Notes under the pieces: generated by a model
What the model was told of the DNA's origin: nothing
Databases searched by the model: none
Seen by the model: only the letters and a program-made list of their open reading frames with translations
NCBI GenBank assembly: GCA_009926935.1
Contig: RFNZ01000002.1
Span: 1-64,000 of the forward strand
Reading direction: 5' to 3'
DNA length: 64,000 nucleotides
From: Pseudomonadota bacterium
Lineage (GTDB): Bacteria; Pseudomonadota; Alphaproteobacteria; Micavibrionales; UBA1664
Translations under genes and position numbers: made by a program
In this document: piece by piece, positions 1-64,000 of the stretch
Position numbering within the stretch: position 1 is the stretch's first letter
Layout of the letters: every line of letters begins with the position of its first letter

Positions 1-1
1 T

Positions 2-145
2 TCCATGAAAACGCCGCCCGCCGTCCTGTGTTTTGGCTCCCGCGACCCCGAGATGTTCCGTGACGGGCAGGGGACCGAACTGGTTGGCTACCTCGCCCGC
101 GTCTGCGAACGCTGTTTCAGGCTATGGCTGGACGTTCCAGTTTAA
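2..145 (+). CDS. DUF484 family protein, C-terminal fragment (starts before the window)
   Basis: Frame starting at nt 2 reads SMKTPPAVLCFGSRDPEMFRDGQGTELVGYLARVCERCFRLWLDVPV*; DUF484-like C-terminus (GSRDP..F..GQGT), directly upstream of xerC as is common in Alphaproteobacteria. Not in the ORF track. Confidence 0.75.
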   Translation, partial: SMKTPPAVLCFGSRDPEMFRDGQGTELVGYLARVCERCFRLWLDVPV

Positions 146-151
146 TTTTTT

Positions 152-249
152 GTCACCCCCGCGCAGGCGAGGGTCCACGCGTAAAATGAGCTTGGTTTCG
201 TATGTCTTTAAAAACGGATAAGTGGATTCCCGCCTTCGCGGGAATGACG
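152..249. repeat. REP-like inverted-repeat pair (type A), no gene inside
   Basis: Left arm gtcacccccgcgcaggcgagggtccac (degenerate), right arm gtggattcccgccttcgcgggaatgacg; same family as 11219-11308 and 34929-35295. Confidence 0.75.
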
Positions 250-1155
250 GAAGAAGATTTGCAGCACGCCCTTAAAAGCTGGTTCATCTATCTTGAAAGT
301 GAAAAACACTATTCACCCCACACTTTGCGGGCCTATGAAGGCGACATCAAACAGTTTCTAAATTACCTTTCAGGCCATTTAGGCGAAGCGATTTCATTGA
401 AAGATATATCGGACACAGCCTTGCGTGACTTTCGCGGCTACCTATCCAAAAAAGCCATGCAGGGCAACGGCGCAACCACACGCGCACGCGCGCTTTCATC
501 ACTACGCACCTTCTATAAATGGCTGGACCGCAACGGCATTCTGCACAACCCGAATATCCGCCTGATGGCAACCCCAAAAACTCCACATAAAGTGCCAAGA
601 CCGCTTGAAGTAGGACAGGTCTTCGACGTACTAGAAAACGCAGGCGGAGACGATTGGGTACAAATCCGCAACCGCGCCTTGCTGGGCATGCTGTATGGCA
701 TGGGCCTACGCGTGGGCGAAGCCATTAACCTCACCATCAAAGCCGTTGAGGGCGCGCCCGATGTCCTGCGCATCATGGGCAAAGGCAACAAGGAACGCGA
801 GGTACCCGTTTTACCCGTAGTTTATGCCATGCTGGCAGCCTACAGGGCTGCATGCCCGTATCCTGAAACACCAGAACGCGCGCTATTTTTAGGCCAGAAA
901 GGCCAGCAACTGAACGCCGGCATGATCCAAAAGGAAATGCGGAACTTGCGTGTAACGCTGGGCCTTGGGCCTAAGGCCACACCGCACGCCATGCGCCATA
1001 GCTACGCGACGCACTTGCTAGGCGAAGGTATGAACCTGCGCGAAATTCAGGAACTTCTGGGCCATTCATCGCTCAAAACAACCCAGCGCTATACGGAAGT
1101 TGATTACAAAAAACTGCTGGAAACCTTTAAAAAAGCGCACCCACGCGCATATTAA
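244..1155 (+). CDS. xerC: Tyrosine recombinase XerC
   Basis: N-terminal SAM-like domain plus catalytic motifs (LYGMGLRVGE, HAMRHSYATHLL, LGHSSLKTTQRYT). Start at 244 (MTEEDLQ...) preferred because the upstream extension KWIPAFAG is translated repeat. Confidence 0.93.
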   Translation: MTEEDLQHALKSWFIYLESEKHYSPHTLRAYEGDIKQFLNYLSGHLGEAISLKDISDTALRDFRGYLSKKAMQGNGATTRARALSSLRTFYKWLDRNGILHNPNIRLMATPKTPHKVPRPLEVGQVFDVLENAGGDDWVQIRNRALLGMLYGMGLRVGEAINLTIKAVEGAPDVLRIMGKGNKEREVPVLPVVYAMLAAYRAACPYPETPERALFLGQKGQQLNAGMIQKEMRNLRVTLGLGPKATPHAMRHSYATHLLGEGMNLREIQELLGHSSLKTTQRYTEVDYKKLLETFKKAHPRAY

Positions 1156-1290
1156 ACACCTTATATTATATTCCATAATATACATTATCACTTCAGGGCT
1201 TTGCCCTTAAGGTACCGCCCTCCATAAAATTTGCCACAGCAGTCTCCATTGTTATAGAAAAAGAAACAATCAGACTGGAGAAAAACAACA

Positions 1291-1560
1291 ATGCGCGTAC
1301 AAATTGCATTCGGTGATGTAGCCGACACGACTTTTAGAAGCATAGTCAGCGCCCTTTCGGAATTCGCACAGAAAACAACAGGCGACGGTATTGCCCAGCT
1401 GGCTGGCCCTCTTGAGGTATCCGTCAGGGTCAAGGATGGCGACGTCACCCCTATCAAAGCAATTTTAGCGCGCCACAGTCTTGCGCTCGCAGACGGCACG
1501 GAAGGTTTTGATATGCTGGGGCGCCCGGCAACACTCTACCGCCTCACTAACAGCATCTGA
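1291..1560 (+). CDS. Hypothetical protein, 89 aa
   Basis: ORF with a GGAG-like RBS upstream (ctggagaaaaacaacaATG); no family recognised. Confidence 0.55.
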   Translation: MRVQIAFGDVADTTFRSIVSALSEFAQKTTGDGIAQLAGPLEVSVRVKDGDVTPIKAILARHSLALADGTEGFDMLGRPATLYRLTNSI

Positions 1561-1590
1561 GTTTTGCATTACGCAACAAGTAAGATTTTC

Positions 1591-2154
1591 TCACAGAGAC
1601 TGACTAAAAGGATCTTTCCTGTAGTCACTACGGAGTTTTGGCGCGCCATCAAGGTACCTTGCAGCATGGGCACAGTCAGTCTTTGATCCTTTGGGAGCTT
1701 TGGATGCAGCCAATGGCGGAGAACCTCCAAATATGGCAGATAGCGGTGCATGCTCATTGGCGGCTCCGCTCCAATAGGCAACGGTATCGTCTATAAGGAC
1801 AGCCCTACGCGCAGGCGTCAAAACACCCTTGCAGCTCGCTTCTAAAATTGTGGTTGCTTCTGCTACTTTTTCTTTTACAAAATCACTTATAATCGCTGCA
1901 AGATTGTCACAGTTAACGGTGTTCGGTGAAAACTTGCCTTGGTGTGCAAGCGCCTTGACGGCATTTGAGAAAGTTGCCCCACAACTAGCGGCTTTCTCTA
2001 ATGCCCTCTGTGTGGCAACAATCTGATCTGCTACATCAGTAGTCCATTGCTTCGCAGGCCCTTTTGGAGACGACTGAGCTTCGGCGCCAGAGATTGGTGC
2101 AGCTGCAGAACCGGCCGCAAGAGCTAAGGTAAGCGTTAACTGTGTTAGTTTCAT
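1591..2154 (-). CDS. Hypothetical secreted protein, 187 aa
   Basis: Predicted signal peptide MKLTQLTLTLALAAGSAAAPISGAEA; sigma70-like promoter upstream. Confidence 0.65.
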   Translation of the reverse strand: MKLTQLTLTLALAAGSAAAPISGAEAQSSPKGPAKQWTTDVADQIVATQRALEKAASCGATFSNAVKALAHQGKFSPNTVNCDNLAAIISDFVKEKVAEATTILEASCKGVLTPARRAVLIDDTVAYWSGAANEHAPLSAIFGGSPPLAASKAPKGSKTDCAHAARYLDGAPKLRSDYRKDPFSQSL

Positions 2155-2181
2155 AGATACCCTGCAGGTAAAATATTATAC

Positions 2182-2211
2182 ATAATACACAAGACAAGAA
2201 CCATAAGTCAA
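2182..2211 (-). promoter_or_regulatory. Putative sigma70 promoter for the 187-aa secreted protein
   Basis: Minus strand: TTGACT (2211-2206), 18-nt spacer, TATTAT (2187-2182). Confidence 0.5.
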
Positions 2212-2246
2212 AAAAAAATGATAATCAGATAGATAGGCATAACCCT

Positions 2247-2335
2247 ATGAAAAAGCATGAAGATACAGTTGGCTTGAACGGCATCAAGGCCCTCATCGAC
2301 GTCGTTGCCCATGGGATTTAAAACGGACCTAATGT
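2247..2335 (+). pseudogene. Degenerate 5'-end remnant of mazG
   Basis: 2278-2303 is identical to mazG 3486-3511 and 2304-2317 is identical to mazG 3540-3553, with 28 nt missing between. Reads MKKHEDTVGLNGIKALIDVVAHGI*. Confidence 0.8.
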
Positions 2336-2422
2336 AAAGAACCCTTAGCCACATAAGCACGGTTTACGACAGTCTTCTGGTAATCATAACTGAGGACGCA
2401 AGAACATATAAGGTAAAATAGC

Positions 2423-2451
2423 TTGACATTACATTATGAAAATAATATGAT
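2423..2451 (+). promoter_or_regulatory. Consensus sigma70 promoter for the 285-aa ORF
   Basis: TTGACA (2423-2428), 17-nt spacer, TATGAT (2446-2451), 48 nt upstream of the start codon at 2499. Confidence 0.65.
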
Positions 2452-2498
2452 GCAGTTTAATTACATGAACTAATACCCTCGAGAGGTAGGTAACTATT

Positions 2499-3356
2499 AT
2501 GTCTCCGCCCACAAGAAATACGAGCAGTATGTCCACAACGATACGAAATCGTGACCTAATTGGATGGCATTTGACTCTGGGTGTCGACGTTAAGGATCCG
2601 CTGTACGACAAGCTCGCTGCACGGTTGCAGGAACGTAAGGCACCTCCAAGTTACCTTCAAATGGCTTGGGCTGCGGCAACACGCAAACCTAAAGCAGTTT
2701 TAAGAGAATTTCTCGGCGAGGCTCGCTGTTATAGCAAACCCAGAATTTCACTAGAAGACGCAAAAGGACAGCAACTATCCGGTGAGTTGCTAAACTATCC
2801 AAACGAACTGGATGCAGCTCGTATTAGGATCCTAGATAGGGGTGTAGTTCTTTCGTCACAGCCTTTGGAAACTATCCTTACATTCGATTCAATTCGGACC
2901 ATCCCCGATACAGAAAGAGATAAAGCCTGGCCTGTACCCGAGGGGGAATCCCTTACAGACATGTGGTCCAAGTATTTGGAAGAAGGTCGCTTAAAAAAAG
3001 ATGGCGGGATTGCCGTTCCTCAAATAGCGGCAGACACTATTTTGTGTATTGCAAGGGAATTCGGCCCAAGTACTCCAGCATCGAAAGGCCATAACAGGCT
3101 TACTGTATCCCGCATACCGACTGGGCATTATTACGTAGAGGTAAAAGAGGAAATAGGCGGAAATTATGCTTGTAAAAGGGGTTTCATGCTTACCCCTGAA
3201 GGAAAGCTCATGAGACGCGGTCAGGCACTATCTGCCCTCTTGGATGCCGATCAGCAGCCGCCTAGCTGGCTTAAAAAAGCAGCCATTTACATAGCAGCTC
3301 TAGGGGAAGTAAGCGGAAGCTACCAACCTCCGGCACAGATGCATCGTAGTACGTAG
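2499..3356 (+). CDS. Hypothetical protein, 285 aa
   Basis: Long ORF with purine-rich RBS (gagaggtagg) and consensus promoter; no family recognised. Confidence 0.65.
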   Translation: MSPPTRNTSSMSTTIRNRDLIGWHLTLGVDVKDPLYDKLAARLQERKAPPSYLQMAWAAATRKPKAVLREFLGEARCYSKPRISLEDAKGQQLSGELLNYPNELDAARIRILDRGVVLSSQPLETILTFDSIRTIPDTERDKAWPVPEGESLTDMWSKYLEEGRLKKDGGIAVPQIAADTILCIAREFGPSTPASKGHNRLTVSRIPTGHYYVEVKEEIGGNYACKRGFMLTPEGKLMRRGQALSALLDADQQPPSWLKKAAIYIAALGEVSGSYQPPAQMHRST

Positions 3357-3365
3357 AAGCAAAAT

Positions 3366-3403
3366 GTGCGGGGTCTTACGGCAACACATTACCCCCCCCG
3401 CAC
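3366..3403. terminator. Possible hairpin after the 285-aa ORF
   Basis: gtgcgggg ... ccccgcac inverted repeat just after the stop; no T-tract. Confidence 0.3.
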
Positions 3404-3481
3404 TCCATGGCCAAAAAACGCTACTGACAATCAAGTCGCAATAACGCAATCTCTCTGCTGATTAATAGCAGGAGAATTTTT

Positions 3482-4270
3482 ATGGACGGCATCAAGGCCC
3501 TCATCGACGTCATGGCAAAATTGCGTGACCCCAACGGCGGTTGCCCATGGGATCTGGAACAGACTTTCGAGAGCATTACGCCATACACAATCGAAGAAGC
3601 CTATGAAGTCGCCGACGCCGTTGAGCGCGGTGACATGGCCGACTTCAAAGAAGAACTCGGCGACTTGCTATTACAGGTTGTCTTCCATTCCCAGATGGCA
3701 GAGGAAGAAGGTCTATTTGACGTAAACGAGGTAGCGCAAGCCGAGGCCGACAAACTCATTAGCCGCCACCCCCATGTTTTTGGAGACAAAACCGCCAAGG
3801 ATGCCGCAGCCGTCGTCGATATCTGGAACGCCCAAAAGGACAAAGAGAAAAAAGACAAAGGCCAGACGCATCTGCTAGATGGTGTTACAAAGGGCCTCCC
3901 CGCCCTCATGCGCGCACAAAAAATTCATCGCAAAGTGGCCAAGGTCGGGTTCGACTGGCCCTCCACCGACGACGTCTTTGAAAAAATGGCCGAGGAAGTT
4001 GCAGAATTGAAGCAGGCTGTCGCAAATAAGGATCAGGATAACCTTGTGGAAGAACTTGGGGATATCCTGTTCGTAGCCTGTGTATTAGCTGAGCACCTGG
4101 GCGTAGATGCCGAGACAGCTCTACGCAACGCCAACAATAAATTTATAAACCGATTCAATAAGGTCGAAGACCTTATGAAAGTAAACTCTAAGGAATTTGG
4201 CAAAACCAGCTTGGAGCAGATGGACGAATATTGGAACATGGTAAAGGCTGAAGAAAAATCTGCAGCCTGA
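3482..4270 (+). CDS. mazG: Nucleoside triphosphate pyrophosphohydrolase MazG
   Basis: MAKLRDPNGGCPWDLEQTF, EEAYEVADA, EELGDLLLQVVFHSQ; RBS aggaga. Confidence 0.95.
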   Translation: MDGIKALIDVMAKLRDPNGGCPWDLEQTFESITPYTIEEAYEVADAVERGDMADFKEELGDLLLQVVFHSQMAEEEGLFDVNEVAQAEADKLISRHPHVFGDKTAKDAAAVVDIWNAQKDKEKKDKGQTHLLDGVTKGLPALMRAQKIHRKVAKVGFDWPSTDDVFEKMAEEVAELKQAVANKDQDNLVEELGDILFVACVLAEHLGVDAETALRNANNKFINRFNKVEDLMKVNSKEFGKTSLEQMDEYWNMVKAEEKSAA

Positions 4271-4291
4271 ACCTAAAACGCACCGCCATCA

Positions 4292-5557
4292 TCAGGCAGC
4301 GTTTTTACCCTGATTCTGTATAAAGCGGGCGTAATCGGCTTCCGTCAGCAAAACTTTTAGGCGTCGGGTTTGCCCCCTCACCTTGTCTGATAAAATTTCA
4401 CCATGGCTATGAAGCCACGCCAACCACTTCCCTTCGCTGACCGGAAGTTTGATATCGTACTCCGCACGATCACGGTTCAAATGAACCTTGATGATACCTA
4501 AAAGCGCCTCCAGCCCCTCGCCGGTCTCAGCCGATACGGCGATGGCACGGTTGCCTGTTTTACGCCATTCTCTGGCATCCTTGTCTTGAAGCAGATCAAT
4601 CTTGTTATAGACATCAATAATATGTTCAGCCCCTGCCTCAACGCCCAATTGCTCAAGAATATCAAGAACATCAGTGCGCCTAAGCGCAAAATCCGGGTCA
4701 CTGACATCCTGTACATGCAATATAAGTGCAGCCTGGGTCACCTGCTCCAGTGTGGCACGGAAGGCCGCCACCAGCTGCGTAGGCAGATCCGAGATAAAAC
4801 CAACGGTATCCGAAAGCATAACCTTCCGCCCGCCCGGCAAAACAAGGCCACGGGTTGTGGTGTCGAGCGTTGCAAAAAGCATGTCCTTCGCCAGTACCCG
4901 CGCATCAGTCAGCTTGTTAAAAAGCGTCGATTTTCCGGCGTTGGTATACCCCACAATAGCCACAAGTGGAAAAGGCACCTTTTGCCGCGCGCGGTGCTGC
5001 AGGTCACGGGTATTGCGGATATGGTCCAGCTGCTTCCTGATCTGGGCGATTTTGTCGGTGATTTTACGGCGATCGAGCTCGATCTGCTTTTCCCCCGGGC
5101 CGCCCGTCTTACCCGTCGAACGCTGGCGCTCAAGGTGGGTCCATGCCCGCACAAGCCGGCCACTCTGGTACGTATAGGAGGCAAGCTCAACCTGAAGCTT
5201 ACCCTCTTTCGTCCGCGCCCTTGCTCCAAAAATCTCCAAAATCAGGCCAGTGCGGTCGATGACCTTGGCCATCCATGCTTTTTCAAGGTTTCGCTGCTGA
5301 ACGGGCGATAAGGTGCAGTTAACAAAAACCACACTTGGTTTCAGAGCCTTGACCGATATATCAACCTTTTCAACCGCCCCCTTTGAAAGCAGGGTAGCCG
5401 GGTTCATGGATGGAACATGGACATGAATGCGATCCAGTATCTGAAGAGAAATAGCCTCGGCAAGCCCGCATGCCTCCCCCATTTGCGAGGCAGGATCACG
5501 CAACGGTGCGTCCGACTCCTTGAAAACGGGATGGACGACAATAACAGTATTGGCCAC
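4292..5557 (-). CDS. hflX: GTPase HflX
   Basis: GPGEKQIELDRR, GYTNAGKSTLFN, DTVGFI, YNKID motifs; downstream of hfq. Confidence 0.95.
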   Translation of the reverse strand: MANTVIVVHPVFKESDAPLRDPASQMGEACGLAEAISLQILDRIHVHVPSMNPATLLSKGAVEKVDISVKALKPSVVFVNCTLSPVQQRNLEKAWMAKVIDRTGLILEIFGARARTKEGKLQVELASYTYQSGRLVRAWTHLERQRSTGKTGGPGEKQIELDRRKITDKIAQIRKQLDHIRNTRDLQHRARQKVPFPLVAIVGYTNAGKSTLFNKLTDARVLAKDMLFATLDTTTRGLVLPGGRKVMLSDTVGFISDLPTQLVAAFRATLEQVTQAALILHVQDVSDPDFALRRTDVLDILEQLGVEAGAEHIIDVYNKIDLLQDKDAREWRKTGNRAIAVSAETGEGLEALLGIIKVHLNRDRAEYDIKLPVSEGKWLAWLHSHGEILSDKVRGQTRRLKVLLTEADYARFIQNQGKNAA

Positions 5558-5563
5558 GGAAAA

Positions 5564-5821
5564 TTACGCCGGTTCGCCGTCAACGCCTGCGGTTTCACCC
5601 TCAAACAGTTTGATGGGGCCGCCCGGCATGATGGTCGAAATCGCATGCTTGTAAACAAGCTGCGGATGCGCATCGCGGCGCAAAAGCATCGAGAAATTGT
5701 CAAACCACGTAATGGTACCCTGCAATTTTACGCCGTTGACGAGAAAGATAGTGACAGGGACTTTTTGTTTGCGAAGGGCGTTAAGAAAGACGTCCTGAAC
5801 GTTCTGATTTTTTTCGGTCAT
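5564..5821 (-). CDS. hfq: RNA chaperone Hfq
   Basis: [43 protein letters not shown]...VYKHAISTI. Confidence 0.98.
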
Positions 5822-5847
5822 GTTTTTATCCGATTTATTCTTTCGTT

Positions 5848-6537
5848 TTATTTTGGGGCACTATCTACCAAGCTCCTAAGATAATCAAGGCATTCGGCAC
5901 AATTCGCAAAGGAAAAAGCAGGCTGTAGTGCAGCAATATCACTGGCCTGCGACATTCTGTGATTTTCTATGTAAACAGGAACAACGCCAGCCGCCCGTGC
6001 CGTGCGTAAATCATTTTCCGTATCGCCAGCATACCATGCATACGCATGTAAAGACGCATTCAGCTGAAATGCCTTAAGGGCCATAACCAAACCCTCGGGC
6101 CTTGGCTTGCCAATATCACCCACATCATCAGGACCGTAAGCGACTTTAAAAAAATGCCCCCACCCAAGATGCGCAATCTCGCGGCGCAAAATGCCGCCAC
6201 GCTTGTTGGAGAGTATGCCCATCGGCACCTTCATTTGGTGCAACCCCTGAAGCAGCTCAAAAGCCCCCGTCATCACGGCAAGGCTTTCAAGATGGTGTTT
6301 CTGCACGTGATCATAGAAAATGCGCTCGGCTTCCTGCCAGCGCTCGCCGTATATTTTTGGGTATGCATCACGACCCGCAAGCCTGATATTGGCCCTCGCC
6401 TCGGCATCGCTCCACTCAGGGAAACCTAGCGTAGTTCGTGCAAGATTGTTGGCCGCCTTCAGCAGCGGAAAAGTATCGATAAGCGTATTATCCCAATCAA
6501 AGATAACGGCAGGCGGCAGTGATCGCTTTAGGGTCAT
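5848..6537 (-). CDS. HAD-family hydrolase (phosphoglycolate phosphatase-like)
   Basis: [36 protein letters not shown] motifs. Confidence 0.85.
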
Positions 6538-7808
6538 GCCGCCTCGGCATCCCCGTCCTTGATCGACTTGAGCTTGCGGTGGAAAGAAGTCCGGTCCATT
6601 CCGGCAAAAGCAGCCGCTTGTGATACATTACTGTCAAAGCGTGCCAGCACCTGTTCGATATACCATTTTTCAAATTGCTCACGCGCCGATCTCAAATCCA
6701 TTTCAAGCCAGCCTTCGATAGGTAGTGATTGCGCCTCGGCATCCGTGCCGCCGCCAAGCGCAAAATGCTTCGGTAATGCCTCGGTCACACCTTCAAGCAT
6801 CATGGCAATAGCCGCGCGATGGCAAACAGCCTGGAGTTCAGCCGCCTGCCCGCCAAAATGATGCGGGAAAAGCGCATTCTTTGCAGCCTCGGAAATCCTG
6901 ATACCGCCGGCAGAGCCAAAGCGCGCAAAACGTTCTTCAATAAATCGTACGCACAAATCGGTCATGTCGGCACGCCGCATTGCAAGGGATGGCATTTCAA
7001 TCTGCACGACAGCAAGACGGTCATAAAGATCACCCAAAAATTTACCCTCAGCACGGACGGATTCAAGCTCTGGGCCGGCCGTAGCCAATACGCGTGCCTC
7101 AGGCTTGGCATTGAGGCGTGTAAGCAAATCTGCCTGAAGCGCGGGGGATAGGTTTTGAATATCACGCAAAACAACACTACCCTCGCCCGCCAGCGCCTCC
7201 GCGAGCATACCGGCCTCAAGCCCTCTACTAGACAAAACCACACAAGGCTTACCGGCACGGCCGGATTCCTGATGAATAAAGCGGGCAAGGTAAGTGCGCC
7301 CGGTACCCCATGCGCCTGTCACAAGCACACGCCCCTCGCCGCCAGCGGCCTTTTGGGCGGCCTTGAGCGTAGAAAGCATATCAGAGCTCACACTCACAAA
7401 ATCAACTTTACCGGCTGATCCAAGGCGCTTGCGCCCGGTATCAAATGCGCGACCAACGAGGTGCAAAAGGCGATCTGTATTAAAAGGCTTTTCAATGAAA
7501 TCATAAGCGCCAAGCTTAATGGCCTTAACCGCCATCTCGATATTGCCGTGCCCGCTAATCATCAAAACAGGCAGGGTTTTTGAGCGTTTTTTTAGGTCGC
7601 TCAAAATTTCCATCCCGTCACGGTCCGAGTTTTCAAGCCATATATCAAGGATCACAAGATCCGGCATACCTTTGGAAGCGATATCGCCATAAGCTGCCTC
7701 GGAATGCGGTGCTTCAGCCACCTCGTAACCCTCGTCTTCCAGAATTTCACGCAACAGGAAACGGATGTCTTTTTCATCGTCAACAATCAGGATTCTACCC
7801 TTGGACAT
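6534..7808 (-). CDS. ntrX: NtrX-like response regulator with degenerate AAA+ domain
   Basis: Receiver domain ILIVDDEKDIRFLL...LDIWLENSDRDGMEIL...MISGHG...KPF; Fis-type HTH at the C-terminus; directly downstream of ntrY. Confidence 0.88.
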   Translation of the reverse strand: MSKGRILIVDDEKDIRFLLREILEDEGYEVAEAPHSEAAYGDIASKGMPDLVILDIWLENSDRDGMEILSDLKKRSKTLPVLMISGHGNIEMAVKAIKLGAYDFIEKPFNTDRLLHLVGRAFDTGRKRLGSAGKVDFVSVSSDMLSTLKAAQKAAGGEGRVLVTGAWGTGRTYLARFIHQESGRAGKPCVVLSSRGLEAGMLAEALAGEGSVVLRDIQNLSPALQADLLTRLNAKPEARVLATAGPELESVRAEGKFLGDLYDRLAVVQIEMPSLAMRRADMTDLCVRFIEERFARFGSAGGIRISEAAKNALFPHHFGGQAAELQAVCHRAAIAMMLEGVTEALPKHFALGGGTDAEAQSLPIEGWLEMDLRSAREQFEKWYIEQVLARFDSNVSQAAAFAGMDRTSFHRKLKSIKDGDAEAA

Positions 7809-7810
7809 GC

Positions 7811-10000
7811 CTACGCTCCCCCGCGCGGAAACAACAAATGGATATGCGCACCAGTATAAACAGTAGCCTCAACCGGCATACACGCCGGGTCATCCATACT
7901 CAGACGGCCACCATGGTCTTCGATGATTTTTTTGACAATGGCAAGCCCAAGGCCCGTGCCCTTCAGTTTGGTTGTCACATAAGGTTCAAGCACACTCTCG
8001 CGCTGGGATAGCGGTATACCCGGCCCGTTATCAACCACACTGAGCCAGATGCCGCCCGCATCCTGTGTCAGGCAAACACCAACCTTGCCGCCTTCAACAT
8101 CTGCCGTTGCCTCAAGAGCATTTTTAACAAGGTTCGTTAAAGCCTGCCTAATAAGCTGCTGGTCACCCGTTAAACTCCATGTGCCCTGCCCAGTGATAAA
8201 AGCAATCTCAGTTTGGGTTGCAGCTGACTGCAGGGCAATAACCTCGCGCACGATGGGCTCAAGATTGACATGCGCCATAACAGGTTCCGGCATCTTGGCA
8301 AAACCGGCAAAGGCATTGACCATCGTTTTTATATCTTCGACATGGCGAACAATGGTGTCAGTACACTTTTCTAAAACTTCACGGTCTTTGTCATCGACCA
8401 TCTGCCCGAGATATTTGCGTTTAATGCGCTCGGCCGAGAGCTGGATAGGTGTGAGCGGGTTTTTGATTTCATGGGCAATACGGCGGGCCACATCCGCCCA
8501 TGCTGCGGATTTCTGGGCCGATACAAGGTCTGTAATATCATCAAACGCAATCACGCGGTCTGCCGTCACACGCACAACAAAACGGCGTCGCGCGCCGTCA
8601 CGACGAAGGATGGTTATATCCTGCTCGCCGTTTTTAGCGAGTGATGCATCGGGAAACACATCAGCAAATTTCTGGCCGATCAGCTTTTCGTGATCAAGCC
8701 CCAAAAGCCTTCCCGCAGCGGGGTTTGCAAGCGTAATGGCGCTATCGCCATCAAGCCCCATGATGCCTGTCGATACACCGCCCAGCACCGCCTCAGTAAA
8801 TTTACGGCGCTCATCAAGCCGCTGGTTGGCATGCACTAGCTCGTTTCTCTGTATCTGGATTTCCTCAGTCATGCGGTTGAAGGCGCGTCCGAGATTAACA
8901 AATTCCTCAAGCCCTTTTACCTGCCCTACGCGGGCGCTCATATCACCGGCGCGCAGCCGGTCCGAAGCATCGATAACAGCGCCAATCGGCTCCACCATAC
9001 GGCGCGCCAGCGTAAGGCCAAACCAGATGGCGATGGTCAGCAACAGCAGAACCACAACCACATATAAAACAGTAATTGTAATCTGTATCCGCTGGCTTTT
9101 GGCAGCCAGTTCCTGATACTGAGCCACAGCAGCCCGCGTGGTATCAAGGTGGTTAAGGACTTTCGGGTCAACACTGCGGCCTACGTACAGGTAAACTTCT
9201 TCGCCATATCCCTTAACCCGCATCATGGCGCGCAAACGGTCATCCTGATCACCCTTTTCAAGGGCCACTTCGCCCGTGCGCGCAATATCAACAAGCTGCT
9301 CGGGGATGGGGCTAAACATCATGGAAAAAGCGATCCCGCTCTGTGCCATGATCTGGCGGTCGTTATCAAACAGAATAACTTCCGAAAAATTCCGCAAAAA
9401 AGACTGCGTCTTGATCATCTTTTCAAGCGCTTTTTGGTTGTTCCCCAAAAGCAGGCTCTCGCGTTCAAGATCAGCTGCCATACCGCGTATATCCGCCTTC
9501 AAAACTTGCTGGTGCTCATCAAGATAAGCACTCGCTACTGCCAGCGATTCATCAACAGCCGTACGGACGCGCGCATCAAACCACCCGTGCACGCCATAAT
9601 AGAAAAGACCAACCGAAAAAACGGTTGTGACAATCGCCGGAAAAGCGACAAGAAGCGAAAAAAGCCCCACAAGCCTTACCTGTAGGGCCGAGCCCGCCAT
9701 CCCCTTTTTGCTCTCCACCCAAAGCCCGACAACGCGGCGGGCAATGGCGCTCACAAGCAAAAGCAGCACCACAAGATCAATGTTCAAAAGCAGGATCAGC
9801 GTATTGGTATCGGACGCAAGGAGGGAGCGGCCCGTCATGGTCGCGTAAGTAAGACCGCCCATAAACAGCGCAAGCACGACAAGCGCGACCATCAGGCGGT
9901 TGCCGACGGCCATCCTTTCAAACCAGGCGGCAATAACCGCCGCACGGCGTAAAAGCACGCGCCGCATATCGATGGGGTTTTGGATGGTTTTCGTGTTCAT
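7811..10000 (-). CDS. ntrY: Sensor histidine kinase NtrY
   Basis: N-terminal TM segments, HAMP, PAS, HisKA (RRIAHEIKNPLTPIQLSAERIKRKY), HATPase (DNGPGI, GTGLGLAIVKKI). Confidence 0.93.
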   Translation of the reverse strand: MNTKTIQNPIDMRRVLLRRAAVIAAWFERMAVGNRLMVALVVLALFMGGLTYATMTGRSLLASDTNTLILLLNIDLVVLLLLVSAIARRVVGLWVESKKGMAGSALQVRLVGLFSLLVAFPAIVTTVFSVGLFYYGVHGWFDARVRTAVDESLAVASAYLDEHQQVLKADIRGMAADLERESLLLGNNQKALEKMIKTQSFLRNFSEVILFDNDRQIMAQSGIAFSMMFSPIPEQLVDIARTGEVALEKGDQDDRLRAMMRVKGYGEEVYLYVGRSVDPKVLNHLDTTRAAVAQYQELAAKSQRIQITITVLYVVVVLLLLTIAIWFGLTLARRMVEPIGAVIDASDRLRAGDMSARVGQVKGLEEFVNLGRAFNRMTEEIQIQRNELVHANQRLDERRKFTEAVLGGVSTGIMGLDGDSAITLANPAAGRLLGLDHEKLIGQKFADVFPDASLAKNGEQDITILRRDGARRRFVVRVTADRVIAFDDITDLVSAQKSAAWADVARRIAHEIKNPLTPIQLSAERIKRKYLGQMVDDKDREVLEKCTDTIVRHVEDIKTMVNAFAGFAKMPEPVMAHVNLEPIVREVIALQSAATQTEIAFITGQGTWSLTGDQQLIRQALTNLVKNALEATADVEGGKVGVCLTQDAGGIWLSVVDNGPGIPLSQRESVLEPYVTTKLKGTGLGLAIVKKIIEDHGGRLSMDDPACMPVEATVYTGAHIHLLFPRGGA

Positions 10001-10066
10001 GCCACTGGCGTTTGGGTTTACGGAGCGGTATTGTTACGCGAATTTTGGGCAAAAACAAAGATTTGC

Positions 10067-11206
10067 ATGTCTGTAACTTGGGCCACCATCATTGTAGCCG
10101 CCGGGTCCGGTCAACGCTTCGGAAGCGAAATGCTGAAGCAATACGCCCCCTTGTGCGGAAAGTCTGTTCTGTCCTACAGCCTTGAAACCTTTACAAAATA
10201 TGGGCCTGTGGCCTTGGTGGTAAACCCTGCACACGCCCCCTATTTCCCTGTTTTTGCAAGCGGTGTGAGTGTGGTTGAGGGGGGTGCCACGCGCCAGGAA
10301 AGCGTCCGGAACGGCCTCGCTTTTTTATCAAAATTCGCCCCCGCCAACGTCATGATTCACGATGCCGCCCGCCCGCTGGTCACCACGGATTCCATCACCC
10401 GCATCAAAACCGCAATCGAGGATGGGCAAAAGGCAGCAACACTCGCTTTGCCCGTAGCCGATACGCTAATGCGCGGAAGCGAAACAGTGGACCGCACGGG
10501 TGTCATGGCCGTGCAAACACCGCAGGCATTTAATTTTTCAGTCATTGCCGCCGCTCACGTAAAAGCGGCAGGCAAAAGCTACACCGACGATGCCTCTCTC
10601 GTCCGCGTCGAAATGGGCGTAGATTGCACCTTCATAGAAGGCGATGCCGAGAACTTCAAAATCACCACACAATCTGACCTCAAGCGCGCAGAAAAAATCA
10701 TGTCCTCACAATTGACTGAAACCCGCGTCGGCATGGGCTATGACGTCCACCCGTTTGGCGAAGCTCCTGAAGACGGCACTATCAAATTATTCGGCACAGC
10801 AATTCCGTCCGACCACAAGCTCGTCGGCCATTCCGATGCTGACGCCGGCCTCCATGCGATTGCCGATGCTATACTGGGCACCATTGGCGCAGGCGATATC
10901 GGCTTACACTTTCCGCCCAGTGACCCTCAATGGCGCGGTATGGATAGCGCGGATATCGTCAAAAAATCGCTGGAACTGCTTGCAGTCAAAGGCGGCAGCC
11001 TCGTCAATGTGGATTGCACATTGCTGGCGGAAATGCCGCGCATTGGCCCGCACCGTGAAGCAATTTCAAAACGCCTGTCGGATATACTGGGCCTACCCGC
11101 CGATGCTATCGGCCTCAAAGCCACAACCACCGAAAAGCTGGGTTACATAGGCCGCGGTGAGGGGCTGGCAGTACAAGCAATTGTAACAGTCAGGCTCAAG
11201 CGATGA
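10067..11206 (+). CDS. ispDF: Bifunctional IspD/IspF (MEP pathway)
   Basis: IspD: IIVAAGSGQRFG...HDAARPLV; IspF: RVGMGYDVHPFG...GHSDADAGLHAIADAILG. Start at 10067 fits the IspD N-terminus. Confidence 0.94.
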   Translation: MSVTWATIIVAAGSGQRFGSEMLKQYAPLCGKSVLSYSLETFTKYGPVALVVNPAHAPYFPVFASGVSVVEGGATRQESVRNGLAFLSKFAPANVMIHDAARPLVTTDSITRIKTAIEDGQKAATLALPVADTLMRGSETVDRTGVMAVQTPQAFNFSVIAAAHVKAAGKSYTDDASLVRVEMGVDCTFIEGDAENFKITTQSDLKRAEKIMSSQLTETRVGMGYDVHPFGEAPEDGTIKLFGTAIPSDHKLVGHSDADAGLHAIADAILGTIGAGDIGLHFPPSDPQWRGMDSADIVKKSLELLAVKGGSLVNVDCTLLAEMPRIGPHREAISKRLSDILGLPADAIGLKATTTEKLGYIGRGEGLAVQAIVTVRLKR

Positions 11207-11218
11207 TTTTGCATTTAC

Positions 11219-11308
11219 CGTCATCCCAGCGAAGGCTGGGATCCACCGTGCCTCAAAACAAATATCGGATATTCTGTTCCGTGGATTCCTGCCTTCGCAG
11301 GAATGACG
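11219..11308. repeat. REP-like inverted-repeat pair (type A), no gene inside
   Basis: Left arm cgtcatcccagcgaaggctgggatccac (11219-11246), right arm gtggattcctgccttcgcaggaatgacg (11281-11308), 34-nt spacer. Confidence 0.88.
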
Positions 11309-11324
11309 AAAAAAAGACACAGCG

Positions 11325-11801
11325 ATGATAAAAATCACCCCCCTGCCCGAAGGTTTGCTATGGCGCGACCCAGCCGTACTCATATCCACGGGCCTTGGCA
11401 GTGGCCGCCTGAGCCCTGCTCCCGGCACATGGGGCAGCCTTGCGGCGTGGCTGATTGCGCTGGCACTACCCAAAACCGCCATCATTTTTTTACTGATGCT
11501 TGCCTGTGCCGCAGGGTTTTGGGCCGTGACCGAATTTCAAAAAAAGTCAGGTACGCACGATAGCGGCATGATTGTCATCGATGAGTGGGCGGGCATCTGG
11601 ATTGCGATGTTATTTGCAAACTCGCCGGAAGGGTTGTTGCTGGCCCTGCTGTTCTTCCGTATTTTTGATGTGTTGAAGCCATGGCCAGTCAGCCACTTTG
11701 ATAAAAACGTCAAAGGTGCCGAGGGCGTAATGATGGATGATGTTGTAGCCGGCATTATGGCCGGTATTTGTGTGTATGGGGTAGGGTTATGGATGAGCTG
11801 A
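11325..11801 (+). CDS. pgpA: Phosphatidylglycerophosphatase A
   Basis: [15 protein letters not shown]...[11 protein letters not shown]...[12 protein letters not shown]. Confidence 0.93.
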
Positions 11802-12259
11802 TTTCAAATCTTTTCAAAAAACTGAAAGCCAAAGGCTGGATGCTGGCCACTGCCGAATCTTGCACAGGCGGGCTTATTGCCGCCCGCATAACGGAAGTAG
11901 CAGGCTCGTCCGAATATTTCGACCGCGGTTTTGTGACCTATTCCAACGATTCAAAAACCCGCCAGTTGGGCGTACCCGCCGTTCTGATAGACGATTTTGG
12001 CGCAGTCTCAAAAAAAGTAGCGGAGGCCATGGCCAAAGGCGCACTCGAACATTCAAATGCGCAAATCGCAATCTCGGTCACGGGCATTGCAGGCCCATCG
12101 GGCGGCTCGCCTGAAAAACCGGTGGGCCTCGTGTATATCGGTGTCGCTACATGGGACAGAGCAAACGTGTATGAACACCGCTTCAGCGGTGACCGTGCCG
12201 CCATCCGCGCCCAAACCGTGGCACACGCACTGGATTACGCTCTGGAAGTCTGCGCATGA
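11789..12259 (+). CDS. CinA C-terminal domain protein (nicotinamide-nucleotide amidohydrolase family)
   Basis: [35 protein letters not shown]...[22 protein letters not shown]; overlaps the pgpA end. Confidence 0.92.
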
Positions 12260-13149
12260 CCAAAAAAGCCATCATCACTTCAGCCGATGCCAAATATTAT
12301 CCGCTGCTGCGTGAGCTAATCGCATCCATCAGGCACCATCCCGAGTCTGCCGAGTACACGATCGGCATCATCAACGCGGGCCTGACCGATACACAGCTGG
12401 ATGAGCTACGCGCATTAGACTGCCAGATAGCCCAGGGTATATGGCCCATCCCTTTATCAAGCCGCCGCATCGACGGCCGCGAATTTTTGAAAGCCTGCGT
12501 CTCTCGCCCGTTCATTCCGCAGCTTTTCCCGGGCTTTGATGTTTACGTCTGGCTGGATGCCGATACATGGATCCAGCATTGGTCGGCAATGCTGTTGCTG
12601 GTCGAGGGTGCCATGAAAACAGGCCTCGCCATCGTGCCTCAGGTAGACCGCGCTTACGGTAAAACCATGCGCATCAGCTGGCTTGGCCCCATACCGTACC
12701 GCCCGCGCAGCTTTTACTACAGCAATGCGCGTAAAGCCTTCAATTTCAAAACCGCACGCATGCTGTTCCCCTACCCCACTATCAACGCAGGCGTTTTTGC
12801 CATGCGCGCCAACGCCCCGCACTGGGCACGTTGGCAAGAACTCATCAAAAAAGCTCTGGTGAAAGGCAACATATTTACAGCCGAGCAACTGACTCTTGGC
12901 ATGTTGATTTATCTCGAAAACTTTCCGGCTGAGCGCCTGCCATCGCTTTGCAACTGGCTCTGCGACACAAAACCGCTCTACGACCCTTTGCGCAAAGTAT
13001 TCATCGAGCCCTATCTGCCAAGCCAGCCTCTAGGTATTTTGCACCTCTCCGGCTACGACGAAATGCGCCTCAACAAAAACGTAAAAACGGAAATCCAACT
13101 CACCGACGGCACGAAGCAGGAAATGTCCCTGCGCTATTCAGATTCGTAA
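12256..13149 (+). CDS. Putative glycosyltransferase (GT8-like, DxD motif)
   Basis: [23 protein letters not shown]...[14 protein letters not shown]...[13 protein letters not shown]...EQLTLGML; starts inside the cinA stop region. Confidence 0.65.
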
Positions 13150-13586
13150 AGGGTGCAGGCGCGCGCCTCAAAGGCAGCAACCATGCGCTTGACGATTTCG
13201 TTGAAAAACACGCCCATCAGCTTCTGGAACACGGGGTTTCTGAACTCGAAATCGACAAAAAAGTCGATACAGCAATGATCGGGGTTAGAGGGTAAAAAGC
13301 GCCAGTGATTGTTCAGGTGCTTCATCGGGCCCTTGATGTATTCAACATGGATATGCCCCGCCTGCCCGTCCCGTGCTTTTTTAAGGGTCACACGGCTGGT
13401 AAACCGCTCCTGAAAAAGTTTGTACCCGATAACAAGGTCTGCGTGCAGAACATCCCCCTCCCGCTTCCAGACGCGCGCGGCACGGCACCACGGCAAAAAC
13501 TCAGGGTACTTCTCGATGTCCGCGACCAGATCAAACATCTGCTCGGGCGTATAAGGCAAAGTACGGACTTCGGCATGGGTCGGCAT
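13134..13586 (-). CDS. Coq10/RatA-family START-like protein
   Basis: TLPYTPEQMFDLVADIEKYPEFLPWCRAARVW...FVDFEFRNPVFQKLMG. Confidence 0.88.
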   Translation of the reverse strand: MPTHAEVRTLPYTPEQMFDLVADIEKYPEFLPWCRAARVWKREGDVLHADLVIGYKLFQERFTSRVTLKKARDGQAGHIHVEYIKGPMKHLNNHWRFLPSNPDHCCIDFFVDFEFRNPVFQKLMGVFFNEIVKRMVAAFEARACTLYESE

Positions 13587-13587
13587 G

Positions 13588-14547
13588 TTACTGCGCAGCC
13601 TGCTTGGCTTCACGTGCTGCCTTGAGTCGCGCAAAATCCTCGCCTGCATGGTGGCTGGAACGCGTCAGCGGTGAGGACGAAACCATGAGGAACCCCTTCG
13701 CTCGCGCCATACGTTCGTATTCGGCAAACTCGTCAGGGTGCACGTAACGATCTATCGCCGCGTGCTTGGGTGTCGGTTGTAAATATTGCCCGATGGTAAT
13801 GAAATCAACATCGGCTGATCGCAGATCATCCATCACCTGTCCAACCTCTTCCTTTGTCTCCCCAAGCCCAACCATGATGCCGGACTTTGTGAAAATCGTC
13901 GGGTCCACCTCTTTCACTTCCTGCAACAGTCGTAGCGACGTGAAGTAACGCGCACCGGGGCGCACCGTGGGGTAAAGCCGCGGTATGGTTTCAAGGTTGT
14001 GGTTAAAAACATCAGGCTTGGCTTTTGCAACCGTAGCCGTGGCCCCTGCCTTGTTTTTGAAATCGGGGGTCAAAATCTCGATGGTCGTATCTGGCGTCAG
14101 CCTGCGTATCTCACTGATGGTTTTAACAAAATGCGCGGCCCCACCGTCATCCAGGTCATCACGGTCGACGGATGTCACAACAACGTGTTTAAGGCCCATT
14201 TTCTGGACAGCCACGGCAACCTTGGTTGGCTCCATGTCATTCAGCGCGTCGGGCTTGCCTGTAGCTACGTTACAAAAGGCGCAGGCGCGGGTGCATATCT
14301 CGCCCATAATCATGAAGGTCGCATGACGCTTCTGCCAGCATTCACCGATGTTGGGGCAACCCGCTTCCTCGCACACCGTCGTCAGGTGCAGCTTTTTAAC
14401 GATGTCGTGTGTTTCTTGATACACGCCGTTTGGTGGAGGCGCCTTAACGCGGATCCAGTCAGGTTTTGGGCCTGATGGCCTATCAGGGTTCTTTTGTTTT
14501 TCAGGATGCCGCTTCGTACGGTCCAAAAGGTCGGGGTTATAGGTCAT
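13588..14547 (-). CDS. lipA: Lipoyl synthase
   Basis: [12 protein letters not shown] and radical-SAM [10 protein letters not shown] motifs; [17 protein letters not shown]. Confidence 0.96.
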
Positions 14548-14642
14548 GACAGGCAGGAAACTAGCACTCGATAGATAAAAAACAAACAAATACAGTCACA
14601 ATAAAACTAGCGCCCCTTATAAAAATTATGTAAAAAAATCAC

Positions 14643-14894
14643 ATGTTTTTGAAAAAATTTATTTCGCGTCTGTTTATGCTCACAGTGATCTGTATGGGCA
14701 CGAATGCCTGTGCATCCAGAAGCCCGCTGGTGTTGAACCCAAATATCGGCTTTAACAGCGCTGCAGCGGGCGTAACCCAGCCTCCAAAACCACCAGAAGC
14801 AGAAGACAATAGCCAACTTCCTCCATGCGGCAGCGGATGGGCTATAACAGGCGGCGCATTTCCGTTTTCGCTCTCATGCCGTATGACGCAGTAA
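14643..14894 (+). CDS. Small putative lipoprotein/secreted protein, 83 aa
   Basis: Hydrophobic N-terminus followed by TNAC; no clear RBS. Confidence 0.3.
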   Translation: MFLKKFISRLFMLTVICMGTNACASRSPLVLNPNIGFNSAAAGVTQPPKPPEAEDNSQLPPCGSGWAITGGAFPFSLSCRMTQ

Positions 14895-16295
14895 CTAAAA
14901 GTGAATAACCCGCCCGTAGGCATCCAACACGGCTTCATGCATCATCTCCGATAACGTCGGGTGTGGGAAAACCGTGTGCATCAGCTCAAGCTCGGTTGCC
15001 TCAAGTGTTTTAGCGATACCATAACCCTGTATCATCTCAGTCACTTCAGCGCCCACCATGTGCGCGCCTAACAACTCGCCCGTCTTGGCATCGAATACGG
15101 TTTTAACCATCCCCTCGGGCTCACCCAATGCAATCGCCTTGCCATTGCCCATGAACGGGAATTTACCGACGCGGACCGCATAGCCCTTTTCCTTCGCGGC
15201 CTTTTCGGTGTAACCGACAGACGCCACTTGCGGGTACGCATAGGTGCAGCCCGGTATCAGTTCCTTTTTCATGGGGTGCACATCGGGCACACCCGCAATT
15301 TTTTCAACGCAAATCACACCTTCATGGGATGCCTTGTGCGCAAGCCACGGCCCGCCCGTGCAATCACCAATCGCATAAACGCCGGGCTCATCGGTTGTAA
15401 GGTACGGGCCCGTTACGATATGCCCACGATCCAGTTTTACCATGGTGTTTTCAAGGCCGATATTCTCCGTATTGCCCACAATACCAACCGCCATAATGAT
15501 GCGCTCGGCGGTCAGTTTTTCGACCTTGCCACCCACATCCACATGCGCGGTCACACTGTTTGCGGCCTTCTCGATTTTCTGGAGCTTCGCGCCCGTCAAA
15601 ATCTTCATCCCCTGCTTTTCAAACGACTTGCGCGCAAAGGCTGAAATTTCTTCGTCTTCCACAGGCATGATGCGGTCAACCGCCTCAATCACCGTCACCT
15701 CCGCGCCCATATTTTTGTAAAAGGACGCGAATTCGATACCAATCGCGCCCGACCCCACAACCAAAATCGACTTTGGCATTTCGGTTGGCGTCATAGCTTC
15801 ACGATAGGTCCAGACCAATTTGCCATCGGGCTCAAACCCCGGCAGCACACGGGCGCGGGCACCAGTCGCCAGAATAATGTGCTTGGATGCAATGGTGGCG
15901 ATGCTCTTGCCATCTTTCGATACATCAAGCCGCCCTTTACCCAGCAGCTTGCCGTAGCCATCAAATACGGTGACCTTGTTCTTTTTCAAAAGATGCGCAA
16001 TCCCGCCTGAAAGCTGCTTAGCCACGCCGCGCGACCGCGCAATAATTTTCGAAAAATCGAACGAAATTTTTTCAGCCTTGAAACCAAACTGGTCAAGGTT
16101 GTGCAGCAGATGGTTGATTTCGGAACAGCGCAACAGCGCCTTGGTGGGGATGCACCCCCAGTTAAGGCAGATACCGCCCAAATGCGTGGCCTCCACAAGC
16201 GCCACCTTCATACCCAACTGGCTGGCCCTGATAGCGGCCACATACCCGCCGGGCCCGCCGCCAACAACAACAACATCGAAAGTTTGGTCGCTCAA
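14895..16295 (-). CDS. lpdA: Dihydrolipoyl dehydrogenase (E3)
   Basis: VVVVGGGPGGYVAAIRASQLG, GGICLNWGCIPTKALL, AHPTLSE-like HPTLSEMMHE. Confidence 0.95.
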   Translation of the reverse strand: MSDQTFDVVVVGGGPGGYVAAIRASQLGMKVALVEATHLGGICLNWGCIPTKALLRCSEINHLLHNLDQFGFKAEKISFDFSKIIARSRGVAKQLSGGIAHLLKKNKVTVFDGYGKLLGKGRLDVSKDGKSIATIASKHIILATGARARVLPGFEPDGKLVWTYREAMTPTEMPKSILVVGSGAIGIEFASFYKNMGAEVTVIEAVDRIMPVEDEEISAFARKSFEKQGMKILTGAKLQKIEKAANSVTAHVDVGGKVEKLTAERIIMAVGIVGNTENIGLENTMVKLDRGHIVTGPYLTTDEPGVYAIGDCTGGPWLAHKASHEGVICVEKIAGVPDVHPMKKELIPGCTYAYPQVASVGYTEKAAKEKGYAVRVGKFPFMGNGKAIALGEPEGMVKTVFDAKTGELLGAHMVGAEVTEMIQGYGIAKTLEATELELMHTVFPHPTLSEMMHEAVLDAYGRVIHF

Positions 16296-17137
16296 TGCAA
16301 AATCTCCATCAATTTTTCGGTCGTTAAATCAGGGGTATCGTGCGCCATAAGGCCAAAAGAGGGATACGCACAGCTATCTTTATCCAGAAGGATATGCCCG
16401 CGCCCACCCATGATTTTATGCTTGAAATCCTCTGTATCGGAAAGGCGCAATATCTCGTCATTTTCGACAACAAGATACGATAGATTGATATGCTTGGGCA
16501 TATCGCGCCCGCGCGCTGCAATCTGCGCATACGTATCTTTAAGCACACTGCAAATCGATACGGCGTTATCAAGCTCTATCTTTTCCCAAATAACCGGCAG
16601 CGAAAGCGTGACAGGAGTCCATAAACGCATGATGCCGTTGAACGGGTCTTCATCAACCCCTTGCGCGCCCGCAAGCAGTAAAAGGGATTTGATATTGTCT
16701 ACCGGTGCGCGCTCATCAAGCACCATTTGCAAAGCCGATAAGGCCCCGAACGAATTGCCGATAACATCAATATGCGAAAAATTTTTCTCAAGTTTTTTCA
16801 AAGCAATAAGAGGTTCATTGAGCCATGCGCTGATGGTCGATGGCCCTCCTCCCACATGGCTATGCCCCTCTTTGCGGGCCTTCATCAGGCGCGCGCCATT
16901 ATTGATCATGAAAGGCGCATCGGCACCATCAAAACGCGTGCCCGCGTGTTTGATAACGCATACTGTATGCCCATGCTCAACAAAGGCAGCGGCATGGCGC
17001 TGCTCAAACATCGTGCCCCCACGCCCCGGAAATCCTGGGCAAAAAAGAACAAGCTTACGGCTAGGCGTATCCGGTTCCCAGATTTGCGCTTCAACCACTT
17101 GTCCATCTTCACGGAAGATATGCCATTCAACCCGCAT
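16292..17137 (-). CDS. Alpha/beta hydrolase-fold protein
   Basis: VLFCPGFPGRGG, DVIGNSFGALSAL (G-x-S-x-G). Confidence 0.65.
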   Translation of the reverse strand: MRVEWHIFREDGQVVEAQIWEPDTPSRKLVLFCPGFPGRGGTMFEQRHAAAFVEHGHTVCVIKHAGTRFDGADAPFMINNGARLMKARKEGHSHVGGGPSTISAWLNEPLIALKKLEKNFSHIDVIGNSFGALSALQMVLDERAPVDNIKSLLLLAGAQGVDEDPFNGIMRLWTPVTLSLPVIWEKIELDNAVSICSVLKDTYAQIAARGRDMPKHINLSYLVVENDEILRLSDTEDFKHKIMGGRGHILLDKDSCAYPSFGLMAHDTPDLTTEKLMEILH

Positions 17138-17140
17138 GGC

Positions 17141-18427
17141 TTACGCCAACATCAGGACAGGGTTTTCAATGCACTCCTTAAAGGCTTTCAAAAATTCGGC
17201 GCCTACAGCCCCGTCCACCACGCGATGATCGACCGAAAGCGTGACCGACATAACGTTCCCCACAACAATCTGTCCGTTTTCGACAACCGGCTGCTCAACC
17301 CCTGCGCCGACCGCCAAAATACAGCCCTGCGGCGGGTTGATGATGGCAGCAAAATCCTTGATGCCGTACATGCCAAGGTTGGAAATACTGAACGTCCCGC
17401 CCTGATATTCGGATGGCTTGAGTTTTCCGTCCCGCGCGCGCGTGGCCAAATCTTTCATCTCGTTTGAAATCGCGGCAAGCCCCTTGCCCTCCGCCGCTTT
17501 CACAATCGGCGTAATCAGGCCCGTGGGCGTCGCAACAGCCACCGATATATCGGCATTTTTGTACTGGAGCATTTCAGTGTCGGACCACGCCATATTGGCG
17601 GCAGGAACTTTCATAAGCGCGGCAGCCACGGCCTTAATCACGAAATCATTGACCGAAAGTTTGTATTTACCGTTCGCGCTGTCGTTCATTTGCTTGCGGG
17701 CTGCCATCAGCGCATCGATCCGGCAATCAACCGTCAGATAAAAATGCGGCACGGTCTGTTTGGATTCCGAAAGCCGCGCGGCAATGGTTTTGCGCATCCC
17801 TGAAACGGGTACGGCTTCGTAAGCCATACCCAACATATCAGCCAAAGCCCTTGCGGACGGGCCTGAAGCTGTCGCAGCCGCACGCGGTGCTGCAGAGGGC
17901 GCAGGCGCAGTACCAGCCTTTGCCCCTTCAATATCAGCCTTTACAATACGACCATGCGGGCCAGTGCCCTTAACGGCACTAAGGTTTACGCCTTTGTCCT
18001 TGGCAATGCGGCGCGCAAGTGGCGTTGCAAAAACACGCGCCGATGATCCAGCCGCAGCTGCCGCTGAAGTATTTTGAGTAGGCACGGAAACAGATGATGG
18101 GGCAGATACCGCCGCTTGAGCCATAGGAGTCACCTTGGTGTTGTCGTTAGCTAAAAACGCGTCAATTGCAGCCATATCCTCGCCATCGTCAAGGAGCACC
18201 GCAATAAGCTTATTCACAGGAACACCCTCCGTACCCGCCGGCACCAGTATTTTACCGATGCGCCCGGCATCAACGGCCTCAACTTCCATCGTGGCCTTAT
18301 CCGTTTCAATCTCGGCAATCACCTCGCCCGGCTTTACTTTGTCGCCTTCTTTTTTCGTCCATTTGGCAAGTTTGCCCTCGGTCATTGTCGGGCTAAGGGC
18401 AGGCATAAGTATCTTGGTGGGCATCAA
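17141..18427 (-). CDS. pdhC: Pyruvate dehydrogenase E2 (dihydrolipoamide acetyltransferase)
   Basis: Lipoyl domain ([14 protein letters not shown]), E3-binding domain, C-terminal catalytic DHRVVDGA. Confidence 0.95.
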   Translation of the reverse strand: MMPTKILMPALSPTMTEGKLAKWTKKEGDKVKPGEVIAEIETDKATMEVEAVDAGRIGKILVPAGTEGVPVNKLIAVLLDDGEDMAAIDAFLANDNTKVTPMAQAAVSAPSSVSVPTQNTSAAAAAGSSARVFATPLARRIAKDKGVNLSAVKGTGPHGRIVKADIEGAKAGTAPAPSAAPRAAATASGPSARALADMLGMAYEAVPVSGMRKTIAARLSESKQTVPHFYLTVDCRIDALMAARKQMNDSANGKYKLSVNDFVIKAVAAALMKVPAANMAWSDTEMLQYKNADISVAVATPTGLITPIVKAAEGKGLAAISNEMKDLATRARDGKLKPSEYQGGTFSISNLGMYGIKDFAAIINPPQGCILAVGAGVEQPVVENGQIVVGNVMSVTLSVDHRVVDGAVGAEFLKAFKECIENPVLMLA

Positions 18428-18567
18428 ATGTCCTATGGGCTCGGCTGTGATTTTTAAGGACCCAATACTAATGCTTCGTCATGAAAAGGCATAGACACCA
18501 AAAATCACCGAAAAACTGCTGCGTAATATTATTTCAAAAGAATGATTGTGTTTATCCATTTTAAAAG

Positions 18568-18600
18568 TTGCATTTTTATCTCGGTATCTTGTATTACCGA
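18568..18600 (+). promoter_or_regulatory. Putative promoter with overlapping palindromic operator
   Basis: TTGCAT-N18-TATTAC with TCGGTA-N8-TACCGA (18581-18600) spanning the -10. Confidence 0.35.
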
Positions 18601-18644
18601 AATACAAAAGCCACTTTCGTTGAACAAATAACAAGGAGACTAAA

Positions 18645-18899
18645 ATGCCAGGAAAAATCCCAGCCGCACGCGAAGCCAAAAAACCTGCTGCCGCTGAATT
18701 AGACATGCGTCCACACGCCGTTATGGCCCGTGCCGCCGCTGAAAAAGCAGAAGCTGAACAAGCAGCAGCCGCTAAAAAAGCCAGAGACGAAGCCGCAGCC
18801 GCTAGACGCGCTGTAAGCCCAAATCCTGAAGATGCAGCGATTGCTGCCGCTCAAGTTGCTGCTACACGCGCAGGCAAACAAGCTTTCGTAGCACGCTAA
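18645..18899 (+). CDS. Ala/Lys-rich small hypothetical protein, 84 aa
   Basis: RBS aaggag upstream and rho-independent terminator downstream. Confidence 0.6.
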   Translation: MPGKIPAAREAKKPAAAELDMRPHAVMARAAAEKAEAEQAAAAKKARDEAAAARRAVSPNPEDAAIAAAQVAATRAGKQAFVAR

Positions 18900-18924
18900 T
18901 AGTATTAGCTAGCCTATAACCTCT

Positions 18925-18954
18925 AAAAAGCCCGCATATTCTGCGGGCTTTTTT
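18925..18954. terminator. Bidirectional rho-independent terminator
   Basis: aaaaagcccgca tattc tgcgggctttttt. Confidence 0.85.
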
Positions 18955-19088
18955 GCATCTTTTGGAGTTCGTTGTAATTTTATTGCTCAAAAAAGATGGT
19001 TTTTTATTATATTAATCTCTTGATTTAAGCAACAAGAAGCTGCAATTATGACCAAATAAGAAATTAACCATAATAGATAGGTGTGACC

Positions 19089-19289
19089 ATGAGCAAAGCA
19101 AAAAAAGCTACACAAAACCAACCAGGTGACTTGGCTAGCCTGCAATTGTTTCTTGCACAGCAAGCCAAGCAGGCTGGCGTACTTCCATGCCTCGCCGACG
19201 CAGCTGCATCCACTGGTGAAGAAGCGGGCATTCGCGTTGTCGATGCTACAAAAGCACAAAGACTACGTCTCGTCATTTCGGGTAGCTAA
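19089..19289 (+). CDS. Small hypothetical protein, about 66 aa
   Basis: MSKAKKATQNQPGDLASLQLFLAQQ...; followed by a terminator. Confidence 0.5.
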   Translation: MSKAKKATQNQPGDLASLQLFLAQQAKQAGVLPCLADAAASTGEEAGIRVVDATKAQRLRLVISGS

Positions 19290-19308
19290 TTAGAAAAATT
19301 CAAAACAC

Positions 19309-19337
19309 AAAAAAGCCCGCTTTTGGCGGGCTTTTTT
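19309..19337. terminator. Bidirectional rho-independent terminator at the pdhB 3' end
   Basis: aaaaaagcccgc ttttg gcgggctttttt, immediately before the pdhB stop codon (19341-19339). Confidence 0.88.
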
Positions 19338-19338
19338 A

Positions 19339-20760
19339 TTACCGGTTACACGCCTCGCGCACGGCGGTCACAATATCATCCACCTGCGGGATCGCGAGTT
19401 TCTCAAGGTTTGCGGCATAAGGCAGCGGCACATCCTTGGCGGCTACACGAAGCACCGGCGCATCCAGATAATCAAACGCATGCTGGTTAATGACCGCCGC
19501 GATTTCCGAGCCAATCCCCGCATACGGCCAACCCTCTTCAACCGATACAACACGGTTTGTCTTTTTAACACTCTCGACAATCGTGTGTGCATCAAGCGGG
19601 CGGATAGTGCGCAGGTTAATAACCTCGGCACTGATCCCCATCTCAGCCAGCTTGTCAGCCGCCTGAAGGGCCTTACCAACCATGATGGAAAACGCCGTAA
19701 TGGTCACATCCGTGCCCTCGCGCTCAATACGCGCGCGGCCAATCGGCACGATAAAATCATCATTGGCGGGGCATTCAAACGACTGCCCATACATGATTTC
19801 GTTTTCAAGCACCACAACCGGGTTCGGGTCACGGATAGCGGCCTTCATAAGGCCCTTGGCGTCAGCCGCCGACCACGGCGCAACAACCTTAAGGCCTGGT
19901 ATGTGCCCATACCAGCTTGCATAGCACTGGCTATGTTGCGCGCCCACGCGGGCCGCAGCCCCATTCGGGCCCCTAAACACAATCGGGCAACCAAGCTGCC
20001 CGCCCGCCATATAAAGTGTTTTGGCCGCTGAATTCACGATGTGGTCAATCGCCTGCATCGAAAAGTTCATGGTCATAAACTCAACGATGGGCTTGAGGCC
20101 CCTAAAGGCTGCACCCACAGCCATACCGGCAAAACCGTGTTCGGTAATCGGTGTATCAATCACGCGGCGTGGCCCAAATTCATCCAGCATGCCTTGCGTG
20201 ATTTTGTAAGCGCCGTTGTACTGCGCCACTTCCTCACCCAAAATATGCACGGCATCGTCACGGCGCATTTCTTCAGACATCGCGGCACGCAGCGCCTCCC
20301 GCACCGTCATGGTTTGCGTGTTTTGCTTGTAAAGATTTTCATCAAAGACCGGCGGTTCAATCACGCGCCCTTGCGCGTACAAAATATCGCGGTTGGCAAT
20401 CACAGCACCTGCAGACCCAGCAGCAGCTGCGGTTGCGACAACCGCCGCAGGCGCATCCGCCGCCAAATTGGGGCGGCCGCAGGCCATAAGCGCGGATGGT
20501 ATTTCAGTGACGCTCTCGCCCGCTTCAACCAGCACGGCAATCACGGTGTTAACGGCAACGCCCTCGGTGCCGGCAGGCACAAGTATCTTGCCGATGATGC
20601 CGCTATCAACAGCCTCAACTTCCATCGTGGCCTTGTCGGTTTCAATCTCAGCAATGACCTCGCCGGGCTTCACCTTATCGCCTTCTTTTTTGGTCCATTT
20701 GGCAAGTTTCCCTTCCGTCATCGTAGGGGAAAGCGCGGGCATCAAAATATTCGTGGCCAT
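19339..20760 (-). CDS. pdhB: Pyruvate dehydrogenase E1 beta with N-terminal lipoyl domain
   Basis: Lipoyl domain followed by transketolase-like E1 beta ([16 protein letters not shown]...[17 protein letters not shown]). Confidence 0.95.
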
Positions 20761-20781
20761 GTGTTTTTCCTTACTAATCTA

Positions 20782-20813
20782 TTTTCACCGCTAAGACGCT
20801 AAGTACGCTAAGA
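20782..20813. repeat. Inverted repeat type B, left arm
   Basis: ttttcaccgctaagacgctaagtacgctaaga; its reverse complement matches 21215-21245 with 1 mismatch and 1 indel. Confidence 0.9.
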
Positions 20814-21212
20814 AGATTTTACAAACCTTCGGATACCATCCTTAATCATCGGTACATTAAAGTTAACTAAAACACCTGTCTTTATGCCTGCAAGCTTGAG
20901 ATAGCTGAGTATCTGCGCTTCATGAACCGGCAAAATCTTTTCGACGGATTTAAGCTCGACGATAATGCTATCCTCAATAAGCAAATCAAGCTTCAATCCT
21001 GCATCCAGGGTCATTCCATCAAACTGTATCGGTATCGTTTTTTGCCTCGTAACTGCGATTTGCCTTGCTTTAAGCGTATGCACCAAACATTCTTCATAAA
21101 CACTTTCCAAAAGACCAGGGCCAAGGCTTTTATGAACATGAAAAATCGAGTCTACAACCTGCTTTGATAACAGGTCATTCGTAACATCAAGATTGACGAT
21201 TTTTGGTTCCAC
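20808..21212 (-). CDS. GxxExxY family protein (PD-(D/E)XK nuclease-like)
   Basis: IFHVHKSLGPGLLESVYEECLVHTL...LLIEDSIIVELKSVEKILPVHEAQILSYLKL; GTG start 2 nt from the right repeat arm, stop inside the left arm. Confidence 0.92.
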   Translation of the reverse strand: MEPKIVNLDVTNDLLSKQVVDSIFHVHKSLGPGLLESVYEECLVHTLKARQIAVTRQKTIPIQFDGMTLDAGLKLDLLIEDSIIVELKSVEKILPVHEAQILSYLKLAGIKTGVLVNFNVPMIKDGIRRFVKSS

Positions 21213-21214
21213 TC

Positions 21215-21245
21215 TCTTAGCGTCCTTAGCGTCTTAGCGGTAAAA
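21215..21245. repeat. Inverted repeat type B, right arm
   Basis: tcttagcgtccttagcgtcttagcggtaaaa. Confidence 0.9.
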
Positions 21246-21251
21246 AAACCT

Positions 21252-22280
21252 CTACTCAGAAACCGGTATCAGTACATCCGTCCAAAGCTCGTCAGGGTGT
21301 GGCTCGGGCGATTGCTGGGCAAATTCAGCACTCTCATTCACAATTGCTTTGATCTCTTTTTCAAACGGGTCAAAATCGGCCTCCACAAAACCTGCTTGGC
21401 CAATCATGACGGCTTTCAGCTTCTCAAGTGGGTCGCGCTCGGCTTTGGCTTTTTCAAGCTCTTCTTTGGAACGATACTTACCGGGGTCCGACATCGAATG
21501 CCCGCGGAAGCGGTACGTATTCATTTCCAGCACGTAAGGCCCTTTGCCTGAACGCACATGGTCAAGCACCTGCCGTGCCACGGCCTGTACTTCAAGCACA
21601 TCCGAGCCATCGACTTTTTCACCGGGGATGCCAAAGGCTTCCCCGCGGCGCCAAAGCTCGCCCGCCGCGTGGCGTGATGCCGCCGTGCCCATGCCGTATT
21701 GGTTATTTTCAATCACGTACACAACAGGCAACTTCCAAAGCGCGGCCATGTTCATGCACTCGAATGTTTGCCCTTGGTTCGCGGCACCATCACCCATATA
21801 GGCCAGTGTCACGCCCTTATCGCCGCTGTATTGGTGAGCGAAAGCAAGACCAGTCCCAAGCGAGCCGGACGCACCAACAATCCCGTGCCCGCCGTAAAAC
21901 TTGGCCTCGGATGAAAACATGTGCATTGAGCCACCTTTGCCGCGGCTATACCCGCCAATGCGGCCAGTCAACTCAGCCATCACGCCTTTCGCATCCATGC
22001 CGCAAGCCAGCATGTGTCCGTGATCGCGGTAGGTCGTGATAACGGTATCCTGAGGCTCTTGTACCGACTGGATACCCGTCACAATCGCCTCCTGCCCGAT
22101 ATACAAATGGCAGAAACCGCCAATCAGGCCCATGCCGTACAACTGCCCCGCTTTTTCTTCAAAGCGGCGGATAAGCAGCATGTTGCGGTAAAGCTTTTTC
22201 AGCTCGGCCTTGTCAGGCAATTTGCGGGTGTTGGAGAGATTTTTGGCAGTGTCGGATTTGATCTTTTTCACAGCGCTCAC
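21252..22280 (-). CDS. pdhA: Pyruvate dehydrogenase E1 alpha
   Basis: GFCHLYIGQEA, GGHGIVGASG, YMGDGAANQGQTFE, TYRFRGHSMSDP. Confidence 0.96.
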   Translation of the reverse strand: MSAVKKIKSDTAKNLSNTRKLPDKAELKKLYRNMLLIRRFEEKAGQLYGMGLIGGFCHLYIGQEAIVTGIQSVQEPQDTVITTYRDHGHMLACGMDAKGVMAELTGRIGGYSRGKGGSMHMFSSEAKFYGGHGIVGASGSLGTGLAFAHQYSGDKGVTLAYMGDGAANQGQTFECMNMAALWKLPVVYVIENNQYGMGTAASRHAAGELWRRGEAFGIPGEKVDGSDVLEVQAVARQVLDHVRSGKGPYVLEMNTYRFRGHSMSDPGKYRSKEELEKAKAERDPLEKLKAVMIGQAGFVEADFDPFEKEIKAIVNESAEFAQQSPEPHPDELWTDVLIPVSE

Positions 22281-22395
22281 GTTCCGTTGCTCCGATGGAA
22301 GAGATTACGGGGGCCTTCATACACAATCCGCATTAACCTTTCCAGTGAAAAGATGCGGTTTGTGCAGTGCAATATATTGATATTGCTTAAGTTTT

Positions 22396-22704
22396 TTACA
22401 TTTTGAGCGATTGTGTCGCAGGCGCTGGCCCCAGCTTTTCAAGGGCCTGCTGCTCGACCATATCCCAATCGAGCGTATCGGGCCTGAGGCGCACAACGCG
22501 GTCCTCCACCTTGGCGCGTTCCTTATGAAGCGTGTCATAGCTGCTGGCAAGCTGCGCATCCTGAATTTTGAGCGCCCTTAAAACAAAAACGCTCGAGGCC
22601 CCAAACAGCAGATAAAACCCGCACCACGCAATAACGGCCCCGCTGATGATGAGGGGCAAAGCGCGAAGGATGTCATGGCGAAAACGCATCAGGAGGGACT
22701 TCAT
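22396..22704 (-). CDS. FtsB/DivIC-like septum formation initiator family protein
   Basis: Single TM then coiled coil, with conserved LRPDTLDWDMVEQQALEKLG; upstream of pdhA. Confidence 0.75.
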   Translation of the reverse strand: MKSLLMRFRHDILRALPLIISGAVIAWCGFYLLFGASSVFVLRALKIQDAQLASSYDTLHKERAKVEDRVVRLRPDTLDWDMVEQQALEKLGPAPATQSLKM

Positions 22705-22840
22705 AAATACAATCGAATCACAAAGCGAATCGCCCGTCAAAGCCTTTTAAAAAGCCATAAAACAGGTAACCGCTAAGCGATTCATTTCACTCAACATTTT
22801 TTCAGTTTAACAGATTCACAGCTTCGGCCTATGGTGGCGT

Positions 22841-24151
22841 ATGAACGAAAACACAAAACTGCACCAGCACATCGGCCCCACCCAAATGGCATTTTATGCA
22901 GCGGGGTCGATGCTCGGCGCCGGCATCTATGGCCTTATAGGCACAGCGGCGGGTGTATCCGGCAACGCTATATGGCTGTCTTTTTTGGTGGCGTTGGTAG
23001 CAGCCGCCTTGACGGGCCTTTCTTACGCCTCCCTGGGGTCACGCCACCCAAAGGCGGGCGGCACGGCATATATTGTGGAACGCGCGTTTCAGTCCCCGCG
23101 CGCAGGGTTTGTGGTTGGCCTCATGCTTCTGGCGTCAGCCTTGATTGGCATCCCAACCTTGTCCCTTTTGTTTGCCCGCACCTTCACCGACATGATGGCC
23201 TGGCCCGATAGCGTTATACCCGCGGTGGCTTTGGGCCTGCTGTTAACACTGGCGCTTATCATCTTTCGTGGCATCCGCGAATCCGTATGGCTCAACACAT
23301 TGTGTTTCGTGGTGGAAGCGGGCGGGCTGCTGCTCATCATCGCAACCGGTATCAGCTTTTGGGGCAGCGTCGACTATTTTGAAATCCCGCCCGCAACGGA
23401 GAGCACATTGGGTCTCGACCCGCTCATCATCGCCGTCATGGGCAGCACGATTTTAACCTTCTTCGCCTTCATCGGTTTTGAAGACACGCTGAACATCGCC
23501 GAAGAATGCCGCGACCCGCAACGCACCCTGCCCCGCGGCCTTGTGGCTGCCATGGTGGCGGTCGCATTGATCTATGTTTGCGTGGCCATTACAGCCGTAT
23601 CCGTCGTGCCATGGGAAAAACTGGCGGATTCCAAAAGCCCACTAACCGATGTCATCCGCATAACAGCACCCGCTATCCCGCCTGCGCTGTTTTCAACCAT
23701 CGCGCTTTTCTCGATAACGAATACCATTCTCGTTAACTTCGTAACGGCCTCGCGCCTTCTCTACGGCATGGCCCACCAAAAGCTGCTTCCCCAGTTTTTA
23801 GGGGAGGTGCATATAGGCAGGCGTACCCCGCATATTGCCGTGTTCACACTGCTTTTGCTTTTTATACCTGCCATTACATTAGGTAACATCGCCCAACTGG
23901 CAGCAGCATCCGTGCTCTTGCTCCTCACGGTTTTTACCATCATGAACATTGCGCTGGTTGTCCTGCAAAAACGGAAGGACGAACCGCATGGCAAATTTGA
24001 AATCCACCCCGCCATTCCCATCCTTGGCGGTGTTGTCTGTATCGTCCTCATCATCGCCCGCGTCGTGACAGGCGAATGGACGGCCCCTGCTCTAGCTATT
24101 GTCTTTGCGGCCTTCATCGCAATTATTAGCATCATAAAAAAAGGGGGCTGA
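22841..24151 (+). CDS. APC-family amino acid permease
   Basis: Multi-TM, GAGIYGLIGTAAG, FFAFIGFEDTLNIAEECRDPQRTLPRG. Confidence 0.88.
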   Translation: MNENTKLHQHIGPTQMAFYAAGSMLGAGIYGLIGTAAGVSGNAIWLSFLVALVAAALTGLSYASLGSRHPKAGGTAYIVERAFQSPRAGFVVGLMLLASALIGIPTLSLLFARTFTDMMAWPDSVIPAVALGLLLTLALIIFRGIRESVWLNTLCFVVEAGGLLLIIATGISFWGSVDYFEIPPATESTLGLDPLIIAVMGSTILTFFAFIGFEDTLNIAEECRDPQRTLPRGLVAAMVAVALIYVCVAITAVSVVPWEKLADSKSPLTDVIRITAPAIPPALFSTIALFSITNTILVNFVTASRLLYGMAHQKLLPQFLGEVHIGRRTPHIAVFTLLLLFIPAITLGNIAQLAAASVLLLLTVFTIMNIALVVLQKRKDEPHGKFEIHPAIPILGGVVCIVLIIARVVTGEWTAPALAIVFAAFIAIISIIKKGG

Positions 24152-24163
24152 AGCCCCCTTTAA
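24139..24163. terminator. Bidirectional terminator between APC permease and frameshifted ORF
   Basis: aaagggggctgaagccccctttaaaaat; contains the permease stop codon. Confidence 0.8.
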
Positions 24164-24180
24164 AAATCATAAAAGTTTTA

Positions 24181-25055
24181 TCAAGCAGCCAACTTAAGCC
24201 TATCAACAAACCCTTTCGGAGCAACAGCTGCAATGATTTGACGCACTTCAATAGGCAGACTGTTACCAACATTGGCCGCAATTCTGGCATCCATTTCTTT
24301 TGTAGAAACTTCATCAAGGATTTTAAACCGCGTAACGGCAATAAATGGCTGATCGTCATACCCTGACCGGAATCTTTAAACCCAACCAAAGCCATACCAG
24401 CAGCTTCCGTGCTTGAAAAACGATTGGCTTTAAGTGATGTAGCAGCGGCTGAAGGCCAAGAACAATTTGCTTGAAGGTAATATGGCTTTCCGCTTGCTCT
24501 ATCAATATAGCCGGTAACTATATGACCACCATCCTGCAAATCACTGACCGAAAACATATCCTGTACCGGAGCTGCACCAAGCTCATTCCAAAACTTTGCA
24601 GCAGCACCAGAAGAGATTCTCCCCTGGCCCTTCGCTGACTTAGCAGCCGTAAGCGCTTTATCAAGCTCATTACGCTGTTTCATGCCATGCATAGCTTCGT
24701 CAGAAACCATCTTCGCATCTACATCCGCTGCTAATTCGCGGATATGAACAGAACCGGCGGCAACATTTGGTGGCCTTCTGGTTTCAAACATAGATGCAAC
24801 AGCTTCACACCTGATACTGGCGGTTTCTGGGTCCTCACAAACAATTGCATCGACAACATCTTTGACAGCTTTGTAAGCACCGCTGCGTGAGCTATCTTCA
24901 CCAAGCACAATAATCTCACCGGTTTCAGTGTGCTTCGCACAGACAATATATCCAAGATTTTCGCGCACAATTTTTGTAACTGGAACCAAATCTGTTCCTG
25001 TAACAACATCTGCTCCAACTTCCGTACTTGCGCCCATAACCATAACCATCTCCAC
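24181..25055 (-). pseudogene. Hypothetical protein gene with probable 1-nt frameshift near 24365-24375
   Basis: Annotated frame degrades after ...ALVGFKDSG. The shifted frame reads ...FRSGYDDQPFIAVTRFKILDEVSTKEMDARIAANVGNSLPIEVRQIIAAVAPKGFVDRLKLAA* ending at 24181. Confidence 0.65.
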
Positions 25056-25112
25056 TTATTAGTTGCTTAACATAAGCAGCTAAATAATGAGTCATAACAA
25101 AGGCGTCAACAG

Positions 25113-27220
<2,108 letters not shown>

Positions 27221-27261
27221 GGAGGGGATAATAGGTCAAACCGCCCTCTCCGCCAATAGCC

Positions 27262-28098
27262 TCAGAGCTTGAGGCGCGTTTCCATGGCTTTGGTGGCCGT
27301 ATACCCGACAAACAGCAGCGTTCTGAGGCGGCCATAATCCTTTGCATCAGGCGTGGCAGCACAGTGAAACACAAGGCTGTTGCTCCTGACAATTTCACCA
27401 TCAGCAGTTTGGCGGAAATTTAGAGGCGGGCGCTTGAGCATGTAAACGCCATCGCCTTCAACGTATTCCATCGGCTGGGCGGCTGGGCGGGTCTGCACAA
27501 GCGAACCGCAGATGTTGGAGTACAGATACTCTGTCTGTGCAACTCTGGTACTCAGCAGCGGGAGTTGTTCAAGTGTATCTTCAGGGATTTCAAGAAACCT
27601 ATCGCGGTTCTTGGCACGCAGATAATCGGCTGTCAGCACATGGTGTGCATGCCAGTCATTTTCCGATACCTGCTTCACGCCGCTGGTTAACGGCAACGTA
27701 CGCATCATGATCCCGCAGTATTTATCGCGCGTGTTGCCATTCAGCGCATATTCCATCGAGGCAATTTCCTGAATGATCGGGGCCATATGCGCCAGCTGGC
27801 GCGGCAAGATATGCTCATCCGTACCCGGCTTTTTGATGGTCACGGCAAACAGAAAAACACCGTCATACCCAAGCGGGTTAGAAAACTGGCCATCCCACTG
27901 CCCCATCGAAACGGCACCATCGCCATAAGGCACATCCGTCTCGAACATGAACCTGTCGGGGATACGGGCAAGGCCGCCAAATTTACCGCAAAGGCGCGGC
28001 TCAAAGCGCACGGTCTGCGAATAATCGAGCGCGCCATTGGTAAGGTATGTGCCTTGGCCGTATTGGGCGTTCAGCATATCGTGCAGGTTTGTAAACAT
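27262..28098 (-). CDS. Hypothetical protein, 278 aa
   Basis: Long ORF in the eno-kdsA/pyrG interval; family not recognised. Confidence 0.7.
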   Translation of the reverse strand: MFTNLHDMLNAQYGQGTYLTNGALDYSQTVRFEPRLCGKFGGLARIPDRFMFETDVPYGDGAVSMGQWDGQFSNPLGYDGVFLFAVTIKKPGTDEHILPRQLAHMAPIIQEIASMEYALNGNTRDKYCGIMMRTLPLTSGVKQVSENDWHAHHVLTADYLRAKNRDRFLEIPEDTLEQLPLLSTRVAQTEYLYSNICGSLVQTRPAAQPMEYVEGDGVYMLKRPPLNFRQTADGEIVRSNSLVFHCAATPDAKDYGRLRTLLFVGYTATKAMETRLKL

Positions 28099-28137
28099 GG
28101 GGGCTTTAAATACAGAAAATATGAAAAATAATCAAGT

Positions 28138-28209
28138 TTAAACCAACCGCGATTGGTCCAGCGCCGCTCTAATGAAGGATACAAACAGCGGGTGCGGCTC
28201 AAACGGCCT
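28138..28209 (-). pseudogene. Displaced duplicate of the pyrG 3' end (23 codons + stop)
   Basis: Reads [23 protein letters not shown]; 64/72 nt match the intact pyrG end (28729-28800), counted by hand. Confidence 0.9.
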
Positions 28210-28218
28210 AGACAACCT

Positions 28219-28710
28219 TCATATTTTTCTAACACCAACAATAGCATCACCGAAGCCCATGAGCGCAGAGAGTCGCTGATTAAGAAAGCTTGCTTCAGAA
28301 TGCGATAAAAGCCGCGCAACAAAAACTTCCTGGCCCCTGTAGTTAAAACCAATTTTTTCATCAAAACCATCATGCCTTGAAATCAGATGAGACACCTCAG
28401 CACGACTGATTTCTTGAGGACAGGCTGCATACGGTTTTTTTTGAAAAACAATTTTATCTTTATGGATGGTAAAAACAGAGACATCACTAGTGAAGAAACT
28501 CTGTAGAACGACGAAAAAAACTAAAAAAACTCCAAGACAAAAGATTACAACCGAAAAATAGAAAAACTGAATGTTAACAAGAGAAAACGCCAAAGTAAGC
28601 AAAAGGTAGAGCCCCAAGAATATCTTCGCAAAAATTTTTCGCCTCTGTTTGATTGTAAATTGAACGCCATCAGAGGTTTCAGTCACTTTAAGCCAGTCAC
28701 TACGTGCCAT
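28219..28710 (-). CDS. Hypothetical membrane protein, 163 aa
   Basis: Two adjacent hydrophobic segments (IFLGLYLLLTLAFSLVNIQFFYFSVVIFCLGVFLVFFVVL); RBS aaggagat upstream. Confidence 0.65.
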   Translation of the reverse strand: MARSDWLKVTETSDGVQFTIKQRRKIFAKIFLGLYLLLTLAFSLVNIQFFYFSVVIFCLGVFLVFFVVLQSFFTSDVSVFTIHKDKIVFQKKPYAACPQEISRAEVSHLISRHDGFDEKIGFNYRGQEVFVARLLSHSEASFLNQRLSALMGFGDAIVGVRKI

Positions 28711-28728
28711 AACGATCTCCTTAAAGAT

Positions 28729-30357
28729 CTAAACCAACCGCGATTGATCCAGCGCCGCTTTGATAAACGATACAAATAGCGGGTGCGGCTCAAACGGCTT
28801 GGATTTCAGCTCGGGGTGGTACTGCACACCCACAAACCATGGGTGGTCTGGGTATTCCACAATCTCTGGCAATTTGCCATCAGGGCTCATACCTGAAAAC
28901 ACCATGCCCTTAGCCTCAAGCCTGTCCTTATAAGCCGTATTTACCTCATACCGGTGGCGGTGGCGTTCCGATATTTCGGTCGTGCGATAAGCCTCGGCCA
29001 CACGGCTGCCCTTTTTAAGGTGGGCGACATACGCGCCAAGGCGCATCGTGCCGCCAAGGTCGGTATCAGCACCGCGCTCTTCCTTGGCGTTGCCTTTGAT
29101 CCATTCTGTCATTAGGCCCACAACGGGTTCCTTACACGGCCCAAACTCGGTCGAATTCGCTTCCTTGATACCGCACAGATTGCGCGTGCCTTCAATCACG
29201 GCCATCTGCATCCCAAAGCAAATACCGTAGAAGGGTATTTTCCGTTCGCGTGCAAATTCGACGGCCTTAATCATGCCCTCGGTCCCGCGCACACCAAACC
29301 CGCCCGGTACCAGAATGCCATGGACATCCTGCAGTTTATGAATGGCATCCGCCTCTTTCTCAAACACCTCGGATTCAATGAACATCAGTTCAACCGAGGC
29401 ATTGTTGGCAATACCGCCATGTACAAGCGCTTCGTTGAGTGACTTATAACTGTCCGCAAGCTCGGTATACTTGCCCACAATCGCAATTTTGACCTGGCTT
29501 TCAGGTTCGTAGACGCGGGTCAAAATCCCTTCCCACTTGGAAAGATCGACCTTTTTCTCAGGCAGTTTAAAATAATGCATGATACGGGTATCAAGCCCCT
29601 CGCGCGAATACGATAACGGCACTTCGTAAATCGATTTGACATCAAGGGCCGGTATCACATCCTCGGGCGCGACGTTGCAAAACAGCGCGATTTTCCGGCA
29701 CTCGTCTTCGGGTATCGGCCTGTCCGCACGGCACAGCAAAATACGCGGGCGGATACCAACGGCAAGCAATTCCTTGACGGAATGCTGCGTCGGTTTGGTT
29801 TTCAGCTCGCCCGCAGCACCTATATAAGGCAGCAGCGTCACATGGATAAACAGCGCGCGGTCCTCGCCCACCTCGTTGCCAAACTGTCGGATACCTTCCA
29901 AAAACGGCAGGGATTCAATATCCCCAACCGTACCGCCAATTTCGACCAGCACAAAATCAGCCGACCCGTCTTTGGACCTTATGAAGTGCTTAATTTCGTC
30001 CGTCACATGCGGAATGACTTGGATGGTCGCGCCCAAATAATCCCCGCGCCGCTCACGCTGAAGCACGTTTAAAAAGATACGCCCCGCGCTGATGCTATCA
30101 TCCTTGTTGGCGCTGCGGCCCGTAAAACGCTCATAGTGGCCGAGGTCCAGATCCGTTTCCGCCCCGTCATCCGTTACAAACACCTCCCCATGCTGGAAAG
30201 GCGACATGGTGCCTGGGTCTACGTTTAAGTACGGGTCCATTTTGGCCAAGCGCACGGTGTAACCACGCGCCTGCAAAAGCGCCCCAATAGCGGAGGCGGC
30301 GAGGCCCTTCCCCAAGGAAGAAACAACCCCGCCAGTAATAAATATGTATCGGGTCAT
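28729..30357 (-). CDS. pyrG: CTP synthase
   Basis: [25 protein letters not shown], glutamine amidotransferase GICFGMQ and [14 protein letters not shown]. Confidence 0.98.
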
Positions 30358-38928: not shown

Positions 38929-41022
38929 TTACTCGTGAGCTGGTGACCACAACCTGTGGTATTTGGCCGAAATGGTGGGCACGAAAGCAAACCCTTCAGG
39001 TACCCTGAAAACGGCACCGCCTCCACCCATGTATAACTGCTTTGAGTCGGCCTTGGTTACTGGGCAGGCTCCTTCCGGTGCTGCGCGCGTGGCAAGCAGC
39101 ACGGCTTGTGCCCAAAAACATTCCTCCGATAGCGCATTGGCATCACGCACAATAGAGAGCCCCATATCACCCTCAGTAATCCGGCAGGCCCAATCATCAC
39201 AGGAAACCGTAACCCGGCCAAGTTCTGCGCGCCCCTGCTTCAAAGGTTTCTTTGCGGCTTCGCCGCCCAGATACCCCATCCAGTTGCTCCGCACGTAATC
39301 GGTTGGCTTCTTGAATAAAAAAACCACCTGCCCGTCATCACCTTTCACGGCAGCAAGTTTTCCCTCGCGGTCTATAAGTACCAGTGCACGTGGCACAAAC
39401 GCCCCCCAGATAAGCGCCGCAACCATAACACCAATACCAAGCCACCTGAACCAGCCGCGCCACAGCATCAAAAGCAGAAAACCTGAAACCGAAACAAGAA
39501 AAGGCGCAAGCGGCAGCGACGGAAAAGCGAGCGCCGCTTTCGGCAACCCTGCTACCCACTCTGAAACATAAAGGGTAGCCGTAAGCCCCCACTCGACGAC
39601 TTTCAAAAAAGGCGCATCAAGGCCAAACGGCATGAGCACCATAGCGGCCATACCCGCAGGCATCACTACAAAACTGGTAAGCGGTATCGCGGCTGCGTTG
39701 GCAAGAACACCGTAAAGTTGCACCCGCCCAAAGTGATGAAGCACAACGGGAAAAGTCGCAAAACTGACAAGGATCGTCGTGATAAATATTCCCCCAAGAT
39801 ACGCACCTGTTTTAGCAAATACACCCATCTCGCGGTGCTCGGCCATCCAGCGTCTGCCAATGCCTTCATGGAACGCAATCATCGAGAGCACAGCCGCAAA
39901 CGATAGCTGGAATGACGGCCCGATCAGAGCCTCAGGCCGCAAGGCGAGTAGCGCCAAAGCAGCAACCGCCAAAGTCCGCATCGATAAGGCCGCGCGGTCC
40001 AGCATAACAGCCAGCAAAACAAGCCCGGTTGTCATCATGGCGCGTTGTGTCGGCACAGGCGCACCTGCAAGCAGCATGTAAAAAATACCGACCGCGAGCG
40101 CAATCAAGGCCGCATATTTTTTAATGGGGTAATGCAGCGCAAACCACGGCCACAAAGCCATGAAAAACCGAAACACAAAAAAAGTAACACCGCACACAAT
40201 GGCCACATGCAGGCCAGAAATAGAAAGCAGGTGATAAAGCCCGGAGTCGAGAAGGCTTTGGTTGACATCATCCGGTATCGCGGCGCGCTCCCCCGCGAGT
40301 AGCGCCGTGGCGACAGCACTCTCAGGGTGCTTCATATGCGTTGTTATGCGCTTTGATATGGACTGCCTCAGGCTGCTGAACCAGACGCCGGCCGCACTCG
40401 CATCCCGTTTTTCGATACGTTGAAACTGCCCAAGCGTAAACCCGACAGCGCCAATCCCCTCAAAATACGCCTGCCGTCTGTAGTCAAACCCGTCAATCAC
40501 AACCGGCCCTGAAGGCGGCATCAATTTGGCAAGCACGGCTATGCGGTCACCCGGTTTTACATCAGCACTTATATGTCTTGACGAAAGCCTGACGGTTCTC
40601 GGCGTGCGCTCGGCCTTCAGCTTTTCGATTTTCAAATCACCCAGCAGTACGCGGCGCTTGCCGCCGTCGACGTCATCATCAGTAACCGAAACATCCAAAA
40701 CACGGCCTTCAACGCGGGTAATGCCGGTATCGCGGTCAAGCATAGGCGCATGGACCGTCATGCTCCGCCCTTGCGCCATCAAAAAACCGAGAGCCACTAA
40801 AAATAAGGCTGCGCCGGCATAAAATGCAGAAGGGGCGCGCAAAATGAGGGTAATAAAAAGCCCGGTTGCGAGTAACAGGCACGCAGCACTGGCCCAGTAG
40901 GCAGGCTCAAACGGCAAACAGAAGTAAAGGGCAACCCCTGCCCCAAAAAGTACCGGCGCCCACAAAACGCGGTCGCGCGGCGGATGCCATTGGTCTAAAA
41001 CAGCCTTTATTGCCAGTCTCAT
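38929..41022 (-). CDS. comEC: ComEC/Rec2-family competence protein
   Basis: DUF4131-like N-terminus and competence domain (LLAGERAAIPDDVNQSLLDSGLYHLLSISGLHVAIV). Confidence 0.92.
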   Translation of the reverse strand: MRLAIKAVLDQWHPPRDRVLWAPVLFGAGVALYFCLPFEPAYWASAACLLLATGLFITLILRAPSAFYAGAALFLVALGFLMAQGRSMTVHAPMLDRDTGITRVEGRVLDVSVTDDDVDGGKRRVLLGDLKIEKLKAERTPRTVRLSSRHISADVKPGDRIAVLAKLMPPSGPVVIDGFDYRRQAYFEGIGAVGFTLGQFQRIEKRDASAAGVWFSSLRQSISKRITTHMKHPESAVATALLAGERAAIPDDVNQSLLDSGLYHLLSISGLHVAIVCGVTFFVFRFFMALWPWFALHYPIKKYAALIALAVGIFYMLLAGAPVPTQRAMMTTGLVLLAVMLDRAALSMRTLAVAALALLALRPEALIGPSFQLSFAAVLSMIAFHEGIGRRWMAEHREMGVFAKTGAYLGGIFITTILVSFATFPVVLHHFGRVQLYGVLANAAAIPLTSFVVMPAGMAAMVLMPFGLDAPFLKVVEWGLTATLYVSEWVAGLPKAALAFPSLPLAPFLVSVSGFLLLMLWRGWFRWLGIGVMVAALIWGAFVPRALVLIDREGKLAAVKGDDGQVVFLFKKPTDYVRSNWMGYLGGEAAKKPLKQGRAELGRVTVSCDDWACRITEGDMGLSIVRDANALSEECFWAQAVLLATRAAPEGACPVTKADSKQLYMGGGGAVFRVPEGFAFVPTISAKYHRLWSPAHE

Positions 41023-41029
41023 AAAAGTG

Positions 41030-41090
41030 TTTTACCACTAAGCACACAAAGAACACTAAGAAGATTACCTTCGTGTTCTTCGTGGTAAAA
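41030..41090. repeat. Type-B-related inverted repeat, no gene inside
   Basis: ttttaccactaagcacacaaagaacactaagaag ... cttcgtgttcttcgtggtaaaa in the comEC-gltX intergenic region. Confidence 0.75.
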
Positions 41091-41109
41091 TTTTACTTTG
41101 AGTTTATGT

Positions 41110-42537
41110 ATGACCGTCATTACACGCTTCGCCCCTTCGCCCACCGGCATGCTGCACATTGGTGGCGCACGCACGGCCCTCTTTAACTGGTGCTACGCCA
41201 AAAAGACGGGCGGCAAATTTTTACTCCGCATCGAGGACACGGATAAAGAACGCTCCACAAAAGAGGCGATAGAAGCCATCTTCCGCGATCTCAAATGGCT
41301 CGGCCTTGATTGGGATGGCGATGCAACGGTCTATCAGTCGGCCCGTGCCGCCCGTCATGCGGAGGTCGCGCATGAACTGGTGAAACGCGGCCGCGCTTAC
41401 TTTTGCTATTGCACGCCGGAAGAGCTGGAAGCCATGAAAGCCGAAGCACAGGCAAAAGGCGAACAACCCCGCTACAACCGCATGTGGCGTGACCGTAATC
41501 CGTCAGAAGCACCCGCAGGCGTAAAACCCGTTATCCGCATCAAGGCGCCGATCGACGGCGATACGGTCATCGAAGATGCTGTGCAAGGCCGCGTCACAGT
41601 TCCTAACAGCCAGCTTGATGACTTTATTCTGCTCCGCTCCGATGGATCGCCAACCTACATGCACGCGGTCGTGGTCGATGACGCCGATATGGGCATCACC
41701 CATGTTATTCGCGGCGATGATCACCTTAACAACGCCTTCCGCCAGAAAATTATCTTTGATGCCATGGGCTGGCCGGTGCCCGTTTTTGGCCACGTTCCGC
41801 TTATCCACGGGGCGGACGGCGCCAAACTCTCCAAACGCCACGGCGCCCAGTCGGTTGGCGAGTTCAAGGATATGGGCTATCTGCCAGAAGCCGTTTGCAA
41901 CTACCTTTTAAGGCTGGGTTGGAGCCACGGCGACGACGAACTGTTTACAAAAGAACAGGCAGCGGAATGGTTCGATGTGAATGATATAAATGCAGGGCCT
42001 TCACGCCTCGACATGAAAAAACTCGATCACGTCAACACGCATTACATGCGCCTGGCTGACGATACGCGCCTCGCGGAAGAGGTGATTACTCGCAACAGCC
42101 TCAAAATCGATGAAACACACAAAGCAAGATTGCTTGCGGGCATCCATGATCTCAAATCCCGCGCGGCAACACTCGTGCAATTAACATCCGAGGCCAAGTT
42201 CTATCTGGTCGATGAAGTCGCTTACGACGAAAAAGCCGCCGCCGCATTAAATGACCACGATGCCCACCACGCCATGCACCATATTTATGATGCACTGGCG
42301 CGCCTCGGCGCCGATTTCACGGAAACCGCAATCGACACCGCCTGCCGCCACATTGCAGAACACGTTTATGCCGGCAAACTGGCCAAGGTCATGATGCCTT
42401 TGCGGGCCGCTATTTGCGGCACCACTACATCCCCGCCCCTGTTTAAAGCCATGGAGATACTGGGCCAGGCCGAGGTCATGAAACGCCTCAAAGCCGCCCT
42501 GCACTGGATGCATGACCACGGCCACCATCATCATTAA
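41110..42537 (+). CDS. gltX: Glutamyl-tRNA synthetase
   Basis: RFAPSPTGMLHIGGARTALFNW, HVPLIHGADGAKLSKRHGA; C-terminus WMHDHGHHHH*. Confidence 0.97.
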   Translation: MTVITRFAPSPTGMLHIGGARTALFNWCYAKKTGGKFLLRIEDTDKERSTKEAIEAIFRDLKWLGLDWDGDATVYQSARAARHAEVAHELVKRGRAYFCYCTPEELEAMKAEAQAKGEQPRYNRMWRDRNPSEAPAGVKPVIRIKAPIDGDTVIEDAVQGRVTVPNSQLDDFILLRSDGSPTYMHAVVVDDADMGITHVIRGDDHLNNAFRQKIIFDAMGWPVPVFGHVPLIHGADGAKLSKRHGAQSVGEFKDMGYLPEAVCNYLLRLGWSHGDDELFTKEQAAEWFDVNDINAGPSRLDMKKLDHVNTHYMRLADDTRLAEEVITRNSLKIDETHKARLLAGIHDLKSRAATLVQLTSEAKFYLVDEVAYDEKAAAALNDHDAHHAMHHIYDALARLGADFTETAIDTACRHIAEHVYAGKLAKVMMPLRAAICGTTTSPPLFKAMEILGQAEVMKRLKAALHWMHDHGHHHH

Positions 42538-42540
42538 TAT

Positions 42541-42570
42541 TTGACATAATACAATAGATCTGGCAATATT
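42541..42570 (+). promoter_or_regulatory. Putative sigma70 promoter for the 114-aa ORF
   Basis: TTGACA (42541-42546), 18-nt spacer, AATATT. Confidence 0.45.
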
Positions 42571-42594
42571 CTCCCGTTTCAACAGGAGAGAAAA

Positions 42595-42939
42595 ATGCCA
42601 CGCCTAGGCTTTGGGATAGAAAAACAAGACTTCGAGACTGCGCAAACCCTGATCAGAGCATCCGCAGACTATGACTGGAACCCAACAGCCGATAATTGGC
42701 AGCACTACCGGAATTGCTGGAACCTTGCGGTAGCAAGGGTTCGAGATACAAGCCGCAGCGCAACCCCCATGCCAGCAACAAGAGCCCTCCTTAAACTTGC
42801 ATCAGGCGCCGAGAACCCATACAAAATCGGCTGGCTGACAGATACATTCGGCACATGGCACAAGGGCTACGCAAGCGCCATGGCATGCCAGGATCCCGCA
42901 CGCCTTCTGCAAGCGCAGGGCCCGCGTAAAGGTCTTTAA
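42595..42939 (+). CDS. Hypothetical protein, 114 aa
   Basis: RBS aggagag upstream of ATG; no family recognised. Confidence 0.6.
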   Translation: MPRLGFGIEKQDFETAQTLIRASADYDWNPTADNWQHYRNCWNLAVARVRDTSRSATPMPATRALLKLASGAENPYKIGWLTDTFGTWHKGYASAMACQDPARLLQAQGPRKGL

Positions 42940-43009
42940 TAATTAACATAATTTTATATTTTTTAGCCCATAATCCGCTTGTACAGGTTTAAAAAAACCG
43001 GAGGCGATC

Positions 43010-43534
43010 ATGGCAACAATGCACGCAGGCAAATGCGCAACATGGGTAGCAGGTGCCCTAATGACTCTGTCCGCAAGTGGCCTCTTTGGCGCACTGCCTG
43101 CAAATGCACAAGATAAAGGCTGGGAAGCACGGGTGCACGCGGCAAACGAGCTTCTTAAGGGTGAAGACGCACGTTTGATATGCGCAGACACAAAAGACAC
43201 AACAATTAGAGATGAAGAGTATATGCTCGCCTGTGCTACCTTCTATCACGCCTATCTGTCGACTGATCCTTACACAAAAGTTCAATTTCCGACACTTCTG
43301 AAACAAATTAAAGACGATCTATTGGAACACCAGAATGGCTCCCTCCCCTACGAGCAGCTCCTCAAAAAACTTGATGTAAGCATGCAAAGGATCAAAGGTG
43401 CGATCCTGCAAGACAACCGGATGACCCCTGAGCTCGGTGCCGTAGCAACAGGCGTATCTAACATCATCCGCGAGGCAGCCCAGCCCGGTGCAAAACCCGG
43501 CATCCGCTACAAAGACGTTATGTTGAGCCGATAG
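43010..43534 (+). CDS. Hypothetical secreted protein, 174 aa
   Basis: RBS ggagg and N-terminal signal-like sequence (VAGALMTLSASGLFGALPANA). Confidence 0.65.
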   Translation: MATMHAGKCATWVAGALMTLSASGLFGALPANAQDKGWEARVHAANELLKGEDARLICADTKDTTIRDEEYMLACATFYHAYLSTDPYTKVQFPTLLKQIKDDLLEHQNGSLPYEQLLKKLDVSMQRIKGAILQDNRMTPELGAVATGVSNIIREAAQPGAKPGIRYKDVMLSR

Positions 43535-43582
43535 TACGCCCATACTCTCCGTTTGCACGGAACCCGTTTTGGATTACCATTT

Positions 43583-43610
43583 AAGGCAGATTCGTTCTGC
43601 CTTTTTTATT
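43583..43610 (+). terminator. Rho-independent terminator
   Basis: aaggcag attcgtt ctgcctt ttttatttt, upstream of gltA. Confidence 0.75.
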
Positions 43611-43632
43611 TTCTTCCAAAGGGATATACGCC

Positions 43633-44958
43633 ATGACCGCCGAAAAAAAAGCTGCCGCAGCCCCAGCCAAGACCTTCACGCTTAAGGATGATCAATCCGG
43701 CAAGGAGTGGAAATTACCTGTAGTAGACGGCACGGTCGGCCCCAACGGCATCGATGTCCGCAAACTTTTGGCCGAAACAGGGCACATCACCTTTGACCCC
43801 AGCTTCAATTCAACGGGCGCATGCAAATCCAAAATCACATTCATCGATGGCGACGCCGGTAAACTCATGCACCGCGGCTACTCCATCGAGGACCTGACGC
43901 AAAAAAGCAATTTCATTGAAGTCATGTACCTTCTGCTTTACGGCGACCTGCCAAATAAGCCGGATTACGAAGAATTCAAAAGACACATCACCTACCACAC
44001 CATGGTCCACGAGCAGGTTCACTTCTTCTTCCGTGGCTTCCGCCGCGATGCGCACCCTATGGCCATCATGTGCGGCGTGGTAGGCGGCCTTTCGGCGTTC
44101 TACCATGACTCTCTCGACATCAATAACCCGCAGCACCGCGAAATATCCATCCACCGCCTGATCGCCAAAATCCCAACGCTTGCCGCGATGACATTCAAAT
44201 ACGCAATCGGCCAGCCCTTTATGTACCCACGGAACGATCTCAGTTTCGTCGAGAACTTCCTCTACATGTGCTTCGCAGTCCCGGCCGAGCCTTACAAAAT
44301 CAATCCGGTTGTAGCAAAAGCGCTCGAAAAAATATTCATCCTCCACGCCGACCACGAACAAAACGCATCTACGTCAACCGTTCGCCTCGCAGGCTCAACA
44401 GGCGCAAACCCGTTTGCGTGCATCGCATCAGGCATCACATCTCTCTGGGGCCCTGCCCACGGCGGTGCAAACCAAGAGGTACTGGAGATGCTACACGAGA
44501 TCGGACACAAGGACCGCATCCCAGAATTTTTGGCCCGCGCGAAAGATAAAAACGACCCATTCAAACTCATGGGCTTCGGCCACCGCATCTACAAAAACTA
44601 CGATCCGCGCGCAGCCGTCCTCAAAGCTGACTGCCACGCGGTCTTGGAAGAACTGGGCGTTAAAAACGAGCCGCTGCTCGATCTCGCGATGGAACTCGAG
44701 AAAATCGCCCTCTCCGACCCGTACTTCGTCGAGCGCAAACTCTTCCCGAACGTGGATTTCTATTCAGGCATTATCCTCAAAGCCATGGGCTTCCCCACAA
44801 GCATGTTCACGGTGCTCTTTGCCTTGGCCCGTACCGTCGGCTGGTGCGCCCAATGGAAAGAAATGATCGAGGAACCCGATATGCGCATCGGCCGCCCGCG
44901 CCAGCTTTACATCGGCGCAGCAGGCCGCCCTTACGTCGCTCTCGATAAGCGGAAATAG
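43633..44958 (+). CDS. gltA: Citrate synthase
   Basis: [61 protein letters not shown]. Confidence 0.98.
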
Positions 44959-44961
44959 CGT

Positions 44962-46839
44962 TTAAGCCGGCCTTTGGCGCGAAAGGTCACTTGGCCTCTC
45001 AGCAGGTATTCTCACACTGTTGCGTACCGCGCGGTTGCCCGCAACACGGCGGCGCATACCCTCGGGTAAATCCGCCATCTGGAGGATTGCCGCAGTATCA
45101 ACGCCCATCATCCGGTATGGGCTGTTCCATACGCTGCCGCCACCGTATTTTAGCTTCACGGTATCTTCGACTTCAGGCGTATAGCGCACGGCCCTGTAAT
45201 GGCGCCGCCATTCTTCCGATGCTGCTGCCAGTTTTGGATAATGCCCGTACATGACACCGGCCTCGCCCTCAAGCGCGGCACTCAACACAACTCTGCGAGG
45301 GTCATCCTCTTCAGCCGCCGCCAAAAAGAGGCAGATTGCAACCACCGAAGGCTGTTTCTGCATGACCGGAAAAATATGGCTGGCCGCTTCTCTAAAGCTG
45401 CCCATGTGAAACATCACGCGTGCCTCAAGATAGGTAATGTAACTGTTATCGGCACCGCCGGCACGCCCGCGGGCCAAAAAGGCTTTGGCACCTTCCCAGT
45501 TTGTGCGCTCCATCAATGTATAGAGCCTCATTTCAAGCGCCGGCGTATAAGACGGATTAACCGCAAGTGCCGCGTCATAGCAGGCAACAGCGGCGGAGCG
45601 CTCACCCTTCATGTCAAACAGGATGCCCTTATGGGTATAAGCCTCATGGTTATCAGGGTCACGGCTGATCAGCTTGTCACACATCTCGATCGCGGCATCA
45701 TAGCGCTTTGCATCACGCAACTTGCGGATTTGCTGGAGCACCGCGCTCTTGTTACCGGGGTCCTGCGCCGCCGCGCGGGCCGCCGTTTTTTCACGTTCGG
45801 CCTTAAACCCGTAACGCCGCAGAAAAGCTGAATAGCACATCGTCATCGCGGCAGTATTAACGGCCGTGCAGCGCTCATCAAAGTAGCTCTTAGCGCCGCG
45901 CACATCGCCTTTTTCTGCCATGGCATGCGCCTTGCCCTCGATCGCCTGCGCATGTAACGGCGCTTTTGCCAAAATGATATCATAAGCGCCAATAGCGCGC
46001 GCTGGCTGCCCCTGCTCACGATACAAATCCGCAAGCGTCAGCTGTATCTGATCATGGTTTCTGATTTCCGGCCCAACATTAAGTAGCAAATCAAATGCCT
46101 CAATAGGGTACTTGAATTTAAACAAAAGCCGCGCGATACGCGTCCTGAGAGAGATGTCTTTTGTAAACTGCGAGGCATACGCGCAAAGCTCATCGCGCGC
46201 TGCCTGCCTTGAGGATTCAATCTCAGGGTTTGCTTTCTTGGCAATTTCACCAATGCGGGCAACAACCTTGGGGTCAGCCGCAACACCCTTAAATTTGGGC
46301 GATGCCGATGGTTGCGCAGCAGCTTTTTGTACAGGCTGAACTGTGCCCGAGTATGCGGCCTTGTATCTTTCAATCGCAGGATCGATGAAGGTTTTTGGCA
46401 AACCGCCACGACGCTTCTCAAGATACGCAAGTCCCTCACTTGCCCGCCCTAAAGCCGCAAGGCACTCGGCCTTGGTAAGGATAGCGCTCTGGTCTTTAGG
46501 GTTATCATTTAACGCCCGCTCCATGGCTGCCAGTGCATCCTCATGGCGGCCCATTCCAATCAATATTTGCCCCCGCTTGACCGAAACCGCACCAAGCTTG
46601 CGATTAGCTGCCTTGAGCGCAGCCTCTCCCTCACCAAGCAGCGTTTCGGCAAGCTCGGCTTTACCGAGCGTTTCGAGCATCTTTGCAGCGCGTGTCAAAA
46701 GCGAAGTATCAAGCGGATGCGTGCGACACAAATCAGCAACGGCGCTCACAACTGCATCATGTTGGTCAGGCGATGTCAGACGTGCCTGTAGTGCCGGAAG
46801 GGCATCGGCTGGTGCCAAAGCAATTTTGCTGGAAGACAT
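44962..46839 (-). CDS. TPR-repeat protein
   Basis: Multiple tetratricopeptide-like repeats (e.g. AYTHKGILFDMKGERSAAVACYDAALAVNPSYTPAL). Confidence 0.78.
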   Translation of the reverse strand: MSSSKIALAPADALPALQARLTSPDQHDAVVSAVADLCRTHPLDTSLLTRAAKMLETLGKAELAETLLGEGEAALKAANRKLGAVSVKRGQILIGMGRHEDALAAMERALNDNPKDQSAILTKAECLAALGRASEGLAYLEKRRGGLPKTFIDPAIERYKAAYSGTVQPVQKAAAQPSASPKFKGVAADPKVVARIGEIAKKANPEIESSRQAARDELCAYASQFTKDISLRTRIARLLFKFKYPIEAFDLLLNVGPEIRNHDQIQLTLADLYREQGQPARAIGAYDIILAKAPLHAQAIEGKAHAMAEKGDVRGAKSYFDERCTAVNTAAMTMCYSAFLRRYGFKAEREKTAARAAAQDPGNKSAVLQQIRKLRDAKRYDAAIEMCDKLISRDPDNHEAYTHKGILFDMKGERSAAVACYDAALAVNPSYTPALEMRLYTLMERTNWEGAKAFLARGRAGGADNSYITYLEARVMFHMGSFREAASHIFPVMQKQPSVVAICLFLAAAEEDDPRRVVLSAALEGEAGVMYGHYPKLAAASEEWRRHYRAVRYTPEVEDTVKLKYGGGSVWNSPYRMMGVDTAAILQMADLPEGMRRRVAGNRAVRNSVRIPAERPSDLSRQRPA

Positions 46840-46892
46840 AGGCTCTCCTCTCATAATAGGCGGCCACAGAGCACCATAAACTAGTATTTATG

Positions 46893-48056
46893 TCAATTAA
46901 TCATTCCCAAAACAAAAGCAGCCGCCTGTTGGGCCGGTGTGCCTCCACCCTCGCCAAGCAGTAAATGGCGTGCCTCCGCAAAGGCCGTACGCTGCCTATC
47001 TGCACAACCGCCTTTGTTGACGAGCAGATCAAGCGTAACACCTGCGATGGATTTGCCCGTCACTTCCTTTTGCAAAAACTCCGGCACGATCCGCTGGTTG
47101 AGCAAAATATTCACAAGATGCATGTGCTGTACACGTACAAGCCTGCGCCCGAGCATGTAGGTGAGTGGCGAAAACCGGTAGCAAACACTATGCGGCACAC
47201 CAAGCATGGCAAGCTCAAGCCCCACGGTGCCAGAGGCGGCAATCGCGGCATCCGATAAAGCAAATGCCAAAAAACGGTCTTGCGGATCAACAGGGATAAA
47301 CCTCTGGTCTGATCCTACGACGGCCTTAAGCTTCTCCCACAGATGGGGCGGCGTCGGCACAAGCACCGCAAGGTTGGGCCATTCACGGAGCAAACGGTAA
47401 GCCGCCTCGTAAAGCGCGGGGGCAAGCCGCTCAACCTCGCCCTCACGGCTACCAAACAAAACGGAAAGGATGGTAGGCGGGTTAGTGAGCGATAAATCAT
47501 ACTTCTCAAAAAAACTTTCGCGGCTACCCACAATACCGGATTCCGTATCAATGACCGGATGCCCGACAAAAGCCGACTTCAGACCATGAACTGTAAAAAA
47601 CTGTGGCTCGAAGGGGAAGAGGCACATAAGGCCGTCAAACATCCGCGCGACTTTTTCGGCACGTTCTGGCTTCCACGCCCAAACCTGCGGCGCCACATAA
47701 TGGATGAACTTTGTATTCGGGCACTTTGCCTTGGCTTTGGCCACAACCCTGAAACAGAACCCGGGGCTATCAATGGTAATAACGACGGATGGCTGCCTTG
47801 CCACAATATCATCAACGGTCTGGGATATTCGGCCTAAAAGCTTGGGCAATTTTGGCAGTACTTCAGCCAAACCCATGACCGATAAATCTCGCATGGGAAA
47901 GAGTGACTGCACACCCATAGCGGCCATTGCCGTGCCTCCCACGCCTGAAAATGTAAGTGCGGAAGGTGACATCTGGCGCAAAGCCGCAATAAGCCGCGCT
48001 CCCAAAAGGTCGCCCGACATTTCACCAGCAATGATGTAAACAGAATGTGTGGTCAT
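46893..48056 (-). CDS. lpxB: Lipid-A-disaccharide synthase
   Basis: IIAGEMSGDLLGARLI, YVAPQVWAWKPERAEK, AASGTVGLELAMLGVP. Confidence 0.96.
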   Translation of the reverse strand: MTTHSVYIIAGEMSGDLLGARLIAALRQMSPSALTFSGVGGTAMAAMGVQSLFPMRDLSVMGLAEVLPKLPKLLGRISQTVDDIVARQPSVVITIDSPGFCFRVVAKAKAKCPNTKFIHYVAPQVWAWKPERAEKVARMFDGLMCLFPFEPQFFTVHGLKSAFVGHPVIDTESGIVGSRESFFEKYDLSLTNPPTILSVLFGSREGEVERLAPALYEAAYRLLREWPNLAVLVPTPPHLWEKLKAVVGSDQRFIPVDPQDRFLAFALSDAAIAASGTVGLELAMLGVPHSVCYRFSPLTYMLGRRLVRVQHMHLVNILLNQRIVPEFLQKEVTGKSIAGVTLDLLVNKGGCADRQRTAFAEARHLLLGEGGGTPAQQAAAFVLGMIN

Positions 48057-48874
48057 GGAATGCCAGTCACGAATAACCCATGCGCATCAGCAAGCGCAAC
48101 AGTCTCTTCAAAATTGGCCACAAGAGCATTGCCGCTTTCAACAGCAATACCGGCCATGCCTTTCTCGGCGCAGTTTTTTACGGTATCTGGGCCAATCGCA
48201 GGCAGGTCAAGAAAACGGTCCTGCTGGGGCTTGGCCATTTTGACAAGCACCGCACCCACGCATCCATATTTCCTGATCAGCGCATCCGTGCCCTCTCTGT
48301 CCTCTTCGCCAACTATCTCCGCATTCTTTATTATAACAGCCTGTCCGGCATCGCGGCGACCAAGCGCGCGTGCAGCCGCAACACCAAGGGCAATATCACC
48401 TATATGACTCTCATTCGGCACGTGGCGGCCCATAGGCCCCGAGCGCGCCAGCATATCTCCCATAAATTCAAAAGCACCGCGCAAGGCAAAACCTTCTTGT
48501 TCCAGTACCGCACGTACGGAACGCAAAAGCGCATCATCGCCCTTAAACAAAAGCGTTGGCAGGATTTTGGGTAAAAGCCGCAGCGTGGTCCAATCGGGGC
48601 GCAGCGCAAAAATATCGGGCCTGCGCATTTTACCAATCAGCACAATGTCTTTGATGCCGCGTGCCCTAAGCGCACCAAAAACAAGGCCCATTTGTTCAGG
48701 CCGCGAGTTCATACCCTCATAGGCATGTAATGTGTGAGGCTCGGCATGGCCGGTAAGACGCACGGCAAACACCCTGCAACCCTTATCGCTCACGGCCTTG
48801 GCCAAAAGATCAGGGAACGCGCCTCCACCTGCAACAATGGCAAAATTTTGTGGCAGCGCTGAAATAGTCGTCAT
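48053..48874 (-). CDS. lpxI: UDP-2,3-diacylglucosamine pyrophosphatase LpxI
   Basis: IVAGGGAFPDLLAKAV, GKMRRPDIFALRPDW, TLDLPAIGPDTV-like LDLPAIGPDTVKNC; between lpxA and lpxB. Confidence 0.94.
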   Translation of the reverse strand: MTTISALPQNFAIVAGGGAFPDLLAKAVSDKGCRVFAVRLTGHAEPHTLHAYEGMNSRPEQMGLVFGALRARGIKDIVLIGKMRRPDIFALRPDWTTLRLLPKILPTLLFKGDDALLRSVRAVLEQEGFALRGAFEFMGDMLARSGPMGRHVPNESHIGDIALGVAAARALGRRDAGQAVIIKNAEIVGEEDREGTDALIRKYGCVGAVLVKMAKPQQDRFLDLPAIGPDTVKNCAEKGMAGIAVESGNALVANFEETVALADAHGLFVTGIP

Positions 48875-48875
48875 T

Positions 48876-49673
48876 TTACTTTTGTTGCGGCTGGCATAGC
48901 GGGCGGCTGTTTTTTGTACGCGTAAAGGCCAGTACATCCTCAATCAAAGGCTTGCCCGCATTATCGTTCTCGGCCTTTGCAAGGCGGCTTGCAAAAGTAC
49001 CGTCACCGTAAAAGAGATCTTTGAAAACTTTCATAAGGGCGTTGATATCGTCCCGTGGGAAACCGCGCCGCTCAAGCCCCACAAGATTAAGCCCCGCAAG
49101 CCGCGCCCGCTCGCCCATCACAAGGCCGTACGGAATGACATCATACTCAACGCCGGACATTCCGCCGATCATGGCATGCGCGCCAATCCGCACAAACTGG
49201 TGCACGGCCGAAAGACCGCCCAAAATAGCGTTATCACCTACAACAACATGCCCCGCGAGTGTGGCGTTATTCGCTAAAATAACATGATTGCCGATAATGC
49301 AGTCATGCGCCACATGCGCGCCCACCATAAACAGGCAGTCATTGCCAACAACCGTCTTCATGCCCCCGCCCTCGGTGCCGGGGTTCATGGTGACATGCTC
49401 GCGGATCATGTTGCGATCCCCGATGGTCAAAGTCGACGCCTCACCATGATATTTTAAATCCTGAGGGCGAGTGCCAATGGACGCGAAAGGAAAAATCTTG
49501 TTCTCGCGGCCAATCGTCGTAAGCCCGTCAATCACGACATGCGAGTGTAAAACGCAGCCGTCGCCAATGCTCACATCATCGCCGATGACGCAAAAAGGCC
49601 CGATCTGGACACCCGCCCCGATCTTGGCTTTTGGGGATACGACGGATTGTGCATGAATAAATGTGGCTGTCAT
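48876..49673 (-). CDS. lpxA: UDP-N-acetylglucosamine acyltransferase
   Basis: Hexapeptide repeats, IGTRPQDLKYHGE, AHVAHDCIIGNHVILANNATLAGHV. Confidence 0.97.
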   Translation of the reverse strand: MTATFIHAQSVVSPKAKIGAGVQIGPFCVIGDDVSIGDGCVLHSHVVIDGLTTIGRENKIFPFASIGTRPQDLKYHGEASTLTIGDRNMIREHVTMNPGTEGGGMKTVVGNDCLFMVGAHVAHDCIIGNHVILANNATLAGHVVVGDNAILGGLSAVHQFVRIGAHAMIGGMSGVEYDVIPYGLVMGERARLAGLNLVGLERRGFPRDDINALMKVFKDLFYGDGTFASRLAKAENDNAGKPLIEDVLAFTRTKNSRPLCQPQQK

Positions 49674-49730
49674 AACATAAAGGCTAGGTTTTTCGTGGCA
49701 GAGGGTCCAGTCACGGCCCGTTTCAGGGCG

Positions 49731-50192
49731 TTACACGCCCGTCTTGTCCATGATCATGGCCGAGTACGTAGCCTCGGCACACACCGTATCGCCCACCTTG
49801 GCCTCCGCACTGAACTTCCAGACATTCCGGCGGTTTTGCAAAACTTTTACATGGATATGCAGGGCATCGCCCGGCACCACAGGTTTTCTGAAGCGGGCCT
49901 CTTCAATGGACATGAAATACACAAGGCGGCTGCGCGCCTCATCGCCTACGGTTTTAACAACCAGAACGGCAGCAGTCTGCGCCATGGCTTCAACAATCAG
50001 AACACCGGGCATGATAGCCTGAGCCGGAAAATGCCCTTGAAAATGCGGCTCGTTGAACGTCACGTTTTTGAGGCCGATAGCCCACTCCCCCGCTTTGTAA
50101 TCGAGGATGCGATCAACAAGCAGAATAGGATACCGATGGGGGATCATCCCCATGATGTCGTGTAAATGAATGGCGTTGCTGGAATCGGTCAT
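49731..50192 (-). CDS. fabZ: 3-hydroxyacyl-ACP dehydratase FabZ
   Basis: IMGMIPHRYPILLVDRI, FNEPHFQGHFPAQAIMPGVLIVEAMAQTAA. Confidence 0.97.
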   Translation of the reverse strand: MTDSSNAIHLHDIMGMIPHRYPILLVDRILDYKAGEWAIGLKNVTFNEPHFQGHFPAQAIMPGVLIVEAMAQTAAVLVVKTVGDEARSRLVYFMSIEEARFRKPVVPGDALHIHVKVLQNRRNVWKFSAEAKVGDTVCAEATYSAMIMDKTGV

Positions 50193-50231
50193 GGCGCACT
50201 GGCTAAACGTGAATGAATTCAGGATCGTTGT

Positions 50232-51254
50232 CTAAGACTTGGTCTTTGACAAGAGTTTTTTCAAGAGCGCGACTTCTTTCCAGTATTCTCGCCGCGGTGC
50301 AGCAGGGAACCCGACCCAGTCCTCGCCTGCGGGTACATCCTTGGTAACACCTGATTGCGCCGCAAGCCTCGCGCCTTTTCCTATATGCAGATGCCCGGCA
50401 ACGCCAACCTGCCCGCCAAGCACGGCAAAGTCATCAATCACGGTGCTGCCTGAAATTCCGGTTTGCGCGGCAATCACGACACCGCGACCAATCCGCACAT
50501 TATGGGCAATTTGTACAAGATTATCAATCACGGCTCCGGTACCAATTACGGTATCAGGCCCCGCGCCGCGGTCTATCGTCGTATTAGCCCCGATGTTAAC
50601 AAAATCCTCAATCAAAACACGGCCAAGCTGCGGCACCGGCAGATGCCCTTTTGGCCCCAACGCAAATCCAAAACCGTCCTGCCCGATGCGAACGCCCGCA
50701 TGGATACGCGCCTTCTGGCCAATAATACAATGTGTGAGCGATACATTCGCACCAATCCATGTGCCCGCGCCTATCTCAACGCCCACACCAATGACGCTAT
50801 TGGCGCCAATCCTTACGCCGTCAGCAATACGGGTATTGGCCTCGATTACTACGCCGGCCGCAATGCTGCATCCGGTGCCTATGCTGGCTGTGGGGTCAAT
50901 ATGCGCGAGCCTTGAAACAATACCATCCCCCATAGGCAGCGGATAAAAAAGCGTGGCCGCAAGCGCATACGAGCGATAGGGATTTTTGCTGATAAGCAGA
51001 GCCATGCCCTTGGGGGCATCAACCGCGGCCTCCGCCGAAACAATGCAGGCTGCCGCTTTTGATATCTTGAAAACATCACGATACTTGGGGTTATCAAGGA
51101 AAGACAAATGCCCCGCGCCCGCATCCTGCAAGGCCGCAACATCATGGCACTCCTGTGAAGTCGTGCGCTCATCCGCCAAAACACATTCGCTGGCTTCGGC
51201 AATCCGAGCCAGCGAATAAGGTCCCGTACGGTGGTGAAACCGCGGGTCAGTCAT
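50232..51254 (-). CDS. lpxD: UDP-3-O-acylglucosamine N-acyltransferase
   Basis: Hexapeptide repeats, GQDGFGFALG, LVQIAHNVRIGRG, AQTGISGSTVI. Confidence 0.96.
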   Translation of the reverse strand: MTDPRFHHRTGPYSLARIAEASECVLADERTTSQECHDVAALQDAGAGHLSFLDNPKYRDVFKISKAAACIVSAEAAVDAPKGMALLISKNPYRSYALAATLFYPLPMGDGIVSRLAHIDPTASIGTGCSIAAGVVIEANTRIADGVRIGANSVIGVGVEIGAGTWIGANVSLTHCIIGQKARIHAGVRIGQDGFGFALGPKGHLPVPQLGRVLIEDFVNIGANTTIDRGAGPDTVIGTGAVIDNLVQIAHNVRIGRGVVIAAQTGISGSTVIDDFAVLGGQVGVAGHLHIGKGARLAAQSGVTKDVPAGEDWVGFPAAPRREYWKEVALLKKLLSKTKS

Positions 51255-51262
51255 AGTAAGGC

Positions 51263-51811
51263 CTATTCGACAGTGATTGTAATGGAAGAGAGCTCGGCAT
51301 CAATCCGCTCAAGAACCTTGGCAGTAATATCCAGATCTTTTGAAACGATAACCACATCCGTACGTGCAACAACAAGGTCCAGCTTATCCTTGGCACCGAT
51401 ATCGGCAACGATCTTTACGATCTCGCCGCGCAGCTTGCCAACCGCCGTAGCGAGAGCTTTATCAAGCTTGCCCTTACGTTCCTGGATTTTCTTTTGGCCT
51501 TCAGCAACTTTTTTCTGGAACTCGCCCGCCTTTGCCTTGAACTCAGCTTCCGAGAGCTTGTCTTTCTGCTCAAGAATGGCTTTCTCGGCATCACGCAGGG
51601 CTTTTTCTTCCTTCTCGACTTCAGCCTGGAAATCTTTGCGGATTGTAGCCAGTTGGCTCTCGATGCTCTGCGCACCCTTGGAATTTTTAAGCAGCGATTG
51701 GATATCGACAACCGCGATCTTGATCGGTTTTCCCTCTTCCGCACGAACGGGGGCAAGGGAAAAACCAAGCACAAAAAGCGAAACAAGGGCGGCTAAAAGT
51801 ATTTTTTTCAT
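51263..51811 (-). CDS. skp: OmpH/Skp-family periplasmic chaperone
   Basis: Signal peptide, long charged coiled-coil, located between bamA and lpxD. Confidence 0.88.
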   Translation of the reverse strand: MKKILLAALVSLFVLGFSLAPVRAEEGKPIKIAVVDIQSLLKNSKGAQSIESQLATIRKDFQAEVEKEEKALRDAEKAILEQKDKLSEAEFKAKAGEFQKKVAEGQKKIQERKGKLDKALATAVGKLRGEIVKIVADIGAKDKLDLVVARTDVVIVSKDLDITAKVLERIDAELSSITITVE

Positions 51812-51839
51812 GTCAAATCCTTATGAGTAAAACAAAAAA

Positions 51840-54137
51840 TTAGAAACGTGTACCGAAGCTGAAACGGAATTTCTCTTCCTTATCGTAGTCTTCGCTTACG
51901 TACGGCTCGGCATAGTCAAGACGGATAGGCCCAAAAGGCGAGCGCCATGATACACCAAGGCCAGCCGCCATGCGCAACGTATTCTCATCAACAATACGGA
52001 CATCTGTCTCATCAATCGACCATAGCGACCCAAAGTCGTTAAAGGCATGACCTTTGACGCCAAGCTCTTCAGGTAAACCGAGAGGGAAGCTCATTTCAAC
52101 GGAACCGCGATAGAAAAGATTGCCGCCCAAAGCGTCATCCGTACCTATGTCGCGCGGACCAATACCGGAATTGCTGAAACCACGCAGCGAGTTGCCGCCG
52201 ATGAAGAAACGCTCGTTGATGCGCGTATCGTCATCACCCCAGCCGCTAATCGCGCCGGTCTCAATCAAACCGTTCAAGATCCAGTCTTTTGTAATGGGGT
52301 AATAGGCATTGGTACCGATCTTGCCAGAAATATATTCGGCATCGCCGCCAAGGCCGGCAAATTCGGCATCAAGCCACGATGTAAACCCGCGTGTTGGGTA
52401 AAGGGCCGAGTCACGCGTATCGTAAACAAGCCTTTGCGAAAAAGCTGAAGTCAGGCGTTCGCCTTCCTGTTCGCGGATAAAGCGCGAGGCATCAGCTTCA
52501 ACATTTTCAATGTTGTTGTTTTCAAGCCTGTAGCGCAGCGTCTGTCGCAGGTTCTGCGAAAGCGGATAACCAATACGTAAGGCTCCGCCCGTACGCTTCT
52601 GGTCATACGAGCTCTCGCTTTGCAGATCGCGCGTGGTGTGAAAAGCATCAATCCCTGCCGAAAGATCACGGTCAAGGAAGTATGGCTCGGTAAACGAAAC
52701 ATCAAACTCCGTACGCTCGCCGGACACTGCCGTCGAGAATGCGAGTTCTTGGCCCTTGCCAAGGAAGTTGCGCTCCTTGATACCGAAATCGGCCAAAGGC
52801 CCTTCGGAGGTCGAGAAACCGGCCCCGAGCGAAATCTCACCCGTCGATTTTTCCTGAACATCAACTTCAACAACCGTCTGGTCAGGCGCACTGCCCTGTG
52901 TCGGGCGCACTTTGACCTCGTCAAAAAAGTCGAGGTCCTTGAGTTTGTTTTCGGCCTTGGCCACCTTTGTTTTGCTGAAGGCATCACCCTCGGCCAGCTC
53001 AAACTCGCGGCGGATAACCTTGTCCTGCGTCCTGACGTTGCCTTTGATATCGATACGTTCAACATAAACCTTAGGTGTCGGTGCCGTGCGGAAAACGATA
53101 TCAACAGTCTGTGAATCCGGATTGCGCTGTATGTCCGGTGTCACGGCCAAAAAGTTTTGTTCCGTCTGGCCAAGCGCATTGGTCATGGCATCAACCACAT
53201 CCTGCACTTCATCGGCATCATACCAGTCACCGGCATCAATCGTGTTTTCCGATTCAATAATTTTCGGGTCTGCATCGCGCAAGGCCGACGCATCAACCGA
53301 AACATTACCGACTTTATACCGCTGGCCTTCATCAACCGTGAACGTCACGAAGAAGGACTCTTTATCCGGTGTAAGCTCGGCCACCGAGGATACAACCCGG
53401 AAATCCGCATAACCTTCGCGCAAGTAAAAGCGGCGCAGAAGTTCCTGGTCATAGGCAAGGCGGTCACCGTCATAACGGTCGTTGTTGGACAGGAACCTGA
53501 ACCAGCGCGACTCCTTCGAGGCGATGACTTCACGCAGAGAGTCGTCCGAAAATTCGGTATTTCCAACAAACTTGACCCCGCGAATTTCCGATTCCGGCCC
53601 TTCGTTCACTTCAAAAACAAGGTTCACGCGATTTTGGTCAAGACGAATGACTTTTGGCTCCACAGCCACAGAATAGCGGCCTTGACGGCGGTAGACATCC
53701 TGCAAGCGTTCAACGTCAGCCAGAATGGTATTACGGGCAAGCACGTTACGGGGGCGCGAGGCCACTTCCGCCATCAGTTCGTCGTCCTTGATCTCGTCAT
53801 TTCCTTCAAAGGCAATCTGGTTGATGAGCGGGTTCTCAACTACGTTCACAACAAGCACACCGCCCTTGGGCTGGATATTCACATCGGCAAAAAGGCCCGT
53901 ACCATAAATGGCCTTGGCGGATTCAGAAAGCGCCTCTTGGTTATAATTGTCGCCGGGCTTAACAGTCATGTAGGAAAGCACAGTCGCAGGATCAACACGC
54001 TCCGTGCCTTTGACTTCCACACGGGAAACCATCCCGGTCTCCTGAGCAAACACAGGCTTTGAAATCAGGACGGGCGTAAGGGATACAACCGCACAGACAG
54101 CAGCCAGAGAGACAGCGTAACGAAGTTTTGTTTTCAT
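51840..54137 (-). CDS. bamA: Outer membrane assembly factor BamA
   Basis: POTRA repeats and C-terminal barrel with IRLDYAEPYVSEDYDKEEKFRFSFGTRF*. Confidence 0.97.
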   Translation of the reverse strand: MKTKLRYAVSLAAVCAVVSLTPVLISKPVFAQETGMVSRVEVKGTERVDPATVLSYMTVKPGDNYNQEALSESAKAIYGTGLFADVNIQPKGGVLVVNVVENPLINQIAFEGNDEIKDDELMAEVASRPRNVLARNTILADVERLQDVYRRQGRYSVAVEPKVIRLDQNRVNLVFEVNEGPESEIRGVKFVGNTEFSDDSLREVIASKESRWFRFLSNNDRYDGDRLAYDQELLRRFYLREGYADFRVVSSVAELTPDKESFFVTFTVDEGQRYKVGNVSVDASALRDADPKIIESENTIDAGDWYDADEVQDVVDAMTNALGQTEQNFLAVTPDIQRNPDSQTVDIVFRTAPTPKVYVERIDIKGNVRTQDKVIRREFELAEGDAFSKTKVAKAENKLKDLDFFDEVKVRPTQGSAPDQTVVEVDVQEKSTGEISLGAGFSTSEGPLADFGIKERNFLGKGQELAFSTAVSGERTEFDVSFTEPYFLDRDLSAGIDAFHTTRDLQSESSYDQKRTGGALRIGYPLSQNLRQTLRYRLENNNIENVEADASRFIREQEGERLTSAFSQRLVYDTRDSALYPTRGFTSWLDAEFAGLGGDAEYISGKIGTNAYYPITKDWILNGLIETGAISGWGDDDTRINERFFIGGNSLRGFSNSGIGPRDIGTDDALGGNLFYRGSVEMSFPLGLPEELGVKGHAFNDFGSLWSIDETDVRIVDENTLRMAAGLGVSWRSPFGPIRLDYAEPYVSEDYDKEEKFRFSFGTRF

Positions 54138-54240
54138 AAGATATCCAGTCTATTATGGCAGGAGATTAGCCCGTGGAATCGCTAGTGACAAGGCTAAGCC
54201 GAGCAACCCCAAAAAACAAGGGGCAAGGCCGAATTTCCGC

Positions 54241-55623
54241 CTACTTGCTGAGCTGTATGACATCATTCAGGTTGGCAAAGACCATAAGAGCGATGAGCAA
54301 TACAAACCCGAACCTCAGCGCCGCATCCTGAATCCTCTCGGGGATAGGCCGCCCGCGCAAAGCTTCAAGCGCATAAAACAGCAAATGCCCGCCATCAAGC
54401 ATGGGTATCGGCAAAAGGTTGATAAGCCCGAGATTGATCGAAAGCATCGCAGCCAGTATCAGCAATGAAAGCGCACCCTGTTGGGCCGCATCGCCTGTCA
54501 CGGCCCCAATGCGTATAATGCCGCCTAGCTCCTGCGCGCTGCGTGTTCCGATGATGATTTGCCCAAGCGACTGCAATGTGCCGACGGATATAAACCACGT
54601 CTCGCGCAATGCCTCGGCAATAGCGGCGCCGGCCGCAAGCGATACAACCTCGTTTTCAAGGCGCGGTGCCAGCAGTATCGCATCGGCCCCCTCGCCCTTT
54701 CCTGTCAAAAACGGCTCGTTCAGCTCCGGCTGTAGCATGACCCGTATATCTTGAGGCGGTATACCGCCAACTTCCTTCATACTCAGGGTAACGCTCTGGC
54801 CCATCTTGCGCTTAAGGCGCTGGGCAATATTGCCCTTGCGGCCATCAACAGCCTCTATGGAATCAATCGAGACGCCAAGCCCCGGCCCAATCAACCCGAG
54901 AAGCCCACGCGAATGAGAAAAGCCAAACCGGTCTGTCACGGTATCAAGGCGCGGCTTGACCTGATCAAGCGTCATGAGCTTGCCATCCCGCTCCACTTCA
55001 ACAACCAAAGGCTTATCAAGCGATATCGCAACAGCACGCTGTATATCTGCAAAACGGCGCACGGGCTCGCCGTCAATCGCAACAATACGGTCCATGGGTT
55101 TGAAACCGGCCTCAGCGCCTGCACCTCCCACAATAACGGCACCCGCAACAGGCGGCGTAACCGGGCGGCCTACCGTCGCATAAATCCCGGCTAAAACCAC
55201 AATCGCAAACAAAAAGTTGATAGCGGGCCCGGCAAAAACAATAGCGGCTCTCTGGCCTACAGACTTGCCGTAAAAAGCTTGCGACCTCTCTTCAGGGGTC
55301 ATGGCGCGCAGCTGCTCGTCCTCTTTTACGGACTCCGTAAATTTTGAGCTGGCAGGGTCGGTATCGCCAAACATTTTGACATACCCGCCAAGCGGGATCA
55401 GCGCGATCTGCCACTCGGTTCCGTGTTTATCGGTCTTTTTCCAGAGCTGCTTGCCAAAGCCGATCGAAAAAGTATCAACCTTGACCCCGCACAGGCGCGC
55501 AACAATGTAGTGCCCCCACTCGTGAATGAAAACGAGCACGCTGATAACCAGCAGAAAAGGCAAAAGATAAAGCGTGGTGTTGCCACCCAGCCAGTACATA
55601 AAATCGTGAATGGACTCGAACAT
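54241..55623 (-). CDS. rseP: Site-2 protease RseP
   Basis: VFIHEWGHYIVARLCGVKVDTFSIGFG (HExxH-like), PDZ, LLPIPMLDGGHLLFYALEALRGRP. Confidence 0.95.
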   Translation of the reverse strand: MFESIHDFMYWLGGNTTLYLLPFLLVISVLVFIHEWGHYIVARLCGVKVDTFSIGFGKQLWKKTDKHGTEWQIALIPLGGYVKMFGDTDPASSKFTESVKEDEQLRAMTPEERSQAFYGKSVGQRAAIVFAGPAINFLFAIVVLAGIYATVGRPVTPPVAGAVIVGGAGAEAGFKPMDRIVAIDGEPVRRFADIQRAVAISLDKPLVVEVERDGKLMTLDQVKPRLDTVTDRFGFSHSRGLLGLIGPGLGVSIDSIEAVDGRKGNIAQRLKRKMGQSVTLSMKEVGGIPPQDIRVMLQPELNEPFLTGKGEGADAILLAPRLENEVVSLAAGAAIAEALRETWFISVGTLQSLGQIIIGTRSAQELGGIIRIGAVTGDAAQQGALSLLILAAMLSINLGLINLLPIPMLDGGHLLFYALEALRGRPIPERIQDAALRFGFVLLIALMVFANLNDVIQLSK

Positions 55624-55628
55624 TCTTC

Positions 55629-56795
55629 CTACGCCGCAAGTTTGAGGGTGTCTGTCATACGCATCCTGATGTTGGCATCATGCGCCAGGGCATCTTCCAG
55701 CGAGATTATGGCAGGCTTGGGGCCATCATTGAGCATTCGCTCGACGTTGTCGAGGATATCTGTAAAGGCAATCGAGCGCTTTAAAAACGCATCAACGGCA
55801 ACTTCGTTTGCCGCGTTAAAAGCAATGGCATCCGCCTGTTGCCCGCTTGCCAGCACCTGCCTCACAAGCCTGAGCGCCGGAAAACGGGCCGTATCCGGCA
55901 CGGAAAAATCAAGCCGTGACAGCGTAGCAAGGTCAAGGCGCGCGCCCGATGTCTCAATCCGCTTTGGCCAACCGAGGCAAACGGTTATGGGCGTGCGCAT
56001 ATCGGCAGGCCCTAGCTGCGCCATAAATGACCCGTCGGCGTACTCCACCATTCCGTGCACGACAGACTGAGGATGAATCAAAACATCGATTTTTTCAGAC
56101 GGTAGCGCAAAAAGATGATGCGCCTCGATCACTTCCAGCGCCTTGTTCATGAGGGTCGCGCTATCGACCGAAATTTTTGGCCCCATCGCCCAGACAGGGT
56201 GCGCGCAAGCCATATCCGGCGTGGCCTTTGACATGCGCTCACGCGACCAGTCTCTAAACGGCCCGCCCGAAGCCGTTAAAACCACGCGCCTGAGGGCAGC
56301 GGCATCCTGCCCATGCAGTGCTTGAAAAAGCGCATTATGTTCTGAATCAACGGGCAAAAGCGTAGTGCCTGCATCAGCCACAGCCTGCATCATAATACCG
56401 CCGGCTGCTACCATCGTTTCCTTATTGGCAAAAGCAACCGTACGGCCGCGCTTGATAGCCGCCATGGTAGGCACAAGCCCGGCCACGCCCACAATGCCTG
56501 CAACCGTTATCTCGGCATCAAGGGCCGCGGCTTCAATGACGGCAGATTTTCCGGCAGCCACGGCAATCGATGGCAGATCAGCCAGAGCCTCTTTAAGGCG
56601 CGGCAGCGCGGCTTCATCGGCAATGGCAACAAATTTTGGTTTGAACACGCGGGCTTGCTGGATCAGCATATCTACATTGGCACCGGCAGTAAGCGCCACA
56701 ACACTAAATTGCTCGCGCCCGTGATGCGCAATCACATCCAGTGTCTGCCGGCCAACAGACCCCGTGGATCCCAGTATGGTCACACTGCGGCTCAT
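55629..56795 (-). CDS. dxr: DXP reductoisomerase
   Basis: VTILGSTGSVGRQTLDVI, LPVDSEHNALFQ, LTASGGPFRDW, NKALEVIEAHHLF. Confidence 0.97.
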   Translation of the reverse strand: MSRSVTILGSTGSVGRQTLDVIAHHGREQFSVVALTAGANVDMLIQQARVFKPKFVAIADEAALPRLKEALADLPSIAVAAGKSAVIEAAALDAEITVAGIVGVAGLVPTMAAIKRGRTVAFANKETMVAAGGIMMQAVADAGTTLLPVDSEHNALFQALHGQDAAALRRVVLTASGGPFRDWSRERMSKATPDMACAHPVWAMGPKISVDSATLMNKALEVIEAHHLFALPSEKIDVLIHPQSVVHGMVEYADGSFMAQLGPADMRTPITVCLGWPKRIETSGARLDLATLSRLDFSVPDTARFPALRLVRQVLASGQQADAIAFNAANEVAVDAFLKRSIAFTDILDNVERMLNDGPKPAIISLEDALAHDANIRMRMTDTLKLAA

Positions 56796-57475
56796 GCCGT
56801 GGCCTCAAGCACAAAAATGATGGCTGCAAAAACAATGAGCGCCAAAAGCAGCGCATCAATCCGGTCAAGCAACCCGCCATGGCCGGGGATGATGTTACCC
56901 GTATCCTTAAGCCCCGCCCGACGCTTCAAAACCGATACCAGCAAATCACCGATCTGCCCGATAACGGCCAGCACAAGCCCTATGATAAAATGCACCGTAT
57001 GCGGGTGCGAAACGGGGATAGTCAAGGCCAGCGCCCCATTCTTGCAAAAAGCGGTAATACCGGTCACGACAACAGCCGATGCCAAACACCCGCCTATAAG
57101 CCCTGCCCATGTTTTATTGGGCGATATTTTAGGCGCCATCTTGGGCCCGCCAATCAGCTTGCCTGCCATGTAGGCACCGCTATCGCACGCCCAAATGGCA
57201 AAAAGCACATATAGCAAAAGATAAAGCCCGTTTTCGGCATGGTCACGCAGCCAGATGGCCGCCGCACAAGCACAAACAATATAAACAACCCCCAGCAGCA
57301 AAAGCCCCCAGTTTATCCGGCCCCCTCTCAACGACAGGCGCGACCACTCATGGACGGACACGGCAAAAACAAGCGCCATAAGCCCGTAAAAAACAAACCC
57401 TCCCGTCCAGACGGCGGCGATAACGACAGGCGCAAGCACAACTGCGGAAACTATTCGTTTCTGGAGCGTATTCAT
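56792..57475 (-). CDS. cdsA: Phosphatidate cytidylyltransferase
   Basis: Multi-TM, CDSGAYMAGKLIGGPKMAPKISPNKTWAGLIGG, KDTGNIIPGHGGLLDRIDAL. Confidence 0.95.
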   Translation of the reverse strand: MNTLQKRIVSAVVLAPVVIAAVWTGGFVFYGLMALVFAVSVHEWSRLSLRGGRINWGLLLLGVVYIVCACAAAIWLRDHAENGLYLLLYVLFAIWACDSGAYMAGKLIGGPKMAPKISPNKTWAGLIGGCLASAVVVTGITAFCKNGALALTIPVSHPHTVHFIIGLVLAVIGQIGDLLVSVLKRRAGLKDTGNIIPGHGGLLDRIDALLLALIVFAAIIFVLEATA

Positions 57476-57479
57476 GAAT

Positions 57480-58214
57480 TCACCCGCCACGGGATGTTTC
57501 AGAGACAGGCGACGCATCAATACCGCCAAAGCGCCGCTGGCGCAGAGCAAACTCGGCAAGCGCCGCTTCAAGATGCTCTTTTGAGAAATCGGGCCACATC
57601 ACATCACTGAACACAAATTCAGAGTACGCGCACTGCCAGAGCAAAAAGTTACTGATCCGCTCCTCACCACTGGTACGTATCAAAAGGTCAGGGTCAGGCA
57701 AACCCACGGTCATCAAATGCTGGGCGAGGCTATCCTCGTTTATATCAATGCCTTTTTCAGCCAGCGCCTTTGCCGCCTGTACGATGTCCTGACGCCCACC
57801 GTAATCAAGGGCGATACAGAGCGTCATCGCCGTATTTTTGGCCGTCAGCTTTTCAGTTTCCTCGATCATAGTCACGATATCTTGAGCAAGACGATCACGA
57901 CGACCAATAACGCGCAGCCGCATACCGTGCTTATGAAGGTCGGCAGCCTCCGCACGTAAATACATGCGCAAAAGCCCCATCAGCTCGCCGATCTCACTTT
58001 CAGGCCGCGACCAGTTTTCATTGGAAAAACCAAAAAGCGTAAGGCAAGGGATACCTAGCTCACGTGCAGCCCGCACACAGCGCCTTGCCGCATCAACGCC
58101 CTGCTTGTGACCAGCCGTGCGAGGCAGGTTGCGCGCCTTGGCCCAGCGTCCATTACCATCCATGATGACGGCGACGTGCTGAGGCATGACAGGCTGTGAG
58201 GCAGGGCTGGCCAT
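57480..58214 (-). CDS. uppS: Undecaprenyl diphosphate synthase
   Basis: HVAVIMDGNGRWAKARNLPRTAGHKQG, FGFSNENWSRPE, DLLIRTSGEERISNFLLWQ. Confidence 0.97.
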   Translation of the reverse strand: MASPASQPVMPQHVAVIMDGNGRWAKARNLPRTAGHKQGVDAARRCVRAARELGIPCLTLFGFSNENWSRPESEIGELMGLLRMYLRAEAADLHKHGMRLRVIGRRDRLAQDIVTMIEETEKLTAKNTAMTLCIALDYGGRQDIVQAAKALAEKGIDINEDSLAQHLMTVGLPDPDLLIRTSGEERISNFLLWQCAYSEFVFSDVMWPDFSKEHLEAALAEFALRQRRFGGIDASPVSETSRGG

Positions 58215-58768
58215 TAAACGACCATGATGTCCTTTTCTTTGTCGGCCAGAAGCTTATCGACTTGTGCGATCAGGTCGTCGGTAGCCTTTTGTACATCGTC
58301 ATGTTTGCGCTTGGCATCATCTTCCGAGATGAGTTTATCTTTTTCCATCTTCTTAAGCCCGTCCATACCTTCGCGGCGAACGTTGCGGATAGCCACGCGT
58401 GCGCTCTCGGCATATTTGCCAGCAATTTTCTGAAGTTCTTTGCGACGCTCTTCGTTCAGCTGCGGCACCGGCACCCTAATGAGGTTGCCGTCTGGCTGAG
58501 GGTTCAGGCCTAACCCCGCATCGCGGATCGCCTTTTCAACCGCCTTCGTCATACTGCTGTCCCAGACCGAAACTGTGATAAGGCGTGGCTCAGGTACGCT
58601 TACAGCGCCCACCTGCTGCAATGGCATCCGCGAGCCATAAGCCTCAACCGTCACGGCATCCAGAAGGCTTGCCGAAGCGCGGCCGGTGCGCAAACCCGCA
58701 AACTCTTTCTTGAGTGTCTCAAGAGATGCCGTCATACGGCGTTTAATATCATTCAAATCAAAAGACAT
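58214..58768 (-). CDS. frr: Ribosome recycling factor
   Basis: [51 protein letters not shown]. Confidence 0.97.
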
Positions 58769-58780
58769 GGGTGTTTCTCC

Positions 58781-59542
58781 TTACGAATTCGATACAACGG
58801 TACACTTGCCGTCACCCTTGAGTACTTTGGCGAAATTGCCCGTCTCGCGGATGTTAAAAATAACGATAGGCACTTTGTTTTCGCGGGCGAGGCTGATGGC
58901 AGTAGCATCCATAACTTTAAGGTCTTTGGTCAACACATCCATATAGCTGATATTCTTGAAATGCTCGGCCTTAGGGTCCTTGAAAGGGTCCGCCGTGTAT
59001 ACGCCGTCAACCTTGGTGCCCTTAAAGATGGCGTCGCAATCCATCTCGGATGCGCGCAAGGCGCCCGTGGTGTCGGTTGTAAAATAAGGGTTGCCGGTGC
59101 CCGCTGCAAAAATAACTACACGGCCCTTCTCCATGTGGCGCATGGCTTTACGGCGGATATACGGCTCGCAAATTGCATCCATCCTTATGGCGGATTGCAC
59201 GCGCGTCTGGACATGGATGTTTTCTAGAGCATTCTGAAGCGCAAGGGCATTGATACAAATACCAAGCATACCCATGTAATCGGCGGTCGTACGGTCCATC
59301 CCTTGAGAGGCACCGGAGACGCCGCGGAAAATATTACCAGCTCCGACAACGATACAGACTTCAATGCCCATATCGATGACTTCCTTGACGTCCATCGCAA
59401 CGCGGTTAACAACCGCAGGGTCGATGCCGAATTCCTTGGTGCCCATCAGCACTTCGCCGGACATTTTCAGGAGAACACGTTTGTAAGGTAATGCTTTGGA
59501 ATTTGCGGCAGGCATGTTGGTCACTTTCGCAGCGTCGGCCAT
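58781..59542 (-). CDS. pyrH: UMP kinase
   Basis: [54 protein letters not shown]. Confidence 0.97.
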
Positions 59543-59610
59543 AGGAAATCCATCTCTTTGAACCAGCAAGGTTTACCAGCCGAAGGGTTGTAATGCAACT
59601 CCAAGCGCCC

Positions 59611-59651
59611 TTAAAAACCGAAAATGGCACCGGATAGACGCTCCGATGCCA
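59611..59651 (-). terminator. Rho-independent terminator downstream of tsf
   Basis: Minus strand: tggcatcgga..tccggtgcca stem followed by ttttcggttttt. Confidence 0.6.
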
Positions 59652-59680
59652 CTTCCCAGTTCTAGCCGATAAGGTAAAGA

Positions 59681-60607
59681 TTAAGCGTTGGCAGCCTTTG
59701 CAACTTCGGCAGCGAAGTCCGTCTCGTCTTTCTGGACACCTTCACCAAGCGCAAAGCGCTTGAAGCCGACAAGCTTAACCGGTGCGCCGGCTTCCTTGGC
59801 GGCAGCTTCAACAACCTTTGAAATCTTGGTCTCGCCATCCATCACAAAAAGCTGCTCCATCAGAACCACTTCCTCGTAATATTTGCGGATACGGCCATCC
59901 ACCATTTTCTGGATGACGTCTTCAGGCTTGCCGCCTGCGCGGGCCTGTTCGGTCAATACGCTGCGCTCACGCTCAAGCGCGGCGCCATCAACGCTGGCAA
60001 TATCCAGAAACTCAGGCTTGGCAGCAGCCACATGCATGGCAATTTTTTTACCGACTTCGCGCAGCTTGTCAGCAGGTGCAGCTGACTCAAGCGCTACCAG
60101 CACGCCGATCTTACCGAGGGATGGCAAAATCGCGTTGTGCATGTAAGTGGCAACAAGACCCTGCGAAACCTCCAAAGAGGCCATGCGGCGCAGGCTCATG
60201 TTTTCGCCAATCGTCGCAATCATGTCCGTCAGTGTGTCCGCCACATTCTTGGCACCCATCTGGGTTGCGGCCAGTTCTTCAACGGTGTTTGGGCCTTTGG
60301 CGGCAATCTGGGCTACATCACGTACAAACCCCTGAAACTGCTCGTTGCGGGCAACGAAGTCTGTCTCCGAGTTGACTTCAACGCAAACAGCGCGTGTTTC
60401 TTTGGCATTGGCAGCAATGGCTACAAGGCCCTCGGCTGTCGTACGGCCCGACTTTTTAGCGGCCTTTGAAAGGCCTTTTTTACGAAGCCAGTCAACGGCG
60501 GCTTCCATATTGCCGTTGTTTTCTTCAAGCGCTTTTTTGCAATCAAGCATACCGGCGCCAGATGCTTCGCGAAGGTCTTTGATCATGGATGCAGTGACTT
60601 GTGTCAT
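59681..60607 (-). CDS. tsf: Elongation factor Ts
   Basis: [51 protein letters not shown]. Confidence 0.97.
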
Positions 60608-60640
60608 TTTATTTATCTCTCGTCAGGTGGGAGGTGGAAA

Positions 60641-60660
60641 AGGCGCGGTTTTCGCCGCGC
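60641..60660 (-). terminator. rpsB-tsf intergenic hairpin (attenuator-like)
   Basis: ggcgcgg ttttc gccgcgcc inverted repeat between rpsB and tsf. Confidence 0.6.
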
Positions 60661-60670
60661 CCTTTATAAA

Positions 60671-64000: not shown

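Follow-up and report, generated by a model that had tools for sequence, protein, structure and literature searches.

Among described systems, the closest are REP/REPIN sequences with RAYT (TnpA-REP) proteins, in which short palindromic extragenic repeats flank one nuclease-like gene, gene-less copies are in excess, target duplication is not clear and repeat types are protein-specific; the enzyme is an HUH Y1 tyrosine transposase acting on single strands, and the repeats are GTAG-tagged hairpins. CGTC-tagged REPs (dRS3 in Neisseria, RPE-4/6 in Rickettsia) are dispersed palindromes consisting of a single hairpin with a CGTC tag, and were reported without a dedicated transposase (PMC3733652). The intervening sequence (IVS) of 23S rRNA with its S23/four-helix-bundle protein (PF05635) is a selfish unit of about 430 nt with inverted ends and one small gene, MITEs moved by DDE transposases are short gene-less copies that share the ends of a gene-bearing element, and homing endonuclease genes are small nuclease genes at sites empty in relatives. 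The locus compared with these systems lies between pdhA and pdhB in the window, which is the whole stretch of DNA analysed (64,000 nt), and consists of the following features.

20782..21246, strand not assigned: whole GxxExxY element, 465 nt, with both same-genus genomes lacking it at the orthologous junction
20782..20813, + strand: outer arm on the gene's 3′ side, TTTTCACC with three CGCTAAG units (20789-20795, 20797-20803, 20806-20812), spacing 8 and 9
21215..21246, - strand: outer arm on the gene's 5′ side, inverted copy with three CGCTAAG units (21233-21239, 21225-21231, 21216-21222), spacing 8 and 9
20808..21212, - strand: GxxExxY gene, 134 aa, predicted PD-(D/E)XK nuclease, GTG start
21252..22280, - strand: pdhA (E1 alpha; PF00676), upstream neighbour, host gene outside the element
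19339..20760, - strand: pdhB (lipoyl domain and E1 beta fusion; PF00364, PF02779, PF02780), downstream neighbour, host gene outside the element

The arms are near-perfect inverted copies, as an earlier note on this DNA had described (32 nt each, 94% complementary), and are the sole close pair of such arms in that part of the window; the exact CGCTAAG array occurs at a single site in the window (expected 0.06), and the spacing of its units, 8 then 9, is mirrored on the two sides. The note was also right that the arms enclose a single gene, the GxxExxY gene (matches to TIGR04256 and PF13366, nothing else inside), and that the stop codon is encoded in an arm, the TAG (20808-20810) falling within the third unit. 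Its proposed ribosome-binding site, aagagag, is doubtful because it abuts the GTG with zero spacing, and AAGGA, located between arm units 2 and 3 and 10 nt before the GTG, is the better Shine-Dalgarno candidate. The description of the repeat as (c)gctaag-type holds here, where the units are CGCTAAG, but not generally, as the heptamer varies with the clade of the protein; many of the copies contain no gene.

The protein scored 143.6 bits against TIGR04256 (curated cut-off 35) and 139.4 bits against PF13366 (curated cut-off 22). Conserved residues are G33xxE36xxY39, D76, E86xK88 and Q100xxxY104, and the catalytic set (E36, D76, E86xK88, Q100xxxY104) is invariant or nearly so. The AlphaFold2 model of the window protein was confident (pLDDT 92), and its best PDB matches were Cas4-like SSO0001, LHK-Exo and lambda exonuclease, with E values of 1e-3 to 1e-2 only; a sequence search for solved-structure relatives of the family found none. 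The protein is a predicted member of the PD-(D/E)XK superfamily, given its modelled fold and the residues of its catalytic set (E, D, ExK, QxxxY), which is of the RecB/Cas4/lambda-exonuclease type.

For comparison of flanks, GxxExxY loci were taken from relatives, Pseudomonadota, named genomes of many phyla and a set picked irrespective of score or arms, and were scored as flanked if they passed either an inverted-repeat test or a strict array test, with shifted windows of the same loci as controls. Because the background of a loose detector (any two units) was high (243/364), only three-unit or alignment-based tests were used. GxxExxY genes are generally flanked: 130 of the 166 loci with sufficient flank passed (78%), compared with 1.0% of 489 shifted controls, and strict arrays of 3+3 units were present in 97/166 loci and 0/489 controls. 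The labelled rows of the protein tree cover at least 11 phyla, and this array was found in 0/28 PF05635 loci, which served as a family control. Arms were weak or absent at about 22% of GxxExxY loci, and several seeming exceptions turned out to use other arm words (CACGGAC in genome G189, CACGGAA in G085). Decayed GxxExxY remnants were also recovered, including locus L284 (G172:C41), where the arms are still intact, and many further partial matches in the Pseudomonadota search.

That the element was inserted between pdhB and pdhA was borne out by the two other genomes of the genus: the pdhA-pdhB gap is 491 nt here, 8 nt in G002 and 5 nt in G001, whose E1-alpha proteins are 94% and 85% identical to that of the window, respectively. 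The genome of the window holds two further GxxExxY genes, with arms of CACTAAG in the first and of CACAGCG in the second, and G002 has an empty site for each; the three copies occupy three unrelated loci. Orthologous sites were empty as well for gene-less elements in the own-genus comparisons, and in a further genome pair (G047/G055), one GxxExxY element and several elements without a gene are missing at the orthologous site; one element of this pair lies directly 3′ of a stop codon, and the relative's empty site reads ...CTGTAA-TC-TACTCC.... Where a long open reading frame runs toward an arm end, 76 of 192 arm ends lie within 0-19 nt of its stop codon (raw count). Beyond the arms, similarity ends within about 5 nt (TTnAC). 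Over 113 elements, there was no excess of target-site duplication (mean 5.64, compared with 5.38 for a null of shuffled pairs), so the joining step would be unlike that of most transposases; local duplications seemingly present at C11 and atpG-atpD did not generalise. Plasmid records almost never contained a GxxExxY gene (7 of 72,556), and phage records never did. Unlike MITEs, the GxxExxY element has neither a target-site duplication nor a DDE transposase, and its ends are heptamer arrays; it differs from homing endonuclease genes in that the recognition words are inside the element on both sides, with no split target, and the insertion places are unrelated.

Short gene-less palindromes of the CGCTAAG, CACTAAG and CACGAAG types are numerous in the genome of the window, frequently within operons, between genes such as atpG and atpD or fabA and fabB. 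Four of these copies resemble each other at 82-96% across their entire 102 bp although they lie in different places, one of them inverted. Three near-identical gene-less copies in the same genome (L020, L022, L011) share about 20-40 nt of similarity past one end (tttatggattgcttcg...), which is perhaps a compound repeat. At another locus of this genome (L007 1485-1762; C2, about 94,974-95,251), GCTAAG arms surround a tautomerase-like ORF (PF01361) and not a GxxExxY gene.

Strict array patterns, for which a reversed-pattern control was essentially zero, were then related to the presence of the gene. Among 57 relatives, arrays were present in 16/18 gene-bearing and 6/39 gene-lacking genomes (p = 1.5e-7; genomes are not independent samples), with totals of 203 arrays in the 18 and 33 in the 39; among 299 Pseudomonadota, they were present in 26/39 gene-bearing and 9/260 gene-lacking genomes (p = 2e-20, the genomes again not being independent samples). 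The link was retained inside the best-sampled family (p = 0.003), and neither the gene nor arrays are present in the two sister species. Intervals between convergent strict arrays fell into classes of 63-76, about 80-215 and 400-600 nt, and 10 of the 11 intervals of at least 300 nt hold a GxxExxY gene or remnant, the eleventh being a tandem-repeat tract. The repeats are thus not an operon-internal element without association to the gene, a possibility that the earlier note had set against its own reading. The exact word of a resident gene was carried by 41/92 gene-less arrays, compared with 14.9 under a null in which gene sets were swapped between genomes (p = 5e-5; words transcribed by hand). 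Three genomes have strict arrays and no detectable GxxExxY gene (13 in G055, 12 in G020, 53 in G194), which would have to be put down to loss of the gene or to a different enzyme.

The presence of gene-less repeats alongside the gene in a genome is shared with REP/RAYT, and the GxxExxY element works most like that system, with an unrelated enzyme: PD-(D/E)XK in place of HUH Y1, and arrays of three spaced heptamers, with no GTAG tag, in place of GTAG-tagged hairpins. An unrelated host or transposon enzyme could instead spread the palindromes, with the GxxExxY gene, for example a solitary defence or repair nuclease, benefiting from its place inside. Such an origin of the palindromes would accord with the excess of gene-less over gene-bearing copies, the few genomes with arrays but without the gene, the one copy with a tautomerase and the absence of a transposase-typical target-site duplication. 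It is unlikely, however, because the link between gene and array presence is too tight, a passenger would not be expected as the cargo of 10 of 11 gene-sized intervals, and covariation of its protein with the word and spacing of the repeat would be surprising.

This covariation was seen across the family. The word consists of CRC and four variable letters, usually NNAG, in forms such as CRCNNAG, CRCNNAT and CRCNNAA, and spacing falls into classes of 8-9 or 10, AT words being spaced 10 and 10 in nearly every case. On a tree of 96 proteins, words ending in AT required 2 changes, compared with a shuffled mean of 11.5 (0/300 as low), the last two letters of the word required 7 changes, compared with 19.4 after shuffling, and word positions 2, 4 and 5 together with spacing exceeded each of the 300 shuffles in clustering; this clustering denotes coupling and not binding, since the shuffles leave protein relatedness in place. 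An independent first version of the test gave the same coupling. CACGAAG is common to grouped proteins from Desulfobacteraceae, Planctomycetes, Methylococcales and family f39, and single genomes contain several types of GxxExxY protein that differ in their words. Mobility and the coupling of word and protein are both well supported.

Coupling of protein and site is also what a repressor and its operators would show, and the arm overlaps the start codon region, so the inverted heptamers might let the nuclease repress its own gene, with ordinary horizontal transfer and homologous recombination as the cassette's only means of movement. We consider this the least probable of the explanations, given that an array stands on both ends of the gene, that insertions are at non-homologous sites and that recent gene-less palindromes are dispersed at other loci.

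Between the arms, words match at 92% and spacers at 59% (null 38%), and units of different rank match each other as well as partner units do. This contrast and the rank-independent match are as expected of words bound by protein and would fit these better than a stem alone. The same data bear on whether the element acts as RNA, in the manner of the 23S rRNA IVS, with arms that pair in the transcript and are processed so that the message of the host operon is shielded from the inserted gene. Once paired, the arms would enclose the gene in a long stem (fold -145 kcal/mol), insertion occurs in operons such as pdhA-pdhB, and the size is near that of the 428-nt Coxiella IVS (PMC4990558). The spacers are nevertheless poorly paired, matching of different-rank units like partners is a pattern of protein sites, and arm mismatches on the gene strand were not significantly enriched for G.U (57 G.U and 41 A.C, p = 0.13). 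In addition, the IVS resides in 23S rRNA helices, is removed from the RNA and encodes a helical-bundle protein, whereas the GxxExxY element occupies a pdhA-pdhB site, encodes a PF13366 protein and had no match in an Rfam search, and RNA processing alone leaves its spread unexplained; an RNA-level unit is accordingly very improbable.

The locus is probably best explained as a minimal mobile element composed of two inverted heptamer arrays and one PD-(D/E)XK GxxExxY gene, whose nuclease moves its own and gene-less copies. We infer that the protein binds the words and is the enzyme that moves them, and each chemical step is proposed on the same footing. The nuclease would bind the three words of each arm and pair the two arms, either as a synapse or as a hairpin available to either strand, and would make its cuts at the ends of the arms or close to them; host repair would then join either the element itself or a copy into AT-rich intergenic gaps, often directly behind a stop codon. 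The same protein may act in trans on short gene-less palindromes carrying its word, and because of this proposed action, such palindromes would accumulate where the gene is present.

Other small proteins are packaged in a similar way. The parallel GIY-YIG cassette that the earlier note had mentioned lies at 34930-35295 of the window, where inverted CGTC-type REPs (27 nt, 89% complementary) stand on either side of the gene; because CGTC REPs were reported without a dedicated transposase (PMC3733652), the GIY-YIG protein is a candidate for that role. Like the gene-less heptamer palindromes, CGTC REPs are dispersed within the same and related genomes and are sometimes nested in gene-less elements (L232-L234): in G055 (L228-L234), CGTC-REP palindromes are nested in gene-less CACGAAT/CACAGAT elements. 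Free-standing PF05635 (23S_rRNA_IVP) genes of Pseudomonadota (loci L339-L368) lie between iterated inverted repeats that have a period of 7 nt and different words (for example GTGAGTA, AGGCAGT and GCGAATG), and 61% of PF05635 loci passed the inverted-repeat test, compared with 4% of controls.

More broadly, GxxExxY proteins could be enzymes dedicated to moving a class of minimal elements that crosses phyla, each element having two heptamer arrays with protein-specific words and one PD-(D/E)XK gene, and could be one of several independent cases of a tiny protein driving its own family of intergenic palindromes in bacteria (GIY-YIG with CGTC REPs, a four-helix bundle with 7-nt-period repeats), a generalisation that we hold to be evenly balanced between right and wrong. 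The element type is apparently widespread and undescribed: no description of GxxExxY-linked repeats or of the heptamer words was found in the open-access literature, to which the search was confined, preprints and most subscription journals lying outside it.

The finding offers a biological setting for the very common annotation "GxxExxY protein" and for a class of bacterial intergenic repeats, and suggests an answer to the stated question of which enzymes move palindromes that seemingly have no transposase, such as CGTC REPs. If the proposed reading is true, DNA can be spread by a single PD-(D/E)XK nuclease with no transposase involved, and the matching of protein clades to heptamer words in nature would constitute a ready-made, testable recognition code.
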